Positions 1-64,000 of a DNA stretch of 64,000 nucleotides are shown here, piece by piece. Source of the stretch: Deltaproteobacteria bacterium (GTDB taxonomy: Bacteria; Myxococcota; XYA12-FULL-58-9); contig JACRCV010000015.1 of NCBI GenBank assembly GCA_016218825.1, positions 62,001 to 126,000 of the forward strand. The letters run 5' to 3'. Positions within the stretch are counted from its first letter, which is position 1; each line of letters opens with the position of its first letter. The notes beneath the pieces were generated by a model, which saw only the letters and a list, made by a program, of their open reading frames with translations, was not told the DNA's origin and made no database searches. Position numbers and translations under genes: made by a program.

Positions 1-261
1 GGCATCGGCATCGCGGCGCGGCACCTGAAGGAGGTCTTCAAGCGCTTCTTCAGGGTCGACCGCGAGGAGGTGCACCAGCGCCACGGGACCGGCCTGGGGC
101 TGTTCGTGGCCTTCGGGCTCGCGCGCCGCCTCGGCGGCCGCATCAAGGCGGAGTCGGCTGGCCCGGGGATGGGCACGGTGATGCGGGTGACGCTGCCGGT
201 CGCGAGCCGGCCCCGGGCGCCGAAGGCTGCGGCCAAGGGCGGCGAGGCGGAGGCCAAATGA
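1..261 (+). CDS. Sensor histidine kinase, C-terminal fragment (cut by window edge)
   Basis: The frame is open from base 1, so the 5' part lies outside the window. The roughly 86 residues visible are the end of a HATPase_c domain: a GIGI G1-like motif at the very start, an F-box (VFKRFFRVD), then the G2 box GTGLGL, and a basic Ala-rich tail. These elements bind ATP in histidine kinases. The stop codon overlaps the start of the response regulator gene (ATGA), so the pair is translationally coupled and very probably a cognate two-component system. The sensor domain and phospho-accepting His are not in view, so the stimulus cannot be inferred. Confidence 0.9.
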   Translation, partial: GIGIAARHLKEVFKRFFRVDREEVHQRHGTGLGLFVAFGLARRLGGRIKAESAGPGMGTVMRVTLPVASRPRAPKAAAKGGEAEAK

Positions 262-983
262 CCGCGCCCAAGGTGCTGGTGGTCGAGGACGAGGCGCATC
301 TCGCCGCCGGGCTGAAGCTCAACTTCGAGCTCGAGGGCTTCGAGGTGCTCGTCGCCGGCACGGTGCGCGACGCCAGCCGCCTGCTCCTGCAGCCCGGCGG
401 CTTCGCGGTGATCGTCTTGGACGTGATGCTGCCGGACGCGGATGGCGTGAGCTTCTGCCGCAAGATCCGCGAGGCCGGCGACTTCACGCCGGTCATCATG
501 CTGACGGTGAAGAGCTCGGCCGAAGACCGGGTGCTCGGCCTCGAGTCCGGCGCCGACGACTACGTCGGCAAGCCGTTCGAGTTCGGCGAGCTGTTGGCGC
601 GGGTGCAGTCGGTGCGCCGGCGGCAGCGCTGGGACCAGGACCATCAGGGCAACGGCGTCGCATCGCACCGCCTGGAGCTCGGCCACAGCGTCGTCGACTT
701 CGACACCCACGAGGTCTGGGTCGACGGCGAGCTGACGTCCTTGACGCGCCTCGAGATCGACTTGCTGCGCTACTTCGCCGCCAACCCCGCCCGGGTGATC
801 TCGCGCGCCGAGCTCTTGGAGCAGGTCTGGCGCTTCGAGAACGCCCCCGACAGCCGCTCGGTCGACAACTTCATCGGCCGGCTGCGCAAGCACTTCGAGG
901 ACGATCCGGCGAAGCCGGCGTACTTCGTCTCGGTGCGCGGCGTCGGCTATCAGTTCTTCCCGGATCCGGAGCGCCGGCGGTAG
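258..983 (+). CDS. OmpR/PhoB-family response regulator
   Basis: A 241-residue DNA-binding response regulator. The receiver domain (about 1-120) has the acidic pair E10/D11, phospho-acceptor D55, switch Thr83 and Lys105 in the conserved KPFE context. The rest is a winged-helix domain ending in the typical RGVGYxF motif just before the C-terminus. Length and architecture are standard for the OmpR/PhoB family. It starts inside the kinase gene (ATGA overlap) and is the last gene of its operon. Its target genes are unknown. Confidence 0.95.
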   Translation: MTAPKVLVVEDEAHLAAGLKLNFELEGFEVLVAGTVRDASRLLLQPGGFAVIVLDVMLPDADGVSFCRKIREAGDFTPVIMLTVKSSAEDRVLGLESGADDYVGKPFEFGELLARVQSVRRRQRWDQDHQGNGVASHRLELGHSVVDFDTHEVWVDGELTSLTRLEIDLLRYFAANPARVISRAELLEQVWRFENAPDSRSVDNFIGRLRKHFEDDPAKPAYFVSVRGVGYQFFPDPERRR

Positions 984-1001
984 AGCGCACTGCGTCTGCT
1001 C

Positions 1002-1078
1002 TTGATTCCCGCGCGGCCGCGGCGTCCGCGCTCCCCACCCCCACCCCTGAATCCCCGCCCCCGGGGTGGGGCGGGGAC
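1002..1078 (-). repeat. G-rich double-hairpin intergenic repeat, copy 1
   Basis: First of five copies of a dispersed element of about 75 bp. Read on the minus strand it has a C-run/G-run inverted repeat, then G-runs separated by single bases, then a second hairpin with GCGC ends, and the conserved tail GGGAATCAA. It lies directly 3' of the lipoprotein gene that ends at 1080, in the same sense as that gene, and is antisense to the response regulator converging from the other side. Other copies: 8002, 18806, 26131 (truncated) and 36597. Confidence 0.8.
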
Positions 1079-1079
1079 G

Positions 1080-2825
1080 TCAGTCCTTCCGGCAGGCCCG
1101 CAGCTGGATGTACGGCATCGTGACGTCGACGCTGGCGGCGCCGGCCGCGGCGCTCGTGAACGCTCCTACGTCCACGTCGTGGGCGTGGCCACCGTTGTCC
1201 GTGGAGTTGAACGCGGCGACGTCGACGCCGTGCGTATGGCCGGCGGCCGCAATCAGCGGGGTTTCGTTGAGGCTGCCGCTGCCGGAGCTCACATCGTGGG
1301 AGTCACCGGCCCACACTTGGCCGGGCGACAGGACGCTGGTGTTGGTGGGGGCGACGATGCTGCTGCCGCCTTGCTTGCGGATCTCGTGGTTGTGCCCGCC
1401 GCCGGAGACGGAGGTCGTGCTCGGCGGATCGACGCCGTGGTTGTGGGCACCGACGGCGGTGCTGGTGGTGTTCGGCGGATCGATGCCGTGGGTGTGCTGC
1501 GGCACCGCGGTGATCTCGCGCAGACCCTGATTGCCCACGCCCACGCCGACCATGCCTTCGACGCTGCCACCCGCCGGCAGGCCGACGACGGTGCGGCCGC
1601 GCGCCGCCTGGTACTCCGACCAACCGGGCGGACAGGCGCCGGCGAAGAAGCCGATCAAGCCGGGCGGGGTCTGGCGGCGGACCGTCATGCCGACGACGGA
1701 GCGGTCGATGGCCATGGTGGCGAGCGTCGCGACGCCGTTCGACGACGGGTTGCTGACGGCCTCGAGGCCGTTGCTGTCGCCGACGCTCTTCTTGCCCACG
1801 AGCACGTAGCCGTCGCCGGCGCCGAGCGCGTCGAAGGTCGACGAGGCGCCGAGCAGGTGCAGCGCGAGGACGAGCTGCCCGTCCGCCGCCAAGCCCTGGA
1901 TATTGCCGGCCGAGGCGAGGACGACGACGTAGTCGTTCGGGATGTTGCCGGGGTTTGCGGCCCACAGCAGCACGTCGCGGAGCTTCTGGGCCTCGGTGGT
2001 CGCGAACGGCCCCTTCGACCACATCCCCGAGCCGGCGCTCTGGTTGACGACCTGACGCGTGACGAGGTCGAGGATCACGAGATAGAGACCGGCGCTCGAG
2101 TTCTCACCGGCCCCCACCTGCTCGACGCCGTTGATCAGGACGCTGCGCTCTCCCGGGGTCGAGGCGCCGATCGCCGAGATCGTGGTGACGTCGCCGGCGA
2201 GGCCGCCGCGGAGCACCAAGGTCGGGTCGGCGGCGAGGGTGTTGTTGATGCTGGTGACGATCTGGGCGCCCGAGGCGTCGAGGCTGCCGGGCTCGCCTTG
2301 CAGCAAGCTCAGGTTGGCGTTGCAGGCGCCGGCCTGGTTGCTGAAGGTGAGGAGGTAGGAGCCTTTGACGATGTCGGTCGGCAGCGCCAGCTCCACCCGG
2401 GTGTCGGTGCCGGCGTTGCAGGCGACGAGGTTGGTGGCGGCGCGGGGCGGGTCGATGCCGGTGAGGGTGGCCTCGGCGCCGAGGAGGTGCTGGCCGGTGA
2501 CGACCAGGCGGTCCATCAAGTGGCGCTCGGTGTGGCCGCCGGTGACGTCGATCGAGCCGCTGCCGTTCGCGGTCTCGATGATCGGCGCCTCGCCGGTCGG
2601 CGTGCCGGGGACGCACGAGCCGTTGCGGCAGACGTTGCCGGGCTCGCAGTTCGAGTCGTAGATGCACACCGCCTGGCAGGTGCCGGAGATGCAGAGGACG
2701 CCGCTGTTGCAGTCGGAGTCTTTGACGCAAGCGCTGCCCTGGCCGCCGTTGCCGGTGGTGACGCTGCCGTTGCAGCTCCAGGTGCAGGACAACAGAAGCG
2801 CCAGTGCCAGGTTGCCACGGCTCAT
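1080..2825 (-). CDS. Modular surface lipoprotein with TIG-like, ILEI-like and tail-collar/HxH modules
   Basis: A 581-residue predicted lipoprotein. The start at 2825 is chosen because AAGGAG lies 8 bases upstream and a signal peptide with an LLSC lipobox (Cys14) follows; the frame is open further upstream, but without a signal sequence. In order: two Cys-rich motifs (30-72), a TIG/IPT-like region (80-180) ending in a short collagen-like LLQGEPGS linker, a segment resembling the ILEI/PANDER fold (246-350), a phage tail-collar-like motif (PGLIGFFAGACPPGW, from 388), and a His-rich tip with five HxH motifs (about 444, 461, 478, 530, 547). It shares its N-terminal scaffold with the proteins at 28787 and 57675. 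Inference: a surface-displayed adhesin or fibre-like protein. The module names come from motif recognition only. Confidence 0.75.
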   Translation of the reverse strand: MSRGNLALALLLSCTWSCNGSVTTGNGGQGSACVKDSDCNSGVLCISGTCQAVCIYDSNCEPGNVCRNGSCVPGTPTGEAPIIETANGSGSIDVTGGHTERHLMDRLVVTGQHLLGAEATLTGIDPPRAATNLVACNAGTDTRVELALPTDIVKGSYLLTFSNQAGACNANLSLLQGEPGSLDASGAQIVTSINNTLAADPTLVLRGGLAGDVTTISAIGASTPGERSVLINGVEQVGAGENSSAGLYLVILDLVTRQVVNQSAGSGMWSKGPFATTEAQKLRDVLLWAANPGNIPNDYVVVLASAGNIQGLAADGQLVLALHLLGASSTFDALGAGDGYVLVGKKSVGDSNGLEAVSNPSSNGVATLATMAIDRSVVGMTVRRQTPPGLIGFFAGACPPGWSEYQAARGRTVVGLPAGGSVEGMVGVGVGNQGLREITAVPQHTHGIDPPNTTSTAVGAHNHGVDPPSTTSVSGGGHNHEIRKQGGSSIVAPTNTSVLSPGQVWAGDSHDVSSGSGSLNETPLIAAAGHTHGVDVAAFNSTDNGGHAHDVDVGAFTSAAAGAASVDVTMPYIQLRACRKD

Positions 2826-2949
2826 GTGCACATCTCCTTGGTCGGGGGCCCCGGCGCCAAGGTTAGCCGGATATTCGGCGGAGTTCGAGAGGAAATCGGC
2901 GTCGAACGGGCGCGGGCGCTCTGCGGCCGGCAGGTCGGGGACGACTTGG

Positions 2950-3006
2950 TCAATAGGTCGGCAGCGCCTCGATCTCGGAGAAATGGGCGTCTTGCGACAA
3001 CAGCAG
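2950..3006 (-). pseudogene. C-terminal remnant of a PIN-domain (VapC-like) toxin
   Basis: On the minus strand the frame ending with TGA at 2952-2950 reads LLLSQDAHFSEIEALPTY. This resembles the last strand and helix of PIN-domain ribonucleases, where an acidic residue and HF precede a short I..L motif. No PIN core or start codon can be traced upstream, because the MazE-like antitoxin gene begins at 3061. It is best read as a decayed end of a former VapBC-type module. The match rests on a very short segment. Confidence 0.35.
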
Positions 3007-3060
3007 GCCGCCGGGGAGCAGGGGTTTTCGATTCGGCGCGGCGGTGCTATTGTGAGGGTC

Positions 3061-3309
3061 ATGAACAGGTTAAATATGACACTTGACGATGACACGTTTC
3101 GGAGCCTGCAACGACACGCCGGCGAGGAACACTCCCGTCTCGCGACGTTCGCCGGGCGCTTGCTGCGTGACGCCCTCGAGCGGCGGGAGGCCCGGGAGCG
3201 TGCCCGTGCGCTCGCCGCCGACTATCGCGCCGGTGCCACCGACGTGCGCGGCGGTCTCGACGACCTGGAGCTCGCACAGCTCGACCTCATGGGGGCCGAG
3301 GATGAGTGA
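3061..3309 (+). CDS. MazE-like / ribbon-helix-helix antitoxin
   Basis: An 82-residue protein beginning MNRLNMTLDDDTFRSLQRHA, which looks like a ribbon-helix-helix strand followed by a helix. A long charged helix and an acidic C-terminus follow (DDLELAQLDLMGAEDE), as is usual where an antitoxin wraps its toxin. The start at 3061 is the first ATG in frame before the RHH strand; a second Met is at residue 6. It overlaps the MazF-type gene by 8 bases, the classic antitoxin-first layout. It probably represses its own promoter together with the toxin. The family is inferred from position and composition. Confidence 0.8.
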   Translation: MNRLNMTLDDDTFRSLQRHAGEEHSRLATFAGRLLRDALERREARERARALAADYRAGATDVRGGLDDLELAQLDLMGAEDE

Positions 3310-3667
3310 CTCGGAGGCCATCGGCCGCGGCGACATCCTGTGGGTCAACTGCGACCCGGCGGTCGGCGTGGAGCCGCGAAAGACCCGAACCTGCGTCGTG
3401 GTCTCGAACGACATCGCCAATCGATTCGGCGCGGCCGTCACCGTCGTCCCGACGCAGCGCTACAACGCCGAGCGGGCGTCGAGGGCCTACATGGTCGACC
3501 TGCGCCGACCGCGGTCGACCCTCAAGGAGGACCGCGTGGCGAACGCTTCGATGATCATGACCTACGACCGCCGGCGAGTGGTTCGCCGCGCGGGTCGCCT
3601 CGGCGCCGACACCCGCAAAGCCCTGGACCGCGCCCTGGCGATCCATCTCGGCCTGACGCCGCCGTAG
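3302..3667 (+). CDS. MazF/PemK-family mRNA interferase toxin
   Basis: A 121-residue protein with the MazF-family N-terminal signature (GDILWVNCDP, then a KTR motif and the CVVVSND strand) and a following strand VTVVPTQ. MazF toxins are small SH3-like barrel endoribonucleases that cleave mRNA at short sequences and are held inactive by the antitoxin. Length fits the family. Its start lies inside the antitoxin gene (ATGAGTGA overlap), so translation is coupled. Cleavage specificity cannot be read from sequence. The module sits beside a PIN-toxin remnant, suggesting toxin-antitoxin turnover here. Confidence 0.9.
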   Translation: MSDSEAIGRGDILWVNCDPAVGVEPRKTRTCVVVSNDIANRFGAAVTVVPTQRYNAERASRAYMVDLRRPRSTLKEDRVANASMIMTYDRRRVVRRAGRLGADTRKALDRALAIHLGLTPP

Positions 3668-3694
3668 CAGGCCAGGCGCCGAAAGCCTGGCAGG

Positions 3695-3855
3695 CGGCCG
3701 CGCGCGCACCGCAGCGGGGGGCCGCGAGCCGGAGGTCATGCGCGTGTCGAAGCCGCTGCCGTCATTCGGTACTTCTCGTCATCGAGGCACGGCCACGCCG
3801 AAGGCGCCGTCGAAGGCGAGGGGTGCCCCCCGAGGAGCACAGTGCGGCCGCTCTG
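3695..3855 (+). repeat. Imperfect-terminal-inverted-repeat element, copy 1
   Basis: A segment of about 161 bp between two co-directional genes. It is similar to 16918-17084: shared blocks include a CGGCCGCGCG start, a GGGGGGCCGCGAGCCG block, CGGTACTT in the middle, and an end that reads GAGCACAGTGCGGCCG then CTCTG. The two ends are imperfect inverted repeats of about 30 bases. No coding capacity is evident. It could be a MITE-like element or a large structured repeat. Similarity was judged by eye. Confidence 0.6.
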
Positions 3856-3938
3856 AGCCCAAGACCGCGCGGCCCGTCGACCCTTGAAATCGCCGCTGCA
3901 AATGGGCAGATTGCGGGCCCGCCGCGGGAAGGAGCGCC

Positions 3939-4484
3939 ATGGAGACCTACAAGGCCGTCTTCGTCGACTATCTGCGCAAGGAGATGGCGCGTCGGGGCAA
4001 AGAGTGCGAGGCGGCGGTCATGGCGCGGCTGTCGGTCGAGGACCAGCAGGCATTTCGGGCGCTGTTGCCGATGGCCTGGATCTCGCCGCAGCTCGGTGCC
4101 CGCATCCTCGAGGCCGCCGGCGCGGTGTTGTTCGCCGATCACGAAGATCCAATCTTCGAGCTCGGCCGCGGCCAGGCCCACAACGACATGACCGGCATCT
4201 ACCGCATCCTGATGAAGGTCGCGACCGTGCCCATGGTGATCGGCCGCGCCGCGACTCTCTTTGGCACCTACCACCGCAAGGGCGCCGCCGCGGTCGAGCA
4301 CCAGTCCGGCGCCGCGAACGGGGTGTTCCTCATCAAGGACTACGCCGACCTGCCGGCCGGTATCCGCAGGAGCGTCGGCGGCTTCATCACCGGGCTCCTG
4401 GAGCTGACCGGCGCGAAGGACATCCGGGTGAAGAGTGACGAGAGCAACCCGGCGCTGTGGCGCTGGGAGATCGCCTGGCGTTGA
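3939..4484 (+). CDS. Small soluble protein, possibly TIGR02265/DUF2378-like
   Basis: A 181-residue protein with no signal peptide or membrane segment. The start is the ATG after a GGAAGGAG ribosome site. The first half is helical (MARLSVEDQQAFRALLPMAW). The second half alternates strands and helices and ends in WRWEIAWR, a layout that recalls the myxobacterial TIGR02265 (DUF2378) family and V4R/heme-NO-binding folds. That resemblance is weak and from memory. It is monocistronic, with a repeat element upstream and an ABC transporter cluster downstream. Function unknown. Confidence 0.6.
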   Translation: METYKAVFVDYLRKEMARRGKECEAAVMARLSVEDQQAFRALLPMAWISPQLGARILEAAGAVLFADHEDPIFELGRGQAHNDMTGIYRILMKVATVPMVIGRAATLFGTYHRKGAAAVEHQSGAANGVFLIKDYADLPAGIRRSVGGFITGLLELTGAKDIRVKSDESNPALWRWEIAWR

Positions 4485-4631
4485 CCGCCCGCAGGTCGAT
4501 GCACTATGAAGGCGGCCCCCGAGCAAGTCTCGGGAATAAGGCGTTCTGTTCGTTGATTCATCGGGCGCCGGCGAGTCACAGGCCGGCCACCCGTCCGTGA
4601 GTTGGCAGGCCACCTAGGAGGGCAACGAGCA

Positions 4632-5606
4632 ATGGCGGACACCGCTAGCGAAGCGATGGTGGAGACCAAGGCGCTCCACAAAGAGTACGGCGCCACCGTC
4701 GCCGTCAACAGCATCTCGTTCAAGGTCTCGCGCGGCGAGGTCGTGGGCTTTCTGGGCCCGAACGGCGCCGGCAAGACGACGACGATGAAGATGCTCACCG
4801 GCTTCTTGAAGCCCACCCGCGGCAGCGTCTTCGTCGGCGGCGTCAGCGTCGCCGACGACCCGATCGCCGCGCAGCGCCGCATCGGCTATCTGCCGGAGAA
4901 CGCGCCGCTTTACGACGACATGATGGTCGTCGACTTCTTGCGCTTCGTCGCCGACTTGCGCTCGATCCCCGCGGCCACCGCGACCGGCCGGCTGAAGAAC
5001 ATCGCCGAGCGCTGCGGCCTGATGAACGTGCTCGGCAAGGACATCGGCCAGCTGTCGAAGGGCTACCGCCAACGCGTCGGCCTGGCGCAGGCGATGCTGC
5101 ACGACCCCGACCTGGTGATCCTCGACGAGCCGACCTCGGGCCTCGACCCCAATCAGATCGTCGAGATCCGGTCGCTGATCAAAGACCTGGGCAAGGAGAA
5201 GACCGTCATCCTCTCGACCCACATCCTCCCCGAGGTCCAGGCCACCTGCAGCCGCATCATCATCATCAGCGACGGCAAGCTGGTCGCCGACGACAAGACC
5301 GACACCTTGACCACCGGCCAGACCGGCTCGGTGATCAAGGTGATCGTCAAGTCGAAGAACGGCCCGCTCGACGAGGGCAAGGTCAAGGGCATCTTCAACG
5401 ATCTGCCGGGCGTCCAGGCGGTCGACCGTCACGACTCCGAAGGCACCGGGACGTTGGGCTTCACGCTGCGCGCCAGCGGTGCGAGCGATCCGCGCGAGGC
5501 GATCTTCTCCGCCGCCGTCAGCCATAACTTCGTGCTGCTCGATCTGCACCGCGAGCGCGTGTCCCTCGAAGACACCTTCCGCCGCCTGACCCGCGGTGAG
5601 AACTAG
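4632..5606 (+). CDS. ABC transporter ATP-binding protein (GldA/CcmA-like)
   Basis: A 324-residue ATPase subunit. The start at 4632 is preferred because GGAGGG lies 9 bases upstream; an in-frame start 30 bases earlier lacks a good site. Walker A is GPNGAGKT (42-49), the signature is LSKGYRQRVGLAQAM, Walker B is LVILDEPTSGLDP, and the H-loop region is LSTHILPEV. The C-terminal third is the extra domain seen in ABC-2/GldA-type ATPases. It is the first gene of a four-gene operon with a permease, a GldG-like and a DUF4340 protein. The cargo is unknown. Relatives act in gliding motility or envelope export, but that role is not shown here. Confidence 0.93.
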   Translation: MADTASEAMVETKALHKEYGATVAVNSISFKVSRGEVVGFLGPNGAGKTTTMKMLTGFLKPTRGSVFVGGVSVADDPIAAQRRIGYLPENAPLYDDMMVVDFLRFVADLRSIPAATATGRLKNIAERCGLMNVLGKDIGQLSKGYRQRVGLAQAMLHDPDLVILDEPTSGLDPNQIVEIRSLIKDLGKEKTVILSTHILPEVQATCSRIIIISDGKLVADDKTDTLTTGQTGSVIKVIVKSKNGPLDEGKVKGIFNDLPGVQAVDRHDSEGTGTLGFTLRASGASDPREAIFSAAVSHNFVLLDLHRERVSLEDTFRRLTRGEN

Positions 5607-5616
5607 AGGTACTCAG

Positions 5617-6336
5617 ATGAAGAACGTCATCACCATCGCGAAGCGCGAGCTGAAGAGCTACTTCGACTCGCCGATCGCCTACATCGTCATCGTCGCGTTC
5701 CTGGCGGTCGCCGGCTGGATGTACTTCTCCGCCTTGTTCCTGCAAGGGCGGGCCGACATGCGCTCGTTCTTCCAGCCGTCGCCGTTCTCGCCGACGATGC
5801 TGCTCGTGATCCTGGCGCCGGCGGTGACCATGCGGCTCATCGCCGAAGAGCGCAAGACCGGCACCATCGAGCTGTTGACGACGATGCCGATCACCGACGC
5901 CGAGGTCATCGCCGGCAAGTTCCTCGCGGCGCTGGGGCTCATCGTCGTCGCGCTCGGCGTGACGCTGTTCTACCCGATCACCGTCGCCGCGGTCGGCAAG
6001 CTCGACTGGGGCCCGGTGGTCTCCGGCTACCTCGGGATCTTCTTGTTCTCGGCGGCGCTCATCGCCGTCGGGCTCTTGTGCTCGACCTTCACCCGCAACC
6101 AGATCGTGGCGTTCATCGTCGCGTTCTTGGTGTCGGCGGTGTTGTACTTCGTGTTCTGGCTGCAGTTCTTCCTCCCCGAGTTCTTGGCGCCGATCGTCGA
6201 GTATCTCTCGGTGAGCTTCCACCTCGACAACCTGTCGCGCGGCGTCATCGACACCCGCGACGTCCTCTATTACCTGAGCGTGACCGCGGCCGCGCTCTTC
6301 TTCGCCGAGCGCTCGCTCGCGCGGCAGCACGCTTGA
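5617..6336 (+). CDS. ABC-2 type transporter permease (GldF-like)
   Basis: A 239-residue integral membrane protein with six hydrophobic segments. It begins MKNVITIAKRELKSYFDSP, the usual ABC-2/GldF opening, with the first membrane span at about 20-40. The RLIAEERKTGTIELLTTMPI motif is typical of ABC-2 permeases and couples to the ATPase. The start at 5617 lies 10 bases after the ATPase stop; the earlier in-frame ATG is inside the ATPase gene. It forms the membrane channel of the ABC complex with 4632-5606. Confidence 0.92.
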   Translation: MKNVITIAKRELKSYFDSPIAYIVIVAFLAVAGWMYFSALFLQGRADMRSFFQPSPFSPTMLLVILAPAVTMRLIAEERKTGTIELLTTMPITDAEVIAGKFLAALGLIVVALGVTLFYPITVAAVGKLDWGPVVSGYLGIFLFSAALIAVGLLCSTFTRNQIVAFIVAFLVSAVLYFVFWLQFFLPEFLAPIVEYLSVSFHLDNLSRGVIDTRDVLYYLSVTAAALFFAERSLARQHA

Positions 6337-6346
6337 GGAGGGTGCC

Positions 6347-7978
6347 ATGACCAATCGCAAGCGCACGGACCTGACGGTGTTCACTCTGGCGGTGCTCGGG
6401 AGCCTGGTCGCCCTGAACATCATCGGCATCAAGCTCTTCGGCCGCCTGGATCTCACCCACGACCGCGAGTTCACGCTGTCTAGAGCCACGAAGTCGGTGC
6501 TGCGGGACCTGAAGGACCCGGTCACGGTCCGCGCCTACTTCACCAAGGATCTGCCGCCGCCGTTCTCGTCCAACGCCCGCTACGTGCGAGATCTGCTCGA
6601 GGAGTACTACTCGGCCGGACACGGCAACTTCCGCTACGAGTTCATCAACCCCGAGGCCGAGGAGACCGACGCCGACAAGGAGAAGAAGAAGGAGGTCAAG
6701 ACCGACATCTTCGGGCGCGCGGTGCGCGAGGCGACCAGCATCGAGCGCGAGCTGCAGACCGTCGGCATCCAGCCGATGCAGGTGCAGGTGAACGAGGGCG
6801 ACAAGCTCGAGGTCAAGCGCGCCTACATGGGCCTCGCCATCAAGCACGGCGACAAGACCGAGGCGATCCCGGTGGTCCGCTCCACCGCCGGCCTCGAGTA
6901 CGACCTGACGACGATGGTCCGCAAGATGACCCGCGAGCGCACCCCGAAGGTGGTGCTGCTGTCGTCGCTCGAAGGGGCTGAGATGCAGCAGGCCTACGGC
7001 CGCATGCTCGCGGTGTTGAACGAGATGTACCAGGTGAGCCCGCTGCCGCTGCAGACGACCTCCGAGATTCCGACCGACGCCGACGCCCTGGTGGTGTTGG
7101 GGGTGCGGGACCCGGTCTTGGAGCCGTTGAAGAAGTCGATCGACGCCTTCATCACCTCGGGGCGCTCGGTGGCGTTCCTGCTCGACGCCGCCAAGGTCGA
7201 TCTGCAGACGGCGCAGGCGGAGCCGATCGAGCACGGCCTCGCCGAGATGTTGACGAGCTACGGGGTCACGATCGGCGAGGGCCTGGTGCTCGACGCCGCG
7301 TGCGCGACCCTGAACGTCACCCAGCAGCGCGGCTTCATGCGCATCAGCCAACCGGTGAAGTACCCGTTCATGCCGCTCCCCGAGAGCCTGGATCCGGATC
7401 ACCCGCTGACCCGCGGTCTCTCCCAGGTGGCGTTCCCGTTCACCTCGCCGCTCACGGTCGGCGCGCCGGCGGACGGCGCGGTGAAGGCGGAGGTGCTGGT
7501 GCGCTCGTCGGCCGAGAGCTTCGTGCACAAGGCGCCCTACAACCTCGATCCGTTCCAGCGCTGGACCTCCGAGGGCTTGAGCGACAAGGGCGCGAAGCCC
7601 ATGGTCGTGACCCTCACCGGGCCGATCAAGAGCTTCTTCGGCGGTGGCAGCCAACCGGAGGCCGGCGAGTCGAAGGAGCCCGAGGGCGCGAACGCCCGGG
7701 TGTTGGTCGCCGGCGGCTCGATGTTCGTCTCCGACCAGTTCATGGCCAAGGGCAGCGAGGCGCTGCTCTTGAACCTCTTGGACTGGATGGTGCTCGACGA
7801 GGAGCTGCTCGCGGTGCGCTCGCGCGGCCTGGCGGCGGCGCCGCTCGACGAGCTCTCGGACGCCAAGCGCAACACCCTGAAGTACGCCAACATCGTCGGG
7901 GTGCCGCTGGCCTTCATCGCCTTCGGGTTGATGCGCTGGCGGATGCGCGAGAATCGGCGCAGCAAGGTGACGCTCTAG
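6347..7978 (+). CDS. GldG-like extracytoplasmic ABC-complex protein
   Basis: A 543-residue protein with one N-terminal membrane span (about 10-32), a large extracytoplasmic domain and a C-terminal membrane span (about 510-530) followed by a basic tail. Early motifs (DLTHDREFTLSRATKSVLRDL, then VTVRAYFT) match the GldG/ABC-type uncharacterised family, a beta-strand-rich module paired with GldF-type permeases. It begins 10 bases after the permease, with GAGGAGGG upstream. It probably acts as the periplasmic partner of the transporter. The G-rich repeat lies just after its stop and before the DUF4340 gene. Confidence 0.85.
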   Translation: MTNRKRTDLTVFTLAVLGSLVALNIIGIKLFGRLDLTHDREFTLSRATKSVLRDLKDPVTVRAYFTKDLPPPFSSNARYVRDLLEEYYSAGHGNFRYEFINPEAEETDADKEKKKEVKTDIFGRAVREATSIERELQTVGIQPMQVQVNEGDKLEVKRAYMGLAIKHGDKTEAIPVVRSTAGLEYDLTTMVRKMTRERTPKVVLLSSLEGAEMQQAYGRMLAVLNEMYQVSPLPLQTTSEIPTDADALVVLGVRDPVLEPLKKSIDAFITSGRSVAFLLDAAKVDLQTAQAEPIEHGLAEMLTSYGVTIGEGLVLDAACATLNVTQQRGFMRISQPVKYPFMPLPESLDPDHPLTRGLSQVAFPFTSPLTVGAPADGAVKAEVLVRSSAESFVHKAPYNLDPFQRWTSEGLSDKGAKPMVVTLTGPIKSFFGGGSQPEAGESKEPEGANARVLVAGGSMFVSDQFMAKGSEALLLNLLDWMVLDEELLAVRSRGLAAAPLDELSDAKRNTLKYANIVGVPLAFIAFGLMRWRMRENRRSKVTL

Positions 7979-8001
7979 CGCCGTTCGCACGCGGCGTCGG
8001 A

Positions 8002-8085
8002 TCTTCGCCCCCGCCCCACCCGGGGGCGGGGGACGGGGGGTGGGGGTGGGGAGCGCCGCGGCTGCCGCGGCGCGGGAATCAAAAA
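8002..8085 (+). repeat. G-rich double-hairpin intergenic repeat, copy 2
   Basis: A complete copy: a near-perfect C/G inverted repeat, then runs of six, five and four G separated by single T, then a second hairpin with ten-base arms (GCGCCGCGGC and its complement), then GGGAATCAAAA. It lies 24 bases after the GldG-like stop, in the same sense as that gene, and about 50 bases before the DUF4340 gene, so it may attenuate transcription within the operon. Confidence 0.85.
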
Positions 8086-8134
8086 GTCGAGGCGGAGGCG
8101 GTTTGGGACCGCGCTAGGCACAAGGAGGATCGTC

Positions 8135-9643
8135 GTGAAGAAGAGCACGCTCGTCGCCGTTATCGTGTTTGTCGCCCTCGCCCTCGGCGTGGTGTTTACC
8201 CTCACCACGAAGCCGGAGCGCGGCATCTCGCGGCTGTCCATGTCCGGGGTGGTCAAGGACAAGGTCGATCGCGTCGAGGTGACCGGCAAGAACCCGGTGA
8301 CGCTCGTCAAGGCCGACGGCGTCTGGAAGATCGAGAACGGCAAGGCGGCCGACGCCGGCGCCGTCGATCGGATGCTGGATGCGCTCGCCAAGGTGCAGTC
8401 GAGCGACCTCGTGACCCGGGCCGCGGACCGCTACGCCGAGCTCGAGGTCGACGACGAGAAGGGCGCGCGGGTCAAGGCATACGCCGGCAAGGACAAGGTC
8501 GCGGAGCTGGTGATCGGCAAGGCGGCCTCGGGCGGCGCCTACGTCCGGGCCGACGACGCGGTCTACACCGCGAGCGGCGTCAACCAGGCGACGTTCTCGC
8601 ACGACAAGGCGTCGTGGCTGGAGCGCAAGCTCTTCGACGACAAGATCGCCGACGTCAAGAGGGTGGAGGTGGCGCTCGCGGCCGCCAAGCCCTACGCGCT
8701 CATCGCCGAGGGCGACGCCTGGAAGCTCGACGACCCCGCGGTGTTGCCGAAGGACTTCCGCTTCGACGCCAACGCGGCGCGCTCGCTGGTCTCGTCGCTC
8801 GTGAACCTCAGGGCCAAGGACATCCTCGACGCCGATCCGGGGGTCGAGAAGACGGGGCTCGCCGACAAGGCCGACGTGCTCGCCTACGTGATCGAGCAGG
8901 GGACCGGCGACACCAAGACCACGGTGCGCCGCGAGCTGAAGCTCGGCGCGGCGCTCGAGGACAAGAGCGTCTACGCGATGGTGTCCGGCAAGACCGACGT
9001 CGTCACGTTGCCGGAGTACACGGTGAAGAACCTGAAGAAGGCGGTCACCGACTTCCGCGACCTGAAGCTGATGGACTTCGACAAGGACAAGGTCACGAAG
9101 CTCACGATCGTCGACGGCAAGATGAAGCTCGCGTTCGTGAAGGTCGGCGCCGACTGGAAGATCGACAGCTCGACCGAGGCGGTGCCGAAGGACTTCGAGC
9201 TCGATCCGATGGCGGTGACCCGGCGGTTGGCGGCGCTGCAGAGCGCCCGCGCCGCGAAGGTGGTGGACGTGCCGCCGGCGACGTCGGGCCTCGCGGCGCC
9301 GGTCGCCGAGGTGACGGCAGGGCTCGAGGGCAAGAAGACGGTCAGCATCGCGTTCGGCAAGAGCATCAAGGACGAGGACCGCGACGTGGTGTTCGCGCGC
9401 GGCAACGCCGACAAGGCGGTCTACCTGGTCACCAAGTGGACCCGCGAGAATCTGGCCGGCGGGCTGAAGACCTTCAAGAAGACCGCCGCCGATCCGAGCG
9501 GTTTGTCGGGGCTCGATCCGAAGGCGCTCCAGGGCCTGCCGCCGGACGTGCGCGCCGGGTTGCAGAAGCAGATCGAAGACAAGAAGCGCCAGCAAGAGAT
9601 GATCGAGCGCCTCTCCAAGCAGGCTAACGCGCAGAAGAAGTAG
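8135..9643 (+). CDS. DUF4340 domain protein, membrane-anchored
   Basis: A 502-residue protein with one N-terminal membrane span (about 5-24) and a large, Lys/Asp-rich extracytoplasmic part. Repeated segments of the type VTLVKADGVWKIENGKAADAGAVDRMLDAL and VPKDF define DUF4340, here apparently in two or three copies. The C-terminus is a charged helix. DUF4340 genes commonly follow GldG-like genes, which fits this operon. It lies 156 bases after the GldG-like stop, separated by the G-rich repeat. It likely forms part of the extracytoplasmic assembly. Biochemical function unknown. Confidence 0.85.
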   Translation: MKKSTLVAVIVFVALALGVVFTLTTKPERGISRLSMSGVVKDKVDRVEVTGKNPVTLVKADGVWKIENGKAADAGAVDRMLDALAKVQSSDLVTRAADRYAELEVDDEKGARVKAYAGKDKVAELVIGKAASGGAYVRADDAVYTASGVNQATFSHDKASWLERKLFDDKIADVKRVEVALAAAKPYALIAEGDAWKLDDPAVLPKDFRFDANAARSLVSSLVNLRAKDILDADPGVEKTGLADKADVLAYVIEQGTGDTKTTVRRELKLGAALEDKSVYAMVSGKTDVVTLPEYTVKNLKKAVTDFRDLKLMDFDKDKVTKLTIVDGKMKLAFVKVGADWKIDSSTEAVPKDFELDPMAVTRRLAALQSARAAKVVDVPPATSGLAAPVAEVTAGLEGKKTVSIAFGKSIKDEDRDVVFARGNADKAVYLVTKWTRENLAGGLKTFKKTAADPSGLSGLDPKALQGLPPDVRAGLQKQIEDKKRQQEMIERLSKQANAQKK

Positions 9644-9650
9644 TCCAAGC

Positions 9651-9777
9651 CTCGGATCTCCTGCCAAACGGCTTTCTTGTTCGGGCGGTTACGGCCTTGC
9701 CCGCAAAAGGTGCCAGGCACTTCTCACTCGGATCTCCTGCCAAACGGCTTTCTTGTTCGGGCGGTTACGGCCTTGCC
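9651..9777 (+). repeat. Duplicated 51-bp unit with palindromic spacer
   Basis: Two identical 51-base copies (9651-9701 and 9727-9777) beginning CTCGGATCTCCTGCC and ending GGCCTTGCC. The spacer of 25 bases contains the palindromic core GTGCCAGGCAC. The gap from 9644 to 9960 holds nothing else that I recognise; short ORFs on the minus strand here encode the repeat itself and are rejected. Confidence 0.85.
9700..9727 (+). repeat. REP-like palindromic repeat (GTGCCAGGCAC), copy 1
   Basis: A 28-base sequence that recurs at 10936-10963 with one mismatch. It is centred on GTGCCAGGCAC and followed by TTCTCAC. Such short dispersed palindromes resemble REP elements. No associated transposase is visible in the window. 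Confidence 0.7.
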
Positions 9778-9960
9778 GCCGCTTCACGGAGCGGCCGCCG
9801 TAGGTGGCGCGTTGCCTCGACGAGTCCCATAGGCACGGCCCGCGCCCGGCTGCCGCAGACACGGTGCAAGGCACTGCACGTCCGCCGCTTCGCGATCCCG
9901 GGTTGGAGCCCGCCCCGATCCGCGGTAGGCTGTCGGGGTCGTCAGCGCTGGAGAGTCAAG

Positions 9961-10224
9961 ATGCGGATCGCGATCCTCTTTCTCCTCACCTTCGCCGCGG
10001 CCTGTGGCAGCACCTCCTACGGTGCGTCCCAGGACGGCGTCTTCCCACCCCGGCCGGCCGGCAGCGCCGCGCCGACGTTCGAGCACATGTGCGTCGTCGT
10101 CGGGCGTGCCGACACCCGCGAGAGCCTGAACGACGCCGGGAGCAAGGGGTGGGAGCTCGTCGGCATGGGCCCCTTCAAGGCCGACACCCTGATGTGCTTC
10201 AAGCGCGAGAAGTCGGGCACCTGA
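9961..10224 (+). CDS. Small lipoprotein with DUF4177-like domain
   Basis: An 87-residue protein with a signal peptide and an AAAC lipobox (Cys15). The mature part ends in a compact motif: MCVVV, then LNDAGSKGWELVGMG, then LMCFKR. This Gly-Trp-Glu-Leu pattern between two Cys-containing strands recalls DUF4177. The next gene encodes the same motif at its C-terminus. The stop overlaps the next start (TGATG), so the two are translationally coupled. Function unknown. Confidence 0.75.
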   Translation: MRIAILFLLTFAAACGSTSYGASQDGVFPPRPAGSAAPTFEHMCVVVGRADTRESLNDAGSKGWELVGMGPFKADTLMCFKREKSGT

Positions 10225-10913
10225 TGTCTCGCCGGCTCCTCCCGAGCGCCGCGGTGTTGGTCGCGACGCTCCTCAGCGCGGGCGTTGCCCTGGGCGAAGG
10301 CCTCGGCGCCACCGACGCCGCGCCGATGCAGGCGCTGCCGCCGCCACCACCACCACCACCGCCTCCCGCGGCGCCGGCGGTCGAGCCGGCGCCGCCGCGC
10401 CCGAGCGCCCCCCAAGCTCCAGCGCTGCCACCGCCCCCTGCGCCGCCGGCCGCGCCATCGCCGCCGCCCACCTCGGCCCCAAAGGAAGTCGAGCCCCAGC
10501 CGTTGCCGGCGTCGAGCCCGGCGCCGCAACCCTCGCCGGCACCTTCAGTCACCGCACCCGCTCCGGAGCCGGCCGCCAAGCTGCCCGCGGGTCGCAGCCC
10601 GAGCCCTGCGGGGACCGGCGGCGCGCTGCCGATCATCGTCAAGGTCCCGGAGTCCGGCGCGGCTTCGGACGCGACGGCGCCCGCGGACGATCGGGGCGCG
10701 GGCAACACGACCGGCAACGCGGCGCCGGCCGGCGTCGGGGCTCCCCAGGCGCGGCGGGGTCACCGGCGCGGGCCGTGGAGCCACATCTGCGTCGCCTACA
10801 CCTACTTCCGCTTGACCGACATCCTGAACGAAGCGAGCGCCGCCGGCTGGGAGCTCACCGGCTTGACCGAGCTCGAGGACCAGAACCTGGTGTGTTTCCG
10901 CCGGCCGCGTTGA
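10224..10913 (+). CDS. Secreted proline-rich protein with C-terminal DUF4177-like domain
   Basis: A 229-residue protein: signal peptide (about 1-25), a long low-complexity Pro/Ala-rich region (about 35-135, including ten consecutive Pro), a flexible stretch, and a C-terminal domain (about 183-229) with HICVAY, then LNEASAAGWELTGL, then LVCFRR. That domain is paralogous to the small lipoprotein just upstream, with which it overlaps. The Pro-rich part is likely an extended envelope-spanning spacer. The ORF opens earlier, but the coupled ATG at 10224 gives the signal peptide. Confidence 0.75.
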   Translation: MSRRLLPSAAVLVATLLSAGVALGEGLGATDAAPMQALPPPPPPPPPPAAPAVEPAPPRPSAPQAPALPPPPAPPAAPSPPPTSAPKEVEPQPLPASSPAPQPSPAPSVTAPAPEPAAKLPAGRSPSPAGTGGALPIIVKVPESGAASDATAPADDRGAGNTTGNAAPAGVGAPQARRGHRRGPWSHICVAYTYFRLTDILNEASAAGWELTGLTELEDQNLVCFRRPR

Positions 10914-10920
10914 GGGCGCC

Positions 10921-11394
10921 ATGACCAAGGTAACCCCCGCAAGAGGTGCCAGGCACTTCTCACCGCACTTCTCACGGGCACTTCGCACAAGGGTGTCTTG
11001 GGTCGTGCCTGCCCTCGTCGGCGTGGCGTCCTGTTTCAAGCCCGACATCGAGATCCCGAGCGAGCAGCCGCTCGGCAAAGGCGCCACCAAGCTCGCGTTC
11101 GTCGTCGAGCCGGCGTCGGTCAAGGCCGGGGTGGTGGTGAGCCCGGCGGTGACGGTGGCGGTCCAGAACGCCGACGGCGCGGTGGTCGAGGACGCGCAGA
11201 ATCGGGTGCTGTTGGCCCTGGGCGCCGGCTCGCCGGGCCTCGTCCTCAACGGGACGGTGTCGGTCACGCCGCAAAGCGGCGTCGCGACCTTCGCCGATCT
11301 GGTGCTGCCGACCGCCGGCAACGGCTATTCCCTGGTCGCCACCTCGCCTGATCTCGTCAGCGCCACCTCCAGTCGATTCAGCGTCACGCCCTGA
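10921..11394 (+). CDS. Lipoprotein with one bacterial Ig-like domain
   Basis: If the ATG is used, a 157-residue product; the mature part (about 53-157) is one Ig-like domain of the type TKLAFVVEP, AVTVAVQNADG, GVATFADL, YSLVATSP. The first 25 codons read through the palindromic repeat at 10936-10963. A GTG at 10993 would instead start directly before a normal signal peptide with the lipobox GVASC. The authentic start may therefore be 10993, with the upstream codons repeat-derived. Probably a small envelope or surface lipoprotein following the DUF4177-like pair. Confidence 0.7.
   Translation: MTKVTPARGARHFSPHFSRALRTRVSWVVPALVGVASCFKPDIEIPSEQPLGKGATKLAFVVEPASVKAGVVVSPAVTVAVQNADGAVVEDAQNRVLLALGAGSPGLVLNGTVSVTPQSGVATFADLVLPTAGNGYSLVATSPDLVSATSSRFSVTP
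10936..10963 (+). repeat. REP-like palindromic repeat (GTGCCAGGCAC), copy 2
   Basis: Second copy of the 28-base sequence at 9700-9727, with one mismatch. Variants of the CACTTCTCAC and CACTTCGCAC ends continue to about 10987. It lies in the possible coding start of the Ig-like lipoprotein gene. Confidence 0.7.
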
Positions 11395-11508
11395 GTCGCG
11401 ATCCGGCGCCGAGCCGGCCGCGTCGTCTTGATCGCAGAGCCGCGCCACGACGCCTGGTTTTCGCCGAGGATCTTCTCGCGGCGGGCGGTCCCCCGTGAAC
11501 GGTAACGG

Positions 11509-13275
11509 TCATGCGACCTCCGACCAGGTCGGCGACGCCGCGAAGGCCGCGTGGATGAGACCAACGTGGGAATAGGCCTGTGGGAAGTTGCCCCACATTC
11601 GGCCGGTGCTCGTCTCGAAGTCCTCGGACAACAGGCCGAGGGGCGACAACGCTCGCCGCAGCCGATCGAGCACCTGGCTCGCTTCGTCGGTGCGGCCGAT
11701 CGCCGCGAGCGCCTCGACGAGCCAGAACGAGCAGATGATGAAGGCCACGCTCGGCTTGCCGAAGCCATCATCCTGTCGATACCGGTACATCCAGCCATCC
11801 TGCGAGAGCTCTCGTTGCAGGGTCTCGACGGTCTTGACGAGGCGCTCGTCGGTCTTCGGCAACAGGCCGAGGGTTGCCACCTGCAGGAGCGATGCGTCCA
11901 GGTCTTGCCCGCCGTGGGTCGCTACGAAGCTCTGACGCGCTTTGTCCCAGGCTGCCCCGATGATCGTCTCGGCGATGGTCGCTGCTGCTCTTCGGAATTC
12001 CCCTTCGGCCAGGGGCGCCACGATCTTGGCGATCTTCGCCATCCGATCGGCGGCGGCCCAGCACATCAGGGTCGAGAAGGTCTGAGGCCGCCACTCGGTC
12101 CGGTACTCCCAGATCCCGGCATCGGGAGAGCCGACCACGGCGATAGCGCGCCGAGCCAGACGCTCGAGGAGGGAGAGGGTGGTTGGCGAGCGTTCGGCGG
12201 CGTAACGGTCGTCGACGAAGATGGGTGTCAGCGCCAGCACCATTTCGCCGAAGATGTCGTTCTGCGTGTGTCGCGCCGCGGCGTTGCCGACGCGGACGGG
12301 ACCGTCCCCGTTGAAGCCCGGCCAACCTTCGAGAACCGCCTCCGCGAGATCTGTGCCGCCGTCGACGCGATAGAGCGGCGCGAGCTCGAGGTTGGGCGCG
12401 CCGCCGGCCACGTTGAGCAGATAGTTGGTGAAGTTCTCGCGCTCCTCGAAATGGCCGAGGAGGCGGAATGCGTCGAGCGCGTAGAAGGCGTCGCGCAGCC
12501 AGCAGTAGCGGTAGTCCCAGGTCCGGCCGCTGTTCGGGGCTTCCGGAATCGAGGTCGTCATCGCCGCGACGATGGCCCCGGTGTCCTCGAAGCAGTGCAG
12601 CTTGAGAACCAGCGCCGAGCGGATGACCTCCTGCTGGTAGTGGGGTGGGATGCTGCACCGCTTCACCCAGGTCTGCCAGTAGCGGATGGTCTCATTCAGG
12701 AACCGATCACACAGCGGCGGCAGTGGCTCTTCGATGGGCGCACCCCACGTGAGCACGAGGTGGAGTCTCTTGGTGAGCGTGAAGCCCTGCCCGCCGAGAT
12801 ACGACAGGGGGATGTCGGTCGTGAGCCGTAACGGGCTCGCGAAGCCCTCGTAGCGGATGTGGTGGGAGCCCTGGAGGCTCACCGGTACCGTCTTGGACCA
12901 TCCGAGCTTCGGCTCGCAACGGACTCGTACCCGGGGTGTCCCCGTGATCGGCTCCAAGATCCTATAGAGTTGTGTCGGCCTGAATGGGCGGCTGTACTGC
13001 TCGAAGCGGGGCGCGAAGTCGAGAACTCGGAACGTGCCGCTGTCGGTCTCGAACCTCGTTTCGAGGACGTTGGTGTTCTCGAGGTAGCGCTGGAACCCCT
13101 GGCCCCCGTCTGCCGGTCCAGCGTGGAAATAGCCGCCGTCCTTCTCGTCGAGCAGCGTCGAGAACACGGGCTCGGCGTCAAAGCGCGGCAGACAGCACCA
13201 GACGACAGATCCGGTGCGCTCCACGAGCGCCGAGAATTGGCAATTACCGACGAGGCCGAGATGTTCCAGCTGCAT
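11509..13275 (-). CDS. Glycoside hydrolase family 15 (glucoamylase/trehalase-like)
   Basis: A 588-residue cytoplasmic enzyme. It opens with the GH15 N-terminal pattern (LGLVGNCQFSALVERTGSVVWCCLPRFD) followed by a beta-sandwich domain, then the alpha/alpha barrel with RTWDYRYCWLRDA at about 251-263 and a likely catalytic Glu390 in DAGIWEYR. Full family length. Family members hydrolyse alpha-glucosidic bonds from the non-reducing end; some bacterial ones are trehalases. It is transcribed divergently from otsA with 59 bases between them, so a trehalose or trehalose-linked glucan role is the best inference. Exact substrate not determined. Confidence 0.9.
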   Translation of the reverse strand: MQLEHLGLVGNCQFSALVERTGSVVWCCLPRFDAEPVFSTLLDEKDGGYFHAGPADGGQGFQRYLENTNVLETRFETDSGTFRVLDFAPRFEQYSRPFRPTQLYRILEPITGTPRVRVRCEPKLGWSKTVPVSLQGSHHIRYEGFASPLRLTTDIPLSYLGGQGFTLTKRLHLVLTWGAPIEEPLPPLCDRFLNETIRYWQTWVKRCSIPPHYQQEVIRSALVLKLHCFEDTGAIVAAMTTSIPEAPNSGRTWDYRYCWLRDAFYALDAFRLLGHFEERENFTNYLLNVAGGAPNLELAPLYRVDGGTDLAEAVLEGWPGFNGDGPVRVGNAAARHTQNDIFGEMVLALTPIFVDDRYAAERSPTTLSLLERLARRAIAVVGSPDAGIWEYRTEWRPQTFSTLMCWAAADRMAKIAKIVAPLAEGEFRRAAATIAETIIGAAWDKARQSFVATHGGQDLDASLLQVATLGLLPKTDERLVKTVETLQRELSQDGWMYRYRQDDGFGKPSVAFIICSFWLVEALAAIGRTDEASQVLDRLRRALSPLGLLSEDFETSTGRMWGNFPQAYSHVGLIHAAFAASPTWSEVA

Positions 13276-13296
13276 CGGCGCATCGTAGCAAATAAC

Positions 13297-13318
13297 GATT
13301 GCAACTCCAACTGCAATC
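13297..13318. promoter_or_regulatory. Candidate operator: perfect inverted repeat between GH15 and otsA
   Basis: GATTGCA, eight bases, then TGCAATC: a perfect 7-base inverted repeat in an AT-rich island midway between two divergent genes. Size and symmetry suit a winged-helix dimer, and a MarR-family gene ends the otsA operon at 16345. Binding is inferred. Confidence 0.5.
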
Positions 13319-13334
13319 CGTGTAACGTAAGGGC

Positions 13335-15587
13335 ATGTGGCGGACGCGGCTCTTCGCGGGTCTACTGCTCATTCTCCTGGGAATGCTCGCCTGGGGCGCG
13401 TCCGTCGTCGTCCACGACACGACCGCGCGGTGGTTTGCGAAAGACCTGACCCTTCGGTCGCAGCTCGCCGTCTCGGGAGCCCGCCAGGCTCTCCTGACCC
13501 GATGGGTGCCCGAGCGATCTCAGGACCTCGAGGAGGTGCTGTCGGAGATCAGCCGCGACGAGCGAATCATGGCGGCGGTCGCCTGCAACCCCGACATGAC
13601 ACCGCTCGCCAAGACGCCGGGCTTTCCGGAGCAGTTCACCTGCACGCTCATGGGTGATGGGCTCCTGACGCTCGCAGGAGCCCCGCTCACCGACCGATCA
13701 GTCTGGCAGACATCGTCGACGCTACCCGGTGGCAGCGTTCACGTCAGCGCCATCCCCGTCTTCCGGGGCGACCGCCAGCTCGGGTTCGTGGGCTTGATCC
13801 ACGACCTGAGCTTCCTCGAGCGCCGCGCGTGGGCGATGCGGCTGTTCCTCTGGATCACCTTCGGCATCCTCGCCCTTGCCGCCGCCGGCGTGACCCTGGT
13901 CGCCGTGAGACTGGCTTGGCGTGGGTGGAGCGCCGAGTTCCGAAGATTCCTCGAAGGTGGCGCGCCCGCACCCGAGTTTCAGCCAATCTTGCGCGATGTT
14001 CGAGAGTTCGTGCAGCGGCTTTCCGAGGAGAGAGAGGTCGAGCTGCAGGGCGGAAAATGGACGCCGCAGCGCCTGAAGAACACGCTCGGTCAGCACCTGC
14101 ACGGTGAGAAGGTGGTCATCCTCGCAAACCGTGAGCCCTACATCCACGAGCGCAAGCCGGACGGGAAAGTGTCGGTCGTCCACCCCGCGAGCGGTCTCGT
14201 CACCGCTCTCGAGCCGGTCATGCGGGCATGCTCAGGCGTTTGGGTCGCCCATGGGGGCGGCTCTGCAGACAAGGAAACAACGGACGCCCAAGGTCACCTT
14301 CGCGTGCCTCCCGGCGAAGAGTCCTACATGGTTCGGCGTGTCTGGCTCACCCCCGAGGAAGAGCACGGTTACTATTACGGATTCTCAAACGAAGGCCTCT
14401 GGCCGTTATGCCATATCGCCCATGCGCGGCCGGTGTTCCGCAATGAGGACTGGAAGCAGTACGACGCGGTCAACAAGAGATTCGCCGAGGCGGTGTGCGA
14501 GGAAGTGGACTCGGATGATCCGATCGTCCTGGTTCAGGACTACCATTTTGCGGTGGCGCCACGGTACATCCGCGAGCGGCTGCCGCGCGCGACGATCATA
14601 AGCTTCTGGCACATCCCGTTTCCCAACTCCGAACGCTTCGGCATCTGTCCTTGGCGCAACGAGCTGCTGGAGGGGATGCTTGGCAGCAGCATCATCGGGT
14701 TCCACACCCAGTCCCACTGCAACAACCTGATCGACGGCGTCGATCGCTTTCTCGAGGCCCGCATCGACCGCGAGCAGAACGCCATCATTCAGCATGGCCA
14801 TCGCACGCTCATCCGGCCCTACCCGATCTCCCTCGAATGGCCGGTGCGCTGGGTCGCGAGCTCTCCTAGCCCCAAGGAGTGCCGAGCGAGCGTGGCGGCC
14901 GAGCTTTGCCTGCCCGCCGACGGTCTCATCGGAGTTGGCGTCGACCGTCTCGACTACACGAAGGGCGTCGAGGAGCGCCTCCTGGCGGTGGAGAGCCTGC
15001 TCGACCGCTTTCCTGAGTACCGCGGTCGCTTCGTCTTCGTACAGCTCGCGGCGCCGAGCCGAACCGTCATTCTGCGCTACCGCGAGCTGAACGACAGCGT
15101 CGAAGCGTTGGCCGCCCGCATCAACGCGAAGTTCGGCCAAGGGTCCTACCGTCCTATCGCCCTGTTACGGGCTCACCACGAGCCGCCGGCGGTCTTCCGC
15201 TACTACCGAGCAGCGGACGTCTGCTACGTGTCGAGCCTCCACGACGGCATGAATCTCGTGGCCAAGGAGTTCGTCGCCGCCCGCGACGACGAGCGCGGCG
15301 TGCTGGTCCTGAGCCAGTTCACCGGCGCCGCCAAGGAGCTCACCGAGGCTCTCATGGTCAATCCCTACGACCTCGAGGAGGCGAGCGCAGCCCTGGCGAC
15401 GGCCCTGAAGATGCCGGCGCGCGAGCAGCAGGACCGGTTGCGGGCCATGCGGGCGTATATCGCTGAGTTCAACGTCTATCGCTGGGCGGGGCGGATGCTC
15501 GTCGACGCCGCGCGCCTGCGACGCAAGGAGCGACTGACCGGCCGGCTCACCGGCGGTTTCGCGGAGGCACCTGGCTCACCCTCATGA
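13335..15587 (+). CDS. otsA: Trehalose-6-phosphate synthase with N-terminal membrane sensor-like region
   Basis: A 750-residue protein. Residues 6-26 and 167-190 are membrane spans enclosing about 140 extracytoplasmic residues; a charged linker (192-245) follows. From about 256 a complete GT20 domain begins ([13 protein letters not shown]), with [25 protein letters not shown] and [13 protein letters not shown] motifs typical of OtsA. It transfers glucose from a nucleotide sugar to glucose-6-phosphate to make trehalose-6-phosphate. E. coli OtsA is about 474 residues and soluble, so the first 250 residues are an addition, laid out like a receptor. It is coupled to otsB by an ATGA overlap. Inference: synthesis may respond to an envelope or osmotic cue. 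Confidence 0.93.
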
Positions 15588-16348
15588 AGTACATCCTGGC
15601 AAGATCCAACATCGACATCCTGAAGCAGTTTGCCTGGTCGAAGGTGCTCCTGGCCTTCGACTACGACGGCACGCTGGCGCCCATCGTCACCGATCCTGCC
15701 AAGGCCGTCATGCGCCCGAGGACCCGAGCGCTCCTGGATACGCTCACCGAACGCTATCCCTGCGTGGTCATCTCCGGCCGCTCTCAGGCCGACGCCAAGC
15801 GCCTGCTACGTGGCATCGGGCTGGCTGAGGTCATCGGCAACCACGGCATCGAGCCCTGGAGCATCTCACGACGCATGGCTCGCGAAACAGACTCATGGCG
15901 GCCGGTGCTCGAGAAGCATTTCGCGGCGTTCCCCGGCGTCCATGTCGAGAACAAGGACTACTCGCTGGCCGTCCACTATCGACGGTCGCGGGCCAAGAAG
16001 AAGGCCCGCGCGGAGATCCGGCGCGTGGCAACGGCCCTGGGCCGCGTGCGCCTGATCGGCGGCAAGCAGGTCGTCAACATCTTGCCGCCGGACGCGCCGC
16101 ACAAGGGCATGGCGCTCGAGCGCGAGCGCGAGCGCCTTCGCTGCGACACCGCGATCTACGTCGGCGACGATACGACGGATGAAGACGTGTTTGCTCTAGA
16201 TCAGCCCGGGCAGCTCTTGACGATCCGCGTCGGCGCCAAGTCCTCTTCCGCCGCGGTCTACTACCTTCGGAATCAGCGAGACATCGACCGCCTCCTCCAG
16301 AAGCTCCTCGACCTGCGCAGCGCGCCGCTGCGAACGAGCCTCCAGTGA
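15584..16348 (+). CDS. otsB: Trehalose-6-phosphate phosphatase
   Basis: A 254-residue HAD-superfamily phosphatase. Motif I is LLAFDYDGTLAP with nucleophile Asp26 and acid/base Asp28; motif II is CVVISGRS; the late acidic motif is YVGDDTTDEDVFAL. VNILPPDAPHKGMAL is the conserved OtsB Lys region. It removes phosphate from trehalose-6-phosphate, the second step after OtsA. Start and stop overlap both neighbours by four bases, so otsA, otsB and the MarR gene are translationally coupled. Confidence 0.93.
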   Translation: MKYILARSNIDILKQFAWSKVLLAFDYDGTLAPIVTDPAKAVMRPRTRALLDTLTERYPCVVISGRSQADAKRLLRGIGLAEVIGNHGIEPWSISRRMARETDSWRPVLEKHFAAFPGVHVENKDYSLAVHYRRSRAKKKARAEIRRVATALGRVRLIGGKQVVNILPPDAPHKGMALERERERLRCDTAIYVGDDTTDEDVFALDQPGQLLTIRVGAKSSSAAVYYLRNQRDIDRLLQKLLDLRSAPLRTSLQ

Positions 16349-16836
16349 GGCCATGGAACAGCGCCTCTGACTCTGATGCTTCGGTGCCGCCGCTCGGGGC
16401 GGTCATGGATTTCATGCGGCTGGTCTGGGCCGTGGGCCATTCACTGCAACGCCACTCGAAGCGGATGGCCTCGATGCACGGTGTTACCGGCCCGCAGCGT
16501 CTGGCGCTTCGAATCGTCGGGCGCTTCCCCGGCATCACGGCGAAACGACTGTCCCAGATCTTGAAGGTCCACCCGAGCACCGTCACGTGCATCGTCCGCG
16601 GCTTGGAGCGTCGCAAGCTCATTACCCGGACCCCCGACGGGCGAGACAGCCGTCGCCTCCAGATCGGGTTGACGGAAAAAGGACGCGAGGTTGACCTCGC
16701 AGCGGCGGGGACAGTGGAGTCCGCGGTCGACCGCGTCCTGCGAGAGGAGCCTGGCGCCACGATTGAGAGCGCTCGGCACGTGCTCTCACGACTTGCCGAG
16801 GTTCTCGACAGGCAAGACCAGCCGACGAGGGCATAG
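16345..16836 (+). CDS. MarR-family transcriptional regulator
   Basis: A 163-residue protein starting at a GTG that overlaps the otsB stop (GTGA); an internal ATG at 16408 would also keep the whole domain. The winged-helix core reads VTGPQRLALRIVGRFPGITAKRLSQIL, then HPSTVTCIVRGLERRKLITR, then the wing DGRDSRRLQIGLTEKG, all characteristic of MarR. As last gene of the otsAB operon it is the natural candidate to bind the inverted repeat at 13297 and control both otsA and the divergent GH15 gene. The ligand is unknown; trehalose or its phosphate is a guess. Confidence 0.88.
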   Translation: MRPWNSASDSDASVPPLGAVMDFMRLVWAVGHSLQRHSKRMASMHGVTGPQRLALRIVGRFPGITAKRLSQILKVHPSTVTCIVRGLERRKLITRTPDGRDSRRLQIGLTEKGREVDLAAAGTVESAVDRVLREEPGATIESARHVLSRLAEVLDRQDQPTRA

Positions 16837-16917
16837 CCGACGAGGACCCGCGAGGATCATGCCTGCCTTCAGTCAACCAGTCCGAAACAGCCGAATCGAG
16901 CGCGGCCGACTCGGGCA

Positions 16918-17084
16918 CGGCCGCGCGAGCAGCGCAGTGGGGGGGCCGCGAGCCGACGGTGGCGCGTCGGTCGAAGGCGCGGCGCTCACGTCCGGTACTT
17001 AACGGTGGTGGAAGCTCCGGCGCGACGAAGGCGCCCGCGGAGGCGAGCGGTGCCCCCCCGAGCAGCACAGTGCGGCCGACTCTG
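16918..17084 (+). repeat. Imperfect-terminal-inverted-repeat element, copy 2
   Basis: About 167 bp, similar to 3695-3855 and in the same orientation, again between two genes transcribed in that direction. It starts CGGCCGCGCGAGCAGCGCAG, has CCGGTACTTAACGG near the middle and ends GTGCGGCCGACTCTG. Its two ends can pair over about 30 bases with mismatches. The rest of the 16837-17170 gap holds nothing I recognise. Confidence 0.6.
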
Positions 17085-17170
17085 CCGATGTTTCGCGCAC
17101 CCGGGCCGCGCCGATGCCGAAAATCCGCAGGTATTCTTCTGTGGGCACCCTTTTGTGATCGGGGTTGTCG

Positions 17171-18784
17171 ATGTTGGCATTTTGTCTTTCCTTCGGGCTG
17201 ACCGCGGTCGTGGCCGGCGTGGACGTCGCGGACATTCAAGCGCAGATCCAGGCGCAGGGCCTCTCGTGGCAGGCCGGAAAGACCTGGGTGACCGAGCTGC
17301 CGGATGAAGAGCGGGCGCGGCTGATGCTGCCGCCCGGCGAGCATCCGCTGTCGCGCCAGGTGCGGACACGGGTCGAGCTCGGCGCCGAGGCCTCGCGACC
17401 GGTCGGCCGGCCGGCGATGTTGGCAACGCTGCCGCTCGCCCTCGACTGGCGGGCGCTCGCTCCCGACGGCTACAACTGGCTGCCGCCGGTGCGCAACCAG
17501 GGGAGCTGCGGCTCATGCTGGGACTTCGCGACCGTCGGCGCGGTCGAAGGGCTCTGGGGCTATCGCCGCGCGACCCCCGACCCGGTCATCGACCTCTCGG
17601 AGCAGCAGCTCCTGGACTGCGCCCAGACCACCTTCGGATGCGACTCCGGCGGCATCACCTGGGACATCAACATCCCGATCCTCGGCTACCGGATCACCGG
17701 CCCGGGCTCGTACATGAAGGGCACCGGCCTCACCTCGGAGAGCTGCTATCCGTACACCTCGGGCGGGACCGGCACCCGAGGCACCTGCACCGATCCGGCG
17801 ACGCTCTCCCCCGCCTGCCAGGCGGCGATCCTCAAGTCCGGGGACGAGACGCCGCTCAGCTCGACGCTTCCGACCGACGGCTTTCCGTGGGATCCGACGT
17901 CGTTCACCCTGACGCCGGACGAGATGGACGAGATCAAGGCCTACCTGCAGGAGCGGCCGGTGGGCGTGTCGATGCGCGCCTACAGTGACCTCTCCGCGTA
18001 TCACTCGGGGGTCTACGAGCCCACCGCCAACCCCGGCGGCTACGGGCTGCACGCGGTCGTGCTCGTCGGCTACAACGACGCCGAGGGCGCTTGGATCGTG
18101 CGCAACTCGTGGGGCGCTTCGTGGGGCGAGAACGGCTACTTCCGGATCAAGTACAACACCTCGCTCATCGGCATGTACGCGTTCGTCTACGGCCTGGATG
18201 AAGAGCGCAAAGACCCGGCGTTTTGCCCTTCGCTGCCGGTCGAGGTGCGGGTGAACGCGACCAACACCGCCCAGAAGAGCAACCTGACGATCGCCAACTG
18301 CGGCAGCGGCGTTTTGCACTGGCAGGCGAGCGTCGGCTCTTGGATCGCCTTCGAGACCGACGCCGGCGTTGCGGTCACGAGCGGCGCCGAGCTCGCTGCC
18401 GGCACGACGTACAAGGTCCGCGCCAAGCAGGCGGTGGCGGTGGGGACCGCGGGGAGCATCACCCTCACCGGGGCACCGAACGGGCCGGTGACGATCGCGA
18501 TCACGACCGCCGACGCGCCGGCGCCCGATGGCGGGCCCCGCACAGACGGCGGCCCGCGCCACGACGGTGGCAGCCTCGGGGACGACGACCAGGTGCTGGC
18601 CGGCGATCCGCGGGCTCCCGGTGACGGGCAGCTACGTGGCGACGGCGCCGATCTCGTGGATGACGGCGGCGATCCGGGGGGCTGCGCTTGTCGGGGGGGC
18701 GGCGGCGCGACGGTGCTCGCGCTGCTCGGCCCCCTCTGGCTCGTGCTGCGGCGCTCGCGACGGCCGGTCCGACCGAGCGGCTAG
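17171..18784 (+). CDS. Secreted papain-family (C1A) cysteine protease with MYXO-CTERM-like tail
   Basis: A 537-residue secreted protease. The ATG at 17171 (GGGG 6 bases upstream) gives a signal peptide; a TTG two codons earlier is also possible. The peptidase domain has oxyanion Gln110, catalytic Cys116 in QGSCGSCWDF, His294 in GLHAVVLVGY and Asn312 in VRNSWGASWG, so it looks active. A beta-rich region (about 350-450) and an Asp/Gly-rich linker follow. The end is GGCACRGGGG, one membrane span and an Arg-rich tip, as in MYXO-CTERM sorting signals, which implies export and surface processing. It appears monocistronic, with a G-rich repeat after its stop. Confidence 0.92.
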   Translation: MLAFCLSFGLTAVVAGVDVADIQAQIQAQGLSWQAGKTWVTELPDEERARLMLPPGEHPLSRQVRTRVELGAEASRPVGRPAMLATLPLALDWRALAPDGYNWLPPVRNQGSCGSCWDFATVGAVEGLWGYRRATPDPVIDLSEQQLLDCAQTTFGCDSGGITWDINIPILGYRITGPGSYMKGTGLTSESCYPYTSGGTGTRGTCTDPATLSPACQAAILKSGDETPLSSTLPTDGFPWDPTSFTLTPDEMDEIKAYLQERPVGVSMRAYSDLSAYHSGVYEPTANPGGYGLHAVVLVGYNDAEGAWIVRNSWGASWGENGYFRIKYNTSLIGMYAFVYGLDEERKDPAFCPSLPVEVRVNATNTAQKSNLTIANCGSGVLHWQASVGSWIAFETDAGVAVTSGAELAAGTTYKVRAKQAVAVGTAGSITLTGAPNGPVTIAITTADAPAPDGGPRTDGGPRHDGGSLGDDDQVLAGDPRAPGDGQLRGDGADLVDDGGDPGGCACRGGGGATVLALLGPLWLVLRRSRRPVRPSG

Positions 18785-18805
18785 AACGCATTCTGGGGAC
18801 TGCGG

Positions 18806-18884
18806 TCTTCGCCCCCGCCCACCCGGGGCGGGGGACGGGGGGTGGGGTGGGGAGCGCGGGCGCATCGTCCGCGCGGGAATCAAA
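18806..18884 (+). repeat. G-rich double-hairpin intergenic repeat, copy 3
   Basis: A complete copy, 22 bases after the protease stop and in the same sense. The first hairpin is shortened on both sides by one base, which keeps it symmetric. The second hairpin has different arms from copies 2 and 4 (GCGCGG outer pairs) but the same GGGAATCAAA tail. Confidence 0.85.
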
Positions 18885-18964
18885 GGCAGGAGAGAGGCCG
18901 AGCGGCGCCGATCGGGGGTCATACGGAAAGCGGAGCGAAGTCGAGTGGGTGCGCAAATGCGCCT

Positions 18965-18976
18965 TGTCACGTGACA
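18965..18976. promoter_or_regulatory. Perfect 12-bp palindrome upstream of the AAA+/kelch operon
   Basis: TGTCACGTGACA is a perfect palindrome 48 bases before the first gene of the operon, just before an unusually AT-rich stretch (18988-19011) that could hold a promoter. Candidate operator. The binding protein is not identified; the HTH protein at 20741 is one possibility. Confidence 0.45.
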
Positions 18977-19024
18977 CCCCCGCGAGGTAAAAAGAGACTG
19001 TCATAAGATATGAGGGAGTCGACA

Positions 19025-20731
19025 ATGGCCATTGATCTGACGACCACCAGGTTGCAGCCGCCCGCCGTCGAGCACGGCGCGCTGGCGGCGGCGCGCCTCC
19101 CCTTCATCCAAGCGAACGACGCCGCGGCGCTCGCGGTCGAGGCCAAGGCGCTGGGCTTCAGGAAGGTCGCCGCCGACCAGTACACCCACGCCGACGGCAG
19201 CTGGCTCGTGATGGCGAACGGCCGCGTCGAGCGCGGCTACCAGGGCGTTCACTTCCGCGGCGTGCCGGTCGATCTCACACAGCTCCCCGTGGCGGCGCCC
19301 GGGGCCTTCGGGAACCGGGCGGCGGTCGCGATGCCGCAGTCGATGCCCAAGGGCGGGCGGGCGGCGTTCAAGACGCTCGCCTTGCGCCATGGCTTCCAGG
19401 AGATCTTGCCGAACTACTTCTCGCACCCCGACGGCAGCTGGGTCGCGATCGTCGACGGCAAGCCGATCCGCGGGATCAACCAGTCGGGGCTGCATCCGAG
19501 CGACGGGCCACAAGCGGCGCCCCGAAGTCCGCGGGCGGCGCGTCCGCCGCGAGCTCCGGCGGGCGGCAGCGCCGGCCGGGCCACCAACCCCGTCGTCGAG
19601 CTGCTCGACAAGGCGATCAACGCCCTGGGTGGACCGCAGGGCGAGGCTGACGCTGCGGCATCGACGCGTGGCGCGCGCCCTCGCAGGGCCGGCAGCCCCG
19701 CGGGGGGCTCCCGGCGGTCGGGGCGCGCGATCGACGACAACACCATCGCAAGCTACCGGCAGGTCGCGCCGAGCTTCGAGGACGGCTTTCTCGCCTGCGC
19801 GCAGCTGCCGTTCTTGGATCCGAACAACCTCGCGGCCGATCGCACCGTCTTCAAGGACGCCGGGTTCAAAGAGAAGGCGCCGGGCTACTTCGAGCACGCG
19901 GACACGAGCTGGGTCTTCTACTCCCAGAACGGCGGCATCGAGCGCGGCGTCGGCAAGCAGGTGTTCCAGGGCGTGCCGATCGGGCCCGGTCGCATGCAGC
20001 AGGCGACCCCCGGGTTCGCGGAGATGGGCCTCGCGGTCGCGGCCCCCGAGCTCGCCGGGATCAACGCTGCGAAGATCACCGCGAGCGACAAGGTGCTCCT
20101 CGACCTCGGCTTCAAGAAGATCACGGGCGCCTACTACAGTCACGCCGACGGCAGCTTCGTCGCCTTCGTCTCCGGCAAGCCGCGTTTCGGCAACCAGGGC
20201 GTGGTCTTCGACGCGCAGCCGGGCATCGGCGGGATGGCGAAGATCAAGAGCAACGAAGCCCACGTCTGGCTGGCGGTGGCGCAGACCGGCAGCCTCAAGG
20301 CCGATGACGCTCGTCTCGGCGAGAAGCTCGAGGCCCTCGGGTTCGCGGCCGCCGGCAGCGGCGTCTACAGTCACCCCGACACGAGCTTCGTGGCGGTCGT
20401 CGGCGGGCAGCTGGTCCGGGGGGTCGGCGGCGAGGTGTTGACCGACCTGCCGAAGGCGCCGAAGGCCGGCAGCGTACGCCAGTACAACGCGCTGCCGTCG
20501 AATACCTGGTCCTGGTGGCAGCAGAACACCGCGCTCGGGCGCCTGCCGATCATCGGCAACGACTCGAACGGCCGGGCGGTCTTGGAGCAGGCCGGTTTCC
20601 GCAAGGTGTCGGCGGCTGGCGGCGTCGAACGTTGGCAGCACAAAGACGGTAGCTGGGCGGAGCTCGACGGTGGCGTGCGCTGTGGTTGGCAGAAGTGGGA
20701 GCTCGGAGAGCTGCCGTTCCAGCGCAGCTGA
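19025..20731 (+). CDS. Six-repeat protein of unknown family (gene 1 of the AAA+/kelch operon)
   Basis: A 568-residue protein with no signal peptide or membrane span. The start at 19025 has GAGGGA upstream; an ATG 15 bases earlier is less likely. It has about six repeats of 65-75 residues with the consensus LGF-K-(x4-8)-Y-x-H-x-D-G-S-W-V-A-x-(V)-x-G-x-x-x-R-G. Clear examples are YTHADGSWLVMANG, YFSHPDGSWVAIVDG, YFEHADTSWVFYSQNG, YYSHADGSFVAFVSG and YSHPDTSFVAVVGG. A Pro/Ala/Arg-rich linker of about 75 residues separates repeats 1-2 from 3-6. I do not recognise the repeat. It is the first gene of a tight four-gene operon. Confidence 0.85.
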   Translation: MAIDLTTTRLQPPAVEHGALAAARLPFIQANDAAALAVEAKALGFRKVAADQYTHADGSWLVMANGRVERGYQGVHFRGVPVDLTQLPVAAPGAFGNRAAVAMPQSMPKGGRAAFKTLALRHGFQEILPNYFSHPDGSWVAIVDGKPIRGINQSGLHPSDGPQAAPRSPRAARPPRAPAGGSAGRATNPVVELLDKAINALGGPQGEADAAASTRGARPRRAGSPAGGSRRSGRAIDDNTIASYRQVAPSFEDGFLACAQLPFLDPNNLAADRTVFKDAGFKEKAPGYFEHADTSWVFYSQNGGIERGVGKQVFQGVPIGPGRMQQATPGFAEMGLAVAAPELAGINAAKITASDKVLLDLGFKKITGAYYSHADGSFVAFVSGKPRFGNQGVVFDAQPGIGGMAKIKSNEAHVWLAVAQTGSLKADDARLGEKLEALGFAAAGSGVYSHPDTSFVAVVGGQLVRGVGGEVLTDLPKAPKAGSVRQYNALPSNTWSWWQQNTALGRLPIIGNDSNGRAVLEQAGFRKVSAAGGVERWQHKDGSWAELDGGVRCGWQKWELGELPFQRS

Positions 20732-20740
20732 GGAGCGACG

Positions 20741-21868
20741 ATGCCGGAGAAGCTGAGCCTCACAGTTCTGCGACAGCTGGCCCCCAAGCAGGTCGTTGCT
20801 GAGGTCGAGGCCGAGCTCGCGAAGGTGTCGGTCGCCAAGCCGGACGCCGATCCGAGCGTCGGGTTGGATCTGGTCACCAAGGTCGTCGCCCGTCTGCATC
20901 CGAGCTCGCAGGAGATGGCGGCGCTGCTCGGGAAGATCGGCGGCCTCGGTGGCGCGGACGGTGCCGATCAGGGCACCGTCGTCGTGGCCGTAGACTTGTC
21001 GCCGGCCGAGTCGTTCTTCGTGAAGACCAGCGACGCGCCGGCCGACCTCCAAGCCGTGAACGCGAAGCTCGCGGAGCTGCTGGCCGATCCGCTGCCGGCG
21101 CCGAGTCCCGCCCCCGAGCCGGTGGCCGCACTGCCGGAGCTGCAGCCGGAGGCAAAGGCGCAGCCGAAACCGGAGCCGCAACCGGAGGCAAAGGCGCAGC
21201 CCAAGCCGCAGCCGAAGGCACAGCCCAAGCCGCAGCCGAAGGCACAGCCCAAGCCGCAGCCGAAGGCGCAGCCCAAGCCGCAGCCGAAGGCACAGCCCAA
21301 GCCGCAGCCGAAGGCGCAGCCCAAGCCGCAGCCGAAGGCACAGCCCAAGCCGCAGCCGAAGGCACAGCCCAAGCCGCAGCCGAAGGCACAGCCCAAGCCG
21401 CAGCCGGCGCGACGGGCGGTGGTTCAGCCGGCAGCGAAGCCGATGCCGGTCCTGGCATCGCAGCCTTACGCCGTGCTGAAACAGAAGTTCTGGCAGAGCA
21501 TGGAGGCGGCGTACGTCGGCGAGGTGGCGCGGCAGCACGGCAGCTTCCAGGCGGCGGAGGCGGCGCGCCTGTGGCACAACCAGGCGGCGGCGAGTCATCT
21601 GCGCGACGTGTATGCCAATCGTGGCCGCTTGCAGGTGCTCAACGTGCCGCAGCTGTTGCGCGCCGTGGGGCTCGACAACTCGGTGTGGCGGCTGCATTAC
21701 AATCCGTTCAAGCAGACGGTGCTCGATCGCTTCGAGCGCGCCTACATCGCCGAGCTATTGGACGAGTGCCGCGGCAACGTCGACCGGGCGGCGGCGGCCG
21801 CGCGCATGTCTTCGAGTGAAATCTGGGCGCTGGTTCGCCAGCACAACCTTCGGGATAAAGTTCGCTAA
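20741..21868 (+). CDS. Lys/Pro/Gln-repeat linker protein with C-terminal Fis-type HTH (gene 2)
   Basis: A 375-residue cytoplasmic protein. The N-terminal part (1-125) is helical and of unknown family. Residues about 130-225 are low complexity, including nine exact 8-residue units (KAQPKPQP). The C-terminus has a Fis/NtrC-type helix-turn-helix (FERAYIAELLDECRGNVDRA then ARMSSSEIWALVRQHNL). A related-looking segment lies before it (SMEAAYVGEVARQHGSFQAA), so two tandem HTH units are possible. It begins 9 bases after gene 1 with GAGGAG upstream. Inference: DNA-binding regulator of the operon, or an adaptor linking the AAA+ proteins to a target. Confidence 0.8.
   Translation: MPEKLSLTVLRQLAPKQVVAEVEAELAKVSVAKPDADPSVGLDLVTKVVARLHPSSQEMAALLGKIGGLGGADGADQGTVVVAVDLSPAESFFVKTSDAPADLQAVNAKLAELLADPLPAPSPAPEPVAALPELQPEAKAQPKPEPQPEAKAQPKPQPKAQPKPQPKAQPKPQPKAQPKPQPKAQPKPQPKAQPKPQPKAQPKPQPKAQPKPQPKAQPKPQPARRAVVQPAAKPMPVLASQPYAVLKQKFWQSMEAAYVGEVARQHGSFQAAEAARLWHNQAAASHLRDVYANRGRLQVLNVPQLLRAVGLDNSVWRLHYNPFKQTVLDRFERAYIAELLDECRGNVDRAAAAARMSSSEIWALVRQHNLRDKVR
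21191..21406 (+). repeat. Nine tandem copies of a 24-bp unit inside gene 2
   Basis: Nine contiguous 24-base units (AAGGCNCAGCCCAAGCCG then CAGCCG) in which only one wobble base varies (G or A). They encode KAQPKPQP. Such near-identical copies imply recent expansion and probable length variation among strains. Confidence 0.95.
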
Positions 21869-21879
21869 GGAGAGCTACG

Positions 21880-24219
21880 ATGCCCATCCAAATCAAGCCC
21901 ACCGGCGTCAAGACCGTCGATCTGTCGTTGTTCTCGGACCAGGCGGAGCAGGTGATCGCCGACCGGCTCGCCCAGGTGAACAACGGCACCCTGACGCTCG
22001 GTGACCTGCAGAAGGCGCACGACGCGGCGCTCGCCGCGAAGGACGGCGACGCCGACATCCTCGCCAACATGCTGCAGGCGGCGAAGAGCGGCAAGCCGTC
22101 CAGCGCCTTCGCCAACCAGGCGACGCTGCGGGTGGCGCAGAACCAGCTCGCCGTCGACAGCGATCCGAAGGCCAAGCAGTTCAAGGCGACGCTCGACCAG
22201 TACGTGATCGGCCAGGACTTCGCGAAGGCGGCCTTGGTGCGCTTCATGATGAGCCGCGACGCCAAGCTCGACAACGCGCCGCTGTCGTTGGGCATCGCCG
22301 GGCCGCCGGGCGTGGGCAAGACCGAGCTGGTGCGCGCGCTCGCCGCGGCGTTCCACGCCGACCCCGAGAAGCACATCTTCGTCGACTGCAGCCAGATCCA
22401 ATCGGGCGCCGACATGAACTCGATCATCGGGGCCCCCCCCGGCTACGTCGGCTTCCAGAAGAAGGGCGACGCGGACGGGGCGGCGGATCTGTCGCAGGCG
22501 GGGGTGCAGGCGAAGTTCGGCGACAAGAAGCCCATCGTCATCCTGCTCGACGAGGTCGACAAGATCGGCATCAACGACCCGACCGGCAACGTCAAGAAGG
22601 AGTTCTGGACCGTCTTCGGCCGCTGCCTGCAGGACGGCAAGCTGACGCTGCGCAACGGCGAGGTGGTCGACTTGTCCGACGCCATCTTCGTGATGACCGG
22701 CAACGCCGGCGCCGACACCGCCGGCGGGCTGCCGAAGGGCGACGCGCAGCGGCGCCACTACATCGCGGCGATGAAGAAGGAGCTGCCGGATTACATCGTC
22801 AGCCGGGTGCCGAACATCACCGCGGCCGACGAGCTCGACCCGGTGCAGACCAAGGCGATCACCGAGCTCAGCCTGAACAGCAAGTTCAAGGTGGCGTGCC
22901 ACAAGGCCAAGCGCGAGCACGGCAAGGACATCGGCTTCAAGGTCGCCGGCCAGGTCTCGGCGTTCTTCGGCCGCATCGGCCTGTCGAAGCAGTACGGCGC
23001 CCGGCCGCTGAAGAACATCCTGCGCCAGCTCCTCGACCCGGTCATCGCCGGCACCATCAAGAGCGCCGGCGACGAGGAGCGCTACGAGCTGCGGCTGAAG
23101 GCCGGGGTCACCGACGTCGAGCTCACGAAGATCGCGGACGCCTTCGCCGCCAAGGCGCCGGCGATCCCCGAGGAGTACGACTCGACGAACTTCCCGGTGG
23201 AGCTGGTGCTCACCAACCCGAAGCCGAAGTTCTACCCCTACGCCGGCGTCATCCCGCACAGCGACACCGGGACGCCTTTCGTCGTCGCGTCCGGGAGCGT
23301 CAGCGGCCGCGGCTACCTGGCGGTGAACAAGGGCGACAAGGGCAGCAAGAACGAGCTCTACTTCGTGCGCGCCGGGGCGACCGAGGCCGCCGACCAGTTC
23401 CAGCCCGTGGCGCTCCCGCCGAAGCTCGCCGACGCCAACTTCACGATGACCGCGGTGACGCTGGACAAGTCCCGGGTGTACTTGTCGGCGATGAACTTGC
23501 CGGCGCAGGGCGGCAAGGCCGAGACCTGCGGCTTCGTCTACGACGCCGACAAGAAGAGCTTCACCGACGTCGGGCCGCTGCCGGAGCCGCTGGTCGGCGC
23601 GGCGATGGGGGCGGTGGCCGGCGACATCATCGCGGTCGGCGGCCGCCTGGCGCTGCACGACGGCCAGAACTGGTCGGTGTCCACCGACCCGTTGGACATG
23701 AACGGCAACCCGCTGCACGATCTCGCCTATCGCTTCAACGGCGCCACCTTGAAGTGGGAGGTGCTGAAGAACGCGCCCAAGGTCACGCGGGCGTTCTCGA
23801 CGGCGCTGGAGCACGAGGGCAAGCTGTGGTTCTTCGGCGGCGAGGAGGTCTACACCACGCCGCAGGGGGTGCGGGTGTCGCGCTCGTCCAGCGAGGTCGA
23901 CGTCTACGACCCCAAGACCGGCAAGTTCACCGCCGGGCCGGCGCTGCCGACCGGGGTGGCGTTCGCGACCGCGTTCAACGACGGCTTCGGTCGCATCCAG
24001 CTCTTGGGCGGCGCGTCGTACATCGACTTCGGCCGCCAGCTCTCGGTGCGCTCGACCATCCTGCGCCTCGATCCGGCGCTCGACGACCCGAAGTGGAAGA
24101 GCAGCGACACGTTGCCGGCGCCGGCGGCGCAGCTCGCGGTGGTGCCGCACGCCGCGGGCGTGGTGGTCGGCCCCTTCGTCAGAGACGACCAGACCCAGGG
24201 CTTCGAGATCCTGCGCTAG
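21880..24219 (+). CDS. ClpB/HSP100-type AAA+ ATPase fused to a kelch-like beta-propeller (gene 3)
   Basis: A 779-residue fusion. Residues 1-95 are a helical lead-in. The AAA_2 module has Walker A GPPGVGKT (141-148), a pore-loop motif GAPPGYVGF with Tyr189, Walker B IVILLDEVDK (Asp224, Glu225), sensor-1 Asn275, a probable arginine finger (Arg309) and a ClpB small subdomain with sensor-2 GAR (Arg375). From about 415 to the end are kelch-like blades (LWFFGGEEVY, VDVYDPKTGKFTAGPALP, IQLLGG). All catalytic residues are present, so ATP-driven threading is plausible, with the propeller recognising substrate. It has the spacing of one ClpB D2 ring and lacks a D1 ring. Found 11 bases after gene 2. Confidence 0.88.
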   Translation: MPIQIKPTGVKTVDLSLFSDQAEQVIADRLAQVNNGTLTLGDLQKAHDAALAAKDGDADILANMLQAAKSGKPSSAFANQATLRVAQNQLAVDSDPKAKQFKATLDQYVIGQDFAKAALVRFMMSRDAKLDNAPLSLGIAGPPGVGKTELVRALAAAFHADPEKHIFVDCSQIQSGADMNSIIGAPPGYVGFQKKGDADGAADLSQAGVQAKFGDKKPIVILLDEVDKIGINDPTGNVKKEFWTVFGRCLQDGKLTLRNGEVVDLSDAIFVMTGNAGADTAGGLPKGDAQRRHYIAAMKKELPDYIVSRVPNITAADELDPVQTKAITELSLNSKFKVACHKAKREHGKDIGFKVAGQVSAFFGRIGLSKQYGARPLKNILRQLLDPVIAGTIKSAGDEERYELRLKAGVTDVELTKIADAFAAKAPAIPEEYDSTNFPVELVLTNPKPKFYPYAGVIPHSDTGTPFVVASGSVSGRGYLAVNKGDKGSKNELYFVRAGATEAADQFQPVALPPKLADANFTMTAVTLDKSRVYLSAMNLPAQGGKAETCGFVYDADKKSFTDVGPLPEPLVGAAMGAVAGDIIAVGGRLALHDGQNWSVSTDPLDMNGNPLHDLAYRFNGATLKWEVLKNAPKVTRAFSTALEHEGKLWFFGGEEVYTTPQGVRVSRSSSEVDVYDPKTGKFTAGPALPTGVAFATAFNDGFGRIQLLGGASYIDFGRQLSVRSTILRLDPALDDPKWKSSDTLPAPAAQLAVVPHAAGVVVGPFVRDDQTQGFEILR

Positions 24220-24228
24220 GGGGCGGCG

Positions 24229-25836
24229 ATGCCAATCAAGGTCAGCTCGCAGACCAAGGCCGACAAGGTCAACCTCGCCGACTATGCCATCCCGGCGGGG
24301 GAGGCCGCCTGGCTGAAGAAGAAGCTCGGGGCGACGTTCTCGTTCGACGAGCTCGACCACCTGGCGATGGCGCAGAACCTGACGGCGGACGAGAAGAAGA
24401 TCGTCGAGGGCATGCGGCGCTCGGTGCTCGGCAACACCCGCGCCGACCAGGGGGTGGTGGCGAGCAAGGACGGCGACGCGCCGCTGTCGACCGTGGTCGC
24501 GATGACGCTCGAGAAGGCCCGGCTGCCGACCGGGGAGCTCGCCGAGCAGCAGAAGCTGCGCGCCGACATGCTGCCGGCGCTCGTCGGCCACGAATCCGAG
24601 CTCGAGAGCTTCGTGCAGATGTTGAAGGACTTCCGCTCGCCGGCGCGGCGCTTCCCGCCGCTGATGGCGCTCGTCGGCGATCCGGCGCACGGCAAGGACC
24701 AGGCGATCACCGGCTACGCGCGCTCGGTGTTCTCTTTGCAGGCCACGGTGCACACGGTGAACCTGAAGGGCGGCGATCCCTTCGCGCCGGGCGGGCCGCT
24801 GTCGCTGCCGGTGCTGCAGGCGCTCGAGAAGTCGGGCGGCGTGGTGCGCGTCCAGGGGGCAGAGGGGCTGCGGGCGAGCGCGCCGGCGGTCGCGGCCAAG
24901 CTCGGCGAGCTCTTGACCGCGGTGAAGGGTGACCCGAACTACGTACGTCTGAACTACATCTTCGACTTCGACGCGGCGCCGGGCACCAACGGCCGGCAGC
25001 TGATGGTCGAGGCCCTCGACTGGGTGGGGAACGCCAACCTCTCGGCGCTCGCGAGCTTCAAGCACCTGGACGGGCCGAGCATGGTCGAGTACGCCAAGCG
25101 CGTGCTCCCGGATCTGCTCGCCGGCGACACCTTGGGCAAGCTCAAGGTCGAGTTCGACGACCAGGCGCTGGCACTCTTGGGCGAGGCGTTGGCGACGCCG
25201 CACAAGCCGCTCGCGGAGCTCGAGGCGCGGCTGCTGCGCTTCGTCATGTCGAAGTTCGACACCCAGACCTCGGTGGACCGCGCCGGCGGCGTGCTGCGGG
25301 TGAGCGTCGAGCCCAAGTTCGCGCTCGACAATGTGGTCCGCAACGAGCGGCTCGCCGCTCTGCACCAGCCGCTCCCCGATCTCTTCAGCGGCGCCGAGCT
25401 CTTCATCATCTACGAGGTGGCGAAGCAGAAGGCGCCGACCGCGGAGCGCGACCTGTTGTTGAAGCACGCCGGGGTGGTGGTCGATCGGCTTTCCAAGCTC
25501 GACGTCGAGCTCACGGCGGTGGCCGGGGACAAGGGGCCGGAGGCCGGTGTCGGGGCGCTCGCCGAGGCGCTGGTCACGCTGCGGCAGGCGATCACGACTG
25601 CGCTCAAGTACGCGACGCAGAGCCACCGGCTGAACCTCGAGCGGCTGGTCCCTGACCGGGAGCTGCAGCCGCTGCAGAGGAGTCTCGCGGCGGCCGAGGC
25701 GGCGTTTGCCGGGGTGGACGCGAAGAAGCTCGGCGCGCGCAACCAACGGTGGGTGAAGGCGCAGGCCGAGGCGAAGGCGTTGATTGATGCCGCGAGGCTG
25801 TTTGCGGCGGGGCTCAGCGCTGATCTGAAGAGCTAG
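24229..25836 (+). CDS. Degenerate ClpB-like AAA+ protein, probable pseudo-ATPase (gene 4)
   Basis: A 535-residue protein paired with gene 3. After a helical N-terminus an AAA+ region begins near 105, in the order LVGHESELESF, then FPPLMALVGDPAHGKD. Its Walker A is GDPAHGKD (150-157) with Asp in place of Ser/Thr. The Walker-B-like strand GVVRVQGAEG has Gln-Gly where Asp-Glu is expected. The pore region GDPFAPGGP lacks the aromatic residue, and sensor-1 reads FDFD. The C-terminus is helical. It is therefore probably an inactive AAA+ subunit that structures or regulates the active gene 3 ring. It starts 9 bases after gene 3. The homology is by pattern and needs a structural comparison. Confidence 0.75.
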   Translation: MPIKVSSQTKADKVNLADYAIPAGEAAWLKKKLGATFSFDELDHLAMAQNLTADEKKIVEGMRRSVLGNTRADQGVVASKDGDAPLSTVVAMTLEKARLPTGELAEQQKLRADMLPALVGHESELESFVQMLKDFRSPARRFPPLMALVGDPAHGKDQAITGYARSVFSLQATVHTVNLKGGDPFAPGGPLSLPVLQALEKSGGVVRVQGAEGLRASAPAVAAKLGELLTAVKGDPNYVRLNYIFDFDAAPGTNGRQLMVEALDWVGNANLSALASFKHLDGPSMVEYAKRVLPDLLAGDTLGKLKVEFDDQALALLGEALATPHKPLAELEARLLRFVMSKFDTQTSVDRAGGVLRVSVEPKFALDNVVRNERLAALHQPLPDLFSGAELFIIYEVAKQKAPTAERDLLLKHAGVVVDRLSKLDVELTAVAGDKGPEAGVGALAEALVTLRQAITTALKYATQSHRLNLERLVPDRELQPLQRSLAAAEAAFAGVDAKKLGARNQRWVKAQAEAKALIDAARLFAAGLSADLKS

Positions 25837-26130
25837 AGCGGTTTCGCCGTAGGCTGATCGTTTTGCGCCCTTGCTTGCGTTCCTCGCGCTCGCGGCTTCG
25901 CCTCCGCTGCAGCACCGGCGGGCGCGACAGTAGGGTCGAGTCAAAACGAGAAGGCTGTAGAGCGCTCTCGGGGTGACACCGTCTTCTCCCCCGACCGCCA
26001 ACCTGGCGGGGGGACCGCCCGCCGGCCCGCGGCCCGAGGACGAGCCTGCAGGTGGAGGGCCGGCTCTGCGTCCCCCCGTGCCCCCGCACCTCGCCCTGGC
26101 AAAGCCAGCTGCTCGGTGCCCGATCGAGTG
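25837..26130. other. Intergenic region without a recognised gene
   Basis: About 290 bases between the AAA+/kelch operon and the truncated G-rich repeat. Both strands were read; only short Arg/Pro-rich shadow frames are present, with no coding signal, RNA gene or convincing terminator. Confidence 0.6.
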
Positions 26131-26184
26131 GGCCGGGGGGTGGGGGTGGGGAGCGCCGCGGCAGCCGCGGCGCGGGAATCAAAA
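26131..26184 (+). repeat. G-rich double-hairpin intergenic repeat, copy 4 (5' truncated)
   Basis: Only the G-run core, the second hairpin (arms GCGCCGCGGC and complement, one-base difference from copy 2) and the GGGAATCAAAA tail are recognisable. The first hairpin has diverged or been lost. It lies nearly 300 bases after gene 4 of the AAA+/kelch operon, in the same sense. Confidence 0.75.
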
Positions 26185-26215
26185 CCGTTAGAAGCGGGCC
26201 CTAATCTATCTGTCG

Positions 26216-26242
26216 CTTGACAGTGCGCCCAACGCCCCTAGG
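26216..26242 (+). promoter_or_regulatory. Sigma32-like heat-shock promoter candidate for hsp20
   Basis: CTTGAC (26216-26221), a 13-base spacer, then CCCCTAGG (26235-26242). This follows the heat-shock pattern CTTGAA, 13-17 bases, CCCCAT. It lies 42 bases before the Hsp20 start codon. Confidence 0.5.
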
Positions 26243-26284
26243 TTTCTCCGTGGCGGGCGTCGACCCAGCTGAGGAGGAGCTTCA

Positions 26285-26710
26285 ATGTTTACACATGACT
26301 GCGGGAGGAGCGGGCGTTCGTTTGACCCGTGGCGCGAGCTCAACCGGGTGCAAGAGGACCTGAACCGGTTCTTCGCCGGGGCGAAGGGCGATTATCCGCC
26401 GGTGAACGTCTATTCGAACGAGCAGGGGTTGGTGTTGACCGCGGATTTGCCGGGGGTGGACGGCAAGGAGCTGGACGTGACGGTGCTCGCGGAGTCGGTG
26501 ACGTTGAAGGGCAAGGTGGGCGAGCCGGCGGTGGAAGGGGCGAGCTGTTCGCGCCGGGAGCGCTTCACCGGTGACTTCAACCGAACGCTCGAGCTGCCAC
26601 TCAGAGTCGATCCCGAGCACGCGGTCGCCGACTTCAAGAACGGCGTGTTGTCGTTGACGTTGCCGCGCGCCGAGGGCGCGAAGGCCCGCAAGATCAACGT
26701 CCAGCCGTAG
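26285..26710 (+). CDS. Hsp20-family small heat-shock protein
   Basis: A 141-residue small chaperone. After a short N-terminus (FDPWRELNRVQEDLNRFF) comes the alpha-crystallin domain, from YPPVNVYSNEQGLVLTADLPGVDGKELDVTV to the hallmark ADFKNGVLSLTLPR. It ends in a basic tail with KINVQP. Such proteins hold unfolding proteins for refolding by ATP-dependent chaperones. GAGGAGGAG lies 6 bases before the start, and a sigma32-like promoter is upstream. It is next to, but not within, the AAA+/kelch operon. Confidence 0.94.
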   Translation: MFTHDCGRSGRSFDPWRELNRVQEDLNRFFAGAKGDYPPVNVYSNEQGLVLTADLPGVDGKELDVTVLAESVTLKGKVGEPAVEGASCSRRERFTGDFNRTLELPLRVDPEHAVADFKNGVLSLTLPRAEGAKARKINVQP

Positions 26711-26769
26711 GCGCCGGTTCCCCCCAAGGCCTGGTTGTCATTTGGGCGCGGCGCAATTAGCTTGGCGGG

Positions 26770-26830
26770 ACGGGTGCCGTCGAGATAAGAATCCACCCCA
26801 TACTCAGGTGGTGTTGTCGCGGCGACCCGT
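26770..26830 (+). promoter_or_regulatory. Structured 5' leader of metK (possible cis-regulatory RNA)
   Basis: A long-range stem pairs ACGGGT (26770-26775) with ACCCGT (26825-26830) and GCCG (26776-26779) with CGGC (26820-26823) across one bulged G. It encloses a hairpin CCACC/GGTGG with a nine-base loop (26793-26811). It sits 51 bases before the MetK start. I see no match to the SAM or SAH riboswitch consensus sequences I know, so it is only a candidate structured leader. Confidence 0.4.
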
Positions 26831-26881
26831 GGGCCGGGCGTTGCGGCGGCGGTGGGCCTGACGACGTCAAGGAGCGTTTTG

Positions 26882-28114
26882 ATGCTGCGCGATTTCAGTT
26901 TCACGTCGGAGTCGGTGACCGAGGGACATCCGGACAAGGTGGCGGACCAGATCTCCGACGCCATCCTCGACGAGATCTTGCGCCAGGACAAGCGCGGCCG
27001 GGTGGCCTGCGAGACCCTGGTGAAGACCGGGATGGCGGTAATAGCAGGCGAGATCACGACCTCGTGTTACGCCGACATGCCGGCGGTGGTGCGGTCGACG
27101 ATCAAGGAGATCGGCTACACCTCGTCCGACATGGGCTTCGACTGGGAGACCTGCGCGGTGTTGACCGCGATCGAGAAGCAGTCGCCGGACATCGCGATGG
27201 GCGTCGACAAGGACGACAAGAAGGAGCAGGGCGCGGGCGATCAGGGGATGATGTTCGGCTTCGCCTGCGACGAGACCGACCAGCTGATGCCGGCGCCGAT
27301 CCACTACGCGCACAAGCTCACCCGCAAGCTCGCCGAGGTGCGCAAGAACGATCGCCTGCCGTTCCTGCGGCCGGACGGCAAGAGTCAGGTGACCTTCAAC
27401 TACGTGGACGGCCGGCCGTCGAAGGTGACGACGGTGGTGTTGTCGACGCAGCACAGCCCCGACATCGAGATCGACGAGCTGCGTGACGCGGTCATCGACG
27501 AGGTCATCAAGAAGGTCATCCCGGCGTCGCTGTGCGATCCGAAGATCCGCTACTTCATCAACCCCACCGGGCGCTTCGTCATCGGCGGGCCGATGGGTGA
27601 CGCGGGGGTCACCGGCCGCAAGATCATCGTCGACACCTACGGCGGCATGGGCCGGCACGGCGGCGGCGCGTTTTCGGGCAAGGATCCGAGCAAGGTCGAC
27701 CGCTCCGCGGCGTACTTCGCGCGCTACATCGCGAAGAACATCGTCGCGGCGGGGTTGGCGGCGCGCTGCGAGGTGCAGCTCGCGTACGCCATCGGCATCG
27801 CCGAGCCGGTGTCGATCATGGTCGACACCTTCGGGACCGGGACCGCGAGCGACGACAAGATCGAGGCCGCGGTGCGGCGCGAGTTCTCGGCGAAGCCGGC
27901 GTCGATCATCGAGCGGCTGGATCTGTTGCGGCCGATCTACCGCAAGACCGCGGCCTACGGCCACTTTGGTCGCAGCGAGCCCGAGTTCCGTTGGGAGCGC
28001 ACCGACGCGGCGGCGCGGCTGAAAGAGTACGCGGTCGGCGCCAAGGTGAAGGCGGCCGGGAACGGCAAGCTCAGCGCGGGGTCGAAGAGGCGCGCCAAGG
28101 AAGCCTCGGCCTGA
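26882..28114 (+). CDS. metK: S-adenosylmethionine synthetase
   Basis: A 410-residue enzyme making S-adenosylmethionine from methionine and ATP. The start at 26882 has AAGGAG 7 bases upstream and gives the canonical opening [17 protein letters not shown]. Other signatures are [10 protein letters not shown] (ATP-binding hexapeptide region) and [19 protein letters not shown] (P-loop-like). Length is somewhat above the usual 380-400 because of a basic C-terminal tail. A potential structured leader precedes it. The Nudix gene follows immediately and may be co-transcribed. Confidence 0.97.
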
Positions 28115-28695
28115 TCCCCAGCCCGGATCGTCTGGTCGCCATCTTGCGCGCCAATCGCGCGCTCTCCTCTCCTGTCGGCGCGCTGCAGCGCTCGGCGGTC
28201 CTGGTGCCGCTGCGGCGCCTGTCGGCTTCGTCCATGGATCTCGTGCTGACGCGTCGATCGACCTACGAGGGCAGTCACTCGGGGCAGGTGTCGTTCCCGG
28301 GCGGGCGCATGGAGCCGACCGACGCTGACGCAGTGGCGACGGCGCTTCGGGAGGCGGAGGAGGAGCTCGGGATCCGGCGGGCGGCGGTCGAGGTCATTGG
28401 TAGGCTCGACGACATGCCGACCATCACCGGGTATCACGTGGCGCCGGTGGTGGGGCTGTTGGATCCGGCATGTGAGCTCACGCCCGACCTGCGGGAGGTG
28501 GCGCGGGTGTTCACGTTGCCGCTGGAGGTGTTGCTCGCGCCCGAGGCGTGGGAGCTGCGGCCGCATCAGTATGGGGGGAGTGAGTACAAGATCTGGCATT
28601 TGCCGTACGACGGCGAGGACATCTGGGGGGTGACGGCGTTCATCTTGCGGGGGATGGTGGAGACGGTTTGGGCCGGCGAGCCCTCCCCTCATTGA
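28111..28695 (+). CDS. CoA-type Nudix hydrolase (NudL-like)
   Basis: A Nudix hydrolase of about 194 residues. The core reads AVLVPLRR, then [32 protein letters not shown], the extended Nudix box of coenzyme A diphosphatases (SFPGG and the EP-D preceding TALREA). These enzymes cleave CoA and its derivatives. The start is uncertain: no ATG or GTG is well placed. A CTG at 28111 overlaps the metK stop, and a TTG at 28144 is the alternative. The C-terminus has [13 protein letters not shown], as in the family. Confidence 0.85.
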
Positions 28696-28786
28696 TTGCG
28701 TCAGTTTCTGTGTTTGCGCCCGTGTGAGCCTTCGGGCAGGATCCGCGGCCAATCACTCACTACTGTCTTGACCAGGGGAGAAGGCG

Positions 28787-30379
28787 ATGATCGGCAGCGT
28801 TCGGCGTGCTTGGATGTTGGGCGTGGTCCTCACGGTTCAGCTCGGCGGGTGTTTCGCGTCGTCGCCGAGCTTGGAGCCGGGTCGTTGCGCGACGACGACC
28901 GATTGTTCTGGTGGTCAGGTTTGTGTGGCGTCGTTCTGCGAGGCCTTGTGTCAGGACTACTGCGAGCCGGGGCTCCTTTGTGTCGACGGGGTTTGCCAGC
29001 CATGCAGCGCCGGGCCGTGCAGCCCGCCGGAGATCGATCTGGTGACCGGCACGGGCGCGGTGGACGAGGTCAACGGCGGCGAGCATTTGGTGCAGCGGAT
29101 CAGGATCACGGGGAGCGGCTTTGGTGGCGCGACGGTAAAGCTCACGCAGGACGGGGGCGCCGAGGTGCCGCTCTTGGCGTGTTCGACCTCCGACACGCTG
29201 ATCGAGGTGCAGCTGCCGGCGACCGGCGTGATGCCGGGGCGGCACGTGTTGTCGGTGGCGAACCAGGCGGGGGCTTGCTCGCAGGACATCTATCTCCTTC
29301 AGGGGGTGAAGGGCGATCCCGGCAGCCTCAGCGTCTCCATGCCGACGTTCGTCGGCGAGCTCAACGCGGCGACCGCGGCGGATCCGACGTTGCGGCTGCG
29401 CGGCACGCTCTCGGGTATGGTTTCGACCTTCATGGTGACGGCTGACAGCACGGGAACAGCGGGCCGGCACATCAAGGTGGACGGCGCGGACGCTGTGGCT
29501 GGCGGCAGCGGCGGTGTCTACGCGGTGGTCTTCGACCTCGTGACGCACACCATCAAACAGACGCTCACGCACGAGTACGCCAACACCGCCCAGGACGGCG
29601 CGGCACTGCGCGTGCTGCTCATGAGCCTCCTGGACACCGACCTGTTGATCCTGGCCTCGGCGGGCGCGTCGAGCCAGCTGTGGAACGCTACGGGGGTGCT
29701 TGCCGATCTGATCGGCTTCGGCCTCGATCCGAACGCGACGGCCGTGGGCGTCAACGACGCGATCGTGTTCGTGGGCAGGTTGGGGCTCATGCCGGGCGCC
29801 GGGCTATCGCTGCGCGCGACGAGCGGTCCCGTTACGATCTCCGCGGTCGCCATCGACAAGACGTTGCTCGGTGTGGGTCAGACGCTCATGCCACCGTATG
29901 GTGCCGCGGCGAAGACAGTTTGCGAGGGGAACGATCCGCGGCTCTTCGACGCTCGGCCGCCGACGGCCGGCAGTGCCAACTACATCCAGAACGAGCCGAG
30001 CGGCACGCAGGCGGCAAACTTCAACATCGATGGTTCGGGCCAGGTGCGATCGCTGACCGTGACGACGACCGCGGCAGTTTCAAACCTAACCTTGAGCGGG
30101 GGCGCTGGAAACGTGCCGCATAGCTGCACCTGGCACACGGTCGCAGCGGCCACGGATGCAAACGGCTACCTTGCGGCGTCGTGTCCAGCGTCGACATTTC
30201 CTATCTCGGGAGGATGCGACCTCAACTCGGCGAGCGGCAGTCTCTTGGCCAGCTACCCGACCAAGCCAGCGTACGCCTATGTGACGGACGGGAGCTCGTT
30301 CAACTCTGCTAACTCATGGCTCTGCGTGTACTCTGGCGTTGTGAATGCCACGGCATATGCGCTCTGCTGTGCCCAGTAG
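28787..30379 (+). CDS. Modular surface lipoprotein with TIG-like, ILEI-like and fibre-like modules (paralogue 2)
   Basis: A 530-residue lipoprotein. Signal peptide with LGGC lipobox (Cys22); GGGGAGAAGG lies before the start. The Cys-rich, TIG-like and collagen-like segments (ending LLQGVKGDPGS at about 180) match the proteins at 1080 and 57675. An ILEI/PANDER-like segment follows (GVYAVVFDLVTHTIKQTL to about 345). Then comes NDPRLFDARPPTAGSANYIQN, a motif I know from phage tail-fibre proteins. A Cys-rich C-terminal domain (SGGCDLN, WLCVYSG, ALCCAQ) ends the protein. Monocistronic. Inferred role: surface fibre or adhesin. Confidence 0.75.
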   Translation: MIGSVRRAWMLGVVLTVQLGGCFASSPSLEPGRCATTTDCSGGQVCVASFCEALCQDYCEPGLLCVDGVCQPCSAGPCSPPEIDLVTGTGAVDEVNGGEHLVQRIRITGSGFGGATVKLTQDGGAEVPLLACSTSDTLIEVQLPATGVMPGRHVLSVANQAGACSQDIYLLQGVKGDPGSLSVSMPTFVGELNAATAADPTLRLRGTLSGMVSTFMVTADSTGTAGRHIKVDGADAVAGGSGGVYAVVFDLVTHTIKQTLTHEYANTAQDGAALRVLLMSLLDTDLLILASAGASSQLWNATGVLADLIGFGLDPNATAVGVNDAIVFVGRLGLMPGAGLSLRATSGPVTISAVAIDKTLLGVGQTLMPPYGAAAKTVCEGNDPRLFDARPPTAGSANYIQNEPSGTQAANFNIDGSGQVRSLTVTTTAAVSNLTLSGGAGNVPHSCTWHTVAAATDANGYLAASCPASTFPISGGCDLNSASGSLLASYPTKPAYAYVTDGSSFNSANSWLCVYSGVVNATAYALCCAQ

Positions 30380-30488
30380 GTTGCGCGGTCCGTCGGCACC
30401 AGGGTTGCGGAATCCAACCGCTGCTCCTGAGTTCCGCTGATTCCAGCGACGGCGCCGCCGGCTGCTGGCGGGCGCGGACCAACCTCCA

Positions 30489-32252
30489 TCAACGCGCTTT
30501 GATGGCGGCTTTTGACACTGCCTCGTCCACGAACTGCTTGTATTCCGCCTTTCTCTCCTCGAAACCGGGCACGGTGTTGTACTCGTCCAGTGTGGCCACG
30601 ACCTCCGGGAGGAGCACGGTGCTCTGCGCAGTGAAGCGGGCCGGGAGCGAATGGCTTTCGGCGAGGTATTGCTCCGTGGCCGAGAACAGCCGCAGGAACA
30701 TGGCGGTGGTGATCAGGAAGAAGACGCCGATCACCGTGAGGCTCGCCGGCACGACTCTGCTAGCCGTGGACCGAGGCGGGAGAGAGGCGAGGCCTGCACC
30801 GCCTACCCCGCCCAGGAACGCCAGGGCGATCGCCGCGTTCCCCACCCCGTGCTGGATCGGCAGCTCACGGTAGGTGATGGTGTCGAGCGCCAGCGCCAGC
30901 GTCGCGAGGGCCGCGAATGGCGCTACGACTGTCGGCCAGCCGGGCTCGCGCCGCCAAAGGCGCGATGAGACAACGCCGGCAAGCCCTGCGGCGGCCAACC
31001 CCGTCCACAGCGATGGGCGCAGCAGAACGGCGCGTTGGGCCGCGAGAAGCGGACCGAACGTCAAGAAGTTGGATTCGTGTTGCACATGGAGCGCGAGCGA
31101 CCACAGGCAACAGCCGGTACACGGGGCCAACCAGAAGACACGCCGCCACCCACGCTCGGCGTTGAGCGTCCACGCGAGGCCGGGGAGGAGGACCACGCCG
31201 AGCACCGCGAGACCCCGCATCCCGAACGTCCCCGTGCCCAGCCACCAGCAGAAGTACGACGCCTGGAGCCAGACGTGGATCGCCGTGGCCGCCGCAACCA
31301 GCCCCACCCACCGGAGATCGAGTTGGTGTCTTTGCCGCCAGACCGCGGTCGCGGTAGCCAACCCGGCGACTAGATAGAGCGGGTGGTAGACCAACAGGCC
31401 GTGCCACGGATGGGTGAAGATCGTGACGAAGTCGGGACGGGACAGATCCATGCTGCGGAACTCGGCGTTACCGAACACGTAGGGTGACCGAAACGGCGAG
31501 CCGGTCATCCACGCGTTGACTCCGAGAATCTGGAGGACGCCGAGCAGCGGCGGAACGATGACGAGTGCCGCTACCATCGAGGCCCGCCACCAAGGGCGCC
31601 TACCGCGGCGCGCGCTCTGCAACGTTGTCAGCAGGACGGCAAGGCAAGGTGCCGCCGCGTAGACCACAAGGTAGCTGCGCACCGTGACGAGGAGCGCTGT
31701 CGAAACGCCGGCCAGCGCCGCCGTCCGCCAGTTATCGGTATCGCGGTGGACCAGGACGACGCCGAGGACTGCCACCAGCGCGATGGAGAACGATTCTGAC
31801 GCATGCGACAGCGTGTAAAAGCCGAGGTGAGTCCCGATGAAGCCGACCGCCAGGCATGCGGCGGTGGCGCCCGCCGACTTGCTGGCTTTGAAGAGCAGGT
31901 CGGCCATCGCCCACCAAGCGACGATCGCCATTGCGAAGCCAGCAAACACCGCGCCGTTGACGGGCGAGAGCCAGCCTTCGGTGAACAAGCGTCCGACTGC
32001 GAACACGAAGCCAACGCCGTGTGCGGCGAGCATCAGCGGCAGACCTTGGGGCGAGGCGACATCGCTCTGGAGCTCGAACATGTTGCTGCCGAGAGCGGCG
32101 TCGGACCATTGCAGATACCAGGGCCAGTCCGGCCCCAGACGGGCGGCGCTCCAAAGGAGTGCGGCGAATGTAGAGAGCGGAATCGCTGCGAGTAGGGCGG
32201 GGAGGAATGGCTTGAAGGTTCGCGCCGGCCATTTCGAGGTCGTCGTGGTCAT
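30489..32252 (-). CDS. Polytopic membrane protein, possibly a GT-C glycosyltransferase
   Basis: A 587-residue protein, start chosen at 32252 (MTTTTSKWPARTF) because upstream frame lacks a site and enters the divergent manC promoter. It has about 12 hydrophobic spans. The first loop is long and contains Asp/Glu-bearing residues (DWPWYLQWSDAALGSN, FELQSD), a layout seen in GT-C (PMT/ArnT-like) sugar transferases, but the DD/DE motif is not clear. The last part is a short charged cytoplasmic tail. It is divergent from the mannose operon, which makes a lipid-linked mannose donor a reasonable guess. Confidence 0.65.
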   Translation of the reverse strand: MTTTTSKWPARTFKPFLPALLAAIPLSTFAALLWSAARLGPDWPWYLQWSDAALGSNMFELQSDVASPQGLPLMLAAHGVGFVFAVGRLFTEGWLSPVNGAVFAGFAMAIVAWWAMADLLFKASKSAGATAACLAVGFIGTHLGFYTLSHASESFSIALVAVLGVVLVHRDTDNWRTAALAGVSTALLVTVRSYLVVYAAAPCLAVLLTTLQSARRGRRPWWRASMVAALVIVPPLLGVLQILGVNAWMTGSPFRSPYVFGNAEFRSMDLSRPDFVTIFTHPWHGLLVYHPLYLVAGLATATAVWRQRHQLDLRWVGLVAAATAIHVWLQASYFCWWLGTGTFGMRGLAVLGVVLLPGLAWTLNAERGWRRVFWLAPCTGCCLWSLALHVQHESNFLTFGPLLAAQRAVLLRPSLWTGLAAAGLAGVVSSRLWRREPGWPTVVAPFAALATLALALDTITYRELPIQHGVGNAAIALAFLGGVGGAGLASLPPRSTASRVVPASLTVIGVFFLITTAMFLRLFSATEQYLAESHSLPARFTAQSTVLLPEVVATLDEYNTVPGFEERKAEYKQFVDEAVSKAAIKAR

Positions 32253-32268
32253 CGGCGCGGACTCATAC

Positions 32269-32300
32269 CATGGGGCTGTAGATCCCCCCAGATCCCCATG
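32269..32300. promoter_or_regulatory. Inverted repeat in the manC / membrane-protein divergent promoter region
   Basis: CATGGGG (32269-32275) and CCCCATG (32294-32300) form a perfect 7-base inverted repeat with an 18-base spacer, in the 64-base gap between two divergent genes. A candidate operator only. Confidence 0.3.
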
Positions 32301-32316
32301 ATAGCGTCGCCGACGC

Positions 32317-33390
32317 ATGACCGCGGTCCACATCGTCGCGTTGGGCGGCGGCTCGGGCACCCGCTTCTGGCCGGTGTCGCGCCGCTCCCGCCCCAAACAA
32401 CTCCTGGCCCTGGACGGCAAACGGACGCTGCTCGCCGCCACCTTCGAGCGCGTCGAGAGCATCGCGCCGGTGTCGAGCTTCTGGATGGTCGTCGGCGACG
32501 AGTACGCCGAGCTCTGCCGTGAGGCCGTCCCCGAAATCCCCGCCGCCCAGGTCCTGACCGAGCCCCAAGGCCGCAACACCGCGCCCGCCATCGCCCTCGC
32601 GGCGCTGCACGTCAAGCGCAAAGCCGAAGACGCGATCATGGTCGTGCTCCCCGCCGACCACGCGGTGCGCGACCCGAAAGCGTTCTGCGCTGCCCTCAAG
32701 ATCGCGGTGAAGCTCGCCGAACTAGGGCCGATCGTCACCCTCGGGATCGAGCCCACGTTCGCCGAGACCGGCTACGGCTACATCGAGCGCGGCGCCGCCG
32801 ACCCCAAAGCCGAGCACGCCTTCGCCGTCAAGCGCTTCGTCGAAAAGCCGGATCCAATCTGCGCCCAGGCCTTCCTCGCCCGCGGCGGCTTTTCGTGGAA
32901 CGCCGGCATCTTCGTGATGAGACCGTCCGCCTACCTCGCCGAGGTCCAGCGCCAACTGCCGGAGCTCCACGCCGCCCTGCAACCGGTCGCGGCGGCGATC
33001 GGCACGCCGGCCTACAACGACGCCCTCGCGACGGCCTACGAGAGCCTGACCCCGGTGTCGATCGACAAGGGCGTCATGGAGCACGCCGCCGAGGTCGCCG
33101 TCGTCCCCGTCGAGTGCGGCTGGTCCGACGTCGGTAGCTGGAACGCCCTCAAGGCCGTCAGCGACCCCGACCACGCCGGCAACGTCATCCACGGCAACGC
33201 CGTCGTCGTCGACAGCAACGACTGCGTGGTCTACAGCGGCGACGACCAGCTCGTCGCCGTGCTCGGGCTCGAAGGCGTCGCCGTCGTCCACACCCCCGAC
33301 GCCACCCTGGTCGTGCCGAAGAAACGCGCCCAAGAGGTCAGAGAGATCATCGCACGCATCGAGAGGCAAGGATGGCAGCGCTACCTTTGA
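32317..33390 (+). CDS. manC: Mannose-1-phosphate guanylyltransferase
   Basis: A 357-residue nucleotidyltransferase. LGGGSGTRFWPVSRRSRPKQLL is the GTP-binding signature; EPQGRNTAPAIALAAL, LPADHAV, RFVEKPDP and SWNAGIFVMR follow in the order expected for GDP-mannose pyrophosphorylase. It lacks the C-terminal isomerase domain of bifunctional ManC/ManA, in line with its length. It makes GDP-mannose from mannose-1-phosphate and GTP for surface polysaccharides or glycans. The next gene begins inside its 3' end, and phosphomannomutase lies in the same operon. Confidence 0.95.
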   Translation: MTAVHIVALGGGSGTRFWPVSRRSRPKQLLALDGKRTLLAATFERVESIAPVSSFWMVVGDEYAELCREAVPEIPAAQVLTEPQGRNTAPAIALAALHVKRKAEDAIMVVLPADHAVRDPKAFCAALKIAVKLAELGPIVTLGIEPTFAETGYGYIERGAADPKAEHAFAVKRFVEKPDPICAQAFLARGGFSWNAGIFVMRPSAYLAEVQRQLPELHAALQPVAAAIGTPAYNDALATAYESLTPVSIDKGVMEHAAEVAVVPVECGWSDVGSWNALKAVSDPDHAGNVIHGNAVVVDSNDCVVYSGDDQLVAVLGLEGVAVVHTPDATLVVPKKRAQEVREIIARIERQGWQRYL

Positions 33391-33983
33391 GGATCCCGCG
33401 CGCCGCGACCTGGCTGCGGCTCACCGGAGTCGCCGTCGTCGTTGCGGCCCTGTCAATGGTCGGCGCCGCCTATGCCGCCAACAAGAAGCCCGACAAGAGC
33501 GCCGCCACCGCGGCCAAGGCCTAGCCCGCCGCCAAGCCCGCGAGCGACGCCAAGAGCGGCAAAGACGCCAAGAGCAAGGATCCGAAGGCGTCAAAGGACG
33601 CCAAGAGCGCCAAGGACGGCAAGGCGGGCAAGGAAGGCGGCGGCAAGGGCAAAGGCGGCAAGGGCGATGACGAGGGCGAGACCGTCCCCGGCAAGCCCAA
33701 CCTGAAGATCCGCCAGGGCTCGATGCTGCGCCACAGCGACGGCGAGCCGGAGAGCGTCGATCTGAGGGGCGAATTGGAGCGCCGCCGCGACCAGGAGATG
33801 CAGCGCCACTACGCCCGCCTCGCCGAGCTCGACGTCATCGACGAGGTCGCCGCGAGGGAGAACGACGCCGCCCTCTCCGAGCGGGTCGAAGCGGTGCGCC
33901 GCAAAGAGGAGCGTCGCTACTGGGCGGTGATGCAGCGGCTGAAGGGCGAGGCCTGGCAGAAGCTCGCGCGCGGTGCGCCATGA
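33372..33983 (+). pseudogene. Secreted Lys/Ala-rich protein interrupted by an in-frame TAG
   Basis: From the ATG at 33372 the frame encodes a clear signal peptide (LTGVAVVVAALSMVGAAYA) and a Lys/Ala-rich linker. A TAG stop at 33522-33524 breaks it at codon 51. Without that stop the frame continues to TGA at 33983: more Lys/Gly/Asp-rich linker, then a charged helical domain (ESVDLRGELERRRDQEMQRH) ending in WQKLARGAP. In the linker the expected codon AAG (Lys) differs from TAG by one base. Either a recent nonsense mutation, a sequencing error or read-through. It overlaps manC by 19 bases and the next lipoprotein start by 4, so it belongs to the operon. Family unknown. Confidence 0.75.
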
Positions 33984-34243
33984 GAGCCACGCTCGTCGTC
34001 GTGCTCGTCGCCCTCGGCGCAGGAGGCGCCTGCCGTCGCCAGGCCCCGGCGGCCACGATCGAGGCCGCGGCGGCGCCCAAAGCCGCGGCGGACGCCGTCG
34101 ACGCGATCCCCGAGCGGCCGGGCGGCAAGATCTACAGCGAGGCGGTGGCGCGCGCGCGCAAGGAGATCACCGCCGACAACGCCCGTGAGCGCCTGGTCGA
34201 GATCGAGCGCCAGATCGAGCTCGAGGCGGCAGGCGGCTCATGA
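33980..34243 (+). CDS. Small lipoprotein in the mannose operon
   Basis: An 87-residue protein with a signal peptide and GGAC lipobox (Cys18). The mature part is an Ala-rich stretch followed by a charged helix with YSEAVARARKEITADNARER and ends ELEAAGGS. It overlaps the interrupted gene before it and the phosphomannomutase gene after it by four bases each, so all are coupled. The helix resembles that of the preceding interrupted protein, suggesting a partner pair. Function unknown. Confidence 0.75.
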   Translation: MRATLVVVLVALGAGGACRRQAPAATIEAAAAPKAAADAVDAIPERPGGKIYSEAVARARKEITADNARERLVEIERQIELEAAGGS

Positions 34244-35622
34244 GGCCCGCGGCCGAGATCTTCCGCGAGTACGACATCCGCGGCGTCGTCGGCCGTACCC
34301 TCGATCGGGAGGTCGCGTTCGCGATCGGCCGCGCGGTCGGCACCATGATACGGCAGGGCGGCGGCCACCGGGTCGTCTTCAGTCGCGATTGCCGCCTCTC
34401 CGGGCCGGAGCTCGCCGAGGGCGCCGTCGCCGGCCTGGTCGCGACCGGCTGCACCGTGCAGGACGGCGGCGTCACGCCGACCCCGGTCAACTACTGGGGC
34501 ATCGTCAACCGCGGCGCCGACGCCGGCGTGGTGCTGACCGGCAGCCACAACCCCCCCGACTACAACGGCTTCAAGCTCACCCTCTTCGGGCACACCCTGC
34601 ACGGAGACGAGATCCAGAAGGTGCGGGCGCTGATCGAGGCCGAGGACTACGCGCAAGGCGACGGCAAGAGCGAAGCGGTGTCGCTGTTGCCGGCATACAT
34701 CGACGATCTGGCGGCGAAGCTCCGGCAAAGCCCGCGACCGCTGAAGCTCGTGATCGACGCCGGCAACGGCACCGGCGGGATGACGGCGGTGCCGCTGTAT
34801 CGACGCCTGGGTTACGAGGTGGTGCCGCTCTACTGCGAGCCGGACGGCCACTTCCCGCATCACCACCCCGATCCCACCGTCGCGGACAACCTGGCGGCGC
34901 TGTGCCGCAAGGTGTCCGAGACTGACGCCGAGCTCGGGATCGCGTTCGACGGCGACGCCGATCGCATCGGCGTCGTCGACCGGAGCGGCGAGATCGTGTG
35001 GGGTGACCGACTCCTGGTGCTGCTCGCGCGCACCGTGCTCAGGGCGGTGCCGGGCGCCGCGATCATCGGCGAGGTGAAGTGCTCGAAGACCCTGTACGAC
35101 GACATCGCGAAGCACGGCGGCCGGCCGATCATGTGGCGCGCCGGCCACTCGCTCATCAAGGCCAAGATGAAAGAGGAGGGCGCGGCGCTCGCCGGCGAGA
35201 TGAGCGGCCACATCTTCTTCGCGCACCGCTACTACGGCTTCGACGACGCGGTCTACGCCGGCGGTCGACTGCTCGAGATCCTGGCGGCGGGCGACAAGAC
35301 GGTGTGCGAGCACCTCGCGGACCTGCCGCGGCTGGTGTCGACCCCGGAGCTACGGCGCGATTGCGCCGAGGACCTGAAGGCGCCGCTCGTCGCCGCGGTG
35401 CGCGAGCGCTTCAAGAGGGCGGGCGCCGCCGAGGCGTTCCGGGTGGTCGACATCGACGGCGTGCGGGTGGAGTGGCAAGACGGCTGGGGGCTGTTGCGCT
35501 GCAGCAACACCCAACCGATCCTGGTGCTGCGCTTCGAGGCAGAGAACGAGGCGCGCCTGCGCGGCATCGAAGCGCGCTTTGACGAGGAGATCGAAGCCGC
35601 GCGGCAGACCCTGGGGCAATGA
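34240..35622 (+). CDS. manB: Phosphomannomutase/phosphoglucomutase
   Basis: A 460-residue alpha-D-phosphohexomutase. The opening IFREYDIRGVVG, active-site serine loop TGSHNPPDYNGFK, metal loop FDGDADRIG, sugar-binding loop GEMSGHIFF and phosphate-binding C-terminal region (LRCSNTQPILVLRFEAE) are all present. It interconverts hexose 6- and 1-phosphates, supplying mannose-1-phosphate for ManC. The family is often dual-specific (AlgC-type). It overlaps both neighbours by four bases. Confidence 0.95.
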   Translation: MRPAAEIFREYDIRGVVGRTLDREVAFAIGRAVGTMIRQGGGHRVVFSRDCRLSGPELAEGAVAGLVATGCTVQDGGVTPTPVNYWGIVNRGADAGVVLTGSHNPPDYNGFKLTLFGHTLHGDEIQKVRALIEAEDYAQGDGKSEAVSLLPAYIDDLAAKLRQSPRPLKLVIDAGNGTGGMTAVPLYRRLGYEVVPLYCEPDGHFPHHHPDPTVADNLAALCRKVSETDAELGIAFDGDADRIGVVDRSGEIVWGDRLLVLLARTVLRAVPGAAIIGEVKCSKTLYDDIAKHGGRPIMWRAGHSLIKAKMKEEGAALAGEMSGHIFFAHRYYGFDDAVYAGGRLLEILAAGDKTVCEHLADLPRLVSTPELRRDCAEDLKAPLVAAVRERFKRAGAAEAFRVVDIDGVRVEWQDGWGLLRCSNTQPILVLRFEAENEARLRGIEARFDEEIEAARQTLGQ

Positions 35623-36707
35623 TGACCGCGGCGATCGGCATCGACATCGGCGGCTCGAGCCTGCGGGCGGCCATCGTGGAGCACGACGGCAGGATCGTGC
35701 GCGCCAAGAGCCGGCGGCTCGGCGAGCGCTCGCCGGAAGCCCTCTTGAACCAGCTCGAAGATCTCTTGCAGAGCCTCGGCGGTGCGGGCGACGCGGCGAT
35801 GGCCGTCGGCCTGGCGGCGGTCATTCGACTGCAGACCGGGGTCGTGACGGTGGCGCCGAATCTGGGTTGGCACCAGGTGCCGTTCGCCGAGATGCTGGCG
35901 CGGCGCTTCGGGCGGCCGGTGCGCCTGGTGAACGACCTCGACGCCATCACCGTCGGCGAGGCGGCGTGCGGCGCCGGCAAGGGCGCCACCGACGTCGTCT
36001 GCGTGTTCGTCGGCACCGGGGTCGGCATGGGCGCGGTCGTCGATGGCCGGGTCCTCGAGGGCTGCGGCGGCACCGCGACCGAGCTCGGCCACATCAAGGT
36101 CGAGTCGACGATCGACGGGCGCCTCTGCGGCTGCGGCGAGCGCGGCTGCCTCGAGACCTACGCCTCCGGGAGGCACCTGCCGGAGCTCGTGCGCGCGAAG
36201 GTCGAGCGCGGCCGCCAGACCCGACTGGTGGCGGACGTGGAGGGGCACGGCGACTGGAAAGCGCTGACGGCCGAGCGCATCGAGGCCGCCGCCAAAGACG
36301 GCGACGAGGTCGCCCGGGAGGTTTGGCGGGACGCCGCCGGTTACCTCGGGCGAGCGATCGGCAACCTGGTGACGATCTTCAACCCGCGAGTGCTGGTGCT
36401 CGGCGGCGGCGTGCTCGAGGCCGCGCCCAGCCTGCGGCGTGCGGTGGTGGCGGGCATCAACGCCGACGCGGCTCGGCCGCAGCTCGCCGACGTGTCGATC
36501 CGGGACTCGGAGCTCGGGGATCAGGCCGGCCTGGTCGGCGCCGGGCTGCTCGCGCACCAGGCGGCGCTGGCCCGCGTTGGTGATGAAGGGCGCGTGGCCC
36601 CCCGCCCACCCGGGGCGGGGGTGACGGGGGGTGGGGTGGGGAGCGCGGCCGCCGCGGCCGCGCGGGAATCAGATGAAGACGAAAGCGGTCCGACTACTCC
36701 CAGGTGA
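35619..36707 (+). CDS. ROK-family sugar kinase with a repeat-derived C-terminus
   Basis: A 362-residue kinase. The ATP loop is IGIDIGGSSLRAAIV; the catalytic/sugar region is VVCVFVGTGVGMGAVVDGRVLEGCGG; and the zinc motif is ELGHIKVE followed by CGCGERGCLETYASG. ROK kinases phosphorylate glucose or related hexoses, here feeding the mutase. The normal end is near AALARVGDEG (about residue 325). From about residue 327 the frame reads through a G-rich repeat copy (36597-36671), giving a Gly/Ala-rich tail, and overlaps the convergent glgP stop by 14 bases. Start overlaps manB (ATGA). Confidence 0.92.
   Translation: MMTAAIGIDIGGSSLRAAIVEHDGRIVRAKSRRLGERSPEALLNQLEDLLQSLGGAGDAAMAVGLAAVIRLQTGVVTVAPNLGWHQVPFAEMLARRFGRPVRLVNDLDAITVGEAACGAGKGATDVVCVFVGTGVGMGAVVDGRVLEGCGGTATELGHIKVESTIDGRLCGCGERGCLETYASGRHLPELVRAKVERGRQTRLVADVEGHGDWKALTAERIEAAAKDGDEVAREVWRDAAGYLGRAIGNLVTIFNPRVLVLGGGVLEAAPSLRRAVVAGINADAARPQLADVSIRDSELGDQAGLVGAGLLAHQAALARVGDEGRVAPRPPGAGVTGGGVGSAAAAAARESDEDESGPTTPR
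36597..36671 (+). repeat. G-rich double-hairpin intergenic repeat, copy 5 (inside the ROK gene end)
   Basis: A complete copy in the same sense as the ROK gene, starting about 110 bases before its stop. The first hairpin is CCGCCCACCCGGGGCGGG; the G core follows; the second hairpin has arms GCGCGGCCG and CGGCCGCGC, again different in sequence but still pairing; the tail is GGGAATCA. Confidence 0.85.
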
Positions 36708-39249
36708 CCAGCCCGAGGGCCAAAGGCTCGAGCAGATCCGGGTGGTAGGGCAGGATCCGCAACGTGAACGCTCGCCGGCCGCTCTTCTTGCACGGGACCT
36801 TGCCCTCGTAGAGGTGGGTGTTGTCCTCGATCTGACGCACCCAGGTCATCGGCAGGCTGTCGCCCCGGGGGATCTTGAGCTCGGCGTCCATGTCGCCGTC
36901 GTAGATCTGGACCCGGACGTGATCGGGCTTCAGCTGCCCGAGGCGGATCTTGGCGTGCACCGCGAAGGTCGAGCCGACCTTCACGTCGCTCTGGGTCTCG
37001 GTCTCGGCGCTGAGCACCTTGACCTCCCGCCAGTGGCGATGGAACAGCGCCTTGCAGTCGGAGAGCGAGCGCGCCCGAGCCGCGCCGTCGGCGGTGAACT
37101 CGCGGTAGCGCTGATCGGAGGGCAAATAGAAGCGCTCGGTGTACTCCTGCACCATGCGGTTGGTGTTGAAGACCGGGCCGAGCTCGCGGATCGAGGTCTT
37201 CATCATCCGGATCCACTGGCGCGGTAGTCCGTCGCGACCCCGGTCGTAGAAGGTCGGGATCACCGCCTGCTCCAGGAGATCGTAGAGGGCCTCGGACTCG
37301 ACCTTGTCCTGGTACTCCTGATCGGTGTACTCCTCGCCGCGGCCGATCGCCCAGCCGGTGTCGTGGCTGCAGCCCTCCGCCCACCAGCCGTCGAGAATCG
37401 AGACGTTCAAGCCACCGTTGAAGATCACCTTCATCCCCGAGGTCCCCGAGGCCTCGAGCGGCCGGCGCGGCGTGTTGAGCCAGACGTCGACGCCCTGGAC
37501 CAGGTAGCGCGCCAGCGCCATGTCGTACTGCTCGAGGAACACCACGCGGCGGCGCAGATCCTCGTCACGGGCGGTGTGGACGATGCGGCGGATCAGCTCC
37601 TTGCCGGCGTCGTCGTGCGGGTGGGCCTTGCCGGCGAACAGGAACTGCACCGGCCGGTCGGTGTCGCGCAGGATCTGCTTCAGACGTTCGAGGTCCCTGA
37701 GCAGCAGGGTCGCGCGCTTGTAGGTCGCGAAGCGGCGCGCGAAGCCGATGGTGAGCGCCGAGGGGTTCAAGACCTCCTCCGCCATCGCCGCCATCGAGGT
37801 CGTGGCGCCGCGGCGCAGCAGCTGCTCGCGCAAGCGATCCCGGGCCATCGACACCAGGCGCTCGCGGCGGCGCTCGTGGGCCCGCCAGAGCTCCTCGTCG
37901 GGGATTTGATCGACGCGGTTCCAAACGGTTTGATCGGCGGGATCCTTGACCCAGCGCTCTCCGAGGTAGCGATTGAAGAGGTCGGTCATCTCGCGGCTGA
38001 TCCAGGTGCGGGTGTGAACGCCGTTGGTGATCGAAGTGACCGGGATCTCGTGCGCCGGCACCTGCGGCATGCTGGTGTGCACCATGTCGCGCGACACCTG
38101 GCCGTGGAGCTTGCTGACGCCGTTGACGAAGGTGGAGTTGCGGATCGCCAGCGCCGCCATGTTGAAGAACTCGTCGGTGTTCGCCGGATTGGTGCGGCCG
38201 ATCTTGAACAGCGACTCGAGGCTGATCCCGAGGCCTTTGACGTACTCCCCGAAGTAGGTCGTCATCAGATCTTTCGGGAACAGGTCGAAGCCGGCGGGCA
38301 CCGCGGTGTGGGTGGTGAAGACGTTGCCGGCGATGCACGCCTCGCGCGCCGCGGTGAAGTCGAGCTTGTGCTCCTCCATCGTCTGGCGGATGCGCTCCAG
38401 GCACTGGAAGGCGCTGTGGCCCTCGTTCATGTGGCAGACCGTGGGTTTGAGGCCGAGCGCCTTGAGGGCCCGCAGGCCGCCGATGCCGAGCATGATCTCC
38501 TGGCGGATGCGCAGGTCGCGGTCGCCGCCGTAGAGCTGGTCGGTGATGTCTTGGTCGTCGGCGTGGTTCGCGGAGATGTTGGTGTCGAGGAGGTAGAGGG
38601 GCACCCGGCCGACCTGGACCCGCCAGATCTGCGCCGCGACCGTGCGCTGCGGGTACTGCACCGTGATCACCAGCGGCGCGCCGTCCGCGCCGCGCTCGAG
38701 GAGCATCGGCATGTTGTAGAAGTCGTTCTGCGGGTAGCTCTGCTGCTGCCAGCCGTCGGCGTTCAGGTACTGCTGGAAGTACCCCTGCTGGTAGATGAGG
38801 CCGACGCCGACCAGCGGCAACCCGAGCTCGGAGGCCGACTTCAGGTGGTCGCCGGAGAGGACGCCGAGGCCGCCGGAGTAGATCGGCAAGCACTCGGTGA
38901 GGCCGAACTCCGCCGAGAAGTAGGCGACGCAGGCGCGGGGCTTGCCGGCGCGGGCGCGGTCATACCAGGACGGCTGCTCCAAGACCTCGAGGTGTTGGCG
39001 ATACACCCGGTCGAGGTAGGCGACGTAGCTCTCGTCGCGCGCCAGCTGGTCCAGGCGCTCCTGACCGACGTTGCCGAGCAACAACACCGGGTTGTGCCGG
39101 CTCGTCTTCCACAGGTCGCGGTCGATGCGGCGAAAGGCGTCGATGATGTCCAGGTCCCAGGCCCAATGGAGGTTGTACGCCAGGGCGCGCAACGGCGACA
39201 GCGGCTCGGGCAGCGTGGGGACGACGTGGTACTCGTGCAGGACGGACAT
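36694..39249 (-). CDS. glgP: Alpha-glucan (glycogen/maltodextrin) phosphorylase, GlgP type with DUF3417
   Basis: An 851-residue enzyme. The start at 39249 follows AAGGAG and gives the DUF3417 opening LSPLRALAYNLHWAWDLDI. Further motifs: CVAYFSAEFGLTECLPIYSGGLGVLSGDHLKSASELG (active-site region), then FVFT-like and EASGTSGMKVIFNGGLNVSILDGWW, the pyridoxal-phosphate Lys region. It phosphorolyses alpha-1,4-glucans to glucose-1-phosphate. It converges with the ROK gene, overlapping by 14 bases. It fits a glycogen/trehalose storage economy with GH15 and otsAB elsewhere in the window. Confidence 0.95.
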   Translation of the reverse strand: MSVLHEYHVVPTLPEPLSPLRALAYNLHWAWDLDIIDAFRRIDRDLWKTSRHNPVLLLGNVGQERLDQLARDESYVAYLDRVYRQHLEVLEQPSWYDRARAGKPRACVAYFSAEFGLTECLPIYSGGLGVLSGDHLKSASELGLPLVGVGLIYQQGYFQQYLNADGWQQQSYPQNDFYNMPMLLERGADGAPLVITVQYPQRTVAAQIWRVQVGRVPLYLLDTNISANHADDQDITDQLYGGDRDLRIRQEIMLGIGGLRALKALGLKPTVCHMNEGHSAFQCLERIRQTMEEHKLDFTAAREACIAGNVFTTHTAVPAGFDLFPKDLMTTYFGEYVKGLGISLESLFKIGRTNPANTDEFFNMAALAIRNSTFVNGVSKLHGQVSRDMVHTSMPQVPAHEIPVTSITNGVHTRTWISREMTDLFNRYLGERWVKDPADQTVWNRVDQIPDEELWRAHERRRERLVSMARDRLREQLLRRGATTSMAAMAEEVLNPSALTIGFARRFATYKRATLLLRDLERLKQILRDTDRPVQFLFAGKAHPHDDAGKELIRRIVHTARDEDLRRRVVFLEQYDMALARYLVQGVDVWLNTPRRPLEASGTSGMKVIFNGGLNVSILDGWWAEGCSHDTGWAIGRGEEYTDQEYQDKVESEALYDLLEQAVIPTFYDRGRDGLPRQWIRMMKTSIRELGPVFNTNRMVQEYTERFYLPSDQRYREFTADGAARARSLSDCKALFHRHWREVKVLSAETETQSDVKVGSTFAVHAKIRLGQLKPDHVRVQIYDGDMDAELKIPRGDSLPMTWVRQIEDNTHLYEGKVPCKKSGRRAFTLRILPYHPDLLEPLALGLVTWE

Positions 39250-39420
39250 GGTGGCTCCTTGGACAGGGCCGCAGGGCGGATCTCGACCCGGGCCTGCCGG
39301 GCGGCGTGGACTGTGGCAGTAACGCTCCGGGCGGGTCAAGAGGGCCGCCACGCAAGGGCCAAGCGAAGGGCGGCGCGCCGGTTTCCTGACAGGCGCGAGC
39401 TTTCATACTACGATGGCGCC

Positions 39421-40128
39421 ATGATCCTGGTCGGGGTTCACCCGGGTGGCCGCAACAAGTTCGCGGTGACCACCCTGTTCTACAACGGGCGCCTGCCGGC
39501 GGCGATCGTCTCGTCCCGCGCCCACTCGGGTGTTGACGACGTGCTCGCCGACATCGTCGGCCTGGTGGGCGAGTGGGGCGAGCTGAACGGCGCCGCCATC
39601 GACGCGCCTCTGACCTGGGCCGGGCTGCCGAGCGGTTGGCGCGACTGCGATCTGAAGGCGCAGCGGCTGCTGCCGGCGTGGGCACCGAAGGCCTGGTGGC
39701 GGCCGCCGAACGTGTTGCCCGGGGCGGTCGCGGTGCAGGGACCGGCGCTGGCCTGGGCTCTGGCGCGCGAGATCAAGAGCGGCATCTTGCCGCATCACCG
39801 CCTGTTCGAGACCCACCCGCGCACCTCGCTGGCCCTGTGCGCCAGCGACTTGAAGCCGAACATCTTGGGCTACCGCAGCGTCGGCGTGGCGCTCAGCGAA
39901 AGGCGCCGTCATGTCGGCCGCCTTCTCGGCCACTTCGGCGACGCCGGTGTGGTCAAGAGCGAGGTCGAGCCGCCGACCTCGCCCGACGAGCTCGATTCGC
40001 TGGTCTGCGCGATCACCGCGCTCGGCGCCGTGGCCCAGGATTGCGGCCTGGTGGTGCACGAGCTCCAGGGCGGCGAGATCCGGCCCGTCGGCCACCGGAC
40101 CCTGGCGGTGCTCAAGGCGCTGCCGTAG
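39421..40128 (+). CDS. DUF429 protein (RNase H-like fold)
   Basis: A 235-residue soluble protein starting at 39421 (MILVGVHPGGRNKFAVTTLF). Its features (an N-terminal VGxHPGG strand with an acidic/polar loop, AIDAPLTW, RPPNVLPGAVAVQGPALAWAL, FETHPRTSLAL, and DELDSLVCAITALG) match DUF429, a predicted RNase H-like nuclease family. An Asp that the family usually has in the first strand appears as His here. Monocistronic, between glgP and the propeller gene. No function is known from the sequence. Confidence 0.75.
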   Translation: MILVGVHPGGRNKFAVTTLFYNGRLPAAIVSSRAHSGVDDVLADIVGLVGEWGELNGAAIDAPLTWAGLPSGWRDCDLKAQRLLPAWAPKAWWRPPNVLPGAVAVQGPALAWALAREIKSGILPHHRLFETHPRTSLALCASDLKPNILGYRSVGVALSERRRHVGRLLGHFGDAGVVKSEVEPPTSPDELDSLVCAITALGAVAQDCGLVVHELQGGEIRPVGHRTLAVLKALP

Positions 40129-40139
40129 CGCGGCAGCCG

Positions 40140-41252
40140 TCAACGAGCGATCTCGATCTCGACCGGCAACAGCCCGGTGGCAAAAGGGCCAGCCGTCGAG
40201 CCGGTGGCGGCGTCGATGCGCCACAGCCCGGCCGAGCTGTCGGGGGAGCGGTTGCCGATGAAGACATTGCCGGCGGCGTCGAACGCCAAGCCCGCGAGGT
40301 TGAAGCCGCTCGCGCGGTACAGGGTCGTCGCGGCCCCGGAGTCGAGACGGACGAGCCGCATCTCGGTCGGCAACATCCCGTCCGGAAACGAGATCAGCGC
40401 GTGCAGCCGACCATCGGGCGCGGCGCTCATCGAGATCGGCGGGCCGCCGAGCGCCCGCCCGCCGTAGAGGATCGAAGCGGCGCCGCTCGCGGGATCCACC
40501 GCGGCGACCCCGATGCTCGCCGGGTAGGACCAGTCACCGGCACAGCCCACCGCCAGACGGCCGTCACCGAGCAGCGTGATGCCGGTGTAGGGGTTCGCGA
40601 GCGGCAGCTCCAAGCCCTGAAGCCCGATGGCGTTCGGTCGGGCGTCGACGAGCGTCAGCGTCGAGGCGTCGAGGACGGCGATCTGCGCCAGACCGGACGA
40701 GGCGTAGGTGCGGCGGTCGAGGAGCTGCAAGGTCACGTAGATCCGATCGTTCGCCAGCAGCATCCGGTCCATCTCCGGGTTGCCGTCGGCGTCGGCGAAC
40801 CGCGACAGGTCCGGACCGGCGCTCAGGCGCTCGGAGGCAGGGTCGAGGATGGCCATCAGCGCCGTCTCGTAGCAGCTGATGAGCAACCGACCGTCCGGCA
40901 GCGGGACGGCGTCGTGCGGACCGCAGTCGGGAAGCGCGACCTGGGCCACGACGGCCAAGGCGTCATCGAGGAGGGTCACGTTGCCCGGTATCCCGCGGTC
41001 GAGGATCAACGCGCCATGGGTGAGGAGGCGCAGCGCGGCGTCACCGGCAGCGAGCACGGTGTCGTGGCGGCTGTCGTTGGGCGCCGCGGCCTGAAACAGA
41101 TCGAGGCTGCCGGTCTCGTAGGTCTGGCTGCTGGTGAGCACCAGGCCGAGACCCGGGCCGAGGTGCCAGGGATCGCCGGTCGGAGCCGCGGGCTCTTCGG
41201 TGGCGCACGCGAGGCCGCACAGGGTCGAGAACACGAGGAGCGGGTGTTTCAT
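40140..41252 (-). CDS. Beta-propeller lipoprotein coupled to BtuB (BtuG-like candidate)
   Basis: A 370-residue lipoprotein with a signal peptide and GLAC lipobox (Cys16). The mature protein is built of YncE/surface-propeller-type repeats: VTLLDDALAVVAQVALP, GPHDAVPLPDGRLLISCYE, GLAQIAVLDASTLTLVDARP, GGPPISMSAAPDGRLHAL and FNLAGLAFDAAGNVFIGNR, consistent with a six- or seven-bladed propeller. Its start codon overlaps the BtuB-like stop (4 bases), so it is under the same cobalamin riboswitch. In Bacteroidetes, propeller lipoprotein BtuG sits on BtuB and captures B12; this gene is a candidate analogue. That role is inferred from fold and position. Confidence 0.75.
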   Translation of the reverse strand: MKHPLLVFSTLCGLACATEEPAAPTGDPWHLGPGLGLVLTSSQTYETGSLDLFQAAAPNDSRHDTVLAAGDAALRLLTHGALILDRGIPGNVTLLDDALAVVAQVALPDCGPHDAVPLPDGRLLISCYETALMAILDPASERLSAGPDLSRFADADGNPEMDRMLLANDRIYVTLQLLDRRTYASSGLAQIAVLDASTLTLVDARPNAIGLQGLELPLANPYTGITLLGDGRLAVGCAGDWSYPASIGVAAVDPASGAASILYGGRALGGPPISMSAAPDGRLHALISFPDGMLPTEMRLVRLDSGAATTLYRASGFNLAGLAFDAAGNVFIGNRSPDSSAGLWRIDAATGSTAGPFATGLLPVEIEIAR

Positions 41253-43255
41253 GGGGTCTTCCAGGTGAGGGAGGCGACGAAGCTGCGTCCAGGGATGGGA
41301 TAACCCAGGAAGTCAGACAGCGCGCTCACCCCGGTGGTGCCATCCGGCAGACGGATCTGCTGGCGATCGGAGTCGAGGACGTTGGTGACCGTGAGACCGA
41401 AACCCAGGCCGGTCGCCGCGTGCTGACCCTTCAGCGCGGCGTGGTGCAGGAGACGGCGCGGGACCGGCCACAAGTTGGGGAGATCGAGGTAGGTCTGCGA
41501 CGCCAACGACAGCTCGTAGGAGAGGACGAGCCACTCCGGTCCGAGCTGTAGCGTGGCGTCGAGGCGGTGGCCGGGCAGGCCGGGGATGCGGTTGCCGTCC
41601 AGCCCCGACTGCGCGCTGACTTGAGCGGCGCGGGTCACGGTGTAGGCGACGAGCACGGCGGCGAAGCGCGTCCGGACGTCGACCTCGAGCTCGGCGCCGA
41701 TGCTGCGGGCGCGACCGAGGTTCTCGGCGCGCAGCCAGCGCCGGGAATTCGGGACCACGACGATGAGATCCCGACCGTCGTGGCCGAAAAGGGTCAGCTC
41801 GCCTTCGAGGCGCAGGAAGGGGCCGGCGCGAGCTCGGCAGCGACCGCCCAGGTCGGCCATCACCCCGTGCTCCGCGACCAGGTTGGGGTTGGCGGTGGCG
41901 GTCACCAGATCGCCGTAGCGCTCCAGCAGGGTCGGGAAGCGATGGAACCAACCGGCGTTGGCGCGCAGCGCACATGGGTCGAGGGTCACGAGGGCGCCGA
42001 GGCGCGGGCTCCATTCGGTCGACGCCGTCGGCCTGTTGCCGCGGTCTCGATCGCGGACCGTATCGACGCGGACCGCCGGTACCAGACGGAGGCCGCCGGT
42101 GAGATCGGCGCGGTGCTCCAACCCGGCCCCGGCGTGCAGGCGCTGCCGCTCGAGCTCGACGCCGTTCAACGCCGGGGTGCGGCCGGCGCTCGCCTGGGTG
42201 AACGAAGTCCACTCGACGCGGGGCGCGAGCTCGGCTTCATGGGCCGATGCGAAGAGGTAGCTCGCGCGGGCGTCGGCGCCGAGCTGCAGCAGGCGGGCGG
42301 CGGCGCTCCGGATGTTGAGTCCGGACTTGTCGTCTGGATCCGAGAACTGGCGAAGGCTCTGCAGGAGGTCGCTCCCGAGGTTGAGGCGTAGGCGATGATC
42401 GGCGAGGTCGGCGTCGACGAGAGCGAAGCGCGTCGAGGCTTCGGCCTGTGATGCGTGGGTGGCGAGGGTGGGCGCGGCGCCCCGGCCGGGGACACCCTGA
42501 TCGCGAAGGGCCCCGCCGGTGACGACGCGCAAGGTCGAGCCCGCGACCCCGTCGGCCTCGGCCTTCAGCCGAAGCGTGAGGGTTGTCGCGGCGTTGTTCT
42601 GCCGCCGGCGCACCTGGTCGTCGCCGGCGTTGTAGATGGTGCCGCGGTCGTCCAGGTAGGGATAGTCGCCGCGGGTCGTCCGATAGCCGACGTACGCCGC
42701 GTAGCGCAGATCCGCGGCCGGCCCCGAGGCGAAGGCGTGGCCGCTCCGGGTGTGGAAGGAGCCGATCGCCAATCTCGCCGAGCTGCGAGTCTCGTCGGCG
42801 GGCGTGTGGGTGGTGAGGCTCAAGACCCCGCCCTGCGGGCTCGCGAAGCGCACCGGGGCCGCGCCCCGCCAGACTTCGAGGCGGGCAATGCTCTCGGGCG
42901 GGATGAGGCTCAGGTCGATGGGGCCGAGCGTCGCGGACGCAAGCGGCAGGTCGTCGAGGATGACCGCGATCTGGTTGGGGCCGGCGCCGCGAATCGAGAC
43001 CGTCGTGAAGCTGTCCGGGCCCCCTGACTGGCGGAGGTGGACGCCGGGGACGCTGCGCAGCACCGCGGTCAGGTCTTCGCCGGCGGCGGGCGTTGGGTCG
43101 CGAACGGTCGTGGTCGCGGTGGTGACGTCCTCGGGCGGGGCGGCCTCGGTGTCGACCACCGTCTCCGGCAGGTCGACGACGCGAGCGGCCCGAGCCGCGG
43201 GCGCGAGCGCGGCGCCGAGCAAGATCAGGCCAATGCTGTGTGCACGTCGTACCAC
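41249..43255 (-). CDS. btuB: TonB-dependent outer-membrane receptor, BtuB-like
   Basis: A 668-residue receptor. GTG at 43255 is chosen: GGGGAG is upstream and a signal peptide (IGLILLGAALAPAARA) follows. A TonB-box-like stretch (LPETVVDTE) precedes the plug domain (LTAVLRSVPGVHLRQSGG, then SIRGAGPNQIAVILDDLPL and RLEVWRGAAPVRFASPQGGVLSLTT). The rest is beta-barrel, ending RSFVASLTWKTP; the terminal residue is Pro, not aromatic. The family imports B12 or metal chelates across the outer membrane using TonB energy. The cobalamin riboswitch upstream identifies cobalamin as the probable ligand. No BtuCDF transporter lies in the window. Confidence 0.92.
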   Translation of the reverse strand: MVRRAHSIGLILLGAALAPAARAARVVDLPETVVDTEAAPPEDVTTATTTVRDPTPAAGEDLTAVLRSVPGVHLRQSGGPDSFTTVSIRGAGPNQIAVILDDLPLASATLGPIDLSLIPPESIARLEVWRGAAPVRFASPQGGVLSLTTHTPADETRSSARLAIGSFHTRSGHAFASGPAADLRYAAYVGYRTTRGDYPYLDDRGTIYNAGDDQVRRRQNNAATTLTLRLKAEADGVAGSTLRVVTGGALRDQGVPGRGAAPTLATHASQAEASTRFALVDADLADHRLRLNLGSDLLQSLRQFSDPDDKSGLNIRSAAARLLQLGADARASYLFASAHEAELAPRVEWTSFTQASAGRTPALNGVELERQRLHAGAGLEHRADLTGGLRLVPAVRVDTVRDRDRGNRPTASTEWSPRLGALVTLDPCALRANAGWFHRFPTLLERYGDLVTATANPNLVAEHGVMADLGGRCRARAGPFLRLEGELTLFGHDGRDLIVVVPNSRRWLRAENLGRARSIGAELEVDVRTRFAAVLVAYTVTRAAQVSAQSGLDGNRIPGLPGHRLDATLQLGPEWLVLSYELSLASQTYLDLPNLWPVPRRLLHHAALKGQHAATGLGFGLTVTNVLDSDRQQIRLPDGTTGVSALSDFLGYPIPGRSFVASLTWKTP

Positions 43256-43297
43256 GGACTCCCCGAGCCACGGAGGAGCGAAGCCACCACGCACTCG

Positions 43298-43480
43298 AGG
43301 CCGGTCTCCTGACTCGCGGTACGAGGTCTTGACCTCGCGAGCTTGCGCTCGTCCGCCGCCCTCCCTTCCGACGCACGCGTCGTGGGTGCTGCCTCGGGCA
43401 ACGGTCAGCCGCTCACAGTGGCGGGCCCGTGCCGGACTCTCACCGGCTTCCCGTTTCATCCCCAACGAGGGACACCCCGG
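43298..43480 (-). ncRNA. Cobalamin (B12) riboswitch
   Basis: Read on the minus strand, this leader has the conserved AACGGGAAGCCGGTGA segment (43442-43456), the GCCACTGTGAGC core (43410-43424) and the 3' B12 box GAGTCAGGAGACCGGCCT (43298-43315), in the right order and spacing. It is 43 bases upstream of the BtuB-like start codon. Bound cobalamin in such leaders shuts down expression. A CTCC stretch after the B12 box could pair with the GGAG ribosome site, suggesting translational control (inference). Confidence 0.95.
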
Positions 43481-43686
43481 GTGCGGTCGATGTGCTCCAC
43501 ACACCGACCCCGCGCCTCTAGCAGACAGATCGCGAGCGACGCAAGGTCGGCGACGGCGCCCGCCGGCCCTGCGACGCCGGCAGGGCGAGCGAATTCTCGG
43601 GCTTTGCCGACGTTGCCCTGGCGACGCCACGCGTCAGGCTTGACCGCCGGTCGGTCGCCCATCAGACTCGGCGGCGCGAGGGGCCG

Positions 43687-45051
43687 ATGCTCGTCACGTC
43701 TGTGATCCTCTGTCTGTCCGTGCATGGCGTTGCCGCTGCGGCTCCCGATCCGGCCGCCGGGGCCGCAGGAGAGCCCGCCGATCTGTCGCCGGTGCCGCGG
43801 GTGGTCGCGGTGACCCTCGACCGCGAGATCACCAACACCACGCGCGACTACTTCTTCGCCGGACTGGCGCACGCCGAGGCGAGCCACGCCGCCGCGCTGT
43901 TGGTGCTGCTCGACACCCCGGGCGGCCTGATGGAGGCCACTCGGGAGATGGTGCGCGAGATCCTCGAGGCCGAGGTGCCGGTGATCGTCTATGTCTCGCC
44001 GCCGGGGGCCCGCGCCGGCTCCGCCGGGGTCTTCCTGACCCTGGCGGCGCACGTCGCCGCGATGGCGCCCACCACTCACATCGGCGCCGCGCACCCGGTA
44101 GGGCTCTTGGGCGGCGACGTCGAGGGGGTGATGGGCAAGAAGGTGGAGAACGACGCAGCGGCCTTCGCGAAGAGCCTCGCCGAGACCCGCGCGCGCAACA
44201 TGGACTGGGCCGAGAAGGCGGTGCGCGAGTCGATCGCGGTCCCGGCGGCCGAGGCGCTGCAGAACAAGGTCATCGACCTGATCGCCACCGACGCCGCGGC
44301 GCTGTTGCAGAGCATCGACGGCCGGCAGGTGCAGGTGGGCGGCGCGCCGTTCACCCTGCACACCGCGAACGCCAAGGTCGAGCCGTTCGCGATGAGCGGC
44401 CGGCAGACGCTGGTGACGTTCCTCGCCAACCCCGACCTGATCTACTTCCTGCTGCTCTTCGGCCTCTTCCTGCTGTTCGTGGAGTTCAAGAGCCCGGGGT
44501 TGGTGGTGCCGGGGGTGGTCGGAGTCCTGCTGTTGGCGCTGGTGCTCGGGGTGCAGCTGTTGCCGGTGAACTTCGTCGGCGTGCTCCTGATCATCGCCGC
44601 GGTGGCGCTCTTCATCACCGAGATCTACGTGTCGAGCTTCGGCCTGCTCGCCGGCGGCGGCATCGTCTGCCTGATCGTCGGCTCCTACCTGCTGTTCGAC
44701 GTGCCCGGGTCCAGCCTGCGTGTCCAGCCGGTGGTCATTTGGAGCGTGGCGCTGACGTTCGCGGCGCTGGTCTTGATCGTCGGCGTGCTGTTGGTGCGCG
44801 CCAAGCGCCAGGGCGCCACGAGCGGCGTCGAGGCGATGGTCGGCGAGGAGGGCGTGGTCTTCGAGGACATCCGCCCCGAGCGGCCCGGGAAGATCCACGC
44901 GCGGGGCGCCTATTGGACCGCGAGCTGCAGCGTGCCGGCCGCGGCCGGCAGCCGGGTTCGGATCAAGAAGATGGACGGGGCCAAAGCCGAGGTCGAGCTC
45001 GTACCCGGTTCAGGCGAAGGCGCCGCGGTCTCGCCCCCAACAACGAGGTGA
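43687..45051 (+). CDS. NfeD-like membrane serine protease (long form)
   Basis: A 454-residue protein: signal peptide; a ClpP-class domain (about 35-220) with TPGGLMEATREMVREIL and the nucleophile Ser in ARAGSAGVFL, and a downstream Lys (MGKKVEND) as partner of the Ser-Lys dyad; then four or five membrane spans (FLLLFGLFLLFVEFKSPGLVVPGVVGVLLLAL onward) and a C-terminal OB-fold NfeD domain. Long NfeD proteins pair with stomatin/slipin proteins and cleave them or regulate membrane microdomains. The SPFH partner follows 4 bases after its stop. Confidence 0.92.
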   Translation: MLVTSVILCLSVHGVAAAAPDPAAGAAGEPADLSPVPRVVAVTLDREITNTTRDYFFAGLAHAEASHAAALLVLLDTPGGLMEATREMVREILEAEVPVIVYVSPPGARAGSAGVFLTLAAHVAAMAPTTHIGAAHPVGLLGGDVEGVMGKKVENDAAAFAKSLAETRARNMDWAEKAVRESIAVPAAEALQNKVIDLIATDAAALLQSIDGRQVQVGGAPFTLHTANAKVEPFAMSGRQTLVTFLANPDLIYFLLLFGLFLLFVEFKSPGLVVPGVVGVLLLALVLGVQLLPVNFVGVLLIIAAVALFITEIYVSSFGLLAGGGIVCLIVGSYLLFDVPGSSLRVQPVVIWSVALTFAALVLIVGVLLVRAKRQGATSGVEAMVGEEGVVFEDIRPERPGKIHARGAYWTASCSVPAAAGSRVRIKKMDGAKAEVELVPGSGEGAAVSPPTTR

Positions 45052-45054
45052 GTC

Positions 45055-45804
45055 ATGAGCATCGCTTTGCCGCTCGTCGGCGTCCTGCTGTTGATCGCGA
45101 TCCTGTCCGGGGTCCGCATCCTCCAAGAGTTCGAGCGCGGCGTGTTGTTTCGCTTGGGGAGCTGCCTCAAGGAGGTGCGGGGCCCGGGCCTGACGCTGAT
45201 CCTGCCGTTCGGCATCGACCGGCTGACGAAGGTCGATCTCCGCGTCATCACCTTCGACGTGCCGTCGCAGGACGTGATCACCCGCGACAACGTCTCGGTG
45301 AAGGTGAACGCGGTGGTCTACTTCCAGGTCGTCGACGCCCGCCGCGCCATCCTCGAGGTCGAGAACTACCTGTTCGCCAGCTCGCAGCTGGCGCAGACCA
45401 CGCTGCGCTCGGTGTGCGGCCAGCAGGACATGGACACCCTGCTCATCGATCGTGAGCGCCTGAACTCGACGATCCAGACCATCCTCGACCGGCACACCGA
45501 TCCCTGGGGCGTCAAGGTGACGCTCGTCGAGATCAAGCAGATCGACCTGCCGCAAGAGATGCAGCGGGCGATGGCGAAGCAGGCCGAGGCCGAGCGCGAG
45601 CGCCGGGCCAAGGTGATCCACGCCGAGGGCGAAGAGCAGGCGGCGCGCAAGCTCGTCGAGGCCGCGAAGCTGATGGAGCCGCACCCGGTGACGGTGCAGC
45701 TGCGCTACCTCCAGACCCTCACCGAGATCGCGAGCGAGAACAACTCCACCACGATCTTCCCGCTGCCGATCGAGTGGATGTCGGTGTTCATGCCGAAGAA
45801 GTAG
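45055..45804 (+). CDS. SPFH/Band 7 slipin (stomatin-like)
   Basis: A 249-residue protein: N-terminal membrane segment (about 3-20), then the Band 7 domain ([64 protein letters not shown]), then a charged coiled coil ([30 protein letters not shown]). It matches slipin-type stomatins. It is transcribed with the NfeD protease as a standard pair, proposed to build membrane scaffolds. Precise physiological role in this organism unknown. Confidence 0.93.
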
Positions 45805-45812
45805 CGCCGGCG

Positions 45813-46106
45813 TCAGCACAGGCCGGCGGGCAGCTCTATGTCTGGGTAGCGCTCGCGCACGCCGAGGCGCCGAACGCTGGTGCGCGCCGAGACCGTCGAG
45901 ATCTTTCCCGACAGCTGCTCGAAGGACGCGAGCAGGGCGCTGAGGATCGTCAACGGATCGCCGGTGAGCTCCGTGACCACACCGGTGTCGTTGACCTGCA
46001 GGCCGGCGATGGCGCGGGCGCGGCGCACCGCGGCGGCGCCAAAGAGCGAGACCTTGGTCCTCATGATGTCGGTGATGATCTCTCGATACGCAGCCTCGTA
46101 CTTCAT
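45813..46106 (-). CDS. Small conserved-looking protein of unknown function
   Basis: A 97-residue soluble protein: a helical start (MKYEAAYREIITDIMRTKVSLFG), a stretch of strand with AGLQVNDTGVVTELTGDPLTILSALLASF, and a C-terminal strand with SVRRLGVRERYPDIEL. I do not recognise the family. It follows the three-span membrane protein by 13 bases and is probably in its operon. Convergent with the slipin gene. Confidence 0.65.
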   Translation of the reverse strand: MKYEAAYREIITDIMRTKVSLFGAAAVRRARAIAGLQVNDTGVVTELTGDPLTILSALLASFEQLSGKISTVSARTSVRRLGVRERYPDIELPAGLC

Positions 46107-46119
46107 GCTCTCGTGCCCC

Positions 46120-46410
46120 TCAGCGAAGCGCCCGCAGCCCGATGATTCCCGCGGCGAAGAAGGCGACCGAGCCGAGGCTCAACAGCAGGCCCATGACGAC
46201 CATCAGGGCCTGCTCCCCCAGGATCCCGGTCGTCGCCGCGAGCTCGACGCCGGCGTGCAGAAAGACCGAGAAGAACACGCCGACCACGATGAGCTTGATC
46301 GTCAAACCAATCTGACCGCCCAACTTGGGGGCCATGATCGCCAGGGCGACGATCGCCGCGAGCGATGTGATCGCAGCCACCACATTCGGGATCGTCTCCA
46401 TCGCCGACAT
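46120..46410 (-). CDS. Small membrane protein with three predicted spans
   Basis: A 96-residue hydrophobic protein. GGAGGT lies 4 bases before the ATG at 46410, so the longer upstream frame is rejected. Segments 8-28, 34-55 and 65-92 are likely membrane spans, with two short loops. No catalytic or binding motif is evident. It pairs with the small soluble protein just downstream. Function unknown. Confidence 0.65.
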   Translation of the reverse strand: MSAMETIPNVVAAITSLAAIVALAIMAPKLGGQIGLTIKLIVVGVFFSVFLHAGVELAATTGILGEQALMVVMGLLLSLGSVAFFAAGIIGLRALR

Positions 46411-46561
46411 GCTTACCTCCGTGTTTTCGTGGGCGTTGCAGGGCGCGACGGCCCGTTTGGCCCCCCGACACGACGCCCGTCTCGCGATCACCGTAGTGGT
46501 CGTGTTGTCTCCGGTCAAGACACGAGGTGAATCGCGCCAGGGCGGTGGTGCGGCTCGCCCC

Positions 46562-48562
46562 TCAGCGGGCCAGCACCGCGCGCGCTTTGGTCGCCACGGC
46601 CTCGGCGGTGAAGCCGAGGTTGGCGAACAGGGCCGGCGCCGGCGCCGAGGCGCCGAAGCGAGCGAGGCCGACGATGGCGCCTCGATCACCGACGAAGCGC
46701 TCCCAGCCGAGGGTCACCCCGGCCTCGACGGCGACGCGGGCGCAAACCGCCGGAGGCAGCACGGCGTCGCGGTAGGCGGGCGGCTGGGAGAGGAAGAGCT
46801 CGGCGCTGGGCATCGACACGACCCGGGTGGGTATGGCGTCCTTCTCGAGGAGCTTCTGCGCCCCGAGGGCCAGGTGCACCTCGGCGCCGGTGCCGATCAG
46901 GATGACCTGCGGTGCATTGCCCTGGGCCTCGGCGAGCACGTAGGCGCCGCGCGCGACGTTCTCTAGCGTGATCCCTTCGAGGCTCGGGACCTTCTGACGG
47001 CTGAGCACCAGGCCGACCGGGCCGGTGCGGTGCTGCAGCGCGACGTGCCAGGCGAACGCGGTCTCGTTGGGATCGGCCGGTCTGAGGAGGGTCATGTTGG
47101 GAATGGCGCGCAGCGCCGCCAGGTGCTCGACCGGTTGGTGGGTGGGGCCGTCTTCGCCGAGGCCGATCGAATCGTGGGTCCAGACGTAGATCACCGGCAG
47201 ACCGCTCAGCGCCGCGAGGCGCACGCTCGGGCGCATGTAGTCGGAGAACACGAAGAAGGTGGCGACGAACGGCCGCAAGCCGCCGTGGTAGCTGATGCCG
47301 TTCGCGATCCCCGCCATGCCGTGCTCGCGGACGCCGAAGTGCAGGTTGCGCCCGGCGCCGCTCTGGCCGTCGAAGTCGCCCTCGTCCGCGAGCTTGGTGT
47401 TGGTGGAGACCGAGAGGTCGGCGTCGCCGCCGATCAGCCAGGGCACCTGCTTGGCGATGACGTTCAGCGCCTTGCCCGAGGCTTGACGGGTGGCGAGCGC
47501 CTCGCCGGGTCTCCACTGCGGCAACGCCGCCGCGAGATCCTCGGGGAGCTCTTGAGAGAGGGCGCGATCCCAGAGCCGCGCCAGCTGCGGATGGGCGTCG
47601 GCGTAGGCGGCGAGCATCTTGGTCCAGCTCGCGCAAAGCGTGGCGCCGCGCGTGGCCCCGGCCTGCAGCTGGGCCGCGGCGGCGGCGGGGATGAAGAAGG
47701 TCTTCTTCGGGTCGAAGCCCAGGGCCGCTTTCGTGAGCTCGAGCTCAGTGGCGCCGAGCGGCGAGCCATGAACGCCGGAGGTGCCGGCGCGGTTCGGAGA
47801 GCCGAAGCCGATCGTGGTCTTGACGGCGATCAAGGACGGCCGAGCGGTCTCGGCCTGGGCGGCGCGGATCGCCTGATCGATGCCGTCGATGTCGGTGTTG
47901 CCGGCGGTGACCGTCTGCACGTGCCAGCCGTAGGCCAGGAAGCGCTTGGACACGTCCTCGGTGAAGGTGATGCTGGTCGGGCCGTCCAGCGAGATGCCGT
48001 TGTCGTCGTAGAGGAAGATGAGCTTGCCGAGCTTCAGGTGACCGGCGAGTGAGGCGGCCTCGGCCACGACCCCTTCCATCAGATCGCCGTCAGACACCAA
48101 CGCGTAGGTGAAGTGATCGACGAGCTCGAAGCCGGGTCGGTTGAACATCGACGCCAGGCGGCGCTCGGCGATCGCCATGCCGACCGCGTTCGCGGCCCCT
48201 TGGCCGAGCGGGCCGGTCGTCGCCTCGACGCCGGGGGTGTGACCGAACTCCGGGTGCCCCGGGGTGCGGCTCTGCCACTGGCGAAACTGCTTCAGGTCAT
48301 CGAGGCTCAGGTCGTAGCCGGTCAAGTGCAAAAGGCCATAGAGGAGCATGCTGCCGTGGCCGCCCGAGAGCACGAAGCGATCGCGGTTCGGCCAGCGCGG
48401 CGTCGTTGGATCGTGGCGCAGGTGGCGCTGCCACAGCACGTAGGCCATCGGCGCGGCGCCGAGCGGCAGGCCGGGGTGGCCGGAGTCGGCCTTCTCGATG
48501 GCGTCGAGCGCCAGGGTCCGAATCGTGTTGATGCACAGCAGATCGAGATCGGCGGAAGTCAT
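46562..48562 (-). CDS. tkt: Transketolase
   Basis: A 666-residue thiamine-diphosphate enzyme. The ATG at 48562 gives the standard opening [35 protein letters not shown]. The cofactor motif is [18 protein letters not shown] with YDDNGIS; ends with the pyrimidine domain ([20 protein letters not shown], then [28 protein letters not shown]). It transfers two-carbon units in the pentose-phosphate pathway. Monocistronic. Length is typical. Confidence 0.97.
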
Positions 48563-48635
48563 CGGTCTCTCCGGCGTTCGGGCGACGCCGCAAGGTAGCA
48601 CGCTTCGATGATGAGGGCAGCTGCCGGGGCAGGGA

Positions 48636-48657
48636 GACGCCGTCCGCGAACGGCGTC
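48636..48657. terminator. Hairpin downstream of rlmN
   Basis: GACGCCGT, six bases, ACGGCGTC: a perfect eight-base stem about 68 bases after the rlmN stop on the minus strand and also 5' of transketolase. No T-run follows, so it is a weak candidate terminator or processing stem. Confidence 0.35.
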
Positions 48658-48724
48658 AGAAGCTGGCGGCTCGTGGCGAGTCCGCGGACGGTAGTTATGG
48701 GATGCCATACCTCGGCGGACTTGG

Positions 48725-49840
48725 CTAGATCGATTTTGCCGCGGCGCGATCGCGGCGCGAACGTTCCTGGAACGTGCTCGCGAGCATGCCGCAGGCGGCG
48801 TGCTTCGTCTGTCCGCCCGAGTAGCGTCGCACCACCGGAAAGCCGAGCTTGGTGAGCGCGTCCAAGAACGCCTGCCGTTCGGTCTCGGCGGCGCGCGCGT
48901 AGACGCCCGGGGCGCGCGCGGTCTCGTTGAGGTCGATGAGGTTGATGCGCAGGCGCAGGTGCCCGAAGAGCGCGCGGAGCGCCGCGACTTCGTCGGGCCC
49001 GGTGTTGACGCCGCGGAGCAGCACCCAGGCGACGGTGACGCGGTTGTTGCACGCCTCCTGGTAGGCCTCGAGCGCCGTGACCAGCTCCGCGAGCGGGTAG
49101 CGGCCGGCGATCGGCAGCAGCGTCCGCCGCTTGTCGGGGATCGCCGAGGTCAGCGACACGATCAGGCGGTGCGGGCGGCCCTCGGCGGCGAAGCGCCGGA
49201 TCTGCGGCACCAGGCCGACGGTGGAGATGCTGATCATCCGGGCGTCGATGCGGCCGCCGCAGGGATGCGACAGGACCGCCGCGGCCCGCATCACCTGGTC
49301 GTAGTTCGCGAGCGGCTCCCCCTGGCCCATGAACACCGCGCCCTTCACCCGCCCGTCGGTCTCGTCGCGGATGGCGGCAAAGGCCAACGCGATCTCGGCG
49401 GCGCTCAGGTTGCGCTGCAGGCCGAGGCCGGCGGTGGCGCAGAAGGCGCACCGCATCGCGCAGCCGACCTGCGACGACAGACAGACCGTGAAGTGTCCAG
49501 GGCGATGGAGCGGGATGCGCACTGCCTCGGAGAGCGCGCCGTCGGCGTGGCGAAACAGGTACTTCACGAAGCCGTCGGCCGGATCGGTGGCGCGCTCGAG
49601 GACCTCGAGGCGGGCGAGATCGAAGAGCCGCGCGACCTCGGCCTTGAGCGCTTTGCCGAGCGGTCGCTTCTTGGCGTCGCGGCGTGCCATCGGCGAGAGG
49701 TAGTGGGCGAGGACGCGCCGCGCCTCGTCGGCGCGAACCGCGACGCCGTGTGCCTGCAGCTGGGCCGCGACCTCCTCGGGCAACAAGCCCGCGAGGTGCG
49801 GGCGCGACGTCGACCTGCAGGGGTCGGCCGACCCCGTCAG
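48725..49840 (-). CDS. rlmN: Radical SAM rRNA/tRNA methyltransferase, RlmN family
   Basis: An enzyme of about 371 residues. The radical-SAM cluster is CAMRCAFC, followed by AFMGQGEPLANYDQVMRAA-type motif, SISTVGLVPQIRRFA and a C-terminal Cys in GGQTKHAACGML needed for the RlmN methyl-transfer mechanism. Members methylate C2 of adenosine in 23S rRNA and some tRNAs. No ATG or GTG is available after the preceding stop; the start is either CTG at 49840 (20 bases after the stop) or TTG at 49786, and is uncertain. Last gene of a minus-strand operon. Confidence 0.9.
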   Translation of the reverse strand: MTGSADPCRSTSRPHLAGLLPEEVAAQLQAHGVAVRADEARRVLAHYLSPMARRDAKKRPLGKALKAEVARLFDLARLEVLERATDPADGFVKYLFRHADGALSEAVRIPLHRPGHFTVCLSSQVGCAMRCAFCATAGLGLQRNLSAAEIALAFAAIRDETDGRVKGAVFMGQGEPLANYDQVMRAAAVLSHPCGGRIDARMISISTVGLVPQIRRFAAEGRPHRLIVSLTSAIPDKRRTLLPIAGRYPLAELVTALEAYQEACNNRVTVAWVLLRGVNTGPDEVAALRALFGHLRLRINLIDLNETARAPGVYARAAETERQAFLDALTKLGFPVVRRYSGGQTKHAACGMLASTFQERSRRDRAAAKSI

Positions 49841-49860
49841 GCCGAGGCTTGCCGTTGGGC

Positions 49861-50571
49861 TCAGAGGGCGCCCGTGGCCTTCGTCGGCTCGACGAAGAAG
49901 GTGGCGACGACGATCAGGCGGAGCTTGGCGGCGCCACGCGGCAGGTTGGGGTTCGCCGCGGTGTCGATGCCGATCTCGCCGGCGGCGCGCACCGCGAGCT
50001 CTTTGAATTCGTCCGCGAGCTGGGTGTTGAAGAAGGTCTCGCCGCCCGGGATCCACTCGAACTCGATGTCCTCGATGGCGCCCGGCTCGGCGCCGGGGAG
50101 CTTGCCGACGCTATACCACGCCTGGCGGTCGGCAGGGTCGGCGGTCGGGTCGTCGGCCACCTGCAGCGTGAGCGCCGGGATCGCGACCGAGAGCGTGCTC
50201 TGCTCGACGCGCAACACCAGGCGGTTGATCTCGATGCGGCGCACGATCTGACCGGCCTTGTTGATCTCCTGGTACTTGTCGTAGTCGGGGGAGTCCTCGG
50301 CCGGCGTTAGGTCGACGGGCACCGGGTCGGTCTTCAGCGGCAGGGTGTACTTGATCGGCGGCAACGCCTCCGGCCAGATCTCGGGCAGCGCGCCGCCACC
50401 CGGCAGCAGGCCGCTCGCGGCGAGCGCCGTCGACATCGTGCCGAGCGCCTGATCGAGGCCGAAGTCGAAGCTGAACTCGTCGATGCGGACCTCGATCGGC
50501 ACGCCGCCGCCACAGGCGGGGGCGAAGAGAGCGAGAAGGGCAGCGGTCGTGAGCGCGCGCGTGGTCATCAT
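49861..50571 (-). CDS. Lipoprotein of unknown function
   Basis: A 236-residue lipoprotein with signal peptide and APAC lipobox (Cys20). The mature protein begins GGGVPIEVRIDEFSFDFGLDQAL and is beta-rich, with IRRIEINRLVLRVEQSTLSVAIPALTLQV (long strands) and IEFEWIPGGETFFN. No catalytic motif recognised. It lies 6 bases after the hydrolase gene and before rlmN, in an operon with an outer-membrane barrel, so it may be a component of that envelope assembly. Confidence 0.7.
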   Translation of the reverse strand: MMTTRALTTAALLALFAPACGGGVPIEVRIDEFSFDFGLDQALGTMSTALAASGLLPGGGALPEIWPEALPPIKYTLPLKTDPVPVDLTPAEDSPDYDKYQEINKAGQIVRRIEINRLVLRVEQSTLSVAIPALTLQVADDPTADPADRQAWYSVGKLPGAEPGAIEDIEFEWIPGGETFFNTQLADEFKELAVRAAGEIGIDTAANPNLPRGAAKLRLIVVATFFVEPTKATGAL

Positions 50572-50577
50572 GGCCTC

Positions 50578-53103
50578 CTAGCGGCTGATCTCGGGCGAGC
50601 CGTTGTTCGCCGTCTCGAAGAAATGAGTGCGGGTGGCCTTGGCCGCGGGCACATCGAACATCACGTAGTGGCCGTCGTCCGCGCCGCTCGGCGTGAACTG
50701 GGTCACACCGGCGACGACGCCGCCCTGAGCGTTGCCGGCGTTCAGCGGTGATGCCACCACCCGGACGTCGGCGACGGCGACCTCGGGCTGACTGTTGATG
50801 GCGACAATCGGCGTGCCGGCGGCGCGCATCATCGCCTCGTGGGTGACGTTCGGGGTGAGGGAGTCGTCGATGCCGGAGATGTGCAGGTAGGGCAGCGGGC
50901 CGCGCTCGGCGTGGGTGTGGATAAGGAGCGGCGCGTAGCTGATGGCGTCGGCGGGCGAGAACAGCATCGCGATGATCCCCATCATCGGGTGGATCCGACC
51001 GAGGGTCTGATCGGCGAACACCGCCGAGGCCGCGAGTGAGATGTCGGCCGGGTTCTTCTTGTTCAGGATCGAGAGCGCCAGGTCGGCGCCGGCGCCCGAG
51101 AGCACCGCCGCCTTGAGCGCGGTCTCGGCGGTGAGGTACGCGGGGGCGATCACCGTGCCCTGCGAGTGACCGAGGAAGTAGATCTTGTTCGGGTTGAAGT
51201 AGACGTTGGCGCTGCCGGGCACGAGATGAGTGCCGTCGCCGGTGGCTGCGAGGAGCCGGGTCAGGAAGAACAGGTCGGCGCTCCCCTGCAGGATGTTGTC
51301 GCGCGACGCCTTCGGGTTCAGGAGGTTGAAGAACAGGTGGCCGGGGTCGGCGTCGAAGACCAGCGGCGTGGTCGCGGACGCCGCTGCCATCGCCTGGAGC
51401 TCGGTCGCGGTCGGGAAGGTCGGCCAGGCGCGAATGCCGTGCATCACGTTGTCGATGCCGATGACCGCGAAGCCCTTGGCGACGAGCTCGGCGGCCAGCC
51501 CCTCGTCGATCGCCGAGCGATACGAGCCGCCGGTGCCGTGGGCGTAGATGATGACCGGGTAGCCGCCGCTTTGCGGCGCCGCGGTCGGCGTCGCCAGCGC
51601 GAAGCACATGCTCTCGTTGCGCTGCTTTTGCGGTAGGCCCTGGCCGTCGTAGGAGAACGCGCCGCCGGCGCTCGGCCTGACGTACGGTCGGGTGCCGGCC
51701 TGGAACACCGGGCCCTGGTAGGTGCCCTGGAAGTGGCGGAAGCCGGCGTCGGCGGCGGTGCAGCCGCGCTTGTCCTCGGCCCCCGACAGGCCGTCCTCGC
51801 ACGCTGACACCACCCCGGTGTCGCAGAGCACGACGTCGTTGTCGAAGGTGGGAGCCGGCGTGAGCGCGGCCACCGCCTGGCGGAGCTTGGCGGCCACCGT
51901 GGTGGGGGTCGCGGTGGTGAACACCGTGGCGGCGGCGATGGTCGAGGCGTCGATGCCCTTGGCGCTCACCCACGCGAACAGCGGCTGCATCGCGGCCTCG
52001 GTCTTGGTGCCGCTCATGATCGCCTCGAAGTCGAGGTCGCGGATCGGGGCCCCGCCGCGCAGGTCCTTGACGCCGGTGGTGACGATCGCCGCGTAGGTGG
52101 TGGCGGGGGTGAGCGGCTCGCCGTCCTTGGGGGCGAGACCGAGCCAGTTCTGGCAGATGTACATTCCGCCGTCGCGACCGCTCGTGAGCTGCACCGGGAC
52201 GTGCTTGCCGTAGTCGGCGCTCGCGGCGTCGACGTTCACGAGATACACCGTGGCGCTGCCGCCGTCGGCACAGTAGACCGGCGCCGCGGGGTCGGTGGCG
52301 GTCGGCAGCACGCCGCCGGCGTCGACACAGAGGCTCTTCTCGTCGACCACGTCGGCGAAGGTGAAGAAGATCGGCTGGTTCAGCGCAAAGCCCGGGGCGT
52401 CGGTCTCGACGGCGCCGAAGTAGGTCGCGGTCACGTCGATGCCCAACACCTGGCCCGGGGACGAGTGGCCGGCGAGCGTCACGTGGCCGTCCTTCACCCG
52501 GAGGTCGCTCGGGAACGGCAGGCGATAGAACTCGTAGTCGGCCGGGGGCGTGCCCGCGGGCGGCAGCTCCCAATAGACGCGGAACGCGCCGGCCTCGCTG
52601 TTGCTGCGGGAACAGTTGGCGCCGGTGATGAACGGCAAGCGCTGGCAGGTGTTGTCGAAGCCGCAGACGTAGGGCCGCTGGCAGTCGAGGATGGTCTCGC
52701 AGGCGGCGCCGAGATCGAGGGTGCCGGGGCCGCCGGCGGCCGAGCAGACGCCGGTCTGACCGTTGCACACCAGCGGTTCGGCGCACTGCAGGGTCAGGGC
52801 GCAGCTGTCGCCGGCCGCGAGCAAGGGGCTCGTGGTGCACACGTCCTGCCGGCCGCAGAAGAGATCCGGCGCGCAGTCGGCGTCGGATCCACAGGGGTCG
52901 CCGCGCTGCGGCCCGGTCGTGAGCGGCGGCAGCTCGGTGCACACCGAGGACACGCAGTCGAGCCCGGCCTTGCAGTCCGAGACCTGTTTGCAGGCCTCGC
53001 CCTTGGCGCGCATGCCGATGTCGGCCGGGGTCGCCGCGGTGCAGGCGACGGTGCAAAGGAAGAGGGGGAAGGTCGCGGCGCGGGTGATGGTGGCGGCGCT
53101 CAT
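50578..53103 (-). CDS. Cys-rich secreted alpha/beta hydrolase (lipase-like)
   Basis: An 841-residue exported protein. A signal peptide with a lipobox-like VAC (Cys21) is followed by about four Cys-rich repeats (38-153; pattern CxxxxxCxxxLxCxxxxC). Then come a beta-rich domain similar to lipase N-terminal domains (170-450) and an alpha/beta hydrolase fold: oxyanion HGTGG (522-526), nucleophile Ser647 in GHSQG, then a downstream Asp (GIDDSLTP) and His (DDGHYVMFD). Likely an extracellular esterase or lipase. It starts inside the upstream barrel gene by an ATGA overlap, so the two are coupled. Confidence 0.85.
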   Translation of the reverse strand: MSAATITRAATFPLFLCTVACTAATPADIGMRAKGEACKQVSDCKAGLDCVSSVCTELPPLTTGPQRGDPCGSDADCAPDLFCGRQDVCTTSPLLAAGDSCALTLQCAEPLVCNGQTGVCSAAGGPGTLDLGAACETILDCQRPYVCGFDNTCQRLPFITGANCSRSNSEAGAFRVYWELPPAGTPPADYEFYRLPFPSDLRVKDGHVTLAGHSSPGQVLGIDVTATYFGAVETDAPGFALNQPIFFTFADVVDEKSLCVDAGGVLPTATDPAAPVYCADGGSATVYLVNVDAASADYGKHVPVQLTSGRDGGMYICQNWLGLAPKDGEPLTPATTYAAIVTTGVKDLRGGAPIRDLDFEAIMSGTKTEAAMQPLFAWVSAKGIDASTIAAATVFTTATPTTVAAKLRQAVAALTPAPTFDNDVVLCDTGVVSACEDGLSGAEDKRGCTAADAGFRHFQGTYQGPVFQAGTRPYVRPSAGGAFSYDGQGLPQKQRNESMCFALATPTAAPQSGGYPVIIYAHGTGGSYRSAIDEGLAAELVAKGFAVIGIDNVMHGIRAWPTFPTATELQAMAAASATTPLVFDADPGHLFFNLLNPKASRDNILQGSADLFFLTRLLAATGDGTHLVPGSANVYFNPNKIYFLGHSQGTVIAPAYLTAETALKAAVLSGAGADLALSILNKKNPADISLAASAVFADQTLGRIHPMMGIIAMLFSPADAISYAPLLIHTHAERGPLPYLHISGIDDSLTPNVTHEAMMRAAGTPIVAINSQPEVAVADVRVVASPLNAGNAQGGVVAGVTQFTPSGADDGHYVMFDVPAAKATRTHFFETANNGSPEISR

Positions 53104-55184
53104 TTGTCGTCCTCCTCGCGGCGGGTCAGGTCGTCGCTGCTCTCGAACTCCCAACCGAGCTCGATCTCCAAGAACAGGGTCTGCACGTTCTCGAACAGGC
53201 GCGCCTCCGGGAAGTAGGGCGACGGCCGGCCCTGGCCGTCGACGATTCGATCGTTCCCCAGGTGGTACTCGCTGCCCGGGCTCCTGACGGTGCGGAAGCT
53301 GCGCGAGTAGTGGGCGTTGACGAACAGGATCGGCAGGATCTCGAGGCGGGCGCCGGTCAACACCACGGCGTTCTCGGCGGTGAGCACGTTGCCCTTGAAC
53401 AAGGTCTTCGGGCTCGGCTCGTTGAGCTTCATGTAGGTGCCGAAGATCTGGAGGAAACCCAAGAACGGCGACTCGAGGTGGGCATAGAATTGGGTGTCGT
53501 CCGGGCCCTTGGAGTCCGACAACCCGAAGCCCAGCGCCAGCTGCTTGCCGCGGCGGCTGCCCTTGAACACGCCCCAGGACGCCTCGACGTTGTAGCCGGT
53601 GCGGCGGCCGAGCTCCCGGCGCGCGAAGCCGTTCTCGGCGTCGCCGAACACCGCCTGGTACTTGGTCGGCGTGACCTGGTAGGGGTTGTCCGTCAGCGCG
53701 TACGAGTACTTTTGGATCTCGTAGAGGCTGTCGAAGTAGCTCGGCAGGAAGCCGTCCTCGAAGCTGCGCAGCTCCGCCTGGATGCGAAAGGCGTTGATGT
53801 AGGTGGTGCCGAGGTTCAGCCTCGCGAGCACCCCCCCGGAGGCGCCGCTGCCGCCGCCGGGGTTCAAGAACTTGTCCCAGGTGCCGAAGAGCTTGATGTC
53901 GGCGTTGCGCTCGTCCTTGTAGATCTTCATCTCCACCGAGGCGCCGGCGGCGTGCACCTTGGTCTTGGTGACGTCGAAGCGGCCGGTGTCGGGGTTGGAG
54001 CGCGCGAAGGTGCGATCGAGGTTCTGGCCGGTGTACGGGTCGAAGCCGGCGCGGCTGCCGCTGCCCGGCACGCACTCGGCGGCGTTGTCCTTGTTGGTAC
54101 GGGTCCGCACGCAGCGCGGCGCGGCGAAGTCGGCGACGTACTCGGCGCCGAGCGACAGGCTGTCGGCGAGGATGTTGTCGGTGAACAGCGACAACGGCTT
54201 TGCGAAGACCAGGCCGCCGATGACCCGGTTGACGGTGGTGATGTCGTTGGCCTGGAACTGAAAGCCGCCGTACTTGTTGTAGGCGTCGAAGATCATTCCG
54301 GTCATCGAGCGGTCGACGTCGATGTTGCCTTGGTACTTGTTCAAGAGCGTGCCGTAGCCGATGGTCGCCGGCCGCAGGCTGTTGATCGTGAAGTAGAGGT
54401 TGTCTTCTTTGCGGCCGATGGTGAAGAAGCGCAGCACCCGGGGGTAGTCCGGGACCTCGTTCCAGTCCTCGCGGCGGATGCGCATGCCGCCGAAGTTGAA
54501 GCTGCCGCCCTCCACCGCGAGCAGGTTCAACGGCGCGCCGAGCGAGATCGACACCGTCTTGCCGTAGTAGGCCATGCCCGGCGTGACGCTCAGGAAGAGG
54601 TCGTTGCCGAGGATGTAGGGGCCGGCGGCGATGCCGACGTGGTCAAAGCGCGACAACAGGCGGCGGGTGCCGACGTAGATCAGCTCGCCCTTGATGAACT
54701 CGGGCTCCCCCGACTCGGGCTTGGCCATCGTCGTCGTCGCCGCGGCGCCGCGATCGGTCGCTTCGGGCGCCAGCGTGGTCTCGGCCGCCGGCGTCGGCGC
54801 CGGGGTGCCTTCGCCGACCGGGGCGACGCGGATCTCGGTCGGCCCGGTCTCGGTCGCCGGCGCGGGGGTCGCGGTGTTGTCGTCGCCGGTCGCCGGCGTC
54901 GCTGCGTCGGTGGTCGGCGCCGGGGTGGCGGTCCTGGGCGCCGGCGGTGGCGGCGGGGCGGCCGGTGGCGTCGTTGGCGCGGCGACGGGCTTCGTGGGCG
55001 TCGTCGGCGGCACCGGGGGAGGCAGCGGCGGCGCTTCGGGGCTCGAAGGCTTGGCGGCCGGCGGCGGGGCCGCGGGGGGCGGTGGGGGCGGGGGCGGTGG
55101 GGGCTCCTGGGCGCCCAAGAGCTGTGGCAGCGCGGACAAACACGCGAGCACGCCGATCGCGACGAGACGAGCGTTGAGCCTCAT
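53100..55184 (-). CDS. Outer-membrane beta-barrel protein with proline-rich N-terminus
   Basis: A 694-residue protein: signal peptide (about 1-25, AGGAGG upstream of ATG 55184), a Pro/Ala/Thr-rich low-complexity region (27-165), then an amphipathic, aromatic-rich barrel (FIKGELIYVGTRRLLSRFDHVGIAAGPYILGNDLFLSVTPGM onward). It ends TLFLEIELGWEFESSDDL with an acidic tail. I do not recognise a transport family. It is first in an operon with a Cys-rich hydrolase and a lipoprotein, so it may display or export the hydrolase. That is an inference. Confidence 0.78.
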   Translation of the reverse strand: MRLNARLVAIGVLACLSALPQLLGAQEPPPPPPPPPPAAPPPAAKPSSPEAPPLPPPVPPTTPTKPVAAPTTPPAAPPPPPAPRTATPAPTTDAATPATGDDNTATPAPATETGPTEIRVAPVGEGTPAPTPAAETTLAPEATDRGAAATTTMAKPESGEPEFIKGELIYVGTRRLLSRFDHVGIAAGPYILGNDLFLSVTPGMAYYGKTVSISLGAPLNLLAVEGGSFNFGGMRIRREDWNEVPDYPRVLRFFTIGRKEDNLYFTINSLRPATIGYGTLLNKYQGNIDVDRSMTGMIFDAYNKYGGFQFQANDITTVNRVIGGLVFAKPLSLFTDNILADSLSLGAEYVADFAAPRCVRTRTNKDNAAECVPGSGSRAGFDPYTGQNLDRTFARSNPDTGRFDVTKTKVHAAGASVEMKIYKDERNADIKLFGTWDKFLNPGGGSGASGGVLARLNLGTTYINAFRIQAELRSFEDGFLPSYFDSLYEIQKYSYALTDNPYQVTPTKYQAVFGDAENGFARRELGRRTGYNVEASWGVFKGSRRGKQLALGFGLSDSKGPDDTQFYAHLESPFLGFLQIFGTYMKLNEPSPKTLFKGNVLTAENAVVLTGARLEILPILFVNAHYSRSFRTVRSPGSEYHLGNDRIVDGQGRPSPYFPEARLFENVQTLFLEIELGWEFESSDDLTRREEDDK

Positions 55185-55334
55185 GACGCCTCCTAAGCGG
55201 GGCCCATATGTTGCAGCTTCTACGGGGAGTGGCAAGCGGCGGTGGTCAGCCGCCGTCGTCGAAGGCGCGGTCGAGGTCGGAGACGGACGCGCCGCCGCGA
55301 GCGCGGAGGTCCGCAACAGGCTCGTACGTCGCTG

Positions 55335-56474
55335 CTACGGTCGCGGCACGGCGACGCCCGCCTTCGCTGCGAACAGGTCGTAGGCCGGTCCGAGCTGGCG
55401 CATGAAGTAGAGCGGCAGCGCGCGGTGCAACACCCAGATCGGTTGCAGCAGCGCCTGGCCGAGCACCGGGATCGCCATGACCAGAAAGCCGCAGCAACAG
55501 GTCAAGAAACCACCGACCAGCACGACGATCGCGATGCCGGCGGCGAGCAGCAGCTTCAAGACCAGGTAGAGGAGGCTCGCCCCGAGGTGCGCGAAGAGCA
55601 GGTGCAACGCCTCGCTGAGCGCCGGCCCGGCCGTCGACTGACGCAAGAGCTGCAGCGGCAGCACCAGATCGTAGAGCAAGAGGTCGGCGAGCACCGCGAG
55701 CACGAGCACGAGCGCGAGGCCGGCGGTGACGAGCCAGAACGGGCCCGAGGTGAACAGCTGCACCCAGGCGCCGGCGCCGGTGGCGGTGCGGTAGACCATC
55801 AGGCCGAGGGGGATCCCCAGGTCGAGGACGAATACCCAGGCCAACAGGATGTAGCCGAGCCGCCAGCGCCAGAACGAGTTCGCGAGCCGGGCGTGCCTCT
55901 GCCAGGGTTGTTCCACCTCGGCGCGGCCGGAGACCACGTTGTCGAGGTAGGCGAACGCGGCGCGGGCGCCGAGCCACTGGAAGAGGATGGTCAGGCCGAT
56001 CCCGAGGAGCACCAGGACGCCGGCGATCGCCAGCACCAGCTCCAGGTTGGCCTTGACCCAGGTCTGTGCGGCCGCGAGGTCGTCGGCGAGCGAGTCGGTG
56101 GGCGAGGGCTGCGAGCCGTCGGGCGCGTCGTCGTCGGCGGCGGCGGCGTCTGGAAACGTCTCGTCGGCCGGGAGCGGCCGTTCGGCATCGAGCGCCGCGA
56201 GGAAGTTGCGACGCGACCCGGCCGGCTCGCCGGCGCGACTGTGCTCCTTCGAGTGGCCGCCGGGGTCGGAGAAGTCGCCGGGTACGCTGGGCACGCCGCA
56301 GCCGTTCTGCAGGCCCATGCCGGCGCACATCTGGCAGAAGCACAACAGGCCGAGTGCTACCCACCGATCCAGGCCGAAGGGCCGAAACAGCAGCGTCTTC
56401 ATCCGCCCATAGGCCGGGCCGACGGCGTCGAAGGGGTTCAGGGATGGCACGCGTCCTGTGGCGGGGGTGGTCAT
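55335..56474 (-). CDS. Multi-span membrane protein of unknown function
   Basis: A 379-residue protein starting MTTPATGRVPSLNPFDAVGPAYGRMKTLLFRPFGLDRWVALGLLCF. There are at least five or six hydrophobic segments (about 40-60, 150-175, 205-235, 245-275, 290-340), a polar Asp/Ala-rich loop (90-145), and FLTCCCGFLVMAIPVLGQALLQP near the end. It resembles the glycerophosphodiester/DUF975-like membrane proteins only in shape. Its start overlaps the stop of the preceding gene (ATGA). Confidence 0.75.
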   Translation of the reverse strand: MTTPATGRVPSLNPFDAVGPAYGRMKTLLFRPFGLDRWVALGLLCFCQMCAGMGLQNGCGVPSVPGDFSDPGGHSKEHSRAGEPAGSRRNFLAALDAERPLPADETFPDAAAADDDAPDGSQPSPTDSLADDLAAAQTWVKANLELVLAIAGVLVLLGIGLTILFQWLGARAAFAYLDNVVSGRAEVEQPWQRHARLANSFWRWRLGYILLAWVFVLDLGIPLGLMVYRTATGAGAWVQLFTSGPFWLVTAGLALVLVLAVLADLLLYDLVLPLQLLRQSTAGPALSEALHLLFAHLGASLLYLVLKLLLAAGIAIVVLVGGFLTCCCGFLVMAIPVLGQALLQPIWVLHRALPLYFMRQLGPAYDLFAAKAGVAVPRP

Positions 56475-57007
56475 GGAAGGATGTCCGGGTACAGGCGCCG
56501 GGCGCATTCGGGGCAGAGGCCGTGGCTGAACTCGGCCTCGGAGTGGTCGCGGACGTAGGACTCGATCTGGTTCCAGTAGCCCTTGTCGTCGCGGATCTTC
56601 TTGCACGCGGCGCAGATCGGCAACATGCCGGTCAACGTCCTGACGTTGGCGAGTGACTTCTCGAGGTCGGTGGACAGAGTCCGCATGCGGTCGTTGGCGA
56701 GCGACAGGTCGCGGTTCGCGGTCAGGAGCGCGGCGAACACCGGCCGGATCTTGTAAATCCCGGCGACCAGCAACACCGAGATCGCCAGGCCGACGATCTC
56801 GAACGCGGCGCTCTCGGTCGACAGCTGGTGGTCGCCCACGATCGCTGCGAGGGACTCGGCGCGGCGCACCGTCATAAGGACGAGGGCGGCGGCGACCAGC
56901 GACCAGGCCGCTCTCTTTCCGGTGAGCGGGATCAGACGCAGGGCCAACGTCGCGGCGGTGAGCTGAAAGGTCACCGCGAGCCCGACGACGATCAGGAGAT
57001 GCGACAC
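56471..57007 (-). CDS. Membrane protein with C-terminal Cys4 zinc-like motif
   Basis: A 178-residue protein with about three N-terminal membrane spans (3-23, 34-50, 68-90), a charged coiled-coil-like helix (97-123) and a Cys4 module: LPICAACKKIRDDKGYWNQIES, then FSHGLCPECARRLYPD. This module is usually found at the C-terminus of PAS, GAF or HAMP signalling proteins; here it is attached to a bare membrane region with no sensor domain. Two CxxC pairs suggest metal binding. It is the first gene of the pair with 55335-56474. Confidence 0.78.
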   Translation of the reverse strand: MSHLLIVVGLAVTFQLTAATLALRLIPLTGKRAAWSLVAAALVLMTVRRAESLAAIVGDHQLSTESAAFEIVGLAISVLLVAGIYKIRPVFAALLTANRDLSLANDRMRTLSTDLEKSLANVRTLTGMLPICAACKKIRDDKGYWNQIESYVRDHSEAEFSHGLCPECARRLYPDILP

Positions 57008-57121
57008 GCCCCACCGCCTTTGGCTCGGCCCCGGTGCCGCTATACCGCAGCCGCCGCGGCGGCGCCACCGGCCGCCGGCCGGCGCTGGTCTTTGGGCTCA
57101 AAGCGCGGTAGGCGACGGCGC

Positions 57122-57589
57122 ATGAAGCTCGATCAGCTCGATCTGTCGTCGTTCCCGGCGTTGCAGCGGCTGCGGGTCGCTGACGTGATGACCGCCAACC
57201 CGATCACCGTCCAGCACGACAGCCACGTCTCGGACGCCGTCGAGCTGATGGACCGCCACCACATCCAGCACCTGCCGGTCGTCAAGGACGGCAAGCTCGC
57301 CGGGTTGATGAGCGAGCGCCACGTCCGGGATGCGATGCCGTCGATCCTCACGCTCAAAGACCCGGCGGCGCGCCGCAAGAGCCTGCAGCTGACGCGCGTC
57401 AACCAGATCTGGGTCGAGAACGTCGAGACCATCGGGCCCGAGGCGCCGCTCGTCGCCGCGATCCGCACGATGCGGCGGGTTCACGCCAGTAGCCTGCCGG
57501 TGGTGCAAGGCGGCGCGCTCGCGGGGATCATCACCGCCGGCGATCTGCTCAGCGTGCTCGAGGCCGTTCTCGCCCGGGCCGGCGGCTGA
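57122..57589 (+). CDS. CBS-domain pair protein
   Basis: A 155-residue protein consisting of two CBS domains (VADVMTANPITVQHDSHVSDAVELMDRHHIQHLPVV and VETIGPEAPLVAAIRTMRRVHASSLPVV). CBS pairs bind adenosyl ligands such as AMP, ATP or S-adenosylmethionine and act as energy sensors. The start at 57122 begins with a short helical lead; longer upstream frame is unlikely. Monocistronic. Partner unknown. Confidence 0.9.
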   Translation: MKLDQLDLSSFPALQRLRVADVMTANPITVQHDSHVSDAVELMDRHHIQHLPVVKDGKLAGLMSERHVRDAMPSILTLKDPAARRKSLQLTRVNQIWVENVETIGPEAPLVAAIRTMRRVHASSLPVVQGGALAGIITAGDLLSVLEAVLARAGG

Positions 57590-57674
57590 CCGCGCACCTG
57601 GCAAACGACCGCGCACCCACCAAGGACGGACAGCGCCCGAGAGGGTGCGCGCATCGCGAGGCTGCGGGCTTTGC

Positions 57675-59012
57675 TCAGTCGTCCACGATCAACACGCACT
57701 GCCGGCCGGAGGCGGTGCTGTCCCATTTCGTCGTCGGATAGTAGGACCCGGCCCAAGTCGGGTGGGAGGCGACGAGGTAGAACCCGGGGTTGTTGTCGGC
57801 GGCCAGTCTCGCCGCGCTGCCGGTCGCCGCGGACTCGGCGAGGTAACACGCGAAGTTGTGGATCACGACCCAGGCGTTGGTGGCCGCGCCCGGGTCATAG
57901 TCGATGCCGGTGATGTCGCCGTCCACCCCCCAGGCGCCGCTGCGGTAGGGCGCATAGAAACCGGGCGGGTTGGTCCAGTCGGGCACACCGTCACCAGGCG
58001 GGGGGCCGGCCGGTAGGGTATCGGCCCAAACCCCGTACCATTGGAAGCAGCCATCCGAGACCGCCCACCAGTGCTCGGCGCCGGCGTTGACGTGCAGGCT
58101 CAGGTGACAGGGCGCGCTGACCTGCAGCGCGTCGACGTTCTGCCACATCGTGGTGCCGAGCCTGAGGGTGCAGCCGTCCTCGTCGCCGCACAGCGCGGTG
58201 AACATGGTGTCGTTCACCAGCTTGGAGACGACCGCGGTGGTGCTCGCGGTGACGATCACCTGCATGCGATTGCCGATGGTCGCGGTCGAGGTCGGCGTCG
58301 AGGCCTCGGAGTCGGTCCAGATCGAGCTCGTGCCGCCGCTGCTACCGCCGGTGATGTTCAGGCGGTTGGCGTTGATCTTCCCGGTGGTCGCGGCGTCGTT
58401 GATCTTGGTGATCACCTCGGTGCCCGTCAGGTTGGTGATGGTGCCCGGGTCGCCCTTGTCGCCTTTGTCGCCCTTGATGCCTTGCTCGCCCTTGAGGAGG
58501 TTGACGGCGGCCTGGGCGGTGCCGGCGGCGTTGACCGCGGTCAGGGTGTAGTCGTCCTCCACCAACGCCGGCCCCGAGGCTGACGGCACCAGGTCGACGA
58601 CGGTGTCCTGGTTGCGACCGCCTTCGAGGATGGTCATCGCGTACGTCGGGCCGCCGGTCTTGCTCGCCAGCTGGAAGGTCGAGCCGCCGAGGTGGGTGCC
58701 GGTGACCACCAGCGCGGTGCCGATGCAGGGCTTGCCGGTCGTGGCTTGGCAGGCGGCGCCGTCGCCGCTCCCGGTGACGTCGGTGATCGTCGGGCCGGCG
58801 CCCTGACCGGAGATGCAGATCTCGCCGTTGCAGACTCGGCCCGCCGAGCAGTCCTGGTCGGTGGTGCAAACTTGCTCGCACTTCTGTGTGAGGCAGACGT
58901 GACCGTCCGGGCAGTCGGTGTTCGTGGCGCAGGTGGTGGCCGTCTTGCCGCCGCATCCAGCCGAACCCACCCCGATGACGACGACGAGGCCGACGAGCAC
59001 TCTGTGGAACAT
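57675..59012 (-). CDS. Modular surface lipoprotein (paralogue 3)
   Basis: A 445-residue lipoprotein: ATG 59012 (AAGGAG 8 bases upstream; a GTG three codons earlier is also possible), signal peptide, lipobox SAGC. The Cys-rich, TIG-like (VTGTHLGGSTFQL) and collagen-like parts (LLKGEQGIKGDKGDKGDPGT) match the proteins at 1080 and 28787. No ILEI-like or tail-collar module follows; instead there is a Thr/Ser-rich region and a Cys/Trp-rich C-terminal domain (EHWWAVSDGCFQWYGVW, NNPGFYLVASHPTWAGSY, ending CVLIVDD). Inferred surface protein. Confidence 0.75.
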   Translation of the reverse strand: MFHRVLVGLVVVIGVGSAGCGGKTATTCATNTDCPDGHVCLTQKCEQVCTTDQDCSAGRVCNGEICISGQGAGPTITDVTGSGDGAACQATTGKPCIGTALVVTGTHLGGSTFQLASKTGGPTYAMTILEGGRNQDTVVDLVPSASGPALVEDDYTLTAVNAAGTAQAAVNLLKGEQGIKGDKGDKGDPGTITNLTGTEVITKINDAATTGKINANRLNITGGSSGGTSSIWTDSEASTPTSTATIGNRMQVIVTASTTAVVSKLVNDTMFTALCGDEDGCTLRLGTTMWQNVDALQVSAPCHLSLHVNAGAEHWWAVSDGCFQWYGVWADTLPAGPPPGDGVPDWTNPPGFYAPYRSGAWGVDGDITGIDYDPGAATNAWVVIHNFACYLAESAATGSAARLAADNNPGFYLVASHPTWAGSYYPTTKWDSTASGRQCVLIVDD

Positions 59013-59398
59013 TGCTTTCACTCCTTAGGGATCTTGGCGGGCGGCGCCCGCCGCCGGAGGGAAATGTACCGCAAACCATGGGGCTTGTCCCGCACTACGG
59101 TGCCGTCCGCCGGCGCGGCCGCGGAATCGGAGGTCGACACGGTCTCGCGGACGTGCCCCATAGGGATGCGGGGTCGTAGCAAGATCGGGTTGCGTCCTCG
59201 AATTCCTGTGGCACAATTTGAGTGGGTCCGAGCAGGCCCGCCGCGATTGACGTCGAAGGGGAGCTGGGATGTCGAGAGTGCGTGGCGGAGCTCGCGACCC
59301 GGGTAGTGTGCCCAGGGATCGGTGTTGTCTCTTTCCGCGTGCCTCCACGTGTCGTTTCGGAGTTGGGCCATCAACCTCGCTCGGCAGGAGTCTTGTGC
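59013..59398. promoter_or_regulatory. Divergent intergenic region (lipoprotein 3 / chemotaxis operon)
   Basis: 386 bases without a confident gene. A weak sigma70-like pair is present for the chemotaxis direction: TTGCGT (59190-59195), 16 bases, CACAAT (59212-59217). A GC-rich inverted repeat (GGCGGGCG/CGCCCGCC, about 59036-59055) lies in the leader of the lipoprotein gene. A GTG at 59222 would extend the receiver gene by 59 codons, but the added residues look like non-coding translation. Confidence 0.35.
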
Positions 59399-59767
59399 AT
59401 GGCGAAGTCGATCCTGATCGTCGACGATACGGAAACCGTGTTGATGTTCGAGCGGACTCTGCTGCGGAACCGCGGCTTTGAGATCCGCGTGGCGCGAAAC
59501 GGCGCCCTGGCGCTGCAGGAAGTGGAGAAGTCCCGGCCGGACCTCATCTTGCTCGACATCATGATGCCGGAGCTCGACGGGGTCGAGACCTGTCGGCGAT
59601 TGAAGGCCGACCCCGCGACGCGGGACATCCCGGTGCTGATGGTCACCACCAAGGGTGAGTCGGCGATGGTCGAGAGGGCGTTTCAGGCGGGGTGCAACGA
59701 CTACCTCACCAAGCCGATCGACCACCTGGAGCTGTTGTCCAAGATTCAAACGTACCTGCCGCGGTAG
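59399..59767 (+). CDS. Single-domain response regulator (CheY-like)
   Basis: A 122-residue receiver protein with the acidic pair D9/D10, phospho-acceptor D53, Thr83 and Lys105 (LTKP). The start is the ATG at 59399, which gives a normal receiver length. As first gene of the CheA-CheW-MCP operon it is probably the phospho-output or sink for that CheA. It carries no output domain, so it likely acts by protein contact. Confidence 0.92.
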   Translation: MAKSILIVDDTETVLMFERTLLRNRGFEIRVARNGALALQEVEKSRPDLILLDIMMPELDGVETCRRLKADPATRDIPVLMVTTKGESAMVERAFQAGCNDYLTKPIDHLELLSKIQTYLPR

Positions 59768-59783
59768 GGCGGGGGGGGGCGCC

Positions 59784-61829
59784 ATGGGTGACGTCGACGA
59801 CGCCGTCCTGGGGGTGTTTCTGCGCGAAGGGGCCGAGAAGCTCGCGGACCTGAACGCGCTGCTGCTGCGGCTGGAGGCGCAGCCGCGCGACCACGTGGTG
59901 ATCTCGGATCTGGTGCGCACCGCGCACAACCTCAAGGGCGGGGCCGGCACCGCCGGTCTCGGACCGATCGCCGACGCGGCGCACCGAATCGAAGAGGTCG
60001 TGCTGCGCCTGCGGGACGGCACGATGGCGGCGGACTCTACGGTCTTCGACGCGCTGTTCGCGAGCGTCGACGCCCTGGAGGCGAGCCTCAGCGATCTGAC
60101 CCGGGGCGCGGCAGAGCTGCCGCAGGTGCAGCGCGTGGTGCAGGCGATGGATCGCCTCCTGGGCGACGACAGGAAGGCGGCGATCGCGTCCGACGCGCGA
60201 GGCCCGGCCGGCTTCGTGTTGGGAGAATACGACCACGTGCGCATCAAGGTGCTGCGGCAGCGCGGCAAGTGTCTGCTGCGCGTCGAGCTCTCGCCGCCGG
60301 CCACCGAGGCCGACCCGGTGCCGTGGGCGCGGGAGCTCTTGCGCCGGCTGCGCCGGCAGGCGGAGATCGTCGCGACGCTGCCGGCCGAGGTGGACCTCGA
60401 GCCACTCGGCGCGACCCGGCGGCTGGCGGTGCTGTGCGGCACCGACAGCGGCTCGGCCGTGCTCGAGGCCGCGCTGATCGCAGCGGGCGCCGAGCAAGTC
60501 GCGATCGCCGCGGTCGACACCCAAGGCGGGACCGACGACACCGACCGCGCGCCGCGGCCCCGGGCCAAGGGCTCGGTGAAGATCGAGCTGAGTCGCGTCG
60601 ACGGCCTCTTGGACATGATCGGCGAGTTGGTCATCGCGCAGTCGATGGCGGCGAACGTGCCGGAGATAGCTTGCCTGAGCTCGCGCCGCGCCCGCCAGTG
60701 TCTGGGGCAGGTGACGCGCATCACCCGCGACCTCCAGGACGCCGGGCTCCGCCTGCGGATGGTTCCGGTGCGCGGCCTCTTTCAGGCGATGGCGCGCACC
60801 GTCCGCGACTTGGCGCGCAAGCACGGCAAGGAGATCCGTCTGATCACCTCGGGCGACGACGTCGAGCTCGATCGCAGCGTCGTCGAGCGGATCACCGATC
60901 CGATGGTGCACCTGGTGCGCAACGCCGTCGATCACGGGATCGAGACCCCGAGCGAGCGGGCGGCCGGCGGCAAGGGCCAGGCGGCCACCATCACGCTGGC
61001 GGCGTACCATCAGGGCGGGAGCATCATCGTCGAGGTCAAGGACGACGGCCGGGGTCTCGACCGCGACGCGATCCGCGCCAAGGCGGGGGCGCTGGGTTTG
61101 ATCCGCGACGGCGCCACGATCCGGGACGCGGACCTCCTCAACCTGATCTTCGAGAGCGGCCTGTCCACCAGCGCCGAGGTGACCGACACCTCGGGGCGCG
61201 GCGTGGGGCTCGACATCGTGCGGCGCAACGTCGAGGCGATGCGCGGTCGGGTCTCGGTCGCCTCGGTGGCGACGCGCGGCACGTCGATCAAGATGGTGCT
61301 GCCGCTGACGCTCGCGATCATCGACGGCATGCTCGTCGGCTGTGGCGCCGAGCGCTACATCATCCCGACCATGGCGGTCGTCGAGTCGATTCGGCCGCTG
61401 CCGGAGGCCGTCGTCTCGGTGGCCGGGCGCCGGGAGATGCTGAACGTGCGCGGCTCGCTGCTGCCGCTCGTGAGCCTGAGCCAGCTGTTCCAGGTCGAGG
61501 GCGGCACCCTGGACGCGTCGCGCGGCCTGGTGGTGGTGGTGGAGGGCATCGGCCGCTCGGTGGGTCTGATCGTCGACAGCGTGCTGGCGCAGCAGCAGGT
61601 GGTCATCAAGAGCATCGGCAGCGGCCTCGGGCGCGCGAAGTATCTCTCCGGCGCCGCCATCCTGCCCGACGGCAAGGTGGGCCTGATCGTGAACGTCGAC
61701 GAGATCACGGTGGCCAGCGCCCAGGACGCCGCCGCGCTCCCCGACGCCGCGCAGAGCCCCGATGCCACGCCGGCGGCCGGCGCCGTCTCCAACCCCGAGC
61801 CCAGAGAGGTGACGAATGAACAGCGCTGA
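59784..61829 (+). CDS. cheA: Chemotaxis histidine kinase CheA
   Basis: A 681-residue kinase. The Hpt domain carries His48 in RTAHNLKGGAGTAGL. A poorly conserved middle region (about 145-255) may bind the receiver. The dimerisation domain (VKIELSRVDGLLDMIGELVIAQS), the HATPase with N-box HLVRNAVDHGIE, GRGLD and GRGVGLDIVRRNVE, and the CheW-like regulatory domain (about 520-650) follow. It autophosphorylates on the Hpt His and passes phosphate to the CheY-like protein. It overlaps cheW by 14 bases. It starts 16 bases after the receiver gene. Confidence 0.95.
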   Translation: MGDVDDAVLGVFLREGAEKLADLNALLLRLEAQPRDHVVISDLVRTAHNLKGGAGTAGLGPIADAAHRIEEVVLRLRDGTMAADSTVFDALFASVDALEASLSDLTRGAAELPQVQRVVQAMDRLLGDDRKAAIASDARGPAGFVLGEYDHVRIKVLRQRGKCLLRVELSPPATEADPVPWARELLRRLRRQAEIVATLPAEVDLEPLGATRRLAVLCGTDSGSAVLEAALIAAGAEQVAIAAVDTQGGTDDTDRAPRPRAKGSVKIELSRVDGLLDMIGELVIAQSMAANVPEIACLSSRRARQCLGQVTRITRDLQDAGLRLRMVPVRGLFQAMARTVRDLARKHGKEIRLITSGDDVELDRSVVERITDPMVHLVRNAVDHGIETPSERAAGGKGQAATITLAAYHQGGSIIVEVKDDGRGLDRDAIRAKAGALGLIRDGATIRDADLLNLIFESGLSTSAEVTDTSGRGVGLDIVRRNVEAMRGRVSVASVATRGTSIKMVLPLTLAIIDGMLVGCGAERYIIPTMAVVESIRPLPEAVVSVAGRREMLNVRGSLLPLVSLSQLFQVEGGTLDASRGLVVVVEGIGRSVGLIVDSVLAQQQVVIKSIGSGLGRAKYLSGAAILPDGKVGLIVNVDEITVASAQDAAALPDAAQSPDATPAAGAVSNPEPREVTNEQR

Positions 61830-62361
61830 CCTCGAGACCCGTGCGCCGGAGGCCGGGGGCGCGGGGGTGCAAGACGCCGTGCGGTTGTTGGCCGGAAAGT
61901 ACATCACCTTCCGCCTGGCGCGGGAGGTGTACGGCATCGAGGTGCTCAAGGTCCGCGAGCTCATTCGGGTCATGGAGATCACCCGGGTGCCCGGCACCAA
62001 GGCCTTCGTGCGCGGGGTGATCAACCTGCGCGGCCGCGTCATCCCGGTCGTCGACCCCCGCCTCAAGTTCGCGATGGGCGAGGTGACGGTGGGCGACCAG
62101 ACCGTCATCATCGTCGTGCAGTACGAGGCCGACGGCGAGGAGCTGACGATGGGGATCCTGGTCGACGAGGTCCTCGAGGTGTCGAGCATCGCCGCGGAGA
62201 ACATCGAGCCACCCCCGGACTTCGGAGCCGGCGCCATCGACACCGCGTTCATCCTCGGGGTCGGCAAGGCGGCGAAGCAGGTGGTGCTGCTGCTCGACAT
62301 CTCCGGGGTGCTCAGCGCCGAGGAACAAGAACAGGTGAGTCGGGTCGCGACCGGTGAGTGA
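61816..62361 (+). CDS. cheW: Chemotaxis coupling protein CheW
   Basis: A 181-residue coupling protein: the CheW domain occupies about 25-165 (YITFRLAREVYGIEVLKVRELIRVMEITRVPGTKAFVRGVINLRGRVIPVVDPRLKF, then ILVDEVLEVSSI). It links receptors to CheA. It overlaps the CheA gene, and its stop lies 30 bases before the receptor start, so all four genes form one operon. Confidence 0.95.
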   Translation: MNSADLETRAPEAGGAGVQDAVRLLAGKYITFRLAREVYGIEVLKVRELIRVMEITRVPGTKAFVRGVINLRGRVIPVVDPRLKFAMGEVTVGDQTVIIVVQYEADGEELTMGILVDEVLEVSSIAAENIEPPPDFGAGAIDTAFILGVGKAAKQVVLLLDISGVLSAEEQEQVSRVATGE

Positions 62362-62391
62362 GGCACGGGCCTATCGAGAAAGGGAGCGTCG

Positions 62392-64000
62392 ATGCTTGCA
62401 GACATGAAGACTGGAACGAAGATCATTCTTGGTTTCGGCGCGGCGTTCGCCGCCGCGGTGGTGGTCGGTTCCGTCGGCTACAACGGGCTCGTCACCACCA
62501 GCCACGAGGTCGAGGAAATCGGCGCCGGCAACCTCCCGGCCATCGTCGGCGTCGGGCTGATCATGGAGGGCATGTTTCAGGCGGCCTACGGCGTCGCCGC
62601 CCTCGAGACCGGCGAAACCGACCAAAAGGCGCGCGGTGAGTTCTACGCGCTGGTGAGCGCCGGCCTCAAACAGATCGAGGAGGGCCAAGAGCGCTACGAG
62701 CCCCTCGAGAAGACCAAGGACGAAGCGGCGATGTGGCGCGAGCTGCAGCCGATGATGGCCGGTTGGAAGCGCGGCATCAACGGTGCCGTCGGCCTGTTCC
62801 AGGAGCTCGACCAACTGCTGCGGGCCGGGGTCGCCAAGGATGACGCGAGGGTCCAGGCCGCCGAGCGCCGCCTGCGCCAGGAGCTCGACGCGGTGCGGGA
62901 GATGGAGCACGATCTCGACCCGCGCCAGGACGCCCTGTCGGTGGATTTGCGCCATCAGGCCGAGCAGTCGCTCAGCGACGCCCGCGTCATCGTCAAGAAC
63001 ACCCTGACGACGACCCTCGCGGTGCTCGGGCTGGCGCTGGCGCTGGCGTGTGCGGCGGGCATGTTGGTGTATCGGAGCATCACCCGGGTGCTCACCGTGC
63101 TCGTCGCCGAGACCAAGCGCCTGACGGCGAGCGCCATCGCCGGCCAGCTCGACGTGCGCGGTGACACGACGCTCGTGAACGCCGAGTTCCGGCCGGTGCT
63201 CGAAGGTATCAACGGCATGTTGGATCCGTTCCGGGACGCGTTCGGGCAGATGCAACAGCTGATCAAGGCGGCGAACGGCGGCGACCTGACGGCGCGGGCG
63301 GATCTGCGCGGGTTTGTCGGTGGCTGGCGCGACCTGTTGGACGGCATCAACGGCATGCTGGCCCCGATCCACGACGCCTTCGCCCAGGTGGCGGAGGCGG
63401 CGGATCAGGTCTCGGCGGCGGCGACCCAGATCGCGCAGGGCAGCCAATCGGTGTCCCAAGGCGCCTCGGAGCAGGCGAGCGCCATCGAGGAGACCTCGAG
63501 CAGCCTGGAGGAGATCACCGGGCAGACCAAACAAAACGCCGACTCGGCGCAGCAGGCGAACGGCCTGGCGCAGGGGATGCGGAGCACCGCGGACAAGGGC
63601 AAGACGGCGATGGAGCAGATGGCGGGCTCGATGGTGGCGATCCGCGACGCCTCGGGCACGACCTCCCAGATCATTCGCGACATCAACGAGATCGCCTTTC
63701 AGACCAACCTCCTGGCGTTGAACGCCGCGGTCGAGGCCGCCCGCGCCGGCGACGCGGGGCGCGGCTTCGCGGTGGTGGCCGAGGAGGTCCGGAACCTGGC
63801 GCAGCGCTCCAAGGAGGCGGCGGGCAAGACCGAGGCCCTGATCAACGAGTCGATCCGACTGAGCGGCCTCGGCGAGGGCATCACCCGGGACGTCGGCGGC
63901 AACCTGATGGAGATCGTCGGCGCGGTGGCCAAGGTGACCGGGTTGGTCGAGGAGATGGCGTCGTCGAGCTCCGAGCAGGCCCGGGGACTGGAGCAGCTCA
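62392..64000 (+). CDS. Methyl-accepting chemotaxis protein, cut by the window end
   Basis: At least 536 residues, open to the last base. Start ATG 62392 has AGGGAG upstream. Membrane span 1 (about 10-30), a mostly helical four-helix-bundle-like sensor (31-200), span 2 (about 204-224), HAMP-like region, then the signalling domain with the highly conserved tip [21 protein letters not shown] and the following [14 protein letters not shown]. Methylation-type Gln/Glu positions flank the tip. It is the receptor for the CheA/CheW pair; the ligand is unknown. Confidence 0.95.

Follow-up and report, generated by a model that had tools for sequence, protein, structure and literature searches.

A hairpin repeat that recurs throughout the genome of a myxococcotal bacterium is best read as a new family of REP/MITE-like repeats. 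We put at about three in four the probability that it is a non-autonomous mobile DNA element that is recognized by its structure and keeps its shape rather than its sequence. The repeat has been gained in one lineage at sites that are empty in a sister species, it prefers TAG stop codons, and both of its hairpins covary across copies.

Make-up of the repeat and its copies in the window

The window, the whole stretch of 64,000 nucleotides analyzed here (69% GC), belongs to a 6.54-Mb genome (G000), which we searched with the pattern GGGTGGGGAGCGC-N-GCGGGAATC and, as a control, with the same pattern reversed. The combination of GTGGGGAG, a hairpin (H2), and GGGAATC had 107 exact matches and 160 matches when three or fewer mismatches were allowed, and the reversed pattern occurred 0 times in the same genome; the repeat is far above chance. 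From 5′ to 3′, a copy consists of a first hairpin (H1), a G-run linker, H2, the flank GGGAATCA, and a tail of ∼20 nt, in total ∼100 to 140 bp. H1 is of the type CCCC-ACYCG-GGGG, with the loop ACYCG in the majority of copies, and a canonical four-run G-quadruplex motif is present in 77 of 120 copies and missing from the other 43. At the gathering score, no Rfam family matches the element in the window or at the loci of the lake genome described below, and we found neither a repeat family of this kind described in Myxococcota nor a CTAG- or stop-codon-associated repeat in the open literature.

All five window copies with G-runs and GGGAATC that the preliminary description had listed were located, with GGGAATC at 1010 (minus strand), 8074, 18875, 26174, and 36664. 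Each had been credited with two hairpins; the G-runs, H2 (with a 9-bp stem), and GGGAATCA are indeed found in five of five, whereas H1 is found in four and is missing from the copy at 26131. The arms of H2 are, as had been observed, of differing types among these copies and still complementary. Copy 1 (984 to 1079, minus strand; H1 at 1077 to 1052, H2 at 1031 to 1011, GGGAATC at 1010 to 1004) has convergent genes on either side, at 258 to 983 (plus) and 1080 to 2831 (minus). Copy 2 is an inserted element of ∼135 bp (7979 to 8113, plus strand) between two CTAG tetranucleotides. It comprises H1, with the loop ACYCG and a variable stem, as seen from covariation and folds (8008 to 8032), the G-run linker GGGGGGTGGGGGTGGGG, near-invariant in the alignment (8035 to 8051), H2, a GC-rich palindrome of variable sequence identified by covariation (8053 to 8073), and GGGAATC, invariant in the pattern search and the alignment (8074 to 8080).

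Copy 3 (18785 to 18900, plus strand; H1 at 18812 to 18834, H2 at 18854 to 18874, GGGAATC at 18875 to 18881) lies directly 3′ of the CTAG stop (18781 to 18784) of a papain-family gene (17171 to 18784). Copy 4, the one at 26131, is a composite (25837 to 26200, plus strand) in which a CTAG stop (25833 to 25836) is followed by parts of other repeats and then by the G-run, H2 (26153 to 26173), and GGGAATC (26174 to 26180), without a canonical H1. A GC-rich stretch at 25860 to 25930 (CTTGCGTTCCTCGCGCTCGCGGC...) is also found elsewhere in the genome, 3′ of a CTAG stop near C46:61400, and is apparently another stop-associated repeat. Copy 5, at 36597 (36599 to 36689, plus strand; H1 at 36599 to 36621, H2 at 36643 to 36663, GGGAATC at 36664 to 36670), overlaps the 3′ end of a ROK open reading frame (35619 to 36707) and stops 4 nt short of the stop of the convergent gene at 36694 to 39249 (minus). 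Two reading frames run into the element and gain a new C terminus, namely, this ROK frame and a branched-chain aminotransferase-like frame at G000:C26:23079-24254.

The window also holds a 51-nt sequence that recurs exactly 76 nt away, accompanied by GGTGCCAGGCACTTC palindromes (9651 to 9777 and 10936 to 10963), which is likely a different REP-type repeat, as well as a tandem array with a 12-nt period (21085 to 21466) within the gene at 20741 to 21868 and a cobalamin riboswitch (43282 to 43494, minus strand; 88 bits).

Hairpin covariation and distribution

The preliminary description had proposed a check of covariation in a larger set of copies, and in an alignment of 42 copies covariation holds for both hairpins (11 pairs in H1 and 9 in H2). 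Paired cells make up 98.8% of H1 and H2 together, two-sided changes affect 8 of the 20 pairs and 80 cells, and one-sided changes, including G-C to G-U, affect 0 cells of this alignment. None of 500 shuffles equaled the observed covariation, and slid structures collapsed. Across all copies of the genome, G-U accounts for 9 of 1,072 pairs. Under selection for RNA pairing, G-C pairs would be able to change by way of G-U intermediates; as G-U is nearly absent here, we infer that pairing is maintained at the DNA level or by palindrome-correcting replication. Minimum free energy is not unusual for the base composition (z = −1.1) and was dropped as evidence.

A covariance model combined with the pattern recovered clear copies in just the two members of the genus among 195 Myxococcota genomes; the sister species, Myxococcota bacterium RA.bin128 (JAKLEG01; here G001), holds 7 copies, and one other genome (G020) gave a single weak model match (E = 0.007). 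The element is also present in a lake metagenome-assembled genome of uncertain phylum (CANNIZ01; G195), and none of 186 relatives of that genome has it. The 19 copies in the lake genome carry 18 different 5′ arms between constant GTGGGGAG and GGGAATCA, and 124 of 128 stem pairs are Watson-Crick; with arms swapped among copies, 70% of positions are paired, against 96% with their own. That the stems differ in nearly every copy there suggests long retention, unlike a purely selfish, decaying repeat, although the exact-motif search favors intact copies.

The stop codon of a convergent gene in the lake genome is often the TGA within TGATTCCC. One locus, L204:1501-2121, holds a complete, 621-nt noncoding form with the ends TGATTCCC/GGGAATCA, which matches no known RNA family and has imperfect inverted arms that are 75% alike; relatives of 300 to 600 nt occur elsewhere in the same genome. 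Maintenance of this ∼600-nt form as a palindrome was considered and rejected, the arms being only ∼75% alike and copies matching one another's arms better than their own. Candidate inverted doublets are this 621-nt form and, in G000, two copies that face each other head to head at a distance of 190 bp; most G000 copies are single. Two related 32-kb viral contigs from soil crust carry a similar element, CCCCCACTCGGGG...GTGGGGAGCGC...GCGCGGGAATC, immediately ahead of a terminase gene (L288:9520-9605 and L289:1377-1456; twice in L288).

Gene context, empty sites, and insertion sequences

We assessed gene context with a simple codon-model gene caller over ∼872 kb around copies and later over 1.92 Mb. 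The copies are extragenic and lie mainly at gene ends, as had been described; 126 of 132 fall outside the genes that were called. Among the 94 intergenic regions that hold a copy, 41 are convergent, 40 co-directional, and 13 divergent, compared with 71, 416, and 205 among other intergenic regions of ≥40 nt (n = 692). The statement that the repeat always stands 3′ of a gene in the same sense is true of all five window copies but not of the genome, where the upstream gene is in the same sense at 59 copies and in the opposite sense at 38. Within co-directional gene pairs, 16 copies are in sense and 25 in antisense orientation (P = 0.21). Given the convergent excess and this orientation count, gene ends are favored and the transcribed strand is not.

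Comparison with the sister species exposes two empty sites and thus a lineage-specific gain. At the site orthologous to that of copy 2, the ABC_transp_aux orthologue ends in TAG and DUF4340 starts ∼10 nt on, against a gap of ∼156 nt in the window. At the second, C46:60950, 225 nt stand between matching gene parts where the sister species has 93 nt, and the extra sequence begins exactly after the orthologous CTAG stop. Of 104 flanking stops, 73 are TAG and 45 are CTAG; among 1,342 stops elsewhere, the counts are 468 (35%; P = 3 × 10−12) and 154 (11%; P = 1 × 10−14), respectively. The location at gene ends can be attributed to this choice of TAG and CTAG targets, since 101 of 250 CTAG sites in the first 872 kb are stop codons. 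On the 3′ side, CTAG stands 20 to 21 nt past GGGAAT in 19 of 103 copies, where 0.03 are expected per position. Copy 2 of the window and a few others have CTAG on both sides; in copy 2, the 5′ tetranucleotide (7975 to 7978) is the stop codon of the upstream gene (6347 to 7978), and the 3′ one (8114 to 8117) may be a 4-bp target duplication. Such a duplication is possible rather than proven because the majority of copies keep CTAG on one side.

The repeat is in turn a target. Many contigs end within H1, in ∼120 to 170 nt of common foreign sequence, and at least three insertion sequences are involved; across 1.92 Mb, every end of three types (∼29 junctions) abuts H1, in either half. The assembly breaks at H1 because the inserted sequences are themselves repeats. 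Ends seen in H1 include AATGGTGAGCC, AGAGTCAG, and CCACCTCATCC, for example, at the G000 contig ends L004:1-170, L057, and L088. The left and right junctions of one type, read from different copies, overlap by ∼9 bp (CCACYCGGG). The coding end of one insertion sequence, IS-A, weakly matches the C terminus of an IS4-family transposase (NF033590; E = 0.015). As a lead, the ends of another, IS-B (CTGACTCTTCTACACATC and CTGACTCTTGATCGCATC), are presumably similar to the outside end and the inside end of IS50.

Recognition, alternative readings, and meaning

The conserved ACYCG loop, GTGGGGAG, and GGGAATCA, next to stems that are free in sequence and well paired, suggest recognition of shape plus unpaired motifs. 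We propose that a trans-acting enzyme would recognize these features, likeliest as a DNA hairpin in single-stranded DNA. Insertion favors TAG stop codons, most of all those in CTAG, and leaves the stop in place, thus doing little harm. Such a trans-acting transposase would work through a single-stranded intermediate, and the exact cut sites are likewise putative. RAYT transposases recognize REPs in this way. No cognate transposase or partner insertion sequence was found in the genomes searched, and outward-facing element pairs in G000 enclose ordinary genes. None of five Y1 (RAYT-type) genes in the three genomes, whose assemblies are fragmented, has the element within ∼1.5 kb. A RAYT partnership with these genes was therefore rejected; three of the five genes have their own GGGTCAG-type inverted repeats (G000 C40, G000 C25, and G195 C68). 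Y1 (IS200/RAYT-like) transposase genes at L031, L032, and L211 are flanked by inverted repeats of their own, GGGGTCAG/CTGACCCC. The 20-nt tail, the least conserved part of an element whose internal motifs are invariant, is weakly inverted-repeat with the 5′ end. Terminal inverted repeats were at first convincing by eye and proved marginal (complementarity score, 5.9 versus 5.6 for swapped copies).

The reading favored by the preliminary description was selection for a structure at the 3′ end of transcripts, be it a terminator or an mRNA-stabilizing double hairpin, perhaps with an RNA G-quadruplex. Extragenic placement, the share of convergent regions (41 of 94 against 71 of 692 others), and very stable, covarying hairpins speak for it, and intrinsic terminators are likewise GC-rich hairpins 3′ of genes. 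It is nevertheless very unlikely. That description had itself taken random orientation to speak against a transcript structure, and the copies show no sense bias. Moreover, H2 is followed by GGGAATCAAA in place of a T-run, no terminator was called at copies 1 to 3, the fold energy is ordinary for the composition, and G-U pairs are scarce, with no one-sided G-U change. The repeat, unlike a terminator, arrived by insertion, as a genus-restricted gain at orthologous sites that are otherwise empty, and a transcript role would leave the excess of TAG and CTAG at flanking stops without a reason.

Among mobile elements, the closest comparison is with the REP, whose defining features are a 5′ GT(A/G)G tetranucleotide and then a palindrome that varies in composition (PMC3686654); GTGG-GGAGC-palindrome, which fits this definition, is conserved in G000, G001, and G195. 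REP/REPIN systems with RAYT, as in Pseudomonas, Stenotrophomonas, and E. coli, share with the element an extragenic location, on the order of 100 or more copies, this 5′ motif, and the role of hot spot for insertion sequences. If the element were a true REP/REPIN, it would be moved by a Y1, IS200/IS605-like RAYT enzyme that these genomes have lost or that is missing from their assemblies. In favor of this are the likeness of GTGG(G)GAGC and its palindrome to Pseudomonas REPs (GTrGGAGC...; PMC3686654), the landing of insertion sequences in a hairpin, as is known for REPs (PMC1525189), and the occurrence of Y1 genes in all three genomes. However, the element adjoins none of those genes and, at ∼135 to 620 nt, is several times the length of a REP, for which reasons we do not file it as one; it further differs in having at least two hairpins and G-runs, an invariant GGGAATCA 3′ flank, and a stop-codon target. 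We consider this reading unlikely. A classical MITE of a DDE transposon (IS5- or IS701-like, with YTAR target duplication), its internal hairpins being incidental, seems distinctly improbable. MITEs, too, are short and noncoding, occur at empty sites, and sometimes have CTAG on both sides, as do copy 2 and a few others, and in some copies the two ends match (for example, CTAGACCGTCTTC/GAAAACGGTCTAG). However, conservation in the element is internal rather than terminal, opposite to the pattern of a MITE; complementarity between the ends barely exceeds that of swapped copies, the stems covary, and no partner insertion sequence was found. With ends that are its least conserved part, the element is no typical MITE. 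The double-hairpin elements of mitochondrial DNA are GC-rich double hairpins as well, and there is evidence that they are mobile; they are organellar and shorter, and we know of no sequence motif that they share with the element.

Our preferred reading remains a structure-recognized, non-autonomous mobile DNA element. More tentatively, and with the odds against it, the repeat may represent a new class of non-autonomous mobile elements, recognized through the shape of their hairpins together with unpaired G-rich motifs. Members of this class would insert at TAG stops, would be mobilized by an enzyme other than a RAYT or a terminal-repeat-binding DDE transposase, and would occur in unrelated places, namely, one Myxococcota genus, the lake genome, and possibly soil-crust phage, as separate lineages. 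Stems whose sequence is free to vary while pairing is kept would separate shape from sequence in recognition, and the copies supply naturally occurring compensatory variants that can be used in tests. Stop-codon targeting would be a strategy for harmless landing, and H1, on which several insertion sequences land exclusively, is one more instance of a trait of REPs. Finally, covarying hairpins 3′ of genes are not necessarily RNA structures, since an insertion bias alone suffices to place them there.

What the first reader, a model, noticed from the sequence alone, without database searches (positions are those of the whole stretch)
21880..24219. ClpB-like AAA+ ring ATPase with a C-terminal kelch propeller
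The ATPase half keeps Walker A, Walker B, sensor 1, arginine finger, sensor 2 and the pore-loop GYVG tyrosine, so threading activity is plausible. A kelch-like propeller in place of the usual ClpB N-domain or middle domain would be an unusual way to choose substrates.
Basis: partly seen in the sequence, partly recalled or inferred. Interest (0 to 1): 0.7.

Follow-up and report, generated by a model that had tools for sequence, protein, structure and literature searches.

The report
Clp-type ATPase fused to kelch propeller
A rare bacterial gene joins one ATP-driven protein-threading motor of the ClpB type to a kelch beta-propeller, a docking module; the join is old, since a distant relative keeps it with a neighbouring gene, but what the motor acts on is unknown.

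Summary
ORF 21880-24219 (779 aa) carries one HSP100 AAA+ module of the ClpB second-ring type with all catalytic motifs. It models as ClpB NBD2 (pLDDT 78; TM to 4lj7 0.82). At least four tandem kelch blades follow (hhalign P 0.0034 to 2e-8; none of 60 shuffles below 0.048). The Clp N-domain, first ring, M-domain and ClpP loop are missing, so it is not a ClpB; the propeller is added at the C-terminus rather than replacing a domain in place. The fusion is not an accident: a 36%-identical full-length protein lies in another family of the same phylum (G064), near a homologue of the window's downstream gene 24229-25836, a probable divergent AAA+ partner. It is very rare: 2 full-length copies in 195 phylum genomes, and no kelch in 139 Clp-like frames checked. 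Best reading: a one-ring, protease-independent protein-remodelling ATPase whose propeller docks clients or partners, laid out like human SKD3/CLPB (ankyrin repeats plus one ring). Clients are unknown. The genome has a real type III secretion system, but a link is not shown.

The parts
21880..24219 (+). AAA+-kelch fusion protein, 779 aa
   Evidence: full-length homologue in G064
21940..22086 (+). small N-terminal helical region, residues 21-69 (three predicted helices); no family match
   Evidence: model (local pLDDT about 45-65, so tentative)
22168..22788 (+). AAA+ large subdomain, residues 97-303, HSP100 D2 type
   Evidence: Pfam AAA_2, NCBIfam ClpB/ClpA/ClpV D2 regions, fold match to ClpB NBD2
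22300..22323 (+). Walker A GPPGVGKT, residues 141-148
22441..22452 (+). pore loop GYVG, residues 188-191
22549..22554 (+). Walker B Asp224-Glu225
22702..22704 (+). sensor 1 Asn275
   Evidence: invariant column
22804..22806 (+). arginine finger Arg309
   Evidence: invariant column
22909..23058 (+). ClpB_D2-small lid, residues 344-393, with sensor 2 Arg375
   Evidence: (PF10431)
23449..23568 (+). kelch blade, residues 524-563 (weak)
   Evidence: P 0.0034; control
23602..23763 (+). kelch blade, residues 575-628 (weak)
   Evidence: P 0.0029; control
23788..23934 (+). kelch blade, residues 637-685 (strong)
   Evidence: Pfam Kelch_6/Kelch_3/Kelch_1, P 1.9e-8
23986..24099 (+). kelch blade, residues 703-740
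   Evidence: P 2.1e-4
24229..25836 (+). conserved partner gene, 535 aa, 9 bp downstream; probable divergent AAA+ with a damaged Walker A (GDPAHGKD) here and an intact one (GGPGHGKS) in G064
   Evidence: 33% identical homologue near the G064 fusion gene; profile match to the AAA part of the fusion, E 5.7e-5, prob 66%
19010..20731 (+). upstream gene of the same run: repeats of 'LGF..Y.HPDGSWV' type; paralogues found only in this genome among those searched
20741..21868 (+). upstream gene of the same run: Pro/Lys/Gln-rich repeat linker and weak Fis-type helix-turn-helix at the C-terminus
   Evidence: (HTH_8 0.0025, below cut-off)

Best explanation
A stand-alone, one-ring HSP100-type remodelling ATPase. 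Six copies (inferred) form a ring; ATP turnover moves the GYVG pore loops and pulls a client polypeptide through or partly through the pore. The C-terminal kelch propeller docks a client or an adaptor, the kind of job that ankyrin repeats do for human SKD3/CLPB and N-domains do for ClpB. It probably does not feed ClpP, because the IGL/IGF loop is missing. The gene 24229-25836, next in the same run, encodes a divergent AAA+ partner, possibly a regulatory or mixed-ring subunit. Shown: architecture, intact catalytic motifs, conservation of the fusion and of the gene pair. Inferred: co-transcription, hexamer, threading, docking role, partner role. Unknown: client.
For: All ATPase and pore-loop residues are kept in both the window protein and its 36% homologue. 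The model of residues 1-412 matches ClpB NBD2 crystal structures (TM by target 0.82 for 4lj7_A). The two fusion proteins form one clade (99/97) on the HSP100 side of a tree, away from ClpX. Four kelch blades with shuffle control. Both genomes keep the AAA+-like partner next to the fusion, directly in the window and one gene away in G064. Precedent for one HSP100 ring plus a repeat domain: human CLPB, in which changes in the ankyrin domain impair disaggregase activity (PMC9934407).
Against: No biochemical evidence. The stem of the fusion clade is long (3.5 changes per site), so the function may have shifted from unfolding to switch-like remodelling. A stand-alone kelch half in G002 suggests the propeller can work, or decay, without the motor. 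Very narrow distribution argues against a general housekeeping disaggregase. The full-length single-sequence structure prediction was useless (pLDDT 36), so the propeller rests on sequence profiles.
Confidence: 0.6

Rival explanations
1. The operon encodes proteins handled by, or injected through, the genome's type III secretion system, and the AAA+-kelch protein is an effector or an effector-specific chaperone rather than a general remodelling factor.
For: The genome has a true T3SS: SctV 842 bits against a cut-off of 692, and an LcrH/SycD translocator chaperone 137 against 104.8, beside an SseC-like protein. All three genomes with a copy have this SctV. In G002 the kelch half lies about 1.4 kb from the 3' end of a gene whose homologue in G000 heads the translocon-like operon. 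The upstream repeat gene has paralogues in a cluster of effector-like enzymes.
Against: FHIPEP genes match in 161 of 195 phylum genomes and SctV-type ones are very common there, so co-occurrence says little. No T3SS gene, chaperone family or signal was found in the window operon. A shared N-terminal motif between the fusion and its partner failed a shuffle test (7 of 100 shuffles as good).
Confidence: 0.2
2. A conflict (defence) module related in spirit to the MoxR-vWA-beta-propeller ternary systems.
For: AAA+, propeller and, in G064, a vWA-looking protein between the fusion and the partner (sequence read by eye). Partial PADLOC matches of the ATPase part to PDC-M37B (1.8e-13) and DolB (2.9e-11). 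Patchy distribution.
Against: The ATPase is HSP100 D2, not MoxR. In the published system the propeller is fused to the vWA protein (PMC7159879), not to the ATPase. No bpX propeller family match. The vWA-like protein has no Pfam or PDB match and has no counterpart in the window operon. The PADLOC matches cover only the generic AAA region.
Confidence: 0.1
3. A ClpP-type unfoldase that selects substrates for degradation by the kelch propeller, like a one-chain E3-style degrader.
For: Same ATPase superfamily as ClpA and ClpX; kelch is a common substrate receptor in eukaryotic ubiquitin ligases (general knowledge).
Against: No IGL/IGF ClpP loop in the right place; the only IGF (residues 351-353) lies in the lid and is not conserved in the homologue (alignment). 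No ClpP-type peptidase in the operon; the papain-type gene upstream (17165-18784) is separate.
Confidence: 0.04
4. Annotation artefact or chance fusion by frameshift or assembly error.
For: The copy in G002 is kelch only.
Against: The same fusion in an unrelated assembly at 36% identity over 61-771, with a homologous neighbour.
Confidence: 0.01

Closest known systems
ClpB / Hsp104 (HSP100 disaggregases), second AAA ring
   Same: AAA+ D2 fold, Walker A/B, sensors, arginine finger, GYVG pore loop, D2-small lid; ClpB NBD2 structures are among the best fold matches
   Different: No Clp N-domain, first ring or M-domain; kelch propeller added; only about 30% identical; below every NCBIfam Clp cut-off
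SKD3 / human CLPB (ankyrin repeats plus one HSP100 ring)
   Same: One D2-type ring plus a protein-binding repeat domain in one chain (PMC9934407; PDB sequence matches)
   Different: Ankyrin and N-terminal there, kelch and C-terminal here; no common origin of the two fusions is indicated
MoxR-vWA-beta-propeller ternary systems (PMC7159879)
   Same: AAA+ motor and propeller in one gene set; vWA-looking neighbour in G064
   Different: Different AAA+ clade; propeller on the ATPase rather than on the vWA protein; no bpX match
Kelch propellers (Keap1, KLHL, NanM)
   Same: Kelch motif blades; Pfam Kelch_6, Kelch_3, Kelch_1; designed SAKe6 propellers lead the PDB sequence matches, with Keap1 among them
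   Different: Divergent blades; only four detected; fused to a Clp-type motor

Membership tests
HSP100/Clp AAA+ superfamily (D2-type module) | Walker A, Walker B, sensor 1, arginine finger, sensor 2, ClpB D2-small lid | tested here: met
HSP100/Clp AAA+ superfamily (D2-type module) | Fold of ClpB NBD2 | tested here: met
   (model built on an alignment of Clp-like rows, pLDDT 78)
ClpB disaggregase | Two AAA rings, Clp N-domain, M-domain | tested here: not met
   Only one AAA module; no Clp_N or M-domain match (102 bits against the ClpB cut-off of 1232)
ClpB disaggregase | Rescue of aggregated protein with DnaK | not testable with these tools
   needs biochemistry
ClpP-partner unfoldase (ClpA/ClpC/ClpX) | Conserved IGL/IGF loop before the arginine finger | tested here: not met
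   no such tripeptide between Walker B and R309 in either protein, by reading the alignment
Kelch propeller | Several tandem kelch blades beyond chance | tested here: met
   four blades, shuffle control
Kelch propeller | Closed ring of five to seven blades | tested here: inconclusive
   four blades seen; end blades inferred; single-sequence model uninformative
MoxR-vWA-beta-propeller ternary system | MoxR AAA+ and vWA-propeller fusion (bpX) | tested here: not met
   description in PMC7159879
T3SS effector or T3SS chaperone | T3SS signal, cognate chaperone or known family | tested here: inconclusive
   no family match; T3SS present in the genome

The most novel reading that the evidence does not exclude
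A separate lineage of one-ring HSP100 motors in which a kelch propeller supplies client recognition and a degenerate AAA+ paralogue supplies a second, regulatory ring or mixed subunit: a two-gene remodelling machine distinct from ClpB, ClpX, SKD3 and the MoxR-vWA systems, possibly serving secreted-protein handling in a type III secretion-bearing, possibly predatory, bacterium.
Probability: 0.3. Interest if true: 0.7.

Novelty: new variant of a known kind. Interest (0 to 1): 0.5.

Why it matters
Clp-type motors choose clients through add-on domains. A kelch propeller on such a motor was not found in the families and papers searched here, and it gives a natural test of whether a generic protein-docking propeller can re-aim an unfoldase. 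The conserved, partly degenerate AAA+ neighbour also offers a case of a motor and a decaying paralogue evolving as a pair.

Tried and rejected
Chance or assembly fusion: rejected by the G064 homologue. Phage or plasmid origin: phage hits cover only the AAA part, no plasmid hit, viral scans with the kelch and partner profiles empty. Common fusion elsewhere: no kelch in 139 Clp-like frames, with positive control; the four kelch hits in 40 genomes reached through named loci scored far below the orthologues (not followed further). Shared N-terminal domain between fusion and partner: not significant. T3SS association by co-occurrence: uninformative because FHIPEP/SctV genes are so common in the phylum. 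The genome-contig scan picked up mostly ClpX and was of no use for distribution. Single-sequence structure prediction of the whole protein failed (pLDDT 36). The propeller was not predicted with an alignment because its only homologues came from genome searches, which are outside the structure tool's stated list of allowed sources. Other phyla could not be used as a centre in the genome search. Literature searches for a kelch-Clp fusion found none.

Full report
What is there. The ORF at 21880-24219 (+) is a 779-residue protein with coding-type base composition. It stands third in a tight run of four same-strand genes, 19010-20731, 20741-21868, 21880-24219 and 24229-25836, with gaps of 9 to 11 bases. 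Pfam finds AAA_2 at 137-303, ClpB_D2-small at 344-393 and kelch motifs at 639-692. NCBIfam sees only the second-ring part of ClpB, ClpA and ClpV, far below their cut-offs. Sequence matches in the PDB are ClpB, Hsp104, ClpC and human CLPB rings.

The motor half. Aligned with Clp D2 modules from the same phylum, the protein keeps Walker A GPPGVGKT (141-148), GYVG (188-191), Walker B D224/E225, sensor 1 N275, arginine finger R309 and sensor 2 R375. An AlphaFold2 model of residues 1-412, made with 57 Clp-like rows from viral contigs, reached pLDDT 78 with the AAA core mostly above 85. Foldseek returned Clp proteins, with ClpB NBD2 crystal structures among the top matches (4lj7_A, TM by target 0.82). 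A maximum-likelihood tree puts the window protein and its homologue together (99/97) on the HSP100 side, on a long stem, apart from ClpX. There is no first ring, Clp N-domain or M-domain, and no IGL/IGF loop for ClpP between Walker B and the arginine finger. So it works like an HSP100 ring by its parts, but it is not a member of ClpB.

The kelch half. A blade profile was built from kelch proteins of other genomes in the phylum (seeded with the window's strongest blade, the members themselves taken from other proteins). Against the profile of the three homologues it matched four successive, non-overlapping stretches: residues 524-563, 575-628, 637-685 and 703-740, P 0.0034, 0.0029, 1.9e-8 and 2.1e-4; the next match had P 0.6. 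In 60 column-shuffled controls no match was below P 0.048. Leftover sequence on both sides could hold one or two more blades, giving five or six in all; that is inference. The single-sequence model of the whole protein had pLDDT 36 and says nothing.

Conservation. A full-length homologue lies in G064, another family of the same phylum: 36% identity over 61-771. There the gene is followed by a 321-aa protein that looks like a vWA domain by eye (no Pfam or PDB match) and then by a 33% homologue of the window's next gene. That next gene shows a weak profile similarity to the AAA part of the fusion (E 5.7e-5, prob 66%); its Walker A is damaged in the window (GDPAHGKD) and intact in G064 (GGPGHGKS). 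It is not found in the other 193 phylum genomes searched. In G002, a relative of the same family as the window genome, only a stand-alone kelch half was found; a tblastn of that contig found no AAA remnant beside it. Only 2 full-length copies were found in 195 phylum genomes. Of 139 Clp-like open frames in fetched loci, none carries a kelch blade, while the two fusion proteins do. Phage, plasmid and viral collections gave nothing for the kelch half or the partner where these were searched.

How it most likely works. Shown: intact motor motifs, propeller blades, old fusion, conserved neighbour. Inferred: hexameric ring, pore-loop threading, docking of a client or adaptor by the propeller, and a partner or regulatory role for the divergent AAA+ neighbour. 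The layout echoes human CLPB/SKD3, where one HSP100 ring carries ankyrin repeats whose alteration impairs disaggregase activity (PMC9934407). The client is unknown.

Wider setting. The genome holds a true type III secretion system (SctV and LcrH/SycD above NCBIfam cut-offs; SseC-like protein). The upstream repeat gene 19010-20731 has paralogues only in this genome among 58 searched, several within a cluster of effector-like enzymes on contig C54. In G002 the kelch-only gene lies near the end of a gene whose homologue heads the translocon-like operon in the window's genome. These are hints, not proof: SctV-type genes are very common in the phylum, and a proposed shared N-terminal motif failed a shuffle test. 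The needleless T3SS* of Myxococcus (PMC12075869) is background only. That the phylum is Myxococcota is my inference from genome sizes and family hits; the tool names no taxon.

Verdict. A real, rare and conserved new architecture of a known motor kind.

Noticed in passing
26285-26710 (+): HSP20 small heat-shock protein 449 bp downstream of the operon; by eye CTTGACA-N12-CCCCTAGG before it resembles a heat-shock promoter, though an exact scan for the consensus found none.
   Followed up: partly
G000 C66:120376-122394 (L137:9708-11930) and C5 (L160:11789-19380): True type III secretion genes: SctV and LcrH/SycD chaperone above NCBIfam cut-offs, SseC-like translocator, tip-like protein; SctV is 85-93% identical across related families, far more conserved than the flagellar FlhA.
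   Followed up: partly
G000 C54:40578-60943 (L176, L177): Cluster of enzyme-like proteins with odd N-terminal tails (pyruvate kinase barrel, starch-synthase type, CYTH, HD by eye, poly-A polymerase head plus repeats) and a DcrB-like protein; looks like a set of secreted effectors.
   Followed up: partly
19010-20731 and G000 C54, C116, C16: Repeat family 'LGF..Y.HPDGSWV' with a common C-terminal 'GWQKW.LG.LPYNNR' end, found in 14 places in this genome and in none of 57 others searched.
   Followed up: partly
L137:7492-8340: Chagasin-like (I42) cysteine-protease inhibitor domain (below Pfam cut-off) near SctV, while the window holds a papain-type protease at 17165-18784.
   Followed up: no
G000 C98, C99 (L003, L002): The genome search found ClpA and a divergent ClpB-like protein (657 bits against a cut-off of 1232) but no canonical ClpB; may be a gap in the assembly.
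   Followed up: partly
20741-21868: Protein with a long PKAQPKPQ-type repeat linker and a weak Fis-type helix-turn-helix end; C116:9447-10547 has a similar linker but ends in the 19010-type module.
   Followed up: no
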